From positions 39,294,157 through 39,358,156 of the forward strand of contig OX424562.1 in NCBI GenBank assembly GCA_949152475.1: 64,000 nt of DNA, written 5' to 3'. Below, in pieces: positions 1 to 64,000 of the stretch (the stretch's first letter is position 1; each line of letters opens with the position of its first letter). The DNA is from Terebella lapidaria (lineage: Eukaryota > Annelida > Polychaeta > Terebellida > Terebellidae). The notes beneath the pieces are model-generated. The model did not search any database. It saw only the letters and a list, made by a program, of their open reading frames with translations, and was not told the DNA's origin. The position numbers were made by a program, and so were the translations under genes.

Positions 1-138
1 CTAGTGAAGCACCATCGACTCTCAATAATTCCGGCTCCAGGCCTACTAACATCGTCTACTTTCGATTTTCGCGTTTTCGTCCTGGCTCTCTCTATGCTGT
101 CGAAAAAATGATCCGTGCAAAACAAGAGAAATTAATCA

Positions 139-555
139 TTATGACATACATTGTGGCATATTCACATGTACAAAAAAACCTGGAAAAAACATGTACATGT
201 TCGGTAAACAGTGGTAAAACGGGTGTGAAGTTAACTTACTTCGGAACAATTTCATTGATGAAATTTTTCGGCCTGTCCACGATGTTTCCTCATTCTTCCA
301 ACCCTTCATCTTCAACAACACAGGAAGCTGGTTCTTTGGTGATATGACGGATATGGAACCCACAAAACTGGGATGTCCCAAAGCCATAGTTATTCCAAGA
401 ATCATGTCTACCGAAATGATGCATCTGAGGCACAACCCTTCACTTCGGTAATTGTACAGTCCGCCTTGGGTACCTAGTGAAGCACCATCGACTCTCAATA
501 ATTCTGGTCTATACCTTCTGCCAATGCTGGAGCAGTCAGAGTTGCAGAGACTCAC
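139..555 (-). other. Unassigned open frame with a duplicated exon-like piece
   Basis: A 138-codon minus-strand frame (SLCNSDCSSIGRRYRPELLR at its start, with CLRCIISVDMILGITMALGH in the middle). The segment PELLRVDGASL (475-510) recurs in the same frame at the window edge, 1-36. Repetition of a short coding-like piece suggests two related exons of a gene running off the left edge. I recognise no domain. Confidence 0.2.
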
Positions 556-2130
556 AGGAGCTCCATGGCTGCAGCATCATGTGATACCCCCACACTTTAG
601 TCTACTAGTATACCATGATCACCAGTGTGCACCACGACCAATCAACGCTCAAGTCCATTGTCTACAATCCTGACCTCGCCCTTCAGCAATCAAAAAAAGC
701 TGTCCACGTATGAACATAATCTTCACATTAACCTTGTCGATGGTGCTGATTTGCGTTGATTAACTGCAGTCATTGGCACTTAGACTGGCCCCATATAGAC
801 AGCGATATTACAAATCAAATGTAACGCCACCTCCCCAGGACGGAAGTGTGACTTCGGATGCCCACTGACGTTCAGCTCTGCTAAAATTATTGCAAAAACT
901 TATTTTCGTTGCCATAATTATTGATGATCCGGTGATCGTGACCCACAGAGGTTAAATTTGAGGCATAAATTTCTCCCACAATGACTTATACACGTTACTG
1001 CGATCTCACAGCACTCCTAATACATACAGAATACAGCTTGCTTCGGTTCACTATGAGCTTGTTTCTTCATAACATGGATTCAGTGTTTCTCAACCATACA
1101 TAACTCCGAGATGACGTCAAGGTACATAATACGTGCTTAGCTCGGGACCCTCGGGATCTACCCTCAGTCATCATACATCATTCGTTCACCTTCCTAGAAG
1201 CCATATACACGTAATAACAACCCGTATACAGTGAGCCAATGGACGACCGAAACACCTCATGCATTTTGTTTAGGGTTCGGGGCCGCACAAAGTTTCAAAA
1301 ACATGGAGACTGTCGTGAGTCGGATTCTGCGATCTTTTTGCATCACATTTTCTTCATGTTAATGGCCGAGATAAACCTACCCGGTGATTAAAATGCGTAT
1401 TGAAAGGGTGTGGGCCGTTTTGGTTAGATACATTGTATACGTTATTTGTCAATATATTGTTTAGGCATCAAATTTGTGTTTACGTTCCATATATAATCGG
1501 CCCCAGGAAGTTGATAGACATGTTCCCACGATGAAAGACAGACGTCCCCATGATCATGTATATATATTGCTATCTCGCAACCATATCTCCCACTGCGACC
1601 CTGCCACGCCTGATCTGGAACCCACAGAAGCGCCAGTTGTCTGGCTAACGATCACTGTCCGGTTGGCGACAGTTGGTGGATGACGTCCAGTGATAAACGA
1701 CCGTTGACATTGGGACGCAAAGCAATCAGCCTCAAACCTGATTCCATCCAATGGTCGCCCCGGTTGATTCACTCTGCATTATGCAGCAAAACGACTGGGG
1801 AAGGCTTAGCCTGAAGTTTTCCAAACCAATCTATTACGTTCTATTTTGGGGGGTTGAGGAAATACTATATGAAAGTGATTAGGCCGCATCATGAAAACAC
1901 TACATACTTCGAGAAGAAATAGCCTACAGTGAAACTACATTTCAGCTGTCTTTATTCGATTTGAGAGATGCTCGCTGCAGAAATTGCGTCTAAAGTCAGG
2001 TGAGATATATATCACTAACAAATTGAACACACTTCGGTCCAACAAATTGTCAACTTCACATAAATATCCTTAAGATATGATACGATAGCTTCAATACATT
2101 TATACACATTACTTTCACTTTATACATTGC
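556..2130. other. Noncoding sequence
   Basis: No frame, repeat family or RNA gene is recognised. Short frames at 1,474-1,772 on both strands overlap and lack any family resemblance. Confidence 0.5.
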
Positions 2131-2136
2131 AATACA

Positions 2137-3556
2137 TAACGAGACAATCAGAGATTGCAGACCCTCGCCCTTCAGATTTAGTCACTAAAATTAGGCGATA
2201 ATTGAGAGTTTTGGTCTTAAGACCAATAGACCATCGGTTGTACGCCATACAATTGGGAATTGGCCAAAGAAAAATTCAAAAATAGGTTGAGGATTTAATA
2301 TTGATTAGAACCGGAGTTATAGCCAATTATGTGATTTTCTTTTTTTCCGTTGCCATGGCAACCGTTTTCTGAGCCACTACCATAGCACTCCAGCCCTATG
2401 AATTTCAAATCGATCGGACCGTTTGCCTTTGAGTTATGAGCGCAGACATTTGCACTGAAACGTCGCTGGCCAAAAATAACCGAAATCGTGACCCCCAATT
2501 TTTCGACATCGGGCGATAATAGAGAGTTTTCGTCATACGACCATCGGTTGTACACCAAACGATTGGGAATTGGCCAAAGAAAAATACAAAAATAGTTGGA
2601 AAAATTAATATCAAGTAGAACCGGAGTTAGAGCCAATGATGTGATTTTCTTTTTTCCGTTGCCATGGCAACCGTTTCCATCCGATTTTGGTAAAATTTTG
2701 AAGGGACTGAGCCACCACCATAGCACTCTTGCCCTATAAGTTTTAAATCGATCGGACCGTTTGCCTTTGAGTTATGAGCGCGGACATTTGCACTGAAACG
2801 TCGCTGGCCAAAAATATTCGAAACCGTGACCCCCAATTTTTCGACATCGGGCGATAATAGAGAGTTTTCGTCGTACGACCATCGGTTGTACACCAAACGA
2901 TTGGGAATTGGCCAAAGAAAAATACAAAAATAGTTGGAAAAATTAATATCAAGTAGAACCGGAGTTAGAGCCAATGATGTGATTTTCTTTTTTCCGTTGC
3001 CATGGCAACCGTTTCCATCCGATTTTGGTAAAATTCTAAAGGGACTGAGCCACCACCATAGCACTCTTGCCCTATAAGTTTTAAATCGATCGGACCGTTT
3101 GCCTCTGAGTTATGAGCGCGGACATTTGCACTGAAACGTCGCTGGCCAAAAATATTCGAAACCGTGACCCCCAATTTTTCGACATCGGGCGATAATGGAG
3201 AGTTTTGGTCATACGACCACGGGCCATATATCAGATGATCAGGAATTGGCAATAGAAAAATACAAAATTAGTTAGAAAAAATTATCTTGATTAGAACTGA
3301 AGTTATGGTCAATTATTGATTTTTACATTTTCCGTTGCCATGGCAACAGTTTTTGTCCGATTTTGACCAGATTCGAGGAGGACCGAGCCACTGAGATACC
3401 GCTTCATCCCTATTAGTTTCATGTTGATCAGACCATTCTCCTTTGAGATATGCGCGCGGACAGACAGACAGACAGACAAACAAACAAACAAACAGACATA
3501 CAAACGGACAGACCCAATTGCAATACCCTCGCCCCCCTACGAGGCGAGGGTAATTA
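2137..3556 (+). mobile_element. Hairpin-ended, tandem-repeat HINE/pearl-like element (family 1, copy 1)
   Basis: The left end is AACGAGACAATCAGAGATTG then CAGACCCTCGCCC (ACCCTCGCC starts at 2161). The right end is a hairpin, CCCTCGCC-CCCCTACGA-GGCGAGGG (about 3,528-3,550), followed by TAAT, so the ends are inverted. Inside are four units of about 340 bp starting near 2,204, 2,521, 2,859 and 3,199; each carries the palindrome GTTGCCATGGCAAC. Units 2 and 3 are nearly identical. An ACAG/ACAA microsatellite (3,461-3,515) precedes the hairpin. The architecture (inverted ends, central tandem units, microsatellite, terminal stem-loop) matches HINE/pearl-type non-autonomous Helentrons. Short reading frames inside are repeat artefacts. 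Confidence 0.7.
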
Positions 3557-4157
3557 TAAACCATGCAACAGTTGTTGACTTTTCTCGATTTCACTCCCTT
3601 ATGGCCATATAATGGGGTTCGTAACTTGCCTTCAAATACTGCATGTTTGCAAGGGATTGCAGCAATTTGGTGAAGCAATACAATTTTGTTAGAATTATGT
3701 GATATTATGTTCCTTATGATGGCAAGAAATTTCTTGCTATTCGAATTGGTAATGGAGTTGTCCTCAATTTTGTATGCACGGTGTTATGCGAAGTTTTCTC
3801 CTCGAAATTCAGGGGAGTATACAATGTGGAAAAATGACCGTGGCGAAATGACACCATACATAATCATATATTACATTATAATTAGCAGTATTATTTGCAA
3901 TTGATTAGGACTGAATTATATCGGCAGTCCAATATGGATACATTTCGCCGTAGATCCAGATTATTTTCAGATAAATTATCACAATGTCACTGTGCAGATA
4001 ACTAGCCAGGAATAAGTATACGCGCTACTTGTGACGTGGTGGAACTGATAACTCTCAAGTGTCAAGTGTGTGATGGGGGTTTTGGTGGTCAAGGAGAATG
4101 TGACCTCTCCCTGGACCGGTAGACGCAGTTCCACTGTATTACAAGCATAGAACCAAA

Positions 4158-4430
4158 TACTCAAGTACAAAATTCCGAGCGAACAAAACCGAGTCCCATA
4201 TTCAATCTCAAAGTCCAGTATCAGGTAGAATCGATAAAATTGTACGGAACTTCATGAATCTCCATATATGGCCATAAGGGGGTGATATCAGGTGTTCCAG
4301 AAAGAGTCAGCATTTCCTGCCCCACATGTGATTCGAAACATTAAAATGCAAACAGGTCTAGCTGTACACTGGTGATAAATTTCGTGTATTATCAACCAGA
4401 TTGTGATGACGTACATAGAATTTCTTGAAT
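4158..4430 (-). mobile_element. MITE family C, copy 1
   Basis: This shares CAGGTGTTCC(A/G)GAAAGAGT, ATTCCGAGYGAACAAAAC and GATGACGTACATAGAATTTC with the copy at 8,545-8,885, which is inverted relative to it. It is more diverged than the other two copies. Confidence 0.55.
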
Positions 4431-4721
4431 GCAGCTATTAGTCTAAAAACTATCCTTGTCGCAGCCGCTGAAAGACTAGCTGGGAAATCCGTCTGGAATA
4501 GCGTAAGGGGTGTGACATAAGTACGCCATATATGCTGGCGATATAGCAATGTTGCTGCTCAGAAAGATGGAATTGACTATGGAAAAGTTGAAATCATAAT
4601 GCTGGTAATATAATCTAGTTGACAGGTTAGACTCTTTATCAATCGCCAACCTTAGATCTAAATAGTTGGAACAATTAGAGGAGTCTGTAGTAACTTCAAT
4701 TTAAAGTATGAATATTGATTG

Positions 4722-6200
4722 CTTTGCGTGTAGTTCAGTGGCATTATAGGTTTTATCACACTAGATACAGACAGGGCAGTGATTCGTGACAATACTCGAT
4801 GTCTCGATAAGCGAGACATTACAGAGCGTCTCACGGGACATCATTCATAGATTAGACACGCTTGTCACAGCCGATAAGGAGACCTGTAAAGGAATCACAG
4901 CAGTGAAACCACTCAATAAATGTCAGGCACGAAACGGGTCATTCCAAGTGATGATTAACTTTCAACTCTTGGCACTGCAGCGGCGACAGTGCTGCAATGT
5001 TTGTGTAATGCATGGCTTTGAACAGTTGCAATGCAAAATACTTAATCAAAAACATTTCCCTGGTGCATATTCGTTTATTTGTTGTGAAGGTGCTGCACGT
5101 TGTGCAAAAACTCGCCCCATCCTGTATTTATTGACGATGGTATCTCCCAGAACGAAGTTTATCATGGGAACACGAGATATACTGCATACCCATAATTATA
5201 ACCGCGTAGCTTCCATCCTGCCTCACGATGTACTCGCCCGCTTGCAGACACTTGGGAGTTCGTTTAGAACACGGACACCTGTTGGTGCACAATTACCTGC
5301 AGAGGCCATAACAATTTGACGCCTCCTCAATTCACACACCCCACTGTTATTTATGGTTCTGGGATTTGTCTGAATGTAAGTATCGATCTATTACTACCAA
5401 TACAGCCAAATATTGATGATTCCAATAACAAACATACAACATTTTGCAAAAGAAACAAAGCCCGACCAATTACTTTATCAAAAGACACACTGGCGTCATC
5501 AGGGGCAGACAGTGTGGTAAATGTAGTTGTTTCTACTGTACACCTGATGAATTTAGTATACAACTGGCCAAAAACCTATGGAAATAATTTAGAAATCCGA
5601 AACAAACCCCATGGAATAGATATATGACAAGTACCTAATCAAAAGCCAAAAGGCTACGGAGTTGATGGTATACTCGGGGACAGATTTAACGTCCATCAGC
5701 AGTGACACCGGCTCAGTGGTATGAATGTAAGTATCGATCTATTACCACCAATACAGCCAATATATTCCTGATTCTTGAAACTAGGCTAGGTTTAAAATTA
5801 GCAACAGTTTTCTGATACTTCTACATGAGGGAATGATCTATCAAGAGAGTATATAGTCGTTTTGTAAGTAGAATGTGATTCTAACTATCGTCCCAGGTTG
5901 ACCGACAAGAAACGTTGGGGAAAAGTGATAGATTCCCTAACTGTTTATTCATACATTTCAACAAGACATTCACTGTAAACCTATGCAAATAGCTGGACAA
6001 AATGATAATACTTGCCAATACACTCATATAATGAATTTAGAAGGGAATTTAGTAGTTTTTTGTTCGTGAATAATCGCTCATGGGGTAAGGCATTGCTTCT
6101 TACATCATCACTGAAATATTGATTCAATTCATTACTTCACAGAAGGCAGAACAGGTCGATGAAAACCTTGTTTGTCAGTTTTGTCAGCTTTGCGCAGACT
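4722..6200 (+). repeat. Left copy of a duplicated locus, with an open frame
   Basis: This matches 12,040-13,130. The first part holds an open frame, 4786-5319 (177 codons); its first 65 codons are also open in the other copy (shared ETCKGITAVKPLNKCQARNG). The last part has an exon-like piece after TTCACAG near 6,142 (EQVDENLVCQFCQLCADSH, ending TGA near 6,270). Compared with the other copy, this one carries an extra insertion at about 5,375-5,770. I recognise no family; a decayed duplicated gene is the likeliest reading. Confidence 0.5.
5371..5770. repeat. Insertion bounded by a 36-bp direct repeat
   Basis: Comparison with the paralogous copy at 12.7 kb shows that this stretch is inserted. 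It starts and ends with GAATGTAAGTATCGATCTAT then TACYACCAATACAGCC. A nearly full copy of its first 190 bp recurs at 17,508-17,700 and a short piece at 27,828-27,868, so it is a dispersed repeat family. Confidence 0.6.
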
Positions 6201-6279
6201 CACATACAGAACCAATTGAAACACAACAGAAACAAGCAGAAAGCCATTCCGATCCGCCAGAATATCGCTGAGACCTTGA

Positions 6280-8000
6280 CCAGATGTCACTGCATCTGCA
6301 AGTCAACTAGAAAAATCAAATCTCGCTTTCCTGGGGGTAGGGGCCAGTGCTACTCAACAGTGACAGGATCCTACCCTTGTAATGAGGGGATAAGGAGCAG
6401 GGCATCAGCTCAAATGTGAGAAGTGCGACCGTCCAAGACGTCAACTCACCAAGATTGATTATCTCCTCTTGCCGCTGCTCACTCGACTGGTGTGTGACGC
6501 AATGTGTCAGCAGCGGACGGGGTTTATTTCACTTTATCTCTTTTCAGTTGGTAGTGTTTTCTTCGATTTCCTCAACTAAAAGAACGTTTTGAAGTTTGAC
6601 ACTTGAAGAAAGACACATTTGATGTATCTGATGCAGCGCGTTTTCATACACACACTAGTACATTATACCTTATCAACTTAGTCTAATTCATGTCTGGTGA
6701 ACATGAAAACCCTCAGTCACAGTGTTATAGTTGAAGTAAATATTATATCACTCAGGGAGACTACAAATATGCACTTGGTTTATAATTGTTAAAACTATTA
6801 CCACAGCATTCACCTATTCAAAAACCTCATAGTGAATAATAGTTCATTACGAATACGAAGATGTTATAATCATTGGGTTTTACAGACATGGACCTTATCA
6901 ATGTCAGGGACATGCACGTTTTAATTAATCTAATTCATTGTGTCTTATACAGATAATATGGATTGCTTCAGGTTGGATAGACTAGGCGATATTCCCACAC
7001 GTATTGCTTCTGTTGTTGGGATCAGTGACAGCACGTGCTCCCTATCATTGTATTTTTATGTTTTATATGCCCGATATTACAAACGGGATATCAGATAACA
7101 GATGCAAAAAATCATGGAGTTTTGAATCTGATATCAGGGTCTTGAGTACCTGTCAAATTTTCTGTACCTTCAGAAGATATATCATTGTATACTATAATGA
7201 TAGTGAAGTGTTGATAAAATGATTTTTAATGTAGATCATTGACCTGAGTGAAGATGGTGAATGTTGCTTTGCCGGTCAGATATTAATACCAGAAAAACAT
7301 CTGAATTTCCTCGAGCAATAACTTGGATATCGGACGAAAATTCTTGGATGTTTCCTTGGTTTTGGCTTCCGCTAGTCTCTGAACATTGTCCATTATCTTG
7401 TGGTGCATTCAGTTCTAGAATTCAATTCTGATCCTCTGGTTTTAGCAAATATTGGGCCTCCACTCTCCTCGATTCTCACAATAGGTCGAGATGTGCATTG
7501 CAATGACGCGAGTGTGCGTGGAATCACAAATTAATATTTTGCAATCAGCTGTTCTTGGAAATATGACGAATTCTTGATGCAATATTTATTGGGTGTGAAC
7601 ATGGTTGTTAGCCGATGTACGTAATTTCACGGAATAATGAAACCTGTGCCTAAGCTCAAATGTGAGAAGTTAAGAAACTTGACGTCATGGTAAGTATTCT
7701 TGTAATGCTTGTGAGTTATTACAAAAATATCAACTAAAAAAATAACTCAATAACACAAAAAACTAATTTAACTTGCAAGCACGTGGAATAGTGCGGTCAT
7801 GCCATGATTATTGTGTACGTTCTTTATATTACATATACATGCTCTGAAAGTATCTGCTATTCCTTCTGTCTGACGCGAAACCACGGGACTTATACATATT
7901 AGGACAACTGTTAGACTTGATACTCTAAACCAATCACCATTTATGTGTTTTCTTCAACCAAATATCAAGTCTAAAAAATATGTTTTTCAATTTTGTGTAT
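6280..8000. other. Noncoding sequence
   Basis: A/T-rich sequence; the phrase AGCTCAAATGTGAGAAGT occurs twice (about 6,409 and 7,653). No gene is supported. Confidence 0.4.
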
Positions 8001-8011
8001 AGTAATTCTAG

Positions 8012-8131
8012 TTTTCAACGACCGGCATCTTGGTGCACACCAACTTTCACACCGACGCAGAATTCAAGACGGGCGTTGGTGTTTTCACCACGGACGTTGT
8101 CACCGAATTTACCGACGGTTTGGTGCACTAG
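8012..8131 (+). other. Coding-like fragment after a possible acceptor
   Basis: After TTCTAG at 8,006-8,011 a frame reads FSTTGILVHTNFHTDAEFKT then GVGVFTTDVVTEFTDGLVH and a TAG. It is G+C-richer than its surroundings and has codon-like periodicity. It could be a terminal or orphan exon; no family is recognised and no partner exon was found. Confidence 0.25.
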
Positions 8132-8544
8132 GCCCCTGTACATACCTCTTATTTTGGACAGTTGTCACTTCGGAAAGTTGTGTGTATTTTACATTATCGA
8201 CTCCACCAGGATAACCAATCCGCTGATAATTGACATTCGTTCATGTATAACTATTAAGTTGTTAGCAAACTTAAAATGGATACATTGTGTAGTAAGTCTA
8301 ATCACGTTACGAACTGTGAACGTTACTGGTTGGTATCATCATATCGACTGTTTCTTTTTTGTTTATTTCATTTGCGAGGCTTATTGATTCCAACAAGTGG
8401 TCTTATTTCATTAGTGATGTATTATTGTTCAAGCAAACCTCGAAGAAACCTCGATTACACTTTCCATAGTCTTAGCCTAGAACACATTAGCATGACGCTC
8501 TCATGTTGTGTAATAAATGATGCGTCCTCATGTTGTGTAAAAAA

Positions 8545-8885
8545 ATTCTATGGACGTCATCATGATCTGGTTGATAAATACACCGAATCCATGTCTGCCA
8601 TGCAACTAGATCTATTTTCATGTTAATTTTCTGGGATTCATGACGGGTGCCACTAGTGGGGCAGGAAATGCTCACTCTTTCCGGAACACCTGATTTCACC
8701 TCCTAATGGCCGTTTTGGGGGGTTCATGAGTTTCCCTCTCATTATTGTTTTCTCTCACTTCGTATGCCTGATATGACTTTCTGTCCCCGGACTATGAGAT
8801 TGGATAACGGACCCTGTTCGTTTGCTCTGAATACTTAATACTGGGTATTGATTCCACGTCTATTGAACCATAATACCAACATACA
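8545..8885 (+). mobile_element. MITE family C, copy 2 (fullest)
   Basis: The left end TTCTATGGACGTCATCATG and the inverted right end TTCAATAGACGTGGAATC form imperfect inverted termini. Internal landmarks are ACTCTTTCCGGAACACCTGA and CTGATATGACTTTCTGTCCC. It is about 340 bp long and has no coding capacity. Confidence 0.6.
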
Positions 8886-8889
8886 ATAT

Positions 8890-9640
8890 CGGATACAATT
8901 TATTGAGGTCTCATACATTGGTTGGTGTCGGGACATCGGCCAGAATTTAACTGATATGTTCAGCCAGTGAGATCAAGTCTGAAATGCAACGAGGTATCAG
9001 TTAGATAGAAAACTCCCATGCAGATGTAATACTGAGAGTAATCTTATTAGTCTGGTTTCAGTCTGAGAGCAGTCAGTAAAACCTAGAAATGTTACATCTT
9101 ATGTAAGGTCAAATATGATACTGAACTGTCCTCAGCCTTAATATACATGGCATACACAATACATGCCAGGACATGGACACGGAAGTGTAGGTAGAACATC
9201 AGTTTACTTTATGTTTTGTTGTGGATCCGATAAAAGCAGTACAAATGCTGATCGATCACTGAGCACAGTTGAATATCTCGGTGTTATTATGCAATATGTA
9301 AAATTATGCATACAAATATCCCAAACTAAGGCACATACAATCAATCATCTAAAAGTTTGCCTATGTAACATGGGTCTACAAACAGCTGTGGATTATTAAA
9401 CAGAGCCCGAGGATCATCTTTAACTCATCAGGCGGCACTGCTTATCACCGCTCAGGCTTCATTTAGGGCCACTCGTCCATCCATAAAGTGCCAGAACTCG
9501 ATCAATATATCATCCTTCATTATGATGTGATTGGAAGTGTTTTCTAGCGAGGATAAATAGCCGACAGACAGAACTGCTGTACTGATGTATACTTAATGTT
9601 GTATGCCACATCAGAATCACGCGCGATTTGATGTAGTTTG
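8890..9640. other. Noncoding sequence
   Basis: Nothing recognisable; the longest frames are under 80 codons and have no familiar motif. Confidence 0.4.
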
Positions 9641-9649
9641 TGGCGGCAC

Positions 9650-10137
9650 CAATGAGATCTCGTGCCAATGAGCAATTATAGCCAAGTTAGTGGGCACAAT
9701 CTGATGGCCTGAGGAGAGACGGGCCTGACTCTACAAGTTTACGCATGCAGTGTCGATCTAATCAGTATCAGTAGCCATTATGATTCACTAAACTAATTTT
9801 CAGAATCATTTTAACCGGTGGGCGACGAAAAATCCCACACTTTAATTTGGCAGGGTAGGCATTTTGTCTGGATATGAAATTGAAATATGAAAACAATGAG
9901 ATCTCGTGCCAATGAGCAATTATAGGCAAGTTAGTGGGCACAATCTGCAGGCCTGAAGAGAGACAGGCCTGACTCTACAAGTTTACGCATGCAGTGTCGA
10001 TCTAATCAGTATCAGTAGCCATTATGATTCACTAAACTAATTTTCAGAATCATTTTACCCGGTGGGCGACGAAAAATCCCACACTTTAATTTGGCAGGGT
10101 AGGCATTTGTCTGGATATGAAATTGAAATATGAAAAC
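9650..10137. repeat. Recent tandem duplication, two units of about 243 bp
   Basis: Unit 9,650-9,892 and unit 9,893-10,137 differ at only a handful of sites (for example ATAGCCAAG/ATAGGCAAG and TTTTAACC/TTTTACCC). Both start AATGAGATCTCGTGCCAATG. No gene is seen. Confidence 0.92.
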
Positions 10138-10139
10138 GG

Positions 10140-12030
10140 AAGTAAGATTTATAGACAACTTTCGTTCTAATTCTGTTCTAATTCTGTTCTAATGTAAAAT
10201 TATTATTGTGAAACGATTGCTTTGCTGACGATTACAAAAGGATGGGGTAGTCTATAATAAACTTGTTTGTCTATGTAAAATTTTGTTTCTTGTAGCATAC
10301 TCGTAAAGTCCTTGTTAGGTGTGTCGTGGAACAGTTCACGCAAACCATGATATTATGTCTGCATACAAGGACATTTGTCTCTATTTTATTGCCAATAGAA
10401 ACTGTTCCCTGTGTAACCAAATGATGGAATAATCACTGTAAAGCATCTGAGTGGTATTCGAATGGAGACACTTGTTATTACTGCTGTTACGTTCAAGTCC
10501 CAGATGGAGTTTTTTCGCATAAAACTGGACCGCTATCTACAAGTGCAGATAACTAACGGTATGGACACTCGTCGGAGCTGTAACAAAGGCAGTGAATGCC
10601 CACCAGACACGTCCATAAGTGCCCAGTCTTCCCATGCCATGGCTGGTGTAGCATTACAAACGCGACATGTGAGAAACCCGAACATCACGTATGTCGCTTT
10701 TCTCACAGTCAAATGCTTATTATCGCCCATGTCGCATTTTTCACGCCTGATGTGATTGGTGGAGAATATTTCATTCCAATCTGCTTGCGATATCCACATC
10801 AAAGACTTCTTAATACGTTTCATGAACGTTATTGTTGCATAAGTTTAAATATGTCTTTGTAGTAACAATTTAAGTGATGTCTTGTAAATATGTTGCAGCG
10901 ACATACAAGTTTCACTGTAAATTTTTGTCACTATGCTGAAATAAATTGAAATTAAGGAAATGTAAACAGACAGATAATTGATGGCGATTTGTGTGTTTTG
11001 CCAATGACATGCTTCCAAAACATCGCTCGATGGTCAAATATTGCACCACAAAATTCTTTGTTGTGCTGTTCTGCCAGATCCCCCACCGATGGAGTCCCGA
11101 GATAAGCACAGGGTATGTCTCCTCCCGGCCCGGGGAGCGATACATGGGGGTACTGTCTCCTCGAGACCTCGGTAACACCCCGTGAGGCAACTATTGACTG
11201 TCAATGCCGCTAACTTAAAGGCTGGGATTGACCTGGTTCCCAACTCACTCGTTAATATAATCTAGGGTATTACTAGAACTGCTTGGCGATTTGAAATTTG
11301 AAGTCCAAAAAATAAAAATGCTCAAGAGGTAATAGGATATGTCAATAGTCAGCAACAGTGGTTTCTGTCAAATTATATCGTGACACTTTATCTGTCCGTC
11401 TCTCTATAACCGTGTGCAAACATGTCAATTGACTCCAGAGCACTAAATATGTATGGACAAATAAAACGTGTTGCTTAAACAATAAACTGCAAATAATATA
11501 ACAGACCTCTCAAAAAGTGCCTATACTTAATGCCTCATTTCAGTGTTGGGTATTGGGTTTCTCGCAGGCGTGATTTTGAAGGTAAATATGAACATATTGT
11601 ATTGGTATTTTTGGTCGTTCAATGCTTCAAAGATGAGCGGCTATCTTCTGTAGATGGGTTTCAGTGGTGTGACGATGTAAGATTGGAGCAGGGGTGATGG
11701 GGGTAGATCCCAGGGGTCCCAGGCTGAGCACAAGTACAATTTTATTGTAATTTGGAATGGTAAGAGACGGTACCACTTGTGTATGCACCAAGTGATGTGA
11801 AGTTTTCCACGAACTGTCGTCAAAATGTAGGGATATGTTATGTGGGGGGAAATGAACATGGCGGAATTATCCCATGTACACATTCAATGGATCGGGACTG
11901 GATAAAATCGTGTTATTTGTGAACGGTGTTCTGGCAGTCAATAAACATATAGCCGGTCCTATGGCTTAACCGCTAACAGAAACTGTCGCACTTTGTACTA
12001 TTGAAGTTGAGCTTCGTATTTGAAAAACTA
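10140..12030. other. Noncoding sequence
   Basis: Overlapping frames at 10,462-10,862 contain a CGACATGTGAGAAA-like motif repeated in both orientations (10,667-10,745). Otherwise nothing is recognised. Confidence 0.4.
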
Positions 12031-12039
12031 AAGAACAAC

Positions 12040-13130
12040 CACTTCTGATTGTTGTGCGTGTAGTTCTGTGTCGTTGTTGGTTTTATCACACTAGATGTAG
12101 GTTTAATACACTACCCGATGTCTCGATAAGCCTGACATTACAGGGTGTCTCACGGGACATCACTCATAGATTAAGCTCGCTTGTCACAGCCGATAACGAG
12201 ACCTGTAAAGGAATCACAGCAGTCAAACCACTCAATAAATGTCAGGCACGAAACGGGTCACTCCACGTGATGATTAACGTGATGATAAACTTCCAATTCT
12301 TGGCACTGCAATATCGCGCAATGCTGCAAAGTTTGTAATGCAATGTCTAGTAGTTTGAACAGTTGCAATGCAAAAGAAGGGGCGTCGAAACTCTCTGCCC
12401 GTAACGATTTGTTTGTTTCTTTGTTGAGGTGCTGCTTGTAGTGCATGAACTTGCCGCCGTGATGTATTCATTGCCAATGGCATCTCCCAGAAGAAGAATG
12501 GCAACACGAGATATACTGGATACCCATAATTAGTACCGCGTAGCTCCCAGTCTGCATTACGATGTGTGCGCCTGCTTGCAGAGACACCTGGGGGAGTTGT
12601 TTAGGAGAACATGGACACCTGTTGATGCACAATTACCTGCAGAGCCAAGGCCGTCTAAGGCAATTTGACGCCTCGTTAATACACACATTACGCCTTTATA
12701 TATGTGTCTAGGGTTTGTCTGAAATAGATGCTTGATTCGTGGAACAATGCTAGGTTTAAAATTAGCAGTACTAGTTTTTAGTACTTATATGCTGAGTGAA
12801 CGATCCATCGAAAGAGTCGGTACTCGTTTTGGAAGTAGAATTTGACTCTAACCATCGTCCCAGATTGACCGACAAGAAACAAAAATATAAGACTCGCCAA
12901 CAATTTATTTAAACAAAAATACATAGTTGTGATATATGAATGTGTAGAGTCTATCCGTGAATAATCACTCAGGGGTAAATCAGTGTCTCTCACACCCGTC
13001 ACTGAGAGATTGATTTAATTCCATTATTTCGCAGGAGGATGACCCAGTCGATGAAGAACTTGTTTGACATTTTCGTCATCGATGCACTTACTCACAAAAC
13101 TGAAAAGAGAAAGCTGGCAGTTCGATCTCA
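12040..13130 (+). repeat. Right copy of the 4.7-kb duplicated locus
   Basis: The match to 4,722-6,200 covers the CACACTAGAT...TCTCGATAAGC start, the ETCKGITAVKPLNKCQARNG frame (12,054-12,338), the AGGTTTAAAATTAGCA block and the GTCGATGAAGAACTTGTTTG end. A 12-bp in-frame duplication (GTGATGATTAAC) occurs at 12,268-12,291. The frame then diverges and stops early, and the end exon has an early stop, so this copy is probably non-functional. Confidence 0.5.
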
Positions 13131-13173
13131 CAAAATACAAATCCCAGAGACCTGATACGCAGGAGGATCATCA

Positions 13174-14883
13174 ACACCCTGCAACATATCTTAAGGCGGT
13201 GACTGACCTAGTTCTTTTGTCTAGGGGTCAGGTTATGTTATTGTCACCGACTTGTGCTCAGATTTTTTGGAAGGAAGATCAACACAAGGTAAGAAAAATG
13301 CAATTTCTGCAACATAACGCATATATTTAATAACTGAGGGAGATGATACGATGTCCGAGATACTACTACAAATTTATGTATTTCACAAATATTTGTAGGG
13401 GCTGAAATTCCCCAGAAATAAGGTTTCTTCCATCAATGTTTACCCCAATTTTGATATGGTCATCACGTTCATGGTCATTTTCAATAATTTCTGCACATTG
13501 TATTTCGCTAACCTGTACACGGGAGTTAAGATAATCATCTCATGTTTCATATATCCTGCGCACACGCACCAATATATTGTAATTTTTGACATATTGCTAA
13601 ATTACTACACACGCTTGTCGTGTCACCGATTTGAGTCAAGCGTCACCGACTTAAGATGTTAGTTGCCCAGAAAAGGACTGATATCTCTCCACGAAAAACG
13701 CAGAAAGTATTAGCCACCGCCGATGTTCAATCAACGGTATGCATTGCAACATCATAATGCAAATGTTTATATTATTTTCTTCCCATATTCTTGTCTTCAT
13801 ATTTGGAATATGAGCAAAATTAACATGTACATTATACACACTCATAATACGTGAACATGCCTAAATTATTTGCATAGTCCCATCGTAGTCCCATCGTTTG
13901 TTCATTCAGGAATCATGGCAGGAAAAGAAAGCTGTACCTGTCTATTAAGTTGTGCACGTACAAACTGCGAAGATAGCAATGCGACAATGACGCACCGACC
14001 GGGTCCGACTCGGGTACAGACTCGGCTACAGAGTCGGGGGATGATCTGGACACCACAGTGTTTTCTAGAGAGTGTTTCGGAGAGCGATGACCACCTGCAT
14101 GCACGAAATGCAGTGCAATAAACACTTTTGCAACACTTGCTGGTTACGACTGTTTTTATGACAATTTGTTACATAGTATTGAAGAAGGTCTTATAGGCAG
14201 GGACACTATGTCGTCCAAGCTATTCAATGAGTATCTGTCGTCCGTGTCATCCCGCGATACATTTCAACACAGTGATGACACTTTGATGTGGTGGACGGCG
14301 GGATTCAACCGCTATAACCGTACACGAGAACACCTTTCCTGAGAACTCATTGTACAGTTCAACTCATTCAACAAGTGGGTATGTTATACCCAAAATTTAA
14401 ACCTAAGTCGGTGACGCTTGACTCAAATCGGTGACACGACAAGCATGTGGAATAACTTAGGAATAACTGAAAAATTACAAGATATTAGTGCATATGCGCA
14501 GGATGTATGAAAAATGAGATGATTATCTTAACTCCCGTGTACAGATTATCGAAATACAATGTACAGAAATTATTGAAAATGACCATGAACGTGATCACCG
14601 TGTCAAAATTGGGGTAAACATTGATGGAAGAAACCTTATTTCTGAGCAATTTCAGCCACTACAAATACTTGTGAAATACATAAATTTGTAGTAGTATCTC
14701 GGACATCGTATCATCTCCCTCAGTTGTTATATATATGCGTTTTGTTGCAGAAATTGCATTTTTCTTACCTTGTGTTGATCTTCCTTCCAAAAAAACTGAG
14801 CACAAGTCGGTGACAATAACATGACCTGACCCCTAGACAAAAGAACTAGGTCCGTCACCGCCTTAGGATATGTTGCAGGGTGT
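13174..14883. mobile_element. Element with about 480-bp terminal inverted repeats
   Basis: The arms 13174-13656 and 14401-14883 are near-identical inverted repeats. A TCAA flanks both ends if the terminus is CACCCTGCAACATATC. Each arm has several GTCACCGA/GGCGGTGAC motifs at both its outer and inner borders, as expected for protein-binding subterminal repeats. The 744-bp centre has a short coding-like stretch (DSDSGTDSATESGDDLDTT, near 14,008-14,060) and SRDTFQHSDDTLMWWTAGFN (near 14,250), but no full transposase. The superfamily is unresolved. High arm identity suggests a fairly young internally deleted copy. Confidence 0.75.
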
Positions 14884-14889
14884 CAAGCA

Positions 14890-16770
14890 ACAGCAGAATC
14901 ATCAAGACGGTGCTCTATTACTGTATGTATTACAATATATCCACTTCAGTAAATCTGCCGTATCATGTCTGGATGGATATTATTTGTGAAGATGACTATT
15001 CGGTGGACTGAAGTGTCTTGTTGGTGGCAATAGGTTGATTCCTACATTCGGTCAGTCAGTGATCTATCTATAGGTGACCTGAATCCAGACACCAAAACAT
15101 CACCAAAACTGTAATTTCTGCACCAAACATCGTCATTGACCTGGCATAAAGAGAACTGTAAATAGTTGAAATGTACTTTGGAATCGCTTGTCCAAATATG
15201 CAAATAAACATGTACAATTTGTTATCATTGTAGTGTGTCTTCTTGACGTCTGTGGTATGGTATGTTAAATCCAGAAGGAACTTCAAACTAAATTTACTGC
15301 AAAATGGATATTATATTAGCCATTCTATAAAAGGCTGTTGCTGGACCAAATTAGATTGAGACTGATTGCTTTGCGTCTCAATGATATGAACTGTCAACGG
15401 TTGTTCATCAATGATGTCGGGTCCCACCAGGAGCATTGGATTGGGAGTGACAGCAGGATAGCAACACAGCTATCTGTCCACGGCGTCATATGTCTATCAT
15501 CCAAGGAAACATGACTATTGACTACCCTGCGCCGAATATGAGAGAACACACATTTTTAGATGCCCAGACAATAGGCAGCCAAATAGCGTATAAAATAGAG
15601 CTACCAGAAAACAGCAAATATCTGTTTTCCCCTTTTTCAGTCAGGTTCATCTCAGCAATTCACATCAATATACTGCAATGCGAGAACAGACTCTCTCACA
15701 ATCTACACATTTTGAGAATTTTTGACTTCACAGAGTTTGCAGGTGTGACTCTGTAGTTTGCCGTGAACAAAATGTATGAGGTGTTTTGCTCGTCCATTAG
15801 CGCACCGAACGTGAGTGGTCATTACGTGTAGATAGCTTTCAATGAGGAAGAAGGATGTATGATGGGATGGATGTGGATCCCGGGGGTCCAGGCGTCATCT
15901 CGGTGGTTCAGACACACTGAACCCTTTTTGGCGGAAGAAGCCCAGAATTGGACAACACACGATGTATTACGGTGAAGTGCCCTGTGAGATCGCAGTACCA
16001 TCTATAAGTCATGAGAGGAGGATGCTCCGCAACAAATTAAATAATCTCTTGTTGGTCGTAAGACGCCGAAACTGTGATGCAGCTTCAAATTACTACACTT
16101 CGCACGGATGCTGCAGCAATTTTAAGAGATAATGGGAGATCGGAAATGTACGAATGGAAAAAATGGCCCTGGCGAATTTCGCTAATTCCGGTGGAATTAA
16201 CTGGAATCTACGCAACGATTTCACGAATTCGAGTGTCTTTTGTTGTTATTATTATCACCAAAATGATCAATGCATGTTTGTTCTTCCCAAAAACTTTTCC
16301 TGTGAAACATTTATATCTGATCTATGCATTGTAGTAATACACAGATCATACTTCTTGGTGTTCCAGGTTGCCTTTTTGTTCAATCATCCTCAAGTATTGG
16401 TTTTATTTTCACTCGTCTTCCATGGTTGCACACCTATCATTTTACACATTGTTATCTCTTCCATAAGATATTCAGACTATACACATTTACATTCAAAGAA
16501 CTTGCAAATGGAGACATTCTATTTACACAAATGACATTGAATTATATGTTTCAAATCCGACCGTAGCCAAACATGAGATGGAACACCAAACACATTATGT
16601 GTCAGAGTAATACACTGCACATGTCTATAAATGAAATGTAGCAGACATGAAGATCGCCAGGGTCAGCAAGATTACAGCATTTAGTTACCATTCTAGGATT
16701 TTCTCTGGACATCAATGTAGCGATAGAGATAGCATTATGTGCTAGGCCACATTATCCAGGTCCCGTCCTG
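14890..16770. other. Noncoding sequence
   Basis: Frames at 15,490-15,756 and 16,154-16,534 have no recognisable motif and ordinary A/T-rich composition. No repeat was found. Confidence 0.4.
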
Positions 16771-17507
16771 TATCATGGCTTCAATGGCATCGGTACGCAG
16801 CAAAGAAAGTTAACGGGAAAATATTTAACAACAACTGGCAAACAAAAAGGTTTTTCAGTATCATGTGCAGCACGGATATTTGTACTGATTTTGTGGTTAT
16901 TATGTCATAATTGTGTACCCCCGCCTCCCCTCTCCGGAATGATATTTGCTGATAATTATCAAGGTGCACCGGGTTATTTGTTTGTGCTCAGTTTGATATT
17001 TGTTAAAGGCGCAACCTTTGACGGGAAACTATTTCAGACAGTGAAAAAAATGTACAGCCCAAAAACTGGCCTGGTATGAAAGCTATGGCGTCGAACTGTG
17101 GGGTTCATAATTTTTGTTCTTTGTAGCTTTCCACTGCAGCATTTTCTTTGGCAGGTTGTTCATAAATCATCCTGGTAGATTTGCTGCTTCTCTACCTCTG
17201 TAGTCTGATGTTTAAATGCCTATGTGATGAACATTATAATATGACCAATACAAAGTATTGCCAAAATATTGAGAAATCAATCAGAACGGATATGAATATC
17301 GCGAGAAACCACATCGAAATGTCACAAACTGATCTGCATAAATTATCAAGAGTTTTATAAATACATAACATACACAATTTACGGCTACTTCGTTATACAC
17401 GTATTTGGGTGTCGGATGCTCAACGAACAGCACGTATATACTCACCCGATAAATAGCAGATAAAACTAGAAGCAGACTAGAAGGGCTATGTATGGCGTGT
17501 TGATGCA

Positions 17508-17700
17508 AGTATCAATCTATTACCACCAATACAGTCAGATTTTGATGATGCCATTAACAAACGTAAAATACAACATTTTGCAATAGAAACAAAGCCCGAC
17601 CAAATAGTTTATCCAAAGACACTGGCGTCATCAGGGGCAGACAGTGTGTGAAATGTAGTTGTTTCTACTGTACATCTGATGGAATTATCATACAAATACA
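17508..17700. repeat. Dispersed repeat, second copy of the 5.4-kb insertion
   Basis: This matches 5,375-5,560 over TCAATCTATTACCACCAATA, ACAACATTTTGCAA, AAACAAAGCCCGACCAA, ACTGGCGTCATCAGGGGCAG and TAGTTGTTTCTACTGTACA. No ends or promoter are obvious. Confidence 0.7.
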
Positions 17701-18654
17701 CATTAGAGATGATTCATTAGATGAGCGATTTGTTGTACGTGTGAATATGTGTCAGAAACATTTGGTTTCTGAAGGACATGAACGGTTAGCGCGCATCTTC
17801 ATACAAAAATGCAGACGAGGATAGGTCAACATTATTTTAAGCAGATTATTCAGGATTTTTTAAAATATTATTGATATAACGGCTGAGGTATAAGTTCAAG
17901 TTGATGCTGGATTTCATGTGCAGTAGAAGCAAACTGGCGTCATTTTGTTGAATGACCATGTAACGACAATGCATATTATATCCAGTGGAGTAACTTTTCT
18001 TCACAAACCTTGATTGATCACCTGAATAGTCATAAACTACCAATAATTTTCTTCAATGAACCCAGGATTGCTTTGACCCGATATGGGTGTTATAGATAAT
18101 AGCGAATTCATTTACATATATTGCTATTCGAGGGTCATCTTTGATTCTTTATTACTCTATGATTGATACTCCATGTATTAATTATGCTAAATCTGTTGTG
18201 CACTCCCGACATATTGTTTGTGAATCAATACGATAATTTTTTCTTGAGAACAATAAGCATTCTACTACATGTGTAGTGGACGTGAATTCCACAACCGTGC
18301 AGTACAGGTACATTCCACCATAAAATATACATCTCATACATCGCTCAGATCTGCTGTGGATGTTGACTGTCAGTAGATATTGGTGTTTGAGTTACACTTC
18401 AAGGTTCTAAGTCATGGAATGATTGATCATCTCATTAACCATCAGTGTTGTGAATGGCAGACTTGCACTGAGTTTGTTTCTGACTGTTTCAGGTTCAATA
18501 GAAAATGGACACTTTCATTATTTCATGATCGAAATTTCCAGAAATATTCGAAACATCTAAAGCAATATGACATTTACTACCGAACGTGAAAGCGTTCATA
18601 ACATTTCAAATGGGGAAAAATACATTATACACTGATTTTTCTTACTTGTTTTTG

Positions 18655-19150
18655 ACGATATTTTCGCGATGCTAAATGTTATCATTCTATAACTTGGCAT
18701 ACTTCGCCTGAGTTACAAACGGCAATTAGCTACCAAATTTCATACTCTTATTGTGAAAATTGAAGAAGTTGGCAAGCTACCTCAATGTTAAATTTCAGCC
18801 CAGAATGGAATCTCGAGAATCTGAGCATATTCGAAGATTTGGTCCGTTTACATCCATAATGATTCGAAGTATTATTGTACCTTTGGACCAGAAGACACGT
18901 GAGGGTGTATTCTACACACACACACATTGATTTCGAAAGATTGTACAGCTATAAAACCGAGCATGTGCACAAAATTACAGGCGTGCCTAGTAATTAAATG
19001 ACGGGGCTAAGTTTACCATTGGAGCAGATTGCCACCTTTTTCAGTTTTCAAGAGAGAAGTCTGAAATTCGGTAGAATATTGCCGTTTGACTCCCATGTGA
19101 AGTATGCCATGTTATAGAACGATATCATTTAGCATCGCAAAAATAGCGAA
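18655..19150. mobile_element. Fold-back MITE related to the one at 54.4 kb
   Basis: The arms 18,655-18,800 and 19,010-19,150 pair over GCGATGCTAAATG, ATAAC(T/A)TGGCATACTTC, CAAACGGCAAT and TTGAAAA-TGAAGAAGTTGG. The inner arm block (TTGAAAA...AAGTTGGCAA and CAATGTTAAATTTC) is shared with the fold-back inside HERC1 at 54,407-54,961, while the outer sequence differs. Confidence 0.65.
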
Positions 19151-19735
19151 AGACAATGTTAACGAATTAGAAAAATCATAGTATTATGATTATGTTTTTT
19201 TCAGATTTTTTGACTTTCTAACATGCATCATCATTATGTGTCGAGAGAACATGAAATGATTACAACAACATTTAATGAAGATATTGGATGTTGCAGCTCT
19301 TCCGTCGTGAATATGATACGGAAATTTCGGCCCAGGGCATTTCTGCTATTTTTTTACTTCATGATTGATATTTCGAGATTCAGAACCATGCTATATGACA
19401 TTGAAACGTTGGTATATGATTGTGTTATTGATGTTATTATCATGTCATTATATGATAATTTACCTCAGCATGATGGAGAAAGTATGCCATCTCTTGGAAT
19501 TACTGATGTGAAAATTACAAACAAAAATGCCATGAAATATTCCATGATGTCAAGTTACGTATACCTAGATATATCAGCGATTCAGGTATTAACTTTACAT
19601 AGTTTGGCTTTTTATTACATACCAAATAATTGCAAATAGATACTTTGATTACAACAAAAAAGCCGTAGTTTATATATTTAAAATCCAAACATAACCTGAT
19701 AGTAAATGGCACAACAAACAACTGATTATTTATAA

Positions 19736-20151
19736 GGCCAAAATAAAAAGTATTGTGGTTCTGGTTATTAGGGTCCCCGAAAAAGTGATGCGGTGACGCG
19801 ATTTTCTTTTTTTCTTTTTTATTCCCTAAAATTGGCTGCTTATGAATAAACCGGCCAAATATTTCCCATTTGGCCAACCATTTTTCCCTAAAATTGCCTG
19901 CTGAGATCACTAACCCGGTCGAATTTGGCCAATTTGGTCAGCCATACACCAAGTTTTGCAATTTGAAAGGCAATCGGGAACATTTTATTGATCATTTTCT
20001 CACCAAAATCGGCGCACGGGTGTGAATATACTGAAAAAAACCCAGAAAATCGGCTCTCAGAAAGTGATTTTCGTTTTTAAAAAAAACGAGTGATGTGCAG
20101 GCTTTAAAGTGACGCGCGCGCCTAACCAGAACCATAATACTTTTTTTGGCC
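19736..20151. mobile_element. MITE with GGCCAAAA ends, 416 bp
   Basis: GGCCAAAATAAAAAGTATTG then TGGTTCTGGTTA at the left and its inverted counterpart GGCCAAAAAAAGTATTATGG then TTCTGGTTA at the right form terminal inverted repeats of about 30 bp. Just inside, both ends have a GTGACGCG-type motif. No target duplication is obvious. It sits between the two copies of the 16.8/20.2-kb duplication. Confidence 0.7.
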
Positions 20152-20214
20152 TGAGATCTATCACTGCACACGCCTAGATAAGTGGCATGCCACAATCATG
20201 AAGATATATAGGAT

Positions 20215-22430
20215 GAGCAATATATAACTACCTACGACGGAGGTTAATCAGAACGTATTTTAACAATGGCAAACAAGTTACTGAAGTTTTCCAGTATCTA
20301 GTGCAAACACGAATATTTTCAACTGGTTGTGTGGTTATTTTGTCCTAATTTCGTACCACCTCATCCCCTTTCTAATATAATATTTGCTGATAATTAACAA
20401 GGTGCACCAGGTCATGTGTTTGTGCTGCGTTTGTTATTTGTTAGGTGCTCAACCTTTGACGGGGAACCATTTCAGACAGTAAAAAAAAATACAGCTTGGT
20501 ATGAGAACTATGGCGTCGAACTGTGGGGTTCATAATTTTTGTCTTTTGCAGTCTGCGAACAGCAACATTCGCCTCAGCAGGTTGGCCATAAATTAACCTG
20601 GTAGATTTGCTGATCGGATAGCTCAGCTTTTCTCATGTACTCCCTCCAGACGACGATACACAGCTAATTCATAGCAGGATAAGAAATCAAGTGCACACTT
20701 CCACTATCATGAAATGCGTGTAGCATTCTCATTCAACGTGCGAAGCGTTTCATTCGTAAAGAAAACGCAAACCCATCAAATATAAAGGAAATTAGCCAGT
20801 TTTCGCACGAACAATCCATGTAGAGTCAGACCCAATACAGACGAAAATAAAAACCCACTCAAGGGTCTGTGGTGTATTCGTGATCTAACGGAGAGACATT
20901 GCTCGTTTTTTTATTATGAATCATCAAAATATTTTTAGCAGGATGTACGATGGTTATGATATAATAGCTCTCAGATATTTAATCAGATGTACTTAAATCG
21001 AGGATAAAAGTGATTTTAATCTGATTATTCCATGGAATGTTTTTTTCTGTAAGAGCCGATCATCCAAGGATGTATTTTTTGGAGGACTTTAATAAAACTG
21101 GATATGATCTATTGATGAATAAAACGTGTTGATAGTCATGAAACTGCAAGAGGATTAACACTGGGAAATTCCACATTTCATAACAATAATAATCATTCTG
21201 TTTGAGCAATGTTACAACCAAGCACCATTAGAATCATTTTTTAATGTTGCTGGTAAGACAACACAAATTAAACGTACAAAATTTTGATCACAAATCTTCA
21301 ATACGTGAACTATACAATTTACGTCTCCTACATATCTCACACATGCTTATGTCGACAATATGGTGTTGATGTTTTCTATCAGTAGATATATTTCATCCAC
21401 TTTACACTCCATGATTGTGTTAGATTGATCAACTCACTAACATTTGGTGTTGCTAGCGGTGGTCTGCCATACTGCACAAAGGATCGCTTTTGACTGTTGC
21501 GGGTTCAACGGATGATGAAGATTATACATGTATATATTGCAGTAGCGGATTTAGAGGGGGGGGCTACTGGGATGAGGACCCCCCCCCCCCTCCTTTTCGG
21601 AGACAATACATATATATCAGAGTTTCCATAAGCGGCTTCAGGCCTCCTGCTCGAAAAATTTATGTCAAAATTTCATGTTTGAGTTCAGGTTGATCATAGT
21701 GAGTTTGTTTGAAATGTATACTCAGGAGAGACCAGTATGCTCAGCTACCACATAACATAAAAGGAGTTCTGGCTTCTGGGCCCTTCAGCAGGCCCAGACC
21801 CCCCAGCTGAGACGAGCTCGCTTCGTTTCTATTTTTGGCATTAAATATGAAAGTATGGCGATCAATCGGTATTGAGGTGGAAGTCATACCGAGGAGATGT
21901 CATCAACTTAACACTCAACATAAAAAAAGACTCTTGCTTCGAGGTCTCTTGAGCGGCCCCAGACCCTGACGGCGACCGGTTCGCTTCACTTCATATTTTT
22001 TTTATACACCAGGGGCATGAAGTGGGATTTATACCCAGGAGATGCCGGGAAGCTACCACAGGACATAAAAAAGGATATGGTTTCTGGGGCCCCTTTAGCG
22101 GGCCCCAGACCCCACGCCGTATAATGTTTGACCCCCTCTTTTCAAATTCATGGATCCGCCCCTGATTTGTTACGTAATGGATAATTTGTGACACTTTGAT
22201 TATTCCGAGAATTATCCAATAATGTTGGCAGCATACAAAACAATATGGCAATCATTTCAGATACCACAAGTTGAAGCTTTTTAAGATGCTTTGGAAAAAC
22301 GCTTAATGGAATGTATAAGTACATTTTTAGGGGGTGGGGGTACCCCGAGCTCCTAATATGCATCATAATTTTCTAGCATTCACAGTGATTACGACAACAT
22401 TGGATCAATGAAGATACCAGATGTTGCAGA
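20215..22430 (+). repeat. Right copy of the 16.8-kb segmental duplication
   Basis: This is collinear with 16,780-19,310. It has gained the hAT-like element A (21,540-22,164) and lacks the fold-back element of the left copy. No gene is supported here; the pieces read as noncoding apart from the short shared frame near 20,500. Confidence 0.6.
21540..22164 (+). mobile_element. Non-autonomous hAT-like element A
   Basis: The left end is CAGTAGCGGATTTAGAGGGG and the right end, inverted, is CAGGGGCGGATCCATGAATT. Such CAG...GCGGAT ends are typical of hAT-superfamily MITEs. The interior has three units around GGGCCC...CCCAGACCCC. No clear 8-bp target duplication is visible at its borders. It lies in the right copy of the 16.8/20.2-kb segmental duplication, absent from the left copy, so it inserted after that duplication. 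Confidence 0.7.
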
Positions 22431-22771
22431 TGCTGAGTGTTGAGAGTCAGATGGACGCCCCGAATATTACAGTACATTTCTCTCCAAGCCCACTAAATGT
22501 TTAACCTGTCAAGTACTTCGGTAAGTTTGAATGACAAGTTATCATAGTTATGATGTTTGTTCCTCATGCACTCTTGTTTTGTTTACCACGGGGTGTAAAA
22601 CCACTCGTGTTTGGATCGCCTGCCCCTTGAACGTGTTCCCTTACACAATAAAAGTCTCGTAGGTACCTGTCATTCAAATGACATCGAAGGACTTGAAACT
22701 AAACAGCACTGAACGGATTTCGATTGCTTCATATCATAACACATCTTCAAGCGTTTAATTATGTATACCAG

Positions 22772-24209
22772 CAGAGGCGGATCCAGGAATTTGAAAAGAG
22801 GGGGTCCAACATTATATGGCGTGGGGTCTGGGGCCCGCTCAAGGGCCCCAGAAGCCAGAGCCTTTGTTCTGTCCTGTGGTAGCTTCCTGGTATCTCCTGG
22901 GTGTAAATCCCACTTATTGCACCTGGTATATTTGTAAAAAAAAATGTTGTGAGTGAAGCTAGCCTGTCCCAGTAAGGGTCTGGGGTCCGCTCAAGAGACC
23001 CTGAAGCCAGAGTCTTTTTTATGACTTGAGGTAAGTTGATGGCGTCTCCTGGGTATAATTTTCATTTGAATACCCATTTATCACCATACTTCCATAATAA
23101 ATGCAAAAACTAGAAACAAGCGAACCTGTCTCAGCTTGGGGGATGGGGGGGGGGGGTGGAGGGTCAAGCCTGCTGAGGGGCCCAGAAATCAAAGCCTCTT
23201 TATGTTCTGAATTAGTTTTGTGACCTTTCCTGGGAATAAATTGCACTTAAAAGTTCATCGATGACCATGTTCTGGAAACTTTGGTAGAAAGTAGAAGGGA
23301 AGCTACCCATTTTGGCCGGGGGTCTGGGGCCCGCTTAAGGGCCCCAGAAGTCATAGCCCTATTTATGTTCTGAACTTATTTTGTGGCCTCCTCCTGGGAA
23401 TAAATTGCACTTAAAAATTCATCGATGGCCATGCTCTGGAAACGTTGGTAGAAAGTAGGAGGGAAGCTATCCATTTGGGCCGGGGGTCCATTTGGCCCGC
23501 TCAAGGGCCCCAGAATTCATAACCCTTTTTATGTTCTGAACTTATTTTGTGGCCTTCTCCTGGGAATAAATTGCATTTAAAAATTCATCGATGACCATGT
23601 TTTGGAAAGTTTGTGAAAAATGTACATGCAGAAGGGAAGGTACACATTTGGGCCGGGGGTCCTGGGGCCTGCGCAAAGGCCCCAGAAGTCATAGCCTTCC
23701 TTATGTTCTGAACTAATTTTGTGCCCTTTCCTGGGAATAGTTGCACTTAAGAATTCATTGATGACCATATTCTGGAAAGTTTGTAAAAAGGTGAAAGAGA
23801 AGCTGGACATTTGGGCCGGGGGTCTGAGCCCACTGAAGGCCCCCAAAATCATAGCTTTTTTATGTTCTGAATTAATTTAGTGGCTCTCCTTGGTATATAT
23901 TGCAGTTAAATTTCATTGATGACCATGTCCTGAAGAGTTTGTAAAAAAGGTGTAGAAGGGAATCTGCACACTTGGGTGGGGGGTCCGGGGCCTGCTGAAG
24001 GACCCCAGAAGCCAGACCTCTTTTTATGTCCTGTGATAGCTTCCCGAGTATACATTTCGAACAAACTCACCATGATCAACTTGTTCTTAAACATGATATT
24101 TCAACATCATTTTTCTCGGGCAGGAACGCTGAACCCGCCTATGTATATGTATTTTTTTTCAAAAAGGGGGGGTCTGACCCCAGTAACCCCCCCTCTAAAT
24201 CCGCTACTG
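22772..24209 (-). mobile_element. Non-autonomous hAT-like element B with internal tandem array
   Basis: The left end is CAGAGGCGGATCCAGGAATT and the right end, inverted, is CAGTAGCGGATTTAGAGGGG, so it is the reverse orientation of element A 600 bp away. A direct TACCAG flanks both ends (22,766-22,771 and 24,210-24,215), a likely target duplication. Between the ends lie about eight units of 150-190 bp, each with GGGGTCTGGGGCC-like blocks and TTCATCGATGACCATGTT. The repeated short reading frames it yields (for example near 23,577-23,852) are by-products of the array. Confidence 0.75.
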
Positions 24210-24334
24210 TACCAGTATGTGTGATATTGGGCCCACACTACTGGGACTATATTCTAGGGATGATTTCTAGCTCACGCACTCCAGAATGTTGTTCCACTTG
24301 ATCCAGTATTTATAGTCACATATACAAGCTGGTT

Positions 24335-25420
24335 GATTGTTACCCTCGCCCTGATAGGGGGAGAGGGTATTGCATTTGGGTCTGTTTGTCTGTCCTTCCG
24401 CGCGCATAACTCGACAACATATAGTTCTATAGACTTCAAACTTATAGGGATGAAGCGGTATGGCAGTGGCTCAGTCCTCCTTAATTTTTGTCGGAACTGG
24501 GTAAAAACTGTTGCCATGGCAATGGAAAACGTGAAAATCACATAAATGGCAATAACTCCGCCGGTTCTACTTGATATTAATTTTTCCAACTATTTTTTGT
24601 TTTTCTTTGGCCAATTCCCGATCGTATGGTGTACGACCAATGGTCGTACGACGAAAACTCTCCATTATCGCCCGATGTCGAAAAATTGGGGGTCACGATT
24701 TCGGTTACTTTTTGCCAGCGACTTTTCAGTGCTAATGTCTGCGCTCATAACTCAGAGACAAACCGTCCGATCACTCTGAAATTTATATGGTTCTATAGAC
24801 TTCAAACTTATAGGGATGAAGCGCTATTACAGTGGCTCGGTTCTCCTCAAATTTTGTCGGAATCGGATAAAAACGGTTGTCATCGCAACGGAAAACGTGA
24901 AAATCACATAATCGGCTATAACTCTAGTTCTACTCAATAGTAATTTTCCCACCTATTTTTGTATTCTTCTTTGGTCAATTCCCAATCGTGTGGTGTACGA
25001 CCGATGGTAGTACGACGGAAATTTTCCATTATCGCCCAATGTCGAAAAAATGGGGATCACGATTTTATGACTTTAGGTGTTCTGAGATTCAAGACCATGA
25101 CATGTTGTGAAGCCATTTTCAATATTTTTAATCCGTTTCATTCAGGAGACGTGTCTTGATAATAAAATCAACATTGCAAAATTTCACAGCACAATATCGA
25201 GTGACAAGGTCAGGGTCATAGAAAAGCTTATACTCATTATTATTTTCCCTCGTTATTTCGTATTTTTCTATAGTCAATTCCACATCATTTTCTATATGAT
25301 CGATGGTCGTACGATCCAAATTTCCTTTTATCACCCAAGGTTGTCAAATAAGGGTCATCAGCTTAGGTTTCATTAACTAAATCTGAAGGGGCGAGGGCCT
25401 GCAATCTCTGATTGCCTCGT
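24335..25420 (-). mobile_element. Hairpin-ended HINE/pearl-like element (family 1, copy 2, inverted)
   Basis: This copy is reversed relative to the one at 2.1-3.6 kb. It begins with the hairpin TACCCTCGCCC-TGATAGGGG-GAGAGGGTA (24,341-24,367) and ends GGGGCGAGGGC then CTGCAATCTCTGATTGCCTC (25,388-25,416), the reverse complement of the left end of copy 1. It holds about three units with GTTGCCATGGCAA and the TCGCCCGATGTCGAAAAATT block. The last unit differs more, so this copy is older or has recombined. Confidence 0.7.
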
Positions 25421-26497
25421 TGACGCTGTTTGTCAGTTTCGTTGAGACAGATATATTAGTTGTCATACACAGCAGCTGTGTCTGTGAAACAAGTTCATTC
25501 TAATATCAATGAATCAATATATTTCTTGAGCGATTGAGAGTAGCATATGTCATCTTGCATAAAAACAAATCACGAAAAACTTATGTGTGAGCATTCATGT
25601 AGTTATGAATGTAAGTTACCCAAAATATTTTCAGTTTATGACTGATATCAATTATTCATCAGCTGCATTTCTGGAATATCATTTTGATGAACAAAGGTAC
25701 AATGTTAGTTAAAGACCTAGTAGCATGCCGATGAAACTGCTTTTCATTTAGTCTATTATGAATAGTTTTCGATCAATCCGAAAGAATTTTACTAATACAA
25801 ACAACGGGTTTCGAGATATTGAATCAAATAGGCAAACCTTCCGTAAATTGCCGAAGATTTTGATCACGATTTTAGTGTGGGTCACGTGGTTGGGGACGTC
25901 AGTTGAGGCAGACCTGTAAGTACATGTAGCCAGCAAGGTAAACTGCATGTCGCATATTCATTCCCCTGGTGTATGTTTGACATTTCAAGTGAATGGGTGA
26001 CATGTCGGGGAATACGGCATTCCTTTTCTTGATATTTAGAATCAGTACTATTTATTCACGCGGAACGGAGGTTTGTTGAACTACAAGAGGTCCCGTATTT
26101 GCTGGTTTTAGCGTGTTTTCTTCGTATCGCATGCATTTTGGAGATGTTTTCCAACTTTGAGCTGGCCTCCAAATCACGTATTTTACGTTATTGGCCAGCC
26201 ATCAAAGCACATTTTGCCTCAACTGACGTCACGATTACGGAAACTGCCGAAGCTATTTTTTTCATCGGCATGTGGAGGCGACTGTAATATTGGCTCAATA
26301 TACTCGATTACATGTCGCTGTTATTGACTACCAATTACCGCGAACATCTTTTTCATCACCAAATGTCCACAATGTCTTTATCTGAACAGGAATAAAACCA
26401 TATAATGGTACCTTGTTACTATGACTTTAACAACAAACACTGTATTTTTTATCTGGCATCCTGCTGAATCATTGCACTGGATGTAACCCTTAATATA

Positions 26498-26528
26498 ATC
26501 ATAGACATAGAAGTTCTATGTCTATGAT
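26498..26528. repeat. Perfect 15+1+15-bp palindrome
   Basis: ATCATAGACATAGAA-G-TTCTATGTCTATGAT is a perfect inverted repeat with a one-base spacer in otherwise unremarkable A/T-rich sequence. Confidence 0.95.
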
Positions 26529-27827
26529 ATAATATACCACTGATCATAAAAATATGAATGCCTGAAATGTTCTATTGCATATCATATACTACCTCAATTC
26601 AATTCAGTCATGCAGTTTAAATTTGATTTTATTCCTTATTTGCTTTCAAACGCATTGTGTTCTTTCATTACAAAATGTTATTCTCAAATGTATACAACAC
26701 ACATATATGTCATCGTTAATACAGCATTGTATTCATCTCTCTGTTTTTACTAAATTGCTGAAAGGGTCCCTTTTTCCGTTTGAGATCCTTCTCATGTCCA
26801 AGTTCATCTGATGTCATTTCGCCTGTCTCCTGTAGTCAAACATCGCATCACTGACCCATGAACATTCTGTGGGGCCAAATTATTTATGAGATTATGGGAT
26901 GTCTATAGTTATCTCTATATTCATAGTCGGGGTTCATGCATCGTGTTTGAAACTCATTGTGTTTGAAACGTCAGGTAAATATGCAGTATTTTTCATGTAT
27001 GGAACATAAATGTCTGTTAGTTACGGTTAGGTTTTCCACTGGCTACAATATCCAGCCTTACACTAATTGCGAGATAACTTGTTTATTGGATCAGGCCGAT
27101 AATTTAGTCGTCACAACAGCTGTGTCTATAGAATAACACATTTTCATCTCGAATTCCATTTTTCTGAGAACAACAGAAGCTAATATCCACAAATCAATCT
27201 AACGAAAGGCTGAGAATGTTTTTCTGTAAAACGTGTTGTTTACAGACAGCAGGAAAAGCAGTGTGTTTTTCGGGTTTTTTTTTTGTGTTTAACCCATGCT
27301 CGAGGAAAACATGCTGAGTCCTGGTGATACATCGGTTGGACTTTATAGATCCAGTTCTCAATACATGTTAATATTTATTCCTAGGATTTGTTTTATACAT
27401 GAACCTTTCATGTAAGTTTTTATACATGTACTCACTACGCAGCATAGATATATATATAATAAAAAAATCCAGTTTTGGTTAGTACAATTTAGCAATTCAA
27501 TGTGCAGTAGTTAATTCCCGGAGCTAATTTAATCGATGATCTGAGTGAAAACCATTGTGACTATAAAACAACACATTTGAATCACTCCTGATGGGCTTCC
27601 TCTATGAGCTTGGACGTGAATATGATTGCATGACTCACAACATAAGATTGCATACGGTTCATTTTTGTCCATTTCAACTTTGGTCAGTTGGCAATACACC
27701 TCACATCAGCATCTATTAGTATTGATATTTATTCATTACAAAAATTATAGATAACGTTTTGGAAGCACAGTTAGTGTGACTGCACAATCGATTTCCCATT
27801 ATAAATTTCATAGGATAGTGTTGATAG

Positions 27828-27868
27828 TATGTAAATATCAATCTATTACCACCACCAATACAGTATAT
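27828..27868. repeat. Short fragment of the same dispersed repeat
   Basis: GTAAATATCAATCTATTACC then ACCACCAATACAGTA matches the start of the repeat at 5,375 and 17,510, with a 3-bp insertion. Nothing else of the repeat follows. Confidence 0.5.
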
Positions 27869-28989
27869 GTCAGTGGACAATGTGTTCTCATTCCATACCT
27901 AATACAGCAATTCCATCGCGTTAGTGGGAACCCGAAGTCTCAAATAGGTACAATCTTAAGGTCAACACATGTAAATTGGATCTAAATTTATAACCCCAGG
28001 AGACAATATACGAACTAGGTAATTCTGACAATTGCCCTTGTATTCATGTAACGGTGCTATGGATATTTCTGGTAAAACAGTGGGCTGTTTTATCAGATTA
28101 TGCAGATTATCAACTTTTGTTGGTGTTCATGAGAATGTATTATTTGAGCTTGTATACTGGGAATAGAAAGATACAATATCATATGATGGAAACCACGTTG
28201 AAAAACACTGGTGATACGCACATATTTGGTAAAATGAAAACGACACAATTTCGCGATGAAGGTAACATTATTATCAACACAACCCAACGAGACTATACAA
28301 TTTGGTCAAACACCGTGATGTGTGACTTCAGCTACTTCATCTCTTCACTTCCGCACATATCTCTTCACTTCCGCCATGTTACTTTGTATAATTCTGTTCT
28401 TGCATAATTCAGTTCCATTATTGAGACTTTATTAGTAGATGAAACTGCCGCGAATGGTTGCTTTAATTGAACACATACCTGTTGTAAGCGGTTGATGTTA
28501 TAGGAGATAGAGGTAAGATATCAAACGTTAGACAATGCGCATCAAGTTAATTGGCAAACCATAGAGGATTTGTTTGTCAACAACGCGAGTTTTTGGTTCT
28601 ATCAATGTGAAATTGGCATCTGTATATATATTATACGACAGAAAGGATAGTATATTTCAATAAAAAAAAATATAGGGAAAAGCAGTATATGTCCATTCAA
28701 AAATGTTTTCCATTTTATCAAGATGGGAGCAATTGGGCAATTAGTTCATCGTACCAAGACCGTATGCAGTTTGAATGGCATGTCAAATACACATATGAGA
28801 TCAATAGTACATAACTGATCCACAACATGTAGGCGATAATTAAACCCATATTACACGTTTTATTGTTTTACTAATATTTTACATATTTTTATTGTTTCAC
28901 TAATATTTTTGTCACGAGTCTTATAACCAAATCTATATGTTCATGATAGTCATATACCGTGTAAATTCCAACCCCAGAACGTGTATACC

Positions 28990-29770
28990 GGATTTGTAAC
29001 ACCGTATGTCCTTGGTTCTCCGAGATAAAAACAACTCCAAGTGGTATGAAGCACGAACAATTTCCAGACGTCGTTGACGTGTTTGTGATTGATGACTGTT
29101 GATGGGCCGTGTTCAATGTAAATTTCCGTGTTATCCGCGTAATTAAATACCGAGTTTCACAAGGTCAGGCCATGTTGTATGTAGATTAGAGTCGCAACCT
29201 GACTTCTTTCATCGTGTTACTCAAATATGGACGTCATCTACTGGTGGACCCAACTATTTCAGTGTTTTTGTTTTATTTGACACTAGAATTAGTGTACATT
29301 TGTGAATCATTCAACTTCAATAACTTGGTTCTTCAGCAAATTATTCGCATTAGAAACCATTTGTTTGTTACTGTATCTCATTGTGAATAATATAATCAAC
29401 ATCATTCAGTTGTAAAACAGCGACGCGCGGGTAATGTAGAGGATTAAAATAATGGTATTGTGTTGGTACAGTTATGATGTGAAATATACCAGGAAGATGA
29501 GAGTGCTATCTGACATTCTAACAGCAACAGCAACTCCAGGTGTCCATCTACATATTTATAATGTCTCAGTCCATCTACATATTTATAAAGTCTGAGTATG
29601 TAACAGTGTATGGAGGATATACATAGAGTCGGGAACATTATGATTATAAAATGAGATCAGAACACACATGAAATGTAATGCAAATGTAATACTGCTGTGC
29701 TGACGCTCTCTCTTTCAGAACCATGCTCTCTCGTAAACTCCTCCCCAGATTCACAGTAAAGATACTCAAC
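28990..29770 (+). pseudogene. Partial upstream duplicate of the 40.9-41.4 kb lectin-related block
   Basis: Bases 28,990-29,260 match 40,880-41,150 closely (shared GAAGCACGAACAATT, GACTGTTGATGGGCCGTGTT, TCAGGCCATGTTGTATGTAG), and a weaker match links 29,640-29,770 with 41,290-41,420. One frame in the left copy reads SLVLRDKNNSKWYEARTIS, reminiscent of the opening of a C-type-lectin-like domain (W-x-x-A) and of receptor exon 2 (SLYKSSHNKTWHQAKDGC), but it runs into a stop after six more codons. It is a duplicated fragment rather than a working gene. Confidence 0.4.
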
Positions 29771-30229
29771 TGTTGGTGGCAAAACCACGATACACTAAAC
29801 TTTAACATTTAAAATGGTGGCGATTGGAGTCTTATTTTGTGAGGTACAGGCATGATAAAATGTACAAGACCGTATGTCAGTGATAAATAAATATTCTCGT
29901 ACATATAGTGTTGCAACGATTGAGCTCTATGGAAGCATACTGTGATGCCTCCATAGTATATAGATTCGATAATGGAAAATGTGTGATCGAAATCATGTCC
30001 CGTATTGAAGCCCAGGCAACCACGGTACTATAGGATGTATCACTGCATGGTGGTTGCTAGACAACAGCATACTGAACAACATTAAAAACGCATCAAAAGT
30101 ATGGTTCAATTTTTGATAGTATTGCTATGAATCATTGGAAATACTCAAAAGAAGTTTTCTTATACATAAAATCAAAAAAAAAAGATAAACGAACAATAAA
30201 AAATGCTTTCAAAACGCAACACAGTCTGT

Positions 30230-31245
30230 ACTTTAAGTAGTACAACAGCTCACGTTAATAACGAGTATATACATGTCCTCCTCTGTTGGTAAGCGCATCA
30301 TCGCATCTCCTTGGCACTGATGCCACGAGACGGTTAATCTGGTCTTGTGTGCCCATTCTTCTTGAACAGCCAACACCAGCTGCGCATGCGTGGCAGGAAC
30401 CGGATCCCGTTGTCTCACTCTACGATCCAGAATGTCCCACAAGTTTTAAATCCGGAGAATAAGCAGAATAAGATTTTGTGCTCTTCCAAGAACTCGCGGC
30501 ATACCCTGGCAACGTGAGGTCTGGCATAATCTTGCATAAATGTATGCTCTGTTTGCTGTACTCGTACTCGCACATGTGGATCAAGTATCGTGTCCCTGTA
30601 TACGACGGCTGTCATTGTTCCCTGGACATGGTTTGATCTCCATCCATGCGAGATGGCACCCCACATCATGACACCACCACCTCCGAAACGATCCACCTGT
30701 TGTATAGTACACAGACGTCTATGTACCGCTCTCCGCGTCGGAGTAAACCCGCTGGCGACCATCAGTCCTGTACAGATTGAATCTGGACTCGTCACTTAAG
30801 ATAGCCTGGCTTGCCAGACTCCAGTTTCTACGCTCACTAGTCCATTGGCGTCTGGCTTCTGTCAAGACCATCCCAGATGGATACGGTATGGCCGAATACC
30901 CCATCTCCCTGAGGCGACGGTCTGTGAACTGATTCCAGGATTGCGGCGCCCTGGGATCTCCCTAACAGTTTGTGTGGCAATCCTGAAGCGATCTCGAAGA
31001 TGCAAGATCCGGATACGGCGATCCTGGATCATCGTCGTCACCTAGGTTGGCCACTCCTTGGACGGTATCGAGATGACCCTGTTGCTTGGAACCTGGTCCA
31101 CAGTCGAGATACAGTCGACTGTGTGGTCGAGATACAGTCGACTGTGTGGTCCCAACTATCTCTGAAACCTCTCCTTGTCGTGTTCTCATCGTCAGCATCC
31201 CAATCGCCCGATCACGTAGTTCTGAAGCTAATCGTGGCATCTTGA
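30230..31245 (-). mobile_element. Broken Tc1-like (DD34E) transposase
   Basis: The minus strand reads, in several frames, as a Tc1-family transposase: start MPRLASELRDRAIGMLTM with a paired-like helix-turn-helix, a DDDDPGSPYPD-frame second half shifted relative to it, AILSDESRFNLYRTDG (first catalytic Asp), GGGVMMWGAISHGWRS, EHTFMQDYARPHVARVC (second Asp) and LWDILDRRVRQRDPVPATHA near the C-terminus. Frame changes separate these parts. At 30,430-30,450 the expected SPDLNPIENLWD is reduced to SPDL directly followed by a shifted NLWD-like stretch, so the catalytic Glu is gone. A 23-bp tandem duplication (AGATACAGTCGACTGTGTGG) lies at 31,104-31,151. It cannot transpose on its own. Confidence 0.85.
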
Positions 31246-31305
31246 CATGTCTGATTTAACAGTATTTGTACTTGGGGAAGGCGTGGGAGGTTCTCAGGCA
31301 CAAGT

Positions 31306-31378
31306 GGCGCTGAGCGGACTCGAACCCACGACTCGTAGATCATGGGCCGAACGCTGTGCCACTGCACCATCCTGCCCC
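31306..31378 (-). repeat. tRNA-Met(CAT)-like sequence, probably a tRNA-derived SINE head
   Basis: On the minus strand an A box TGGTGCAGTGG (31,359-31,369) and a B box GGTTCGAGTCC (31,316-31,326) match RNA polymerase III consensus perfectly, with 32 bp between them. Between them GGCCCATGATCTACGA aligns with an anticodon arm carrying CAT. The T stem and acceptor stem pair poorly (CCGCT opposite GTGGG), so it is unlikely to be a working tRNA. It lies just upstream of the Tc1-like transposase start. Confidence 0.6.
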
Positions 31379-31389
31379 CTCTGATTTAC

Positions 31390-32072
31390 CAGTTCATTTT
31401 GCCCAAGTTTTTATAGCCACAAATGAAGGATTGGTCACAAACAATTGCAACTCACACAACTATCTTCATCCACGTGGAACCACGTGCTCCTAGGTTTAAT
31501 ATCCATCATGAATAACACACTCTCTCACATTGATTAATACTCAATACCGAACAGCACACGAATTATTTGACTACGATAACTGGCCCAAGTAGGCATCTTA
31601 CTCCACTAATACTATTCACCCACTGAATGTATACTATCAGAAACCCATGAGAAATACCATATTTAATCCGTCTGTCACATTTAAAATATTCATTGAATTT
31701 AGAAGAAATAGTAACCTGCGCTAAATGGGTCCAATAACTCAATAAATCACTGGGAACAGTTTTCTGAGTCTCACGGTATTTTTGCTGGAAGATTACATTT
31801 TATATGCGTTTCTAAAGTTGCTCAGTATATATATATAATGAGTATTGTAGATTTTGGTATTTGTTTTGCAAATTGCCATATCTTATGAAAACGAATTATG
31901 ATACGATTCACATAAATTCTGGAATTATGGTGACCATTTTTTAATCCGTAGTTCATAATTTCAGGAAGTGTTTTGCTTCACTTCCTGGTCATTAAATGCT
32001 AATTCCGAATGTGTCATTCATGAACATACACAGGTTACGTTTCAAGTTGAGATATCTCCATGGCACGCGAAG
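31390..32072. other. Sequence upstream of the lectin receptor
   Basis: This should contain the promoter and 5' untranslated part of the receptor. No TATA box is convincing: ATATATATAATG at 31,829 is 240 bp upstream of the ATG, but it lies in simple A/T sequence. Confidence 0.3.
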
Positions 32073-35000
32073 ATGGGGATATCGACTTTGATTTATGTTT
32101 TATGTGTGATATGGATATCTTTGGGTAAGTCAGAGTCATCGGTCAAGAGTTATCGCTGTATATTATATATGTAACCCTAGATCTAGCAGGGAAATTATGT
32201 GTGTCTTAAACTGGCTATCTATTCTTCTGTTCGACATATATATACCACATAGTCTTTTCGTTTTTAAATTATGTTTATATTCTGTTCTATCCATTTGTCA
32301 ATATTAACCAAATACCGAGCTTTCGCCGAGCACGAGTTTACGAGTGCTCTGCGATGGACCAAGTGCGAAATGAATCACAGGACTATGTAGAATTTGTCTA
32401 TTATAATGTCTAAAATAACGCTTTTCAGCGAAAACAAAATAATAAATTGAAATCACATTGATTGACGTCATAGGAACGAATTCTGGCCATTTTAAAGATA
32501 AACCCGGGTGTTCAATGAAAAAATTTAAACACTGAGATTTGGCTGAAATTTCAAATATACATGCAGAATAATGTTCTTTGATGAAAGACGTGCAAAAAAT
32601 GATATGTCACGAGTGAAATAACTGAGATATCGATCTAGAAATAAGGTGTGCCAATGAGTCCCGAAAGTTGAGAAAAGACGTGATTTATGCAGCTGAGCAC
32701 GATCGAATATAAGAACACATCGCACACATAATGTACCGTACACCAGTCATACGGATCCTAAATTATCTGTCATATTAAAAGGTTTAGTCGGAATATATTT
32801 CTTTAGAACAATTGACAAAAATAATACATGTTTAAGGACCTTCGAAGAAATAGTTCCATTCAACTTTTAGACATGGTTCTTGTAGGCTTGTTATTGTAAC
32901 GTTAATTATCGCAGATATGCAACCAAGTATATTGATTCATGTCTGTTCTTGCTTGATATAATACACTGAGATTTTTTTGATATTTTGCACATGGACACCA
33001 TGTAAACGTGTCTTCCAGAATATGTAAAAAAATGATATGTCACCACGCTTATTTTTGCGGTAGCCTTATATTTACTGTACATAGGCTAAAAAAATTGGCA
33101 GTGTTTCTCGTTCAGAAAAAAAAGTTATTAGAGACAAATACCACCGTAAGACCAAAATTAATATTTAATAGTTATGAAAATTTTGTAATATTGGTGTAGA
33201 GTACATGTTGTCAAATGTTTGTATTGTCATCAATGAAAAAAATATAGATTACTGCGCTCAGTGTTAGTTGCAACGATAAATACATGTACTCTGTATGTCT
33301 TGTCTGAATTCAACTCGCCGTAAGGTTTTATGTCGCTTATGTGTTATCAGAATTCAAATAGGAATGAAATAATCGAAGAATATGTATTACTTTTTTTGCA
33401 AATTATGTGTAGAATTAATAGATGATGAAAAATGAGCATGTCACTGCGCTTGTTTTCTGTGCATGGACAGATTTGTACAAACAGGTCGTGTCTTGTAGTG
33501 ATACATACGATGCGTGTTTTAAAGGAATTCAAGTTTCCGCGCTGTGTATTGTCCCTTAATCTATACCATATCGGAAAGTCACATATTAAAAATGTGAACT
33601 AGTTTATCGCAATTTTCGTGTAGAATTAGCAAATGTTATAACTGCATGTCAGTTCGATTTTGTCTGGCCACAGCCATATTTATATCGACACGCCGTGCCT
33701 TGTATCGGTAAATACCGGAATGTCGTACAGTAATTCCTTGTTTTCTGGAAGGATATCAGGAGCTCAATTGTAATGGAATATACGAAAAATTATTCTAGTC
33801 TAAGGCAAAATATCAGTATGTCACCACGCTTGTTTTCTGCTCGCAACCATAGCCTACTCATATCGACATACCGCGCATACTATACGAGTAACTTGCAAGG
33901 ACTTAATGTGTAGGCCTACATTTCAATGAGAGGCTGCTTGCTGATAGGTCTAGATAAAATCCGTGCATATGGTGTACTAAAGTATGCACCATGATTTGTT
34001 ACTCGAAATGCCAACATGTTCTAATAACCCATGAAATCCGAATGGATAAGCCTGATTCAATGGGAATATTACGATGGCAAATGCCTATATCTGTACTAGG
34101 CAACGCCAATATTCCCGCGTAAAACGTCATAATGACGTTTTCGTCCGCCAGATGGAGCATGAACACCCGGGTTTACCTTTAATACTAGTAACTACAACAA
34201 TACAGTATGGATATTAATCGCACTCGTCAAATTACATTGAATAAGATAGGAACAAACCGATGATAATTATAATAAAAGCGATTTTTCGTCACGAAATGTG
34301 TCCAATAACTGCCAACATTATTAGTACCATGTAAGTGTACCAAATATGTGTACATTGAAATAATAACTCTTATTAATGAAAAATTACTATGAGTCTCGGT
34401 AATTTAAGCAGATGATAACACCGCTTAATTTCATTAATTACACCCTATCTTATGTGATGTTGCTCTCCGCAATGAAAAAATGATCACAAATGATATGTGT
34501 CATAACTACGCCAATCACCATGGTGATAGATGTCCTGTTGCTTCAACCAGAGCTTCAACCCGCGGTGGTCCATATTACACACCGTTCCATAGACGTAGAA
34601 TCAATACCCAGTATTGAGTATTCCGAGTGAACAAAACAGAATCCGTTATCCAATCTCACAGTCCGGGGACAGAAAGTCATATCAGGCATACGAAGTGAGA
34701 GAAAACAAAAATGACAGGGAAACTCATGAACCCCCAGAAATCAGGGGATGGCCATTAGGAGGTGAAATCAGGTGTTCCGGAAAGAGTGAGCATTTCATGC
34801 CCCACTAGTGACACCCGTCATGGATTCCCCAAAATTAACATGAAAATAAATATTACACGTCTCTCCCGTACACTTCTGCACCTATGTTTTCTTTTCTGCT
34901 TCTTTTGTTATTTCTTCTTTTTCCGCCTTTTTCTGGGTTTACATTTGTGCATGCTCTCGAAGCAAATCATATAGGCATAAACCTAGCTTAGCTATGTCAA

Positions 35001-38000
35001 TAACCACAAAACTAAATCTCTATGCTCTGTTGTGTTCTTGTAAATACATTTTCGAGTTTTGTTCTTCTTCAAAGAACTGACGTCTACAATACAGATTGAT
35101 AGCAGTTCTAATGTCTGATGAATACGTATATGTATATGGGCCGCCTAAAACGAGTTGCATACATAAAAGAATTGCGATATCATAGATCGGGAGATGTGAT
35201 TTGATTGTGATGATGCATATCGCCGAGTATCATTTCAATATAATCATATCAAAAAATAATATTTAATATTGGCAGAACGTCAGCCAATATTTATGATTAT
35301 TATCACACACACTACGCTCGACTATACATATAGGAGAATGCAAATCCGATACTTATTCTACACCGGGATTTATTCTAGTATAATCTGATTTGTTGGATAA
35401 TATAATTTTTTGACTATAATGTAGGCCTAATGAAATGAAACTGAATCATGACACAAATCAGTCACTATACATTCGTTTCAATGTAGATATATAAACGGCA
35501 GAATTAATTTATATTCGACCAGTCGACCTGCACGTTAACGGGAAGTGGTATCACGGGGGTGCCGCGTTTAGAGATTATTTTTCATTACGAAGTATCATGA
35601 ATTTTGCTGTCAAAATTTCCGTATGCATCAGTAGGCTACACAAATACATCGGCCACACTTCCGTATCATTTACTAGTAAATAATGACTTTAAATACCTAG
35701 TTCTATCACCCGGGTATACTCATAAATCATGTTCAACTAAGCATTGCATTATTGCACTTGTCATTGACAGATTTCTCTGGAAACACGGAAAATCCGGGTT
35801 TTTTAATTATTGCATCTGAGGGTACTGTGTAGGTTTCGATTTTGTATGTGTAATATTTTGGCCCGTACAATAATAGTCTTTCGTCGTTTTTGTCACGAAG
35901 CCTTCTGATTCGTTTTTTATTTTATTTTGGCAAATTAACATTACACCGGGTGACAAATTCTCATTCAAGGTTTGCACCATTGCTCTACAATATTTACTTT
36001 TTCAAAGAATACTGTCTCTATGTTCAATAACCATTTATAAGTAATATATTCATTTGACCTGACTGGGATCAACAATTAATATCTATGCAAAATATATAAT
36101 AATGTTTTTGTGTCGACATGCATTGACACAGAGATGTATGTGTTCAGATATTCAATGATATGAAACAGCTCATTCATTATCGGAAATTCACATTTCATAA
36201 GAAGAAAACAGTAACTGTATAAAAAATATCTTATGAATAACGAATCTCACCTGGCCAATTTCAGAAAGAGGAGGGGGGTGGCGGGTGGACGAGATACAAA
36301 TATTTATTTTGAAGGCCTCATGACCAATAACTGCTACAGTGATTCATAAAGTGAAGTTTGTGCATATTCTCACCCGAAGCTTGATGGTTTTTTTAAAAAA
36401 AGCTGATGATGTGGTCGAGGAAAAATGCTCGGAAGACGGGCAAAACCTTTGTATCAGCCTCTACAAATCCAGTCATAACAAGACGTGGCACCAAGCGAAG
36501 GATGGATGCCAAGCTGTCGGGAAGCACCTGGCCAGGATAGAGAGCAAGGCCATCCAGGACCTTACTGACCGAGTGTTGGGTGCCGCCGCCGACCTCACCA
36601 GGAACTTCAGGGCCTGGGTTGCAGGGCAACGTTCGTTCAGCGATACACTTCAAACAGTTGACGGCGCGAAACTCCGTGAGTTGTTCCACCTTAAAGACTG
36701 AGCAGCATACTGATAATAAAGATCGGTAATTGATTTCAGGATCTGATACATTATGACGTTGATCAGCGAGTAATTGCAGTATCCATTGGGCCCACATCAA
36801 CATTCGCGTTGTCATGCGCTGTTAATAGCATTCATATTTGTGTAGTCTTTCTCGTGTGTTTCAGCTGGCGGTATCAATATCTCAAACATGCATAATCAGG
36901 GTGAGAACTGTTTGACAGCAAGTTTTTCAAATGGATATGTCGAGCTTCGTATGGACAGCTGTGATGAAAGAGATGGGGACTTCGACGTGATCTGCTATAC
37001 TAATTTAACAGTTGGTTAGTCTTTTTGTCACACAAATATCTACATCAACGAAATATTGGGAAATATTGAGAAATATCACCATAGTCGTGTCTAAGTAATG
37101 GAATATACATGGAAACGTAATAATATCATCCAGCTGTTCAAAGCATTCAATGTTATTTGAATCTAAGTTGCTCATTGTGTGCTCAAATGTGTTATAAACT
37201 TGATATCGTATTAGCTGGTATACCATTATATTAGTTATGGGGGAAAACGCACCAACGATCAACGGATACTCTGTGATCTGTCAAATGTAATCTGCTTAAG
37301 GAGAATGTACAGACCAGAGAAAGATGGTCGTGAATGACGAGTGCTACATAGCCCGAACAACATCACTTCCATCCAATGGTGAACAAAAAGACCCGGACTG
37401 GTTCAGGGCCCAGAACATGTGTCACAACATAGCAGGAAAACTGATCGAAAACCATACAGCAAGCATCTTGAAGGAATATCCCATGATAAATCAAATGTGG
37501 CTTGGATTCTCCCGCAAACAATGGACCTGGGTCCATCGGAATTATAACATGGATTCTGGTTCGTGTTTAGTCGTTGGAATGTCTATTCAGAATTGTCTAT
37601 TTGGTGAAAAAAGTATCAGGAAACAAAATGATACAGCTCAGTGTTGCCAGATAAGCGAGAGGTGCTAATAGATACTTATCAACACTAGAGTAAATCAAAT
37701 ACTGGTAACTGACAACCCCAAATGAACACAAAAATGACAAGAATGGACGATCATATCATTGTAGAGCTCTACAGTAAATTGGTACAGAATTGCTACCAAA
37801 ATATTCCAATTTGCTGTTGCTTTTGTTTCACTGTTTATTATCATTTTCAGTGTCTTTCATGAACTATTTCAATTGGATGATAGCTGGTGAAGGAGAATCC
37901 AACGAAACCAGTCTTTTGTGTGTAAATGTGGATCAGAAGGGAAAATGGATCACAAACTCATGTGATGGACATTTTGAGTACTATTTGTGTGCCAATGGTT

Positions 38001-39015
38001 CGCGTGAGTATTATTCATTGATTTGACCTTTGTGAAAGTTATGCATTGAGCGAATAGTATGTTTATGCTTTTTCAACTGAGGAGATGCATATTAAAAGTG
38101 ATGTTGTTTCTTTCAGTGTCGACAATGTCACCTGCAGCATCGACAACAGAACTGGTTCCAATAACTACAACAGATATCACCCTGACGACGGAGACCCCCG
38201 GCACAAGAACCACAAATCTGGAGACCTCTAGTTTTCAAATGACTTCTAGTGGGCAACATTTATCAACGGACAATACAGAGAAAGCTGGTACAGGAAGCAT
38301 AAAACATCTCAAGACTAGGGTCTATATTGTAAAAGGTTACACTGCGTTCATGAGGATTCACAATTGAAAATGGTGCTGTTTCTTTCAGTGTCATCAATGT
38401 CACTTGCAACATCGACAACAGAAATAGTTCCGATACCTGCAACAAATATCACCCTGACGACGGGGACCCCCGGCACTAATCTGGAGACTTCCACTTTTCC
38501 ACTGACTTCTAATAGACCACATTTATCAACAGACAAGACAGAGAAAGATGGTACAAAAAAGAAATATATCGAGTGATTGGGCTGTGTGTTTCTGGTTCCT
38601 TGACAATCTGTGCATGTACATTATTCATATATATCATGTCGCCCAATACCATGTTACAGATCTCCAACAAGAGGTCTGCAGCGAATACCAAGTAACTTCA
38701 GGTCATATGTATACTCTCTATCTGCAAGAGACATTAATTTGATTCACTGTTACTTGTTATACCTAGGAGCTGTCTCGTTTATTGATTTACTCATTTACGC
38801 TGGAACTGCCTGTGCTGGAGCAGCACCTCTCACTTGTGTTGTGGCTATCATTTGCATTGTGAGGTAAGCATTCGGTATAGGATGTGAATTGGCATGATGG
38901 AATAAGTGTGAATGCGACAACAGTTCTCTAATCAGTACATTTGTATGAATACAGACGAAGACAACGAGAAAGAAATAGAAGACGAGCCATTAACGAAGAA
39001 GTCATTCAATTGTAA
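32073..39015 (+). CDS. Two-CTLD, mucin-stalk, single-pass membrane receptor (9 exons, 454 aa)
   Basis: The exons are 32073-32124, 36403-36675, 36865-37014, 37313-37558, 37851-38003, 38117-38287, 38389-38550, 38767-38863 and 38955-39015; they total 1,365 bp, exactly 455 codons. Exon 1 is a signal peptide (MGISTLIYVLCVIWISL) with GTAAGT donor. Exons 2-3 form C-type-lectin-like domain 1 (KTWHQAKDGCQAVGKHLARI, AWVAGQ, GENCLTASFSNGYVELRMDSC). Exons 4-5 form domain 2 (DWFRAQNMCHNIAGKLIE, MWLGFSRKQWTWVHRN, LLCVNVDQKGKW, YYLCANG). Exons 6-7 are a tandemly duplicated Thr/Ser/Pro stalk, exon 8 a membrane helix (LTCVVAIICIV), exon 9 a basic stop-transfer tail (RRRQRERNRRR). The first seven introns are phase 1, typical of shuffled extracellular modules. 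The exon 4 donor (CTG|GTTCGT) is weak but is the one that keeps frame. Canonical EPN/QPD and WND calcium-sugar motifs are absent, so the ligand is unknown. An innate or cell-recognition receptor role is inference. Confidence 0.82.
33008..33900. repeat. Diverged tandem units in intron 1 of the lectin receptor
   Basis: Four diverged units, anchored near 33,035, 33,438, 33,650 and 33,815, share ATGTCACCACGCTTGTTTTC (with substitutions), then CATAGCC-TATTTATATCGACA and a CGTGCCTTGTA-like block. Spacing is irregular (about 165-400 bp), so this is an old array. No reading frame is conserved between units. Confidence 0.55.
34580..34845 (-). mobile_element. MITE family C, copy 3 (truncated), in lectin intron 1
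   Basis: Starting CCATAGACGTAGAATCAATA, it is the reverse complement of the right three quarters of the copy at 8.5 kb and closely similar to it; the rest is missing after about 34,845. Confidence 0.65.
34850..36400. other. Lectin receptor intron 1, remaining part
   Basis: A/T-rich intron sequence; no internal exon in phase 1 with good splice sites was found, and no repeat family was recognised. Confidence 0.4.
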
Positions 39016-39327
39016 TGTGGTAACTGTGACACTAACCCCATATGGGGACTTCAACCTCTCAGCGACAAGGCACAAATCACCACTCTGGACGTAACCAATG
39101 ACTCTAGTTTGGCTGGTCCAATTGACAGCAGCAACACTGACGACTATGGAGAGAACATTATAAGGAGGCTCCAGATGTTTACACGAGTGTACAGAAATCC
39201 AGGCGCAAGGTGTAAGTTTGGCGGGGATGACGCTGAGGACGATGTGGTTGATAACACGGTGATTGGCGTGCTTCAGTGTGATTTGCTAATTTCCTGGAGA
39301 TGTGAAGAAGGCCTTTGGCAAACATAA
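39016..39327 (+). other. Open frame continuing the lectin-receptor tail past an in-frame TAA
   Basis: Directly after TAA 39013-39015 the same frame stays open for 103 codons, to TAA 39325-39327. The peptide looks like a cytoplasmic tail: PIWGLQPLSDKAQITTLDVT, SSNTDDYGENIIRRLQMFTR, VYRNPGARC, then an acidic stretch. VYRNP fits the Y-x-N consensus of SH2 adaptor sites. Either the stop is a recent truncation of a longer tail, it is read through or spliced around, or it is a sequence error. A possible donor, GCAAG|GTGTAAGT, lies near 39,208-39,220. Confidence 0.5.
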
Positions 39328-39330
39328 CCC

Positions 39331-39369
<39 letters not shown>

Positions 39370-39370
39370 A
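39331..39370. repeat. (TGAT)n microsatellite
   Basis: About ten perfect TGAT/TTGA units directly follow the second stop of the lectin tail frame. Only four bases separate it from the end of the open frame. Confidence 0.95.
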
Positions 39371-39697
39371 TCCTAACGTAACCCTGTAATTTTCACAGTT
39401 ACTTGTATTCAGTAGCTTTGGGAGGATTTGCTGCCCTTTACGTTAGTAAATGTCATGAACAGTTATCGGCAATACGTTGTATATTGTTATTCATTCAGAT
39501 CAATACTAATCATATACATAGCAAATTTGCCATTTTATATTAAATAATTTCAACCCAACAACAAAACACCAAACAAATTTATTCACACACTACACAAATG
39601 ATATGAATTGTAAATTTGGGATAAACTCTAACGTTAGTACTTAAGCCATGTTTGGGTTTAATAATACTTTATGTCATTGTGAATAATGATTACAGAA

Positions 39698-39703
39698 AAT
39701 AAA
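39698..39703 (+). promoter_or_regulatory. Candidate poly(A) signal of the lectin receptor
   Basis: AATAAA lies about 370 bp after the outer stop codon (39,327), in A/T-rich sequence with no other clear gene. It is the first canonical hexamer I find downstream on the plus strand. Confidence 0.35.
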
Positions 39704-39709
39704 TTTTTA

Positions 39710-40870
39710 ATTTCGAAAAAAGGAGAATATCTTTTCTTTTTTCATTCATGTCACATTGAAGACAATGAATGCATACACTGTTCTAAGTATATTATTACGT
39801 ATAGAACTGTAATCAAATTAAAATATTTTCTTGGTAGAACCAATGTCGCGCGAAGAATACCATCTGAAGAAAAGAATGTATGGCAGAAAGAAACCACCGT
39901 AATATTGTTTCGGTAGGTTGTTTGGCAGTTAAATTAGTTCCATCAACGAGTTTTCACCCTCGCCCCGATATACCACTAAATATTTGGTAGGGCTTCTCTC
40001 CTTCTCATTTCACGGAAAGAACGTGTTACTTTATACCTTCTACTCGTTCTGCCATTATTCAACGTTTTGTAGGTGTATCATTATAGGTAGATAAACTGTA
40101 ATGGTAGATAACTCCACCACATATGGTTGATTCGATAGCACAGACTACATATAATACAAAATGTATTTTATATCAGTGTATATCAGTGTCAGTGTTCGAT
40201 GTTCTAGAAGACAAGGCAAAGAAAGTGCAATTGATGCAACAAGGTTTTGTTGGCTTCATATGAGAACAATTAGACAATCAGTTCACGTCGTACCTTCACA
40301 TGATGGATGCATTATCAAATATATATCATAACATATCTAATGAAATATACTACATATCAAATATACCGTACTGGTCCTATTAGCAGCACGGCCAGCCAAA
40401 GCGAGATCTCCTGCAGCAGCGCGCGCGAAAATTAGATCGAAGTTGAGGTCGAATTTAAGAAAATCACTGAATAAAATGCTTATAGCCTTTAATCACCTTC
40501 ATTATGATTCAAGTAACATAAATGCGTGGCTTGGGACACTTTCAGATCTTATTAGAAAGATGTAAAGTGAATTACAAGGTTACAAAATCGAACATTTTGG
40601 GGGGAAAGGAGGGGGGGGGGGGCGCTCTACTATTAGGGCGCAAAAACAGCTTTCGACATAGTGGTATGTATAGTGACATAGTGATATACGACAGTCGTGT
40701 AGAGTGTGAGTGTTGGCCTGATAAATATTAGAGATACAGTACCATCTGTAAATATTTGGTCGCGTAATATTTCTAGTCCTAAAATGTTGTATTTTAGGCT
40801 TGCTTTTGTCATCATCACATTCTAGTTGTTTTGGTGGTAATGTGTATATTGTGTGGGGCCCACACTAGAT
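39710..40870. other. Intergenic sequence after the lectin receptor
   Basis: It holds a poly-G run (about 40,607-40,622) and CACCCTCGCCCCGATA near 39,956, a possible scrap of the family 1 hairpin end. No gene. Confidence 0.35.
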
Positions 40871-41879
40871 GTGGACATGGTGTGTCCTTGGTTCTACGAG
40901 ATGGAAACAAACTCCAAGTGAAATGAAGCACGAACAATTCTAGACGTCGTTGACTTGTTTGTGATTGATGACTGTTGATGGGCCGTGTTAAATGTAAATT
41001 TCAGTGTTATCCGCGTAATTGAAAACGGAGTTTGACGAGGTCAGGCCATGTTGTATGTAGATTTGTGTCGTAAGCTAACATCTCTGGGTCATGTTATTTG
41101 AATGTTGACGTCATCCAGAAAATGGATCCAACCATGTCAGTAGTTTGTTGGATTTGCATTTCTGCTTTGTCTATTAAATGGAAATGTTCCATAGAACATC
41201 TTCACAGCTTCATGCGTCCATCACCAGATTCAGGCTGTTAGAGTATCTATCTACTAATTTCGAGCGAATACAAATGGAAATCACGAACATTATGAATATA
41301 AAATGACACCATGACACACATACATGTTCTAAAACTGTTGTGCTGACAATTAACCTCTGTTTAAGACCAGGCTTTCCCATAAACTCCAGTACCTGGGCAG
41401 ACACACCACACTTAAGATAATGAACGACATAAAACGTACATTAGTAACGTTTCAACAAACCTCTAGTGGAATATTTCAGACCATCACAACAAAAAGCCGA
41501 ATTCTGACAACGACAACAACACCCGTAACCACTGGTAACCATGCACCCCTTGCAGAACTCGTAAAGACGTGGCGTCCGTTTTGTGAGTAAAATTGGCCAA
41601 TTAAGTTGGTTTGAGGACTAACCTGCACATAAATAGGTCTAACCTACTAGGTCACAATATTGAATGTATTATATAAAATATTTATGGTCCAACAACATGG
41701 AATAATATGTCGCACACACAACGACATATGGTGTACTAAATGTACACGATATAAAATCGCTCCTTATATTGTAAACGTCAGGGATTTCCCTGTACCCCAG
41801 TTTCATGTGGCTGAATTGGGCATCATTCCTAATCCCAAATGAGCGTACTATTTTATCAAATTTACTGAAGCAATTTCCA

Positions 41880-43330
41880 ACTCACTGCTGAGCCCATTCC
41901 GCATCACACCACCGGGAAGGAGACTGGGACAAAGATTTACATGGAGCCATTTGGTGGATCACTCTGACATAGTACCAGCACCTTCTTTGTGGTAGATTCC
42001 TTCTTCCCATCTGGAGAACCGTTGTATAAGCGTCAGAGGGGTTCCACGTTTTTTCAAAGGTGGTATCCCGTTGTTATCTACTCAAAACCACCTGTCAAGA
42101 GCTGGAGAGAGCCTCGTACACATAAAAAGGAAGCGTTCTAGAGTCTCTTCTTCTCCACCACACAGGGGATGGTCGAAGTTGGTTCCTCTGAACCAGTTGT
42201 GATCTGAATGAAGATGGTACGTCATTATGAGGATCTTCATTCTGACACCAGTCTGCATTACAGCTCCTCAGTGTGTGGGGTTCTATGTCACACTGGAATG
42301 ATGACTAGATGTGTATTGCCCAGCATAACTTTTCCATGTTCAGGAAACGGAGGGTTACAATCTGCCGGGCCTCGGTTTTCAGTTTCTTTGACCATTGGCA
42401 AGTTGTGCGTGGTCAGGAACTATTTGAATTGAGCTGCCCAGCTGTTTTCATCTTGGTTTTTTGCACTCTATTCAATATTTCGTATTCCTTTGTGTTGGAC
42501 TGAGTGATCAGGTTACCAAAGAGGATCAGGAGGTTTCTGTCCATCACCATCTATACCGGAAGGAATCCATAAATCAGGTGGATGGCAGCGTTCGGTGTTC
42601 TTACCGGGAAATTCTGTATCCGTCTCAGGGTCTGACGTCGATATGCTTCCAGGGTTTTGATGTCTGCCATACTCAGCCTTAGGATTCCCAATCCGTGTTC
42701 CAAAGGTGGATACTAACAACTGACTATTGGTCATTCGATCTGAGCACTGCTACACCCACCAGTGCGTGAACATGCCTTCTCGTCCTAATATTTTTGCACC
42801 AGTAGCTGATGCTGTACCAGTAGGCTCTCGGGCAAAGTCTTAAGGGCATCTCGAATGGGTTAACTCCCAGTGGCACTCCAGACCAAGTCCAGCTAGCAGC
42901 TTCCTAAGCCTCATTGGCGCGGCAACTGTTGAAGACCATATGAATATAGTATAGTGAGATCGTTTCTGACTGGCCTCTGCAGCAGCTATGTTGAACATGG
43001 TTTGTAGGTCGGTGATCCAGTCGGCCATGAGGACAGTGTCATCTGCACACCAAGGAGCTACGCAGGTGACTCCAACATGCATGGATACCAAAATGGTTGT
43101 CCCCCAAGTGTTTTCAAGAGCTTGCTCCCACGTGCTTTGAACAGGTGTGTGTACTGTGTACCCCCCCCTGTCGCTCCTCTTGGTCTCTCCTGTTGGTCAT
43201 CCCTGAAGGGGACTGATGGCTAACAATCAAACTTTATCTGGGAAGTCGTGTCTTTCCACATGTCTTTGTACAGCAGCCCGAGGTTCCCAAGTCGATGGAG
43301 GTTTAGAAACACCATCATGCCAAACTTCAG
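41880..43330 (-). mobile_element. Degenerate LINE (non-LTR) ORF2 fragment
   Basis: The minus strand carries scattered LINE ORF2 landmarks in the right order: a reverse-transcriptase catalytic block CADDTVLMADWITDLQTMF near 43,030 (the usual YADD/FADD is CADD here), then LEAYRRQTLRRIQNFPVRTP near 42,640 (the post-RT 'RRxQxLPxRT' region), and a C-terminal zinc-like DHPLCGGEEETLERFLFMC near 42,140. Frames change several times and stops interrupt it, so it is dead. It resembles Jockey/CR1/L2-type lineages. The 5' part (endonuclease) is missing, as is usual for 5'-truncated LINEs. Confidence 0.75.
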
Positions 43331-44215
43331 AAAGGCCCCATATATGAAAAGCAGTGTTGGTGGAAGGCGACTTTGGACATGAACCTCACTGCAGTGTTCA
43401 GTTTCCATTCGAAGATCTTCTTGGAAGAGAAAACAGCACCATACCAACAGAAGAAATTCGCTGGAATGGGTTGAGTAGTCATGCATCTACTTATAAACGC
43501 ACTGCTGATGGGAGGAAACGTCGCATATGGCGATCATAGTTTTAACTCTTTCATGGACTATACACCTGGGGTGCCAGGATGCGTCGATGCCGACCCCGTG
43601 CAGGTTCTGTAATGTAGGAAGTTAATCACCAGCATATTGGCTTGACCGTCAGTCAGTGCGTCATAAAACAGATGATATCATAGACTACTAGTATGTCAAA
43701 GACACTGATGGTGATGTCGTGGACTTACCAGAAACCTGGTAAATATTATCATCGATTCGAAATCATGATATTGCTTCAGCCTACCCCTCGAAAACACCAC
43801 AGGTGTTGGTGTGCATCTGCCTGCCAAAGAGGTTTTGTAAGTAGACTCACAGACCGTTCAAGGAAACCTCAGTTCAGAAACAACAAAATATGTTTTTTTT
43901 TCTAATCTCCGCAGCATGTGCAGGGACAAACTGCAAATTGTCGTTATAATCAGACTGCAACCCACTTGTACATGATTTCAACACTTCAGATTTTTTCCAT
44001 GAAATTCAAACTTCTTCGACACTGTTGTTGCTTAAATAGTTCTATTTTAATCATTCGTGACTGCAACATCCATTGGGGTATCCAAAATACTGTTGAACAT
44101 GTATCTCATAGCATTCTGTGTGCCACAGTTCAACAGCAAAATTCATGCTGCAAAGAAATATTGTAGGTATTGTGAAGGCATCTGGGAATGAACAACTGTA
44201 ACTTTTCATCTGGAT

Positions 44216-44443
44216 ATGTTTGTAACAGCTTGGAAACGTGTTCATGAACTTCTAAGGTGTGCCCAAGCTGACTACTGTAATGCCAAAACCAACTGGACAG
44301 ATGGTGATCAGGTGATATCCAGCAATGCGAATAGGATATCTGTACATGTAACAGAGATTTATCTATCAGAGAGAATGCGTACAGGTAATTCCAATACATG
44401 TAAGATTTGGACGAATTTGTTTTTAATGTGTCATATAGAATAG
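44216..44443 (+). other. Open segment of unknown identity within the decayed lectin copy
   Basis: A 57-codon open stretch from 44,216 ends at a good donor (CGTACAG|GTAATT, near 44,386). It contains AQADYCNAKTNWTDGDQV and NANRISVHVTEIYLSERM. I do not recognise a domain. It lies where a lectin-domain exon would be expected, but in a different frame from the NFSSGYVCNS stretch just upstream, so one frame is spurious or the piece is broken. Confidence 0.25.
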
Positions 44444-44965
44444 GACATCTGGTTTGAAGCATAATTTATTCGCAGTAAATTCAGTTGATGCACTTGCAAC
44501 AAGCACACCAGCAGAGTAAACATACAGCCAGGTAACCATGGTAACAAAACCAGCAACAGTGAATTACACCATTTGCAACAGTAATAAATACCTCATACAT
44601 ATGCTATAGTTTCGCAAATCTTCAACAACATTCGAAACAAAAGATAAACATGTCACTGTAATATTCACAGCCTCACTCTTACAAGATATATAATTGAATA
44701 CACAATAAGTAGCAAAACAATTTTCTTGCTCGCTTAGTTTTCTTAATATCACAAACTCTGTGCATATATACTAAGTATAAATGGAACAAATCAATCACAG
44801 AATATTGGCTCACCTATCGGCTGTACACAAATTGATACAAGAACACATAAAGTATCAATACTAAACTCTACCAGAGATCTGCAAATCACAGTGAATGATT
44901 ATTAAGTCTTGTTGCACTAGATATATATGTATATATGACAGGCGATGTTATGCTAATGCAAAGAT

Positions 44966-44971
44966 TTATTT
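44966..44971 (-). promoter_or_regulatory. Candidate poly(A) signal of HERC1
   Basis: TTTATT on the plus strand reads AATAAA on the minus strand, about 540 bp past the HERC1 stop codon. It is the nearest clear hexamer in the right orientation, but transcript data would be needed. An AATAAA at about 45,237 is on the wrong strand for this gene. Confidence 0.3.
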
Positions 44972-45512
44972 TTGCACCTGTGAATACGGTCACTTTCAGT
45001 GATCATGCCTGGCGATCAAGTAATATGACTAGTAGTACACACTTACTATAACTTTATATCTTATTTTTATTAATCCCATTTAGTCAAATTCATTTCAGAT
45101 CATATACACAGATCATAATGAACATATTACCTCAAAGTGTTTGACACAGTAAGCTGACTGCTATGCTAAATGCTTCATACAACTGATACAAGTGTTGATT
45201 ATCATCTCAAATTTTGTTTCTCAAACTATAACCTTCAATAAAGCCTTGCTTACATTGCAAAATTGGTCTGTATTTCATGGACATCATATTATACGAAGAT
45301 TGTCCACAAGCTAAAACACCTATCAACTTACAATGTATATCAGTTTCATGGTCATCAAAGCTTCACTCTCATCTATGGTAATATACTGCTCTTTTCATTC
45401 AACTGCGAAGAACTTCTGACCACTTTATCCCACCTAACCCTGACACACAGCATAGCGCTCGCACGTTGCATGTGACCTTTTCACGTCCGTCCGTCCCGCC
45501 CTTACGCTCCCC

Positions 45513-47940
45513 CTAAGCCTCATACTCGTCCTCATACGTATCCACATTCCTCGTCAGCATGTAGTTGTCCATGTCGATGGAGCGACAGTTGTTGATGGCG
45601 TAGCGCAGTCTGTCCGCCATCACCTCCACGCTCGTGTACGGCGGCAGTCTCAGCTGGAAGAAACACGTCTGCGCCGTCGGCAGCCCGTCAGGAGCCTGCG
45701 GAACGGTGGCATGGCATCTTGTAAGTACCGGATTGGTAGTGCTTATATCAAGTCTGATCATCACATTATTCTATCTAACATGGAACACTTAGTGGTTATA
45801 TTTAATTTTATCTTCATTATACACAGTTGATAAATGTTGAGGATTGAACAACATATTCAAACAATTTTGTGCATAAATTTCTGTCTGTGAATATGCTCAG
45901 AGATTACTAATGTCAATCTACATTGTACACCCGCTGTTGAGCTTTATAACACATGGTGGGACAACTCGGTACGCACCCTGTCAACCTTCATGACCTGGAA
46001 GCGCTGGGTGATGTCGGCGGTGTTGGCTGGGAGACGAGACCGACCAGAGACAAACCTCATGAACAGGATACGCTCCTCATTCGTGAAGCCAGCCAGGATC
46101 TCCCAGAACCACTGAACCAGCGCGTGGCTCTCGTCCAACTCACGATACCTAGGGGTGAGATTTGGATGAATATTGGATTTGCAAAATACTTGTGTGTGGA
46201 TATCCTTTTTTTGCATCAAAATAGTTCAGAGTTATCTTGGTTTTTTTTCAAGATTTAAATTTGTTCGTGTTCATTGAACATTTGCAAAACAAATGTAAAC
46301 TCAGAAAGTCATACTGCATATTACCACTTGTAATGATATTGTTTTTATACATCAATACATTTATACATAAACTGTTGAATTGTTGCGAAGATTTGATTTT
46401 TTTTAAATTTTCAAGATACTTTTCGAACAGATGCTATTTCATGAAGCTGTACATGTATTACAGCCGATTGGTTGATGTCACAGACCTGACGACCTTCTGG
46501 AGGACGTCGATGGAGACGTAGGGCATTCCACAGGCGAGCTGCTCCAGACTGTGAGCCGTCATCAGGGAGAGGAGAGGCACCGGGACCAGCCAGGACATCC
46601 CCTCTCTCACCGCCAACACCTTTTGTAAGGACACGGGTAGAATATCATACATGTAATGATGTTGAATTTCATAGCCCCTGTGACATGTTCATCCCTATCG
46701 CCCAAACCTGGAGGTCCATCTCCTGAAGTCTATAGGCGATGGCCCGGTCCACGTAGTCCTGGCGATTCTGGAAGGTCAGTGGGATCGTACGGCCTCCGGG
46801 AACGATCGGCACGAAACGGCCGTCTGAACTCTGGCCTTCGAAACAGTCCAGCGGAATCACCTGGTGTTGGAGATGATTGAGAATAGACAATTATTGAACC
46901 ATGCCACAAGACAATTCTACAAGATTTGATGTTTTTGTCAAAATTCTGACATTATAGATATTTATATATTGAATATTCAAATGACTAAAATCAAGCTGAC
47001 TAATGTGTTGACTGGTTCAGTGAGCAGACCTCGTGGAAGGTCTCCTCCGTGACTCCGCTCTCATCGATAGTGGCAATACCCTTCAGATTCTGGATGTACA
47101 ACAGGTCCACCTGAAGAAACAACATGGTTCAAGTTAGTTTGCCCACATTCCCAGAGTAAGTGTTTGTTTACATTTCACGCTACTGGTGGGTTAGGGCACA
47201 TTCGTTGGATATTTACCTTGATAACATTTGAGCAAATGGATTGAAGATTGAAGTAAATGTTGATTAACACTTTTTCTTCACCCTAATAAGTTTCAAAATG
47301 TGTACATATGCACATATATTATGAGCCCTCAAGACAGTGTTGTAGCTCACCTCTTCCAGATCATCGGCTGTCAGTGGCATGCCAGCGAGTTTCTTCCACA
47401 CACAGGAGGCGAGACTCAGGTCCAGCGGCTTCTTGGTACGGATAGCCACCCCGATCAAAATCCCCAGGAACTTGAACAGTTGGAGGTCGTACTCGGAGGT
47501 CAGAGCTGGGTTCAGGAGGTACTGGTCCCGGTTGTACCCGACCTCATTACGGGCGTTAGGCGTCGGGATGAACAGAGGCACCACGCCTGTCTTCAGCTCC
47601 TGAGTGTCGTACAAAATTAACTTATTTTTGCAAAATGATGTAGACTTTACATGCCAAATTATTTGGCTTATTATGGTTCTCAACATCCAATGAATCCACT
47701 TTGTTTTTTCACCTGAATTTGACTCAATATAATGACTATATACAAATTTGTTGGGCTAATCAAAAGCTTCAAACCTGGCACATTTCTGTGATGGTGTCAT
47801 CAAAGACCCCGCCGGCGTCGTCAGCGCCCTCGCCGATCAGTTTGACCTTCCAAGCTCGGGATGGCAACCGCAGCTCCTCCGGGCTCAGCTGGACCACCTG
47901 CCGTGCCACCTGCACATAGATCGGCTTGCACCGCTTGCCT
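45513..47940 (-). other. HERC1: HERC1 HECT catalytic domain exons
   Basis: The exons, 5' to 3', are 47775-47940, 47351-47599, 47030-47110, 46708-46860, 46486-46619, 45977-46148 and 45513-45695. The first encodes the start of the HECT N-lobe ([20 protein letters not shown]). The next carries [11 protein letters not shown] and [17 protein letters not shown]. Later exons carry [31 protein letters not shown] and [20 protein letters not shown]. The last has the active-site cysteine in [16 protein letters not shown], followed by [16 protein letters not shown]. All positions expected for catalysis are present, so the ligase should be active. The extreme C-terminus, after the LTRNVD motif, is short and acidic (YEDEYEA). 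Phases run 0, 0, 0, 0, 2, 0 across the introns. No frameshift or missing core motif is seen. Confidence 0.96.
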
Positions 47941-50900
47941 CTGGGGACAAAGAGGATGGCATGATATAGTAGATGGATGGACAATGTTCAAGATGATTGT
48001 ATTGTGCATGGTAGTCATGCCAGTGTTTCTACTGTTTTCATTTCGGCACATGTATGTTGTATGTTAGAATGTGGTCTGTTTTGATACTTCAAATAGTAAC
48101 CATTAGCGATACATGTTTATTCCAGTTACAAGCAGTTCTTCATAGTATATATCGATGTTGTGACTTGGCATCCTCATCCTTACTCAACACATAATCCAAT
48201 ACCAGAAATCAATCTTACTTTGTAGCAAGTCGTTTGACGGTGATCTGTGGCCCGTAGTTTTTGCCCTGTACCATCGTCCTGCCCATAGACCTGACAAGAG
48301 GCAGTGTGTACACTCGCGCGGCTAGTAGATTCCGCAGTCGGCCCTGTGCCAATGCCTGGCAGCCACTCGAATAACGTGCTGTCTCCTCCTGAATATACAA
48401 GGGAGTTTGAAGATACATATGATAATATTGGGTCAGTTATTCATCTGAACCACTCCAAAGCATCACTACTAAACTAACTATATATACCATATGTAGATAT
48501 CCTCATATCTATATATCGCTTCACGGTGACAGACTGGACATTTGCGTTCAAGTAATATAAGACGTTGTTATGGCAACCATGCACTACCTGAGGTGAGTTG
48601 AGGTTGAGGAGACGCCAGCTTGCATAGACAAGATCGGAGAAGTGGTGCAGGAGGCGGAGTCTCGCTCTGATCGCGTCGACGCTGGTGTCGCGGAGAGCCG
48701 AGTACTGGCTAGGGACCTCCTGCGGTAGTCCCAGCTGGAGGTGTGAGTTGACCCCCGGGTTACGCTGGATGGGGGGCGGGGCAGTCCACGCGGCACTGTG
48801 GGTTCTCCCTGCCGAGATCTGGTGGATGAGCAGTTAGAATACAAATGTTGAACGATTAGATTTATTAATTTTCTTTGGATAATAGTCTTTGAACAGTGTT
48901 TGAGATTCAGTTTTTTGAGGATATACGTATATATCGTACCATGAACATTTTGAAGAAATTTCTAGGCCATTTTGTTCATATATTTCCAAGGTATCTCTAA
49001 GCTCTCCTACAATTTTCCTATGATTCATGTATATCGTGGCACACACCTGTCTGGCGTTCTTGCCGCCGGCCTCGTTGACGAGCTGTGGCTCCCGGACTGC
49101 GCTAGTGTGTCCCAGACCGAGCTGGCCATCCCCATTACTCCCCCATGCCCACAGCTCCCCGTCACTCGTCAGGGCAAGGGTGTGCTCCGCGCCCACCGCG
49201 ATATCCTCGATAAAGTGCCCTGCCAGCACCAACAACTGCTGCGGCTTGTTGTGGCCTCGAGCTCGCGAGTCCGGCTGGCCAATCAGCCGATCTGTAGGAG
49301 AGTTTCTAGTGATCTATTTCCAACGGTTTCAAGGCATTCATTATTTCAAGAATATTTCAGAATTGTTGTTTATCAAGTTAATGTAGCTGGTGGTAATCAA
49401 TCAGAAAATCCCAGCCACCTCAAGAACATGGCATCCAACACGTATACAGAATATACAATAGCATGACGCCTTAAATCGATACCAATGATCATCAAAGTTC
49501 CCGAGTGTCACACATACCCTGTCCCCAGGTGTAGACTTTGCCATCCTTAGTTAGCGCGACTGACAATTGCGTCCCACAGGCCACTTTCTTGATCCCGAGT
49601 CCACAGAGCGAATCCACTTTGGTGGGGGTGGACTTGGCGGTGGTGTTACCAAGGCCCAGCTTCCCGTAGTCTCCGTCCCCGAACGCCCAGACAGTACCGC
49701 CGTCCTGGGACACACACAGGGTGTGGTTCAACCCACAAGCAACCTGCAACAAGGGTTTTGTGATAGCCTCATCTAATGTTTGTTGCATCATATATACGGT
49801 ACCGAAGTATATTATGCATCTCTTACAACAAATAGGAAAATATTTTGTTGTTGTGTGGATATAACTCATGGGATGGTGCCATCAAATACTTGTACATCAA
49901 CTGGACTAAGTTTGTGTACAGTATGCAATCATGTCCTCCCTAACTTGAAACATGAACGCTTTGAAGTATCGTATCAGTTTAATATGTATACATTGCTCTT
50001 ACTAAAAGAAACAATATATATCCTGTATCATATATGTTAATATCTGACCTGACTGACGTGGTAGCTGTCGAGGGAAGTGACCTGAGCCGGAAGTTTTTTA
50101 TTGGAGGTCGTTCCCAGTCCGAGCCGGCCATAGTCACCATTACCAAACGTGTACAGCTTGCCGTCGGCACTGACCACTGCACTGTGCTTGAAGCCACAAG
50201 CCATCTGAATCGAACAAGTTTTTTTTTATCCAAGTACTGAGAGGTTTTTCTGCCTCCAAAACATGAGTGGTTACAGCAATGAATCAGATCAACAACAGTT
50301 CTATGTTAAATCAAGCAAGATCAGTCTGCTCAATACACACTACACATCAACAATTATCCATATCTATCTAGGCTAACTTGCAATTTCACAACTCATTCCT
50401 GACCTGCATGATCTCCTCGCCCTGCAGGAACTCTATCTGTCTGGGCCGGCGCTGGCGGTCGCTGTTCCCATGCCCGAGCTTCCCGTAGTCGCCGTCCCCC
50501 CAGCTGAACACCTCCCCGCTCTCAGTCAGCGCCATGCTGTGGCCGTCAGAACCCACCGACGTCACTAGCTGTGTCACCACGTAACCTAGCAACAAGGGAG
50601 AGACAAAGCTGTGACACCACGTAACCTAGCAACAAGGGAGAGACAAAGCTGTGACACCACGTAACCTAGCAACAAGGGAGAGACAAAGCTGTGTCACCAC
50701 GTAACCTAGCAACAAGGGAGAGACAAAGCTGCGTCACCACGTAACCTAGCAACAAGGGAGAGACAAAGCTGTGTCACCACGTAACCTAGCAACAAGGGAG
50801 AGACAAAGCTGTGTCACCACGTAACCTGGCAACAAGGGAGAGACAAAGCTGTGTCACCACGTAACCTAGCAACAAGGGAGAGACAAAGCTGTGTCACCAC

Positions 50901-53900
50901 GTAACCTAGCAACAAGGGAGAGACAAAGCTGTGACACCACGTAACCTAGCAACAAGGGAGAGACAAAGCTGTGTCACCACGTAACCTAGCAACAAGGGAG
51001 AGACAAAGCTGCATCACCACGTAACCTAGCAACAAGGGAGAGACAAAGCTGCGTCACCACGTAACCTAGCAACAAGGGAGAGACAAAGCTGTGTGACCAC
51101 ATAACCTAGCAACAAGGGAGAGACAAAGCTGTGTCACCACATAACCTAGCAACAAAGGAGAGGCAAAGCTGTGTCACCACATAACCTAGCAACAAGGGAG
51201 AGACAAAGCTGTGTGACCACATAACCTAGCAACAAGGGAGAGGCAAAGCTGTGTCACCACATAACCTAGCAACAAGGGAGAGACAAAGCTGTGTCACCAC
51301 ATAACCTAGCAACAAGGGAGAGACAAAGCTGTGTCACCACGTAACCTAGCAACAAGGGAGAGACAAAGCTGTGTGACCACGTAACCTAGCAACAAGGGAG
51401 AGATAAAGCTGTGTCACCACGTAACCTGGCAACAAGGGAGAGGCAAAGCTGTGTCACCACATAACCTAGCAACAAGGGAGAGACAAAGCTGTGTCACCAC
51501 GTAACCTAGCAACAAGGGAGAGACAAAGCTGTGTCACCACGTAACCTAGCAACAAGGGAGAGACAAAGCTGTGTGACCACGTAACCTAGCAACAAGGGAG
51601 AGATAAAGCTGTGTCACCACGTAACCTAGCAACAAGGGAGAGACAAAGCTGTGTCACCACGTAACCTAGCAACAAGGGAGAGACAAAGCTGTGACACCAT
51701 GTAACCTAGCAACAAGAAGGACAGTGTTGGTTCACAGACTGCAGTAACCATGGTACTATGCTGCTTCAGTTGGTGACAGAAATAATGTAGTCAAATCTGC
51801 TCCAGTAAGAGATCAGCTGGCTAGTTGTTGGAAAATGTTGCGTCTCGCATGTTTACTTTACCTTGTAGTGCTGAGAGCAGTGTCAGCGTGTGCAGGTCGT
51901 CCGAGTTCCCCTGTCCAAGTCTCCCGTAGCTTCCTTCACCGCACGCCGACACGGAACCATTGGCGTGGATCACAAACGTACAGTTCTGACCACACACGAT
52001 CTGGAGAGTAAATGATTTGACCATTGTAATGCAAAGAACTACTCCGCAACGCATTATAACATGTAGAAACAGCTGACTTTGTTTGGTGTCTAGAAAAGTA
52101 TTGTTATTTATTCTTATTATTACAAGTTCATTTTTTATTGGTCTCGTTTACTGATTTGATCATTGTTATTTCTGGATATGGCCCGTATATCCGTAGATCT
52201 TGTGCAGACATGATAAAATCAATTCATTACTTAGAATTTGTTTCGTATGTTCCCATTGTCATAAACACCATTTAATATACTGTAAAACGACTAATTTTGG
52301 CGGACGATTTATTTGGCGGATTTGGCGGTGGGGGAAAACCGCCAAATTAAATCGCCCCCAAATAACATGGGGCTCAAAACTGCCAAATTTAATAGCCGCC
52401 AATATTAGATGTTTTACAGTACATATTCCACACTGACACACACCTGGTGAGCGCTGGAGAAGGAGGGCGTGAGTTTGGGTATGAGGACGTTACGTCCGCT
52501 CTCACACAGCTGTCCGTGGCGGCCCCCGCCCCACATGTATACGTCACACCGACCGCCCAGCTGCCAGTCCTCCGGGCGCTGTGCCGACCACGTTACAACC
52601 TGCTCGTCCATCACCGCACTCCACGCACCGTTGTCCTGGCAACAAAGGGTCGAAACGATCATGGGTCAATATACATAGGAGCAGAGCATACACTTAGCTG
52701 TAGACACCAGTTGGGATAATGTGCTTCGATACACAGCAAAGTGGCTTGTGAACCATGTTGATATTCAAACTCATTTTAACATGCAGAAAAAATAAACAAC
52801 ATGAAGTGTTACATTTAAGCAATGGCTTTCACAAACGTTCAGTACAGTCAACACTTACGTAAGGGTCCTTATCGTAGACCATCTGCGTGGGTTCCGCCAG
52901 GGATTTGAGGAACTGTCCAGGGAAGGTTGCACGCTTGCTGAGGGCCTCCGCCGACTGGACTGTCATGCTGAAGTTCTGTAGCCACTGCCACTCCTGAACT
53001 GAACACTTGAAACCTGTGATAGGTATCAATGGTATGGATTGTTTGATCGTCATATCATCAACGTTATACAATCAACCACTAATTACTGAATATATAATAC
53101 CAACATGGTAATTGTTAGTGAAGAGCACTGTGGTCAGTATCAGAAGTTCCTCATGATTTTGACAGATGCTCCATGACCGTGGGTGAACGAATTCATCCAC
53201 TCACAGAACATGGACCGTACTGAGCAATGGAGATTTCAGTCAGACATCAATCCATGTCTATATGAGGCAGGACCACTCACCGATGGCTGGGGCGGAGTGC
53301 GGTGGCTGGACCTGCACACAGAGCACCCTATCCAGGCCAAGACCCACCGCTAGAGATGCCAGGCATTGCAGGTACGGGCTGTGGATCAACTGGTCACCAT
53401 TCCCCACGTGTGGCTGGAGGGTCAGGATACGTTTGTGAGATTGGTGTTCCAGAAACAATTTTTCACATAACTACAATGAATACATGGTTGCTTCATTTCC
53501 CTTGGATAACTGATGAGTTCATACTTTCTTTTTACGAATCACAAGTAACTCCATAATTTTATCATATGAAGCCTGAACTATGGTCACTATCTTTTGTATG
53601 AAGCTAACAGTCTTCAAATTTTACTTTATCATCATAATGTTGATAATTTTGCACACATGTATTGATATTGGAATAAAATCACACACAGACGTGCAGTGTT
53701 GATTCGTACCTTCTCATACATGTACTGTTCCTGCAGCAGGAGAGGCATGCGGAGGAGCAGAGCCTTGAGGCAGGGAGCCTGGTGCAGTCCGACCACGCCC
53801 TGATCCATCAGGCTCCGGCGGCTAGACGCCAGAACCTTGTGCTTGTGGTAAAAGTCTGTCGTGTAGTGCAAGATCTGTACATCCTACAAGTGGGATAGAT

Positions 53901-56900
53901 TTTGTATGAGGTCACCAATCATTGAATTACTCATGCCGATTATTGGGCAATTTATTAGGTCTAATGTGCCTAGAATAGGATCACAAACTATTTAGTTATA
54001 CATATGAGCATGTACGATTTAGTTAGCAGTATTCAGTAACACTGTTTATGTAAGTGACGAATGAAACCATTATATTGATGAGAGGCATAATATTGCGGAT
54101 GGTTGCCGAGTGATGGTCTTTTCTTTCAGGTAGACGTGTATCTGACCTTGGACCTGCTGAAGCAGACTGCGAGCCCGTGGTCAGCGAACCAGGACAGACT
54201 CTGTGCCACGCCCACTCCCGTCACGGTCTGCAGCAACGCTCCGTCCTAGCAACATAGACAACATGAGATACTAGTTGATACAGAATACTTTCTGTACAGA
54301 TTTAAACATTTGCCCACACATGTATGACAATTCTGAATGGAGAGGATATTCACATGGAAAGCAATTCATAAATTTGACATCTACCAGAAAGTGTAGTTCT
54401 AAAGTCGAGTTCAACATAAAACCTCATATGATTTTTGGCCATAACTTCCTTTGGGTTGGTCGGATCAATTTGAAATTTTGTTTGTTTCCATTTGGCACAA
54501 AACCGTATTTTTTCACCAGTTTTCAGATTTCTATCTTGAAAATTGAAAAAGTTGGCAATCTACTCCAATGTTAAATTTCACTCAAAAATGAAATTTGCAA
54601 GTTTAAACAGAATTTGGCATGTTGTTCGATGTTCACATTGCACAGTACTTTGTAAGAATGATATTTCATTAGAATACACCTGTATGAGTCTTCCAACTCA
54701 AAAACTTTCCTCATATTACATTTTTTAGCGGAATGAAGATCATGAAATCCCCAAATTTGCTTGAATTCCTGTGATCCGATTTGGGTCCAACATTTAACAT
54801 TGAGGTAGATTGCCAACTTTCTCAGTTTTCAAGATAGAAGTCTGATATTTGGCGAAAAAATATGGTTTTGTGCCAAATGGGAACATATAAAATTTCAAAT
54901 TGATCCGACCATCCTGAACGGAGTTATGGCCAAAAATCATATGAGGTTTTGTGATGAATTCAAGTATACACGGTAAACACCAAATGTGTCATCAAATCTT
55001 GTGGGGCGTATTATCTAATCTACACCTAGATGAAGTGTTTTATATGCTAAGCAAAACATGTTATCAAATCTTGTGGGGGCATTTTATCTGGAGGTGAATA
55101 TTGATTGATATATCACCTGTAGAGCCCAGATGTTGACCCAGCCCCTGGAGCAGCCTGTCGCCAGCAGAAGAGCATTGGGACTGAACGCGAGGGACGTCAC
55201 GTGGGTGACGTGGCCCTTCAGTCTGTGCAGACAGGTGGCTGACACGGGCCTCGGCTCATGGTCATCTGTACTCTGTAATACAGACAGCAACATGTAAACA
55301 CTGCAAGTATCACATGACATCGGTAATAGGAGTTGTGCTATAGAGATTTTATTAGCAAATGCTATCAAACTATCATGCTGTGACATTGGCAGTATCTAGT
55401 TGGGAGATTAGGTGCATCTAACAACATCAAACTACAGTTTGATTTGAATATTTTCGATTGTAACCTATCCCCTATAAGCGAGGTGACCTGGTGTGTTCCT
55501 GCCAGCACTGACCTGTCTCCTGACTTTGTGGAAGACCGGCACAGCCTCAGTCGGACGCGGTAGAGGCATCATCCATACACCGACAGAGCCATCAGCCGCC
55601 ACACTGGTAGATATTATGAGAATGTAATATTGATACCAGCTCACGTATTGAGAATCACATGATCATGATGAACAGGACATAGATAGTTCAAGAAGCAAGG
55701 GTTTTCTTTTTCATATGAGTATGCAAAATCAGCTGGATATCTTGTTGAAAATGTTGAAAATATCAAGTGATGAAACTTGACCAACAAAATTCAAAATATG
55801 ATTTTATTCCTAGAGAATTCCCAGTTCTGACCTAGCCAGCATGAGGGTGGGTGTGTCTGCCTTGCCGATCACCGGGCACCACTCGACGAGAGTGACCGCT
55901 GACTTGTGTGGCAGCTCGTGGACCAGCTGGAAGCTGTCCTGTGTGAATGTCCAGACCTTGACACAGCTGTCCCCTGCACAGCTGGCCAGCAGGAATCCCG
56001 TCGGGTCCCAGCGCAGACAGCTGATGCTTTTCTGGTGGAGTCAACATCAGACAGGCGGGAGTCAGACATAGAGAAGTATACTGTTCATCGTTCAGGGCTA
56101 ATTTGTTGGGGATTTTTGCACTAGAGACATATTTTTTCATATCAGGAGCCGTAAAGTATTGAGAGTATCAATAACTTTTGAAAATACATTCACTGTATGT
56201 ATAAAATACATTCTACATAATACATTGTATTTGCTCCTGCTTTGAGTGGGATATACAATAGCCTTGGCCTCACAGTGCATTGCAATAAAGCATCCAATTG
56301 CACATTTCTTATTTATCATGTTTATTGCCATGAGGTCACAGCCAAGTTCAAAGCCACACATGGCAAATGAGATGAACATCCACAAAGCTTGATTCACTGA
56401 CCTCATGAGCCTCGATGGTCACAGAAGGCTCCAGTTCGTCCTTGGAGCACATCTTGATTGTGCCGTCAGCGAACGCGACAGCAAATGCCTTGTCCTCCGC
56501 GTACCACTGTATCTGTGTGACGGCCACTGTCAGAGAGACATTCAACTGTCAGTACTGATAATGTGACCACGGAGGTAATACCTACTCCAAACTTTCAGCA
56601 TTGTCTCAGGTTATGATATGTTGAACCAGTATGCAATACTTTGCACAACTATAGAAGGTAGAAAAATTTCGCAAAAATCTTGCAAACTGATAATGAAACC
56701 TATACAGGATTTGTAGATATTGAATCTTACAGTTGTAAGTACTTTTGTCACCAAACACATGATCTTCATCGCCTACTGACCATCTTTCTTGCTGCACATC
56801 TGGAGCTCAACACGCCTGAAGGAGGTGTAGTCTATGGCCTCTATGAGAGCCACGGACCCGTCCAGCCTGCCAACGAGCAGCGTATCCGTGGAGACGCCCA

Positions 56901-59900
56901 TACAGCCGTCCATCAGTCCCTTGTGCTGGGGCCACGTGAGGGCCGTCACCCAGTGAGGCTGGACGTCCAGGTGACCACGACCGCCTGACAGAGAGGAGGG
57001 GGGGGGGGGGGGGGGGTTAAAAAAGCAACTTGGTGCTTTTTCTTGTGATATATTTATGTACTTGGTCCAAACAACCAAATTTTTTTTCCATATTTTTTAA
57101 CTACATTTTGATATTTGTTGTCCCTCACTGCCTATTTTGCACCCAATTTCAGATGTGTCCCAAGCTGACATTTTAACAAATTAAATGATCAGGACGGTCC
57201 AATTTAAATGTTCAGGATAGTCCAGGATATTTATACGAAAGTTAGGCTTCAAATCAGATGAAAAATTGTTTACATTTTCAAATTCACAAGGTTAGTGTTG
57301 TTGTTTTTTTCAATATGTCTTGAACAAACACAGAAGCCAATGAAACCAATTTCAACCCAAATCCACGGGTACCTTAAAGCATTCAAGGGGTATAAGAATA
57401 TGAGTAGATATAGATAAGGAAAGTAGAATCACACAGGATTTACTGGTACTTAGCCTGAAATATACACCTTATACATAAAGTGTGCAACTAGGATACAAAA
57501 CCACCCGAAATACTCACAGAGATTTGCTTAAAAGATATAAACGAATATATATCAGCAAATAAAGTATACAAAATATGGAAGATATACAAAAGCATATACA
57601 TGATAATATAATATAATTGTGTACAAAATATACAATGCAAAACACTGATCATGGTGATTTTGTTAAAATATCATATATTATTATGCTGGTTGGGGAAATA
57701 TATTTCAAACGAGATGAGAGGAAAGGTAGCACTGAGTTTATATTGCAATTTTTTTTCGGTTTTTCTTTTTTAAACACAACCACTGTATACTGTATATAGA
57801 TCTAGCAGCAAAAGTGAAACTGTAAAAGTGACACAGGTCTGTCACCAGAAAGCAGTCTCACAAGAAGCAGGACGCAGAACTTTGTGAATCACAAACAAGC
57901 AGCTTTAAAGCAGCTATACTTTGCCATGCTACATCAACACAGGGCTATATCAGCCACTGACCTGCCAGCGGCCAGATGTTGATCATGTTTTCCATGGCAG
58001 CGGCGATGAGTTTCCCGGAGTTGCTCCAGGTCAAGTGACCGAGGACGAGGCTCGCGTCCACTTCCTCATTGACCATCTTCTCGCCACAGTTGAACACGCA
58101 GGTCTGCTGCAGGAACTGGTGTGTCTTGTTGGGAAGGTTCCAGACCCGAATGGTTCTGTCCTGTCCACTACAATGTATAATGGCATGTTGGATCTTATAA
58201 GTTGTATTGAGATCCACAGACATTTCTATATTTTTTTACGTATATTTCAAACTTATTTTCTTAAGATGTCTTAAGATGCAAACCAATCTTAAGATGCAAA
58301 CCAATAGCACATTATTCCATACAAAGTACATACACTGTGCATGTTCAGAAAGCATCTAAATCAAATCTTCCATGATATAACACCACTGACCACGTTGCCA
58401 GGAGGCTTTTCTTGCCATTGAAGAGGCAGGCAGTCACTCGGTGCTGGTGAGCTTCAAGTTTTGAGGTAGGACACGGCGGTATGTCCCCCGAGAGGTCCAC
58501 CTGGGTCTCCACCCCGCGACCGGTCGCCTGGGCGGCGAGGGTGGCCACCAGCTGCTGAGCGGCCCACTGACGGTGGTCGGACCTCAGGCGGGCGGACAGG
58601 ACACATGCCGACAGAGCATTAGCCAGGTGCAGCGGGCTCATCTTCGGCTCAGTGGGCGACGGTAGAGGGCTGGTCGCGCCTGGGCAAATACACAAAACAT
58701 GATGCAATGTGTGATTTTTACTTAGGACTTTTTTTTCCCCACTGGGACAAAGCCACTGCAGATTTATATGATGATGTGACACTGACAGACCATTATTTAT
58801 ATAACTAGACGTTCTGTTGCTACTGGCCCGAGAGCTATTGTAGGTGCAGCAGGTCACATGGTTAAAAAATATTATGGCCAAATCGTCACCCCAAGATACA
58901 GTGATATATTTGTTTGAGCTTAGACTTGATATTGGCCTTGCAAGCCTACCATACCTTTGCCATCGTGCTGGCTGCCTCTCCCAAGTCCCGTCCCCCCAGC
59001 CTTGGCTAGCAGTCCTACGAGAGCCTGAGTGACGGCAAAACTGGGACTGGCCAGAGCCTTCAGCTCACAGGTGCTTGTTGCCTGGTTGCTGCGACGCTTC
59101 AGACAGGAGAACGTGTCCTCGATCAGAGAAGTGTTGAGACCCATGGCTGCTGTCACCAGCTCCTGGTGAAACATCAAAACTTTCAAATCATTTCTTGAGA
59201 TCTAATGTCATCGACCGCTGTGACTGACCTGCATTCATTATCGACTGCTATGAGAGATTCCAAGGAACTCACCTGTATTCATCACTGACCGCTATGACTA
59301 ACCTGCATTCATTATCGACTGCTATGACTGACTTGTATTGTATTCATTATCGACTGCTATGACTGACCGCTATGAGTGATACCCAGGAACCGACCTGTAT
59401 TCATTATCGACCGCCATGATTGACCTGTATTCATCACTGACCGCTATGACTGACTTGTATTCTTTATTGACCGCTATGATTGACTTGTATTTATTATTGA
59501 CTGCTATGACTGACTGCTACGAGTGATACCCAGGAACTGACCTGTATTCATCACTGACTGCTATGACTGACTTGTATTTATTATTGACCGCTATGACTGA
59601 CCTGTGTGCAAAGCTGGACAAGGAGCCTGGATGCTGAAGGGTTGTCCTGAGCCAGAGCTCCGATGGCGGCACTGAGGTGAGCCAGTTGTTGTCCGCTGTT
59701 GGTGCCACACTCAGGGCCTGCCTCAGACTTGACTTTCTGCACGGCCGTGGGGGCATGGGAGGGAAGCGACTGGCGATGTTTCTGACCAGCCGCACAGAGA
59801 CACATCAGCTTGACGATAAGCCGGATATCCGCCAGACCCATGGACTCCAAACCTGCCGAGAGGCTGCATGCTGAGCCACTGGGAATGCAACACAAATTAA

Positions 59901-62900
59901 GATATTACATGTAGTACACATTTTTAAAATTCTGAGTAGTAAAATGTATATATATTTCATATATGCCACAGAAACAAGTAGACATGAGAAACATGACCGG
60001 AATCCCTGGAGAGTGCTCACCTGACTGAGAGTAGAGCCAGAGCTCTGTAGACGAGAGACCTCGCTAGGAGCACCTGCATGGCCGCCGTGGTGCGACGGAG
60101 CGCGACCAGTCTGTCCCGACACGTTCCCAGTAACGCAGCCTGCTCGCCCAGTGATCTGTGGTTCTCCTCCTCCGACATCTTCAGCTTAGACTCTGAAGGG
60201 GGAGGGGTAGGGGGGGGGGAGTTGAAAGTCACAGCTTGAGTATGTCTAAACACATAATGTGTATTCAACAGATGTACTAGTCTAGGGTTGCCAGTTCCTC
60301 TCTCCTCTGACATCCTGCCTATGTACAAACCTACATGAAAGCGTTTTGGTTTTTTCTTTGTTGTTTTTATTGTCACATAGGTCGAATGAATTTTTTTCTG
60401 TAGAAGGGATTCATTGCAGGGCACACCAATGTTATACCAGTAATCGGAGATATTTCCCTGAGAAGTGTGGGGAGCACTGAACACAATATATCTTGAAATG
60501 GGCTGATGATTCACATGCTTTTTTTAAAGATTTTATGCCTACTCTCCAGCCTTTTAGGTTACCGGACCTTTGGTCCGATAACCTATTGGCATGGCGTTGC
60601 GTCCGTCGTCCGTCCGTCTGTCCGGGCAAACGGAACGGAGTTATGGGGATTTCTTAGGGGGAATAAAGCTGAAAACGCCCCACAACCACAGTTTAAGCCG
60701 AAAGTGCGGTCTTATGGGGATTTTTTCAGGACTTATGGGGAAAGTTAAGATAGGAAATTTAACATTGGGTCCGCCCGTAACGCCCATCCGTTCACCCGTC
60801 CGTCCGTCCGTCCGTCCGGCGTTAACATTTTTATCTTTAAAGTTAACGATCGAATCTTTCTGAAATTTTGCACAAAAATGCCTAAAAATATTTTGAGAAG
60901 GAGGTATTTTTTTGTTTTTTGATTTTCGCATTTTTTTCAAAATGGCGGCCGTTTTTGTCGAAAAACGCTCAAATTTGGACTTTGACGGCCATTTTCTCAA
61001 AAACTGTCTGATCAGTTTTGAGTTTTTGGTTTCAAAAGATTCCCCTCATATACCTCTGTGATATGTATAAGTTTGGTTGCCCTAAATTCGCCGGTTTCCG
61101 TGTGGCGGCCATTTTGAATTTTTGTCGGGTCGGCGAAAAAAAATTTTTTCGCCCCAAATCGCATTACTATCCATTTTGGGCTATTTCTAGGGCAAAAAAA
61201 AATTTTCACCCTTTGAAAAAAATTTTGAACTTAGAAAATTTTTGGCACTTTTTTCCTTCATAATGGGAGCTGTCCGGACTGTACTCATAGAACGCTTGAA
61301 GATAGAGCTTAGAAGTTGGCACTTTCAAATGGGAAGTCATATATGGCGACTTGTGTGGTGACCTTGAATTTGACCTTGGATGACCTTGAAAGGTCAAAAC
61401 AGGCATTTTTGGGTTGAAAAATGCCCAGATTTGCCTCTATAGATGAAATGCTTGCAGATAGAGCTTATGTTTGCATTATGCACATATAGGAAGACATATA
61501 TGGCACAACTAATGATGACCTTGAACTTGACGTCAGATGACCTTGAGTGCCAAATGTCTGACTCGGAATGTGTAAATTGACTTGAGCGGCCTAAACGATT
61601 CCACCCAGATATACCTTTGTATTATGAACATATAGAATATCAAATGCCGCACACATACATGTAGTGGTGATATCGAAGTTCACACAGATGATCTTGATTG
61701 GTAAATCTCAAGGTCATATGTTCACACTGCGAACCTTGATTGGTGAATCTCAAGGTCTGTTACCTGCCAATGCTGCCATGGCCAAACCAAAATTGTCCGG
61801 TAACCTATCTTAGCCTTTGGGCTAATTTTTTTAGTAATGTTACTGTTTTCATTCAGTTGTAACCGATCATATTCTAACTAGGACCGCACATGTGCTACAT
61901 ACTGATGGATGCGACGATATCCTGATTGTTGTTGCTGGCAGCGAAGGCCTTGGACCCGAGGGGATCCGAGTCACAGAACGCGACAGGGTCGGGTACAGGG
62001 AGGCGATCGTTGAGGCCCAGGGACGACAACATCTTCTCAAAGCTGTCCAGACCCTGCATACGACCTTCTCCGTCTTCCAGCAACATGTCCGTGTCATCTG
62101 AGGCAAATTTCATAAACGTAATGCTTACAACTTAAAAGGTCAAAAACCTTATTGTGCACAAGAAGCCCAAGTTTTTCACTCGTGTAATGGAGTGACACTT
62201 TATGATTAACAAGAAGAAAAATATTTTTTTTTGGTAAATATTAGCATGATCAGTGAACAACATCGCATATTTCTGCCCCTGACATTTTTTATGAAATTCA
62301 CAAAAACACAATCTACTGCCGGTTTCAGTACACGTAATACCTTGTTCAAACAGGGAGTCGACTGGACCGAGCAAATCGGGGGCCATCTGAAGCAGTTTGG
62401 CGTAGGTCAGATTCTTCTCAGCAGTCACTCCCCGGTCCCTGGATCGGTTCCTGTCGGGATTCTGTCGACCCTCGGCCATGTATCGCTCCCGACAGCCGGG
62501 ACACAGCAGGTAATAGGGGCTGCCAGTTCCACAGGCTCCACCCACAAACCATATGTCGGCATAGTGACCATTGCTACGATAGCCTTGGTTATCACAACTT
62601 CCTGTTTGAATGCACCATGTTGATGTGAAGGTTCCATCACAAGAGGATGTAACAACAACATGTAGAAGATCATTTTGAAACATCAACAGATTACATTATT
62701 GTAAAGCATTGAGAAGTGTCCTCAAGTTGGCCGTACATTAACACACCTTGTTATTATCTTCACTATTCTAAACACAACTAGATGTAATAGATCTTGTAAT
62801 TCGACCACCACTGACCTCCACAGCCCGGGTGGTTGAGTCGCATGTGTCTGTTGAAGTTCTGGGTCTGATTATGGCAGAGTTCACAGGTGATAACAGCATC

Positions 62901-63834
62901 AGGCTGAGTGTCCGAGTCCAACTCCAGACCAGGGCTCTACATGTACAAGGGGAACTTCAATTTTGTTAAGTTAGATCGAAGTCAAACTTCTGACTGTGCA
63001 AAACTTGTATGGTTTAAACAAAGCATGCATCATCTAATACTGGCATCATAATTCTGTGAAAAAGAAATTGTGAGTGAAGCAACTGTCTGTATCCGTTTAT
63101 CCCATGAGAAAATTTTTGAAATCTGATCTTGCAAGTTGGTACCAAGAACATTGATGTGAAAAATGTAGTAGAATCTGAAACTGAATCTTATGTAGTAGCC
63201 GTATTCTATTATTGTAGTATAATTGACATGCAGCTGGCTTAGAAGAGCCACACAGTAGAAGTATATTACCAGTGGGTCGAGGTCGCCCAGGGTGAGCTCT
63301 GCAGAAAACATGTCATCCATGCCATCGTCGTCAAGGAGATCCTCGTCCAGGGCCAGGACGTCGTCATAGAGACCCTGAGGGTCGCCGGGGTCGGTGACTC
63401 CACGGCGCAGCTCTCTGGGCTCATCCTCGTTCAGGTCACCGGGAACTGTGAGAGGAGAGCAGGGGTCAGACAGGGGCAGACAGGAATAGTATTCGTGCTA
63501 AGAAAGATGATTTGCTATTCAAATTGACCAATACTGAACAAAATGAAACACAATAAGTAACTCCAAGAAAAATTTAGTGCTTTTAGTGTTTTAAATTCAA
63601 CTGATGACCTTTTCAAAACACAGAGATTCCAGCAATTAACTGATACTGAACATACTGGTTCTGGATATGAGGGAGAAGAAGCGTCTAATGTCGTTGGCTG
63701 GGTGACGACGGATACCATAGCGACGCATAGATCTCTCCCTTCTTTCCTCATCTCTCTCAGCGGCCAGTTCATCCACATCAACCATCAGGTCTGGCAGTCC
63801 TGGACGGTCCACCTCAGGCAGGTCAGACTCAGAT
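45513..63834 (-). CDS. HERC1: HERC1-type giant HECT E3 ubiquitin ligase, 3' part (34 exons, 5' end beyond window)
   Basis: This is the C-terminal 2,051 residues of a giant E3 ubiquitin ligase; human HERC1 is about 4,860 residues. The domain order WD40 propeller, RCC1-like domain, HECT is specific to HERC1, since HERC2 and the small HERCs differ. Exons in transcription order are listed in the five domain entries that follow. I set each boundary by hand from AG acceptors and GT donors; all 34 segments join in phase without a stop and end at TAG 45513-45515. Recognisable HERC1 motifs include [51 protein letters not shown] and the catalytic [12 protein letters not shown]. The protein is cytosolic and ligates ubiquitin through a thioester on the HECT cysteine. 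The first 5' exon seen begins with one base of a split codon, so more exons lie to the right. Introns carry several repeats. Confidence is very high for identity and high for each boundary. Confidence 0.96.
50571..51720 (-). repeat. 40-bp minisatellite made of a HERC1 splice acceptor plus exon start, about 28 copies
   Basis: The 40-bp unit, read on the minus strand, is a pyrimidine tract ending CTCTCCCTTGTTGCTAG followed by GTTACGTGGTGACACAG and a joining CTTTGT. The exon-proximal copy is the real acceptor of the RLD2 exon 50404-50585: its CTAG is the AG used and GTTACGTGG is the exon start (residues GYVVTQ after the split Gly codon). Units are nearly identical, with scattered single changes such as GTAACC/ATAACC on the plus strand, which indicates recent expansion or homogenisation. 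It almost fills the intron between 50585 and 51862. Confidence 0.95.
52278..52421. mobile_element. Tc1/mariner-like MITE (CTGTAAAAC family), 144 bp
   Basis: The ends TACTGTAAAACGACTAATTT and, inverted, TACTGTAAAACATCTAATAT form terminal inverted repeats of about 26 bp ending in TTGGCGG. A TA sits directly outside CTGTAAAAC at both ends, the target duplication expected of Tc1/mariner-type MITEs. It lies in the HERC1 intron between 52,001 and 52,443 and contains further GGCGG/CCGCC inverted pieces. Confidence 0.75.
52859..54245 (-). other. HERC1: HERC1 exons between WD40 propeller and RLD2
   Basis: Four exons, 54147-54245, 53710-53883, 53281-53470 and 52859-53013, encode about 206 residues linking the WD40 region to RLD2. 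The peptide is helix-rich and has no named domain that I can recognise; landmarks are [35 protein letters not shown] and [15 protein letters not shown]. Junction phases are 0, 0, 1 and 0, consistent with the flanking exons. The acceptor of 53281-53470 was set at 53471-53472 because only that AG keeps the frame after the phase-0 donor of the preceding exon. The opening of the first exon ([11 protein letters not shown]) may still belong to the last propeller blade. Confidence 0.9.
54407..54961. mobile_element. Fold-back MITE in a HERC1 intron
   Basis: The arms 54407-54610 and 54770-54961 are imperfect inverted repeats of about 190-200 bp. Shared blocks include ACCTCATATGATTTTTGGCC, GGCACAAAACC and TCTTGAAAA-TGAAAAAGTTG. 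The loop has no open reading frame of note. A related fold-back occurs at 18,655-19,150, sharing the inner arm block around TGAAAAAGTTGGCAA and CAATGTTAAATTTC. Confidence 0.75.
55117..58679 (-). other. HERC1: HERC1 WD40 propeller exons
   Basis: The exons, 5' to 3', are 58391-58679, 57962-58167, 56781-56984, 56402-56526, 55832-56031, 55513-55603 and 55117-55272. They encode successive WD40 blades, seen as [14 protein letters not shown] then [29 protein letters not shown] then [53 protein letters not shown] then [21 protein letters not shown] and [17 protein letters not shown] then WVNIWAL. The first exon opens with a low-complexity Pro/Ser/Ala linker before the propeller. All junction phases agree (2, 1, 1, 0, 2, 0, 0). 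This propeller immediately before the RLD2 block is the feature that separates HERC1 from HERC2. The intron 56985-57961 contains a poly-G run of about 18 bases at 56999-57016. Confidence 0.94.
58955..60192 (-). other. HERC1: HERC1 helical exons upstream of WD40
   Basis: Three exons, 60021-60192, 59602-59878 and 58955-59162, encode about 219 residues that are mainly alpha-helical by composition (landmarks [76 protein letters not shown]). No catalytic motif is visible. The region probably forms part of the long helical scaffold between the SPRY and WD40 domains of HERC1. The donor of the 59602-59878 exon (CACACAG|GTCAGTC) opens directly into a minisatellite at 59205-59601 made of GTCAGTC-containing units. 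Confidence in exon boundaries is high because every phase fits. Confidence 0.9.
59205..59601 (-). repeat. Irregular minisatellite containing splice-donor-like units at start of a HERC1 intron
   Basis: About ten imperfect units of roughly 30-45 bp occupy the start of the intron after exon 59602-59878. On the minus strand many units contain ACAGGTCAGT or AAGTCAGT followed by CATAGCRGTCAATAAT. The true donor is CACACAG|GTCAGTCATAGCGG, and it is directly continuous with the array. About six units keep an AG|GTCAGT-like core. Units are alternately longer and shorter, giving a higher-order pattern near 120 bp. Confidence 0.85.
60556..61806. mobile_element. Hairpin-ended HINE/Helentron-like non-autonomous element (family 2) in a HERC1 intron
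   Basis: The left end is a near-perfect hairpin, AGGTTACCGGACC-TTTG-GGTCCGATAACCT (60556-60584). The right end is the inverted GTCCGGTAACCT (61795-61806), so the element has 12-bp terminal inverted repeats. Next to the left end is a CCGT microsatellite (about 60,601-60,625 and 60,785-60,820), then A/T-rich sequence with repeated TGACCTTGA motifs (61,360-61,560). There is no coding capacity. A terminal stem-loop, a microsatellite and inverted ends are the architecture of HINE/pearl-type Helentron derivatives. Family assignment is inference; coordinates are direct. Confidence 0.65.
61903..63834 (-). other. HERC1: HERC1 acidic segment and Cys/His zinc-binding-like module
   Basis: Five exons, 63656-63834, 63270-63445, 62816-62936, 62341-62601 and 61903-62097, encode about 310 residues. 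The first two are strongly acidic ([30 protein letters not shown]). The third and fourth carry a compact Cys/His set: [20 protein letters not shown] then GCGG, followed by [39 protein letters not shown]. The spacing (Cys-X2-Cys, His-X4-His, Cys-X8-10-Cys, Cys-X2-Cys) is that of a zinc-binding fold. The final exon has [20 protein letters not shown]. These exons join in frame with the rest of HERC1. I infer they are HERC1, but I cannot confirm from memory that vertebrate HERC1 has the same zinc module; a related module occurs in other giant E3 ligases such as the MYCBP2 type. Confidence 0.8.
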
Positions 63835-64000
63835 CTACAAGACAGGGGTGAAGAAACATGGTGAGGCCTTGATACACATAAAATGACTGGATCCCACCAT
63901 CATCACCATAATAATTTGAACCACTGCTTCAAATAATAGGAAGAATTACCCCAGGAGATATTCAAGAAAATTATGACATGAGTTTGCATATGAATATCCG

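Follow-up and report, generated by a model that had tools for sequence, protein, structure and literature searches.

Tandem copies of a splice acceptor in an annelid HERC1 gene, and minisatellites at splice sites of myosin genes in the same genome

In one intron of the HERC1 gene of Terebella lapidaria, the splice acceptor and the first letters of the exon behind it are repeated in tandem next to the site that joins the exons in frame. This raises the question of how such an array comes about, how the correct acceptor is told from its copies and whether the copies play a part in splicing. The window, as the whole stretch of 64,000 nucleotides analysed here is called, lies on contig C8 of an assembly of 761.6 Mb. 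An earlier note on this DNA had recognized HERC1, the exon, its phase and an approximately 28-fold amplification of its acceptor, and all of this is borne out by the 28 units, the match to human HERC1 (PDB 4o2w) and the splice parse. The note had also treated the array as a peculiarity of HERC1 that could buffer, compete for or tune splicing, and these two claims have fared less well.

The HERC1 gene and its acceptor array

Thirty HERC1 exon blocks were joined, and 27 of the 29 gaps between them gave a splice parse, leaving aside further exons at the 3' end and exons beyond the window. The joined domain contains RCC1 repeats according to Pfam, matches 4o2w with E = 1.7e-213 and carries no insertion relative to this human HERC1 protein. 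Three HECT matches lie downstream (C8:39339735-39341689, approximately 45579-47533 of the window), which places HECT behind an RCC1-like domain within a single gene, the arrangement by which HERC1 membership was judged. The alignment to 4o2w runs ungapped through the junction on the array side, which fixes the start of the exon, and the reading frame is open across the normal exon join. As the earlier note held, the productive acceptor (AG at 50587-50586) is the copy next to the exon.

Table 1. Exons and tandem arrays in the HERC1 window (window positions) and in the myosin and HECT-gene loci (locus positions)
Feature	Position	Strand	Unit and copies	Exonic nt shared	Basis or remark
HERC1 RCC1-like-domain exon	50404..50585	-			ungapped human HERC1 4o2w match through junction; splice parse
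HERC1 acceptor array	50586..51705	-	40 nt, 28 full units		TRF, unit cutting, pattern search
Flank with 29th, intron-most acceptor copy	51706..51740	-			CTGTCCTTCTTGTTGCTAG; last part alone matches unit
Upstream HERC1 exon	51862..52000	-			ends AAG/GTAAAG, phase 1; splice parse and homology
Second HERC1 array, donor side	59267..59601	-	30 nt, ~11 degenerate units		starts at donor of exon 59878-59602, CACAG then GTCAGTCATAGC
HERC1 exon upstream of donor-side array	59602..59878	-			protein ends ..LLVQLCTQ; splice parse
Myosin donor array	L025 6464-7339		40 nt x 22	20	
Myosin donor array	L020 1184-1546		63 nt x 5.8	40	
Myosin donor array	L022 2755-3712		64 nt x 15	~46	with mismatches
Myosin donor array	L019 2325-9211		44 nt x 157	~10	
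Myosin donor array	L019 1228-1676		32 nt x 14.5	~16	with mismatches
Myosin acceptor array	L025 7338 to L026 1320		74 nt, ~54 copies	33	
Myosin donor array	L020 6291-7439		43 nt x 26	only ~4-5	
Myosin acceptor array	L020 2857-2937		26 nt x 3	only ~4-5	
Myosin array	L020 4974-5039				off splice sites
Myosin array	L028 3132-3261				off splice sites
HECT-locus array	L036 79-724				adjoins no recognized exon
HECT-locus array	L036/L040/L041		76 nt, >16 kb		one end lies 14 nt before an acceptor, the other was not reached
HECT-locus array	L039 5077-5163				within coding sequence

Read on the minus (sense) strand, each unit of the acceptor array consists of a copy of the exon start, a polypyrimidine tract and YAG. 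The copied stretch is the first 19 nt of the exon; the copying had been noticed before, with a length of 17 coding bases that proved too short. TRF reports a period of 40 with 28.8 copies and 96% matches (50567-51716), and cutting at the acceptor yields 28 full units, each with 0-3 mismatches to the consensus GTTACGTGGTGACACAGCTTTGTCTCTCCCTTGTTGCTAG, of which the first 19 letters are those of the exon. A pattern search allowing up to three mismatches recovered the same 28 units and no others in the window (mean 0 in 100 shuffles). Over the 19 nt, 12 of the 28 units agree fully with the exon and the others differ by one or two. GT follows AG in every unit (28/28), and the CTAG acceptor that had been ascribed to each holds as YAG throughout, with TAG in 26/28 and CAG in 2/28. 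The upstream flank closes with this CTAG as well, so the run of near-identical acceptors described earlier as about 28 long counts 29, that is, 28 extra ones. A 297-nt query made of exon and array gave 13 matches in the assembly, all within the HERC1 locus, in a search that passes over very common words.

Point variants are shared in blocks: units 19-21 recur as units 24-26, and units 13-18 have one change in common. This is as expected for slippage or unequal exchange, and along the array the variants follow a non-periodic order. Array length is likely to differ between individuals, as for other minisatellites; one haplotype was looked at.

The second HERC1 array, on the donor side, abuts its boundary rather than clearly copying it, since only about 4 exonic nt are shared, and a search for boundary copies with as many as 4/20 mismatches did not pick it up. 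When the 27 parsed HERC1 introns were scanned without a repeat finder, the acceptor array alone appeared (1/27); in the control, 35/520 interior words also had copies, the array introns themselves included.

Tandem duplications of this shape are known from lancelets. There, the so-called mirages are described as minisatellite-like duplications across exon-intron boundaries, at either intron end and often AG/GT-bearing, which vary in copy number and are reported to leave regular splicing undisturbed (PMC3087553, PMC3902484). The cases named in these sources include Adh3 and the globins BflGb6 (acceptor) and BflGb9 (donor), to which PMC3902484 adds PGBD5 and troponin C. PMC3087553 gives units of 10-72 and 150-160 bp and notes that the copies are potential cryptic sites. 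The HERC1 acceptor array has the structure that defines a mirage, being a tandem minisatellite that spans an intron-exon boundary with AG/GT in 28/28 units. Like the lancelet examples it is boundary-spanning and bears AG/GT in many copies; unlike them it belongs to another phylum, the annelids, and its 28 copies, as well as the ~157 of one myosin gene, exceed the 6 and 3 units given for BflGb6.

The mitochondrial contig of the assembly (C438) carries, on a single strand, cox1, cox2, cox3, nad6, cob, atp6, nad5, nad4L, nad4, the small rRNA, the large rRNA, nad1, nad3 and nad2, with the proteins named from inspection of their translations and atp8 not identified. According to PMC2639372, annelids and their kin differ from the bilaterian mitochondrial ground pattern by four shifts, and all four listed there are present in C438. 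A lancelet origin of the DNA, considered since mirages occur in that group, was rejected on this annelid gene order. A GFP-family gene was not found in the assembly either, a weak point as no control genome gave a match, and the haemocyanin family PF14830 was likewise found neither in the assembly nor in the control genomes.

It is likely that the HERC1 array is a mirage in this sense, a set of locally born and tolerated tandem duplications in which the outer copy on the exon side keeps the working splice site. A segment straddling the intron-exon boundary would have been duplicated locally, in tandem and repeatedly, and the array may have grown by slippage or unequal exchange. New copies would arise towards the intron, the copy in contact with the exon would retain the working acceptor and the rest would leave with the intron, so that growth of the array would be nearly neutral. 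The spliceosome would be expected to pick the exon-abutting acceptor because it alone adjoins the body of the exon; exon definition and exonic enhancers are established ideas on splice-site choice. Use of a wrong copy would lead to an early stop and probably to nonsense-mediated decay.

Arrays in myosin and HECT-gene loci

Arrays of one class (period 20-100, at least 2.5 copies, score of at least 100) were collected from a sample of 20 myosin regions, together 177.5 kb, which had been chosen before any look at repeats and represents 13 myosin loci out of the 16 listed on contigs that do not resemble contaminants. Ten distinct arrays were found; the listing used for the first enrichment test merges the L025 pair and keeps its L026 part apart. 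Eight of them lie on splice sites, in three of the 13 loci, and six of these eight clearly copy exon sequence, with a different unit each time (Table 1). One myosin intron (L025/L026) consists of 22 donor copies followed, back to back, by approximately 54 acceptor copies. Rather than a peculiarity of HERC1, the acceptor array is thus one of a class in this genome.

Four HECT-gene loci gave three arrays of the class, none of them confirmed on a splice site, and the upstream HERC1 regions (L034-L035) gave none. Altogether, 10/15 arrays are at splice sites (HERC1 2/2, myosin 8/10, HECT 0/3 confirmed), a total that includes the >16-kb HECT array, whose far end was not reached, and the two HERC1 arrays, which were known before sampling. 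A scan of 140 myosin exon segments without a repeat finder showed three donors and one acceptor with at least two copies; for L020 7418-7681 the reported word corresponds to a GT inside that array and not to the exact donor, and four other array-bearing myosin exons are absent from the list of segments. A few per cent of splice sites, roughly, are touched by arrays, which is a small share, yet most arrays in the myosin sample touch one.

Two tests of enrichment gave different answers. In the first, array edges were compared with 199 loose homology segments, and 3/10 fell within 40 nt (random mean 2.99) and 4/10 within 100 nt (random mean 4.99), which is no enrichment. This test was judged uninformative because a stricter segment list lacks four array-bearing exons and extends into the array at a fifth, and because the tolerance is broad; it still counts as a result against enrichment at splice sites. 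In the second, the myosin and HERC1 arrays, with the HECT loci left out, were placed at random within their own introns and counted if they lay at most 10 nt from either end, which gave P(>=9/11) = 2e-8 with HERC1 and P(>=7/9) = 6.4e-7 for the myosins alone, with intron limits partly set by eye, the 40- and 74-nt pair of L025/L026 counted once at a nominal free space of 60 nt and L028 given a nominal 0.02.

The clustering (8/10 myosin arrays) exceeds what pure tolerance predicts and counts against seeing these arrays as silent mirages and nothing else; it suggests that splice junctions seed minisatellites. A tentative, further-reaching reading is that splice junctions of this annelid may be preferred birthplaces of minisatellites genome-wide, the DNA, transcription or splicing of the boundary seeding duplications, so that introns would grow from their ends through copies of their splice sites, sometimes from both. 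R-loops, a composition step or polymerase pausing at exon-intron boundaries would be candidate seeds.

Acceptor choice and the remaining explanations

A scoring model for acceptors and donors was built from the other 26 parsed introns of HERC1. The true acceptor scores 6.5, above 18/26 of the other HERC1 acceptors, and among its 28 copies 21 score the same, five higher and two lower. Local acceptor signals give the true copy no advantage, so that we infer that the correct choice must come from exon-side context or from decay of wrong products. The branch-point-like motif GTGAC, present in 19/28 units, could serve as a branch point; the two units adjacent to the exon have GTGTC instead. If the upstream exon is connected to any of the 28 other acceptors, a stop follows 77 or 89 nt past the junction (28/28 cases). 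Use of the second acceptor had already been predicted to break the frame, on the ground that 40 is not a multiple of 3. The break is confirmed; its limitation to such distances is not, as all alternatives fail, even those 3, 6, 9 and more units away: read in a shifted frame, the unit itself contains a stop.

These properties would also fit a splicing regulator, in which competing acceptors would send some HERC1 transcripts to decay and copy number would set the productive fraction: 28 further acceptors are at hand, of which 26 equal or exceed the true one in the model built from the gene, every one gives an early stop, and in human IFI6 the repeat units are extra donors that are really used (PMC4526556, citing Turri 1995). 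The splice dinucleotides are intact almost throughout seven arrays (28/28 in HERC1, then 21/21, 37/38, 148/148, 14/14, 10/10 and 4/4), counted in units fitted without indels, a condition that excludes roughly one third of the units in the 74-nt, 32-nt and 63-nt arrays. They are no less variable than random unit positions (P = 0.31 in HERC1, P = 0.31-0.82 in the six other arrays), which speaks neither for conservation of the signals nor for decay of decoy copies. An RNA fold of the array end (266 nt) showed no unusual structure (z = +1.5). With dinucleotides no more conserved than their surroundings, similar arrays in unrelated myosin genes and lancelet mirages that are said to splice normally in the two sources cited above, the tuning, buffering or competition proposed in the earlier note finds no support, and regulation by the HERC1 array, possible as it is from the sequence, is unlikely.

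A step of intron gain, in which AG/GT tandem copies turn exon sequence into a new intron, was put forward for the globins of lancelets (PMC3087553), and PMC4974935 shows or discusses it in other genes. At HERC1 it is very improbable: the locus shows no new exon or intron, the joined protein has no insertion against human HERC1 and the copies are all inside one intron. Recursive splicing is slightly less credible still. A wrong acceptor, YAG/GTTACG or near it, would rebuild the 5' site CAAG/GTTACG, from which splicing would be repeated as far as the exon copy, and GT does follow AG in 28/28 units; the process calls for a good 5' splice site at the junction, whereas the rebuilt donor scores 1.2, with 0.6-13.1 for the 26 other parsed HERC1 donors and only one lower. 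The intron's own donor has a modest score as well (3.2). An assembly artefact or a grossly wrong copy number is the least credible of all, even if tandem arrays are hard to assemble and PMC3087553 describes a draft genome in which a mirage of a lancelet had been assembled wrongly, given point variants in non-periodic order, similar arrays at several independent loci and a length of 1.1 kb, which long reads span.

Related systems and significance

The reading as a tolerated mirage places the HERC1 array among real structures of a known, though little-known, kind. Human IFI6 (6-16) likewise has a minisatellite with functional splice signals in its units, as described in PMC4526556; there the units are donors and extra sites are used, whereas the HERC1 units carry predicted acceptors. 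The genes treated in PMC4974935 share tandem copies of the AG/GT junction, and in contrast to them HERC1 shows no new intron, only copies within an existing one. Among annelids, earthworm metallothionein genes also have large intronic minisatellites, which the account in PMC12783039 places within intron 1 and not as copies of a splice boundary. No annelid mirage was among the matches listed in a search of the open-licence PMC literature, and the novelty seems to lie in the phylum, in the copy numbers and in the clustering of minisatellites at splice sites.

At this locus dozens of almost equivalent acceptors lie beside the working site of an animal gene, and in other genes the same holds for donors. 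These sites have almost the same surrounding sequence, so that they must be told apart by position, exon context or decay, and splice-site choice becomes directly testable. Why minisatellites sit on splice sites is the question of greatest interest. Their concentration there, if true, would tie the birth of minisatellites to splicing or transcription. Splice-site minisatellites would give a route of intron growth or gain outside lancelets, and, if this is true, their occurrence in lancelets too would make the copying of splice sites a way in which animal introns have grown repeatedly.

Arrays at HECT-gene loci

A 76-nt array, which was recovered in three of the genomic regions taken from the assembly, stops just short of an exon of a HECT gene, presumably UBE3C-like, and its consensus unit contains CTG|GTGAGTAC. 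In another HECT-gene region, a short tandem repeat is located within the coding sequence itself.

Tandem repeats and other elements (positions counted within each region, L, or the window)
Feature	Location	Remarks
76-nt array	L036:3516-8000, L040, L041	>16 kb, a lower bound, as the far end lies beyond the stretch covered; one end 14 nt before a HECT-gene exon
21-nt coding repeat	L039:5077-5163	within open frame of HECT-gene region; GAPAAAS-like
TTTGGCGG element	window 52260-52430	inverted-repeat-like; in the HERC1 intron neighbouring the array intron; spotted by eye
Open frames	window 30233-31255, 36324-38026	presumably transposase-like and C-type-lectin-like; named from translations
44-nt donor array	L019:2325-9211	~157 copies; unit with CAT|GTGAGT
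Myosin intron	L025:6484-10000 and L026:1-1282 (contig C8:40140483-40145281)	4.8 kb; two splice-site arrays
63-nt donor array	L020:1184-1546	myosin gene; initial units open in frame, VQMGGGGGSMYHFLNQGGQSK-like

Other repeats and contigs with in-frame stops

The TTTGGCGG element is perhaps a small transposon. Two tandem satellites are dispersed in or near unrelated genes, with units of 147 nt (L014, L033, L034, L035 and L038) and 134 nt (L023 and L028). In the assembly, both TAA and TAG are found in frame within myosin, HECT, Sec1 or dynein matches on ten contigs (C150, C172, C185, C186, C249, C370, C397, C401, C428 and C432), with TGA also in frame on C172. These contigs look like a contaminant or symbiont using a ciliate code.

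Splice-site arrays in myosin genes

Splice-site arrays, tandem minisatellites on an exon-intron boundary, were also observed in myosin genes. The 44-nt array occupies nearly all of a 6.9-kb intron, and the gene that holds it, presumably class-I-like, has five such arrays. The 4.8-kb intron consists of an array of its own donor (22 copies) followed by an array of its own acceptor (~54 copies), with little else. As the initial units of the 63-nt array are open in frame, the use of later donors would lengthen the myosin head by units of 21 residues.
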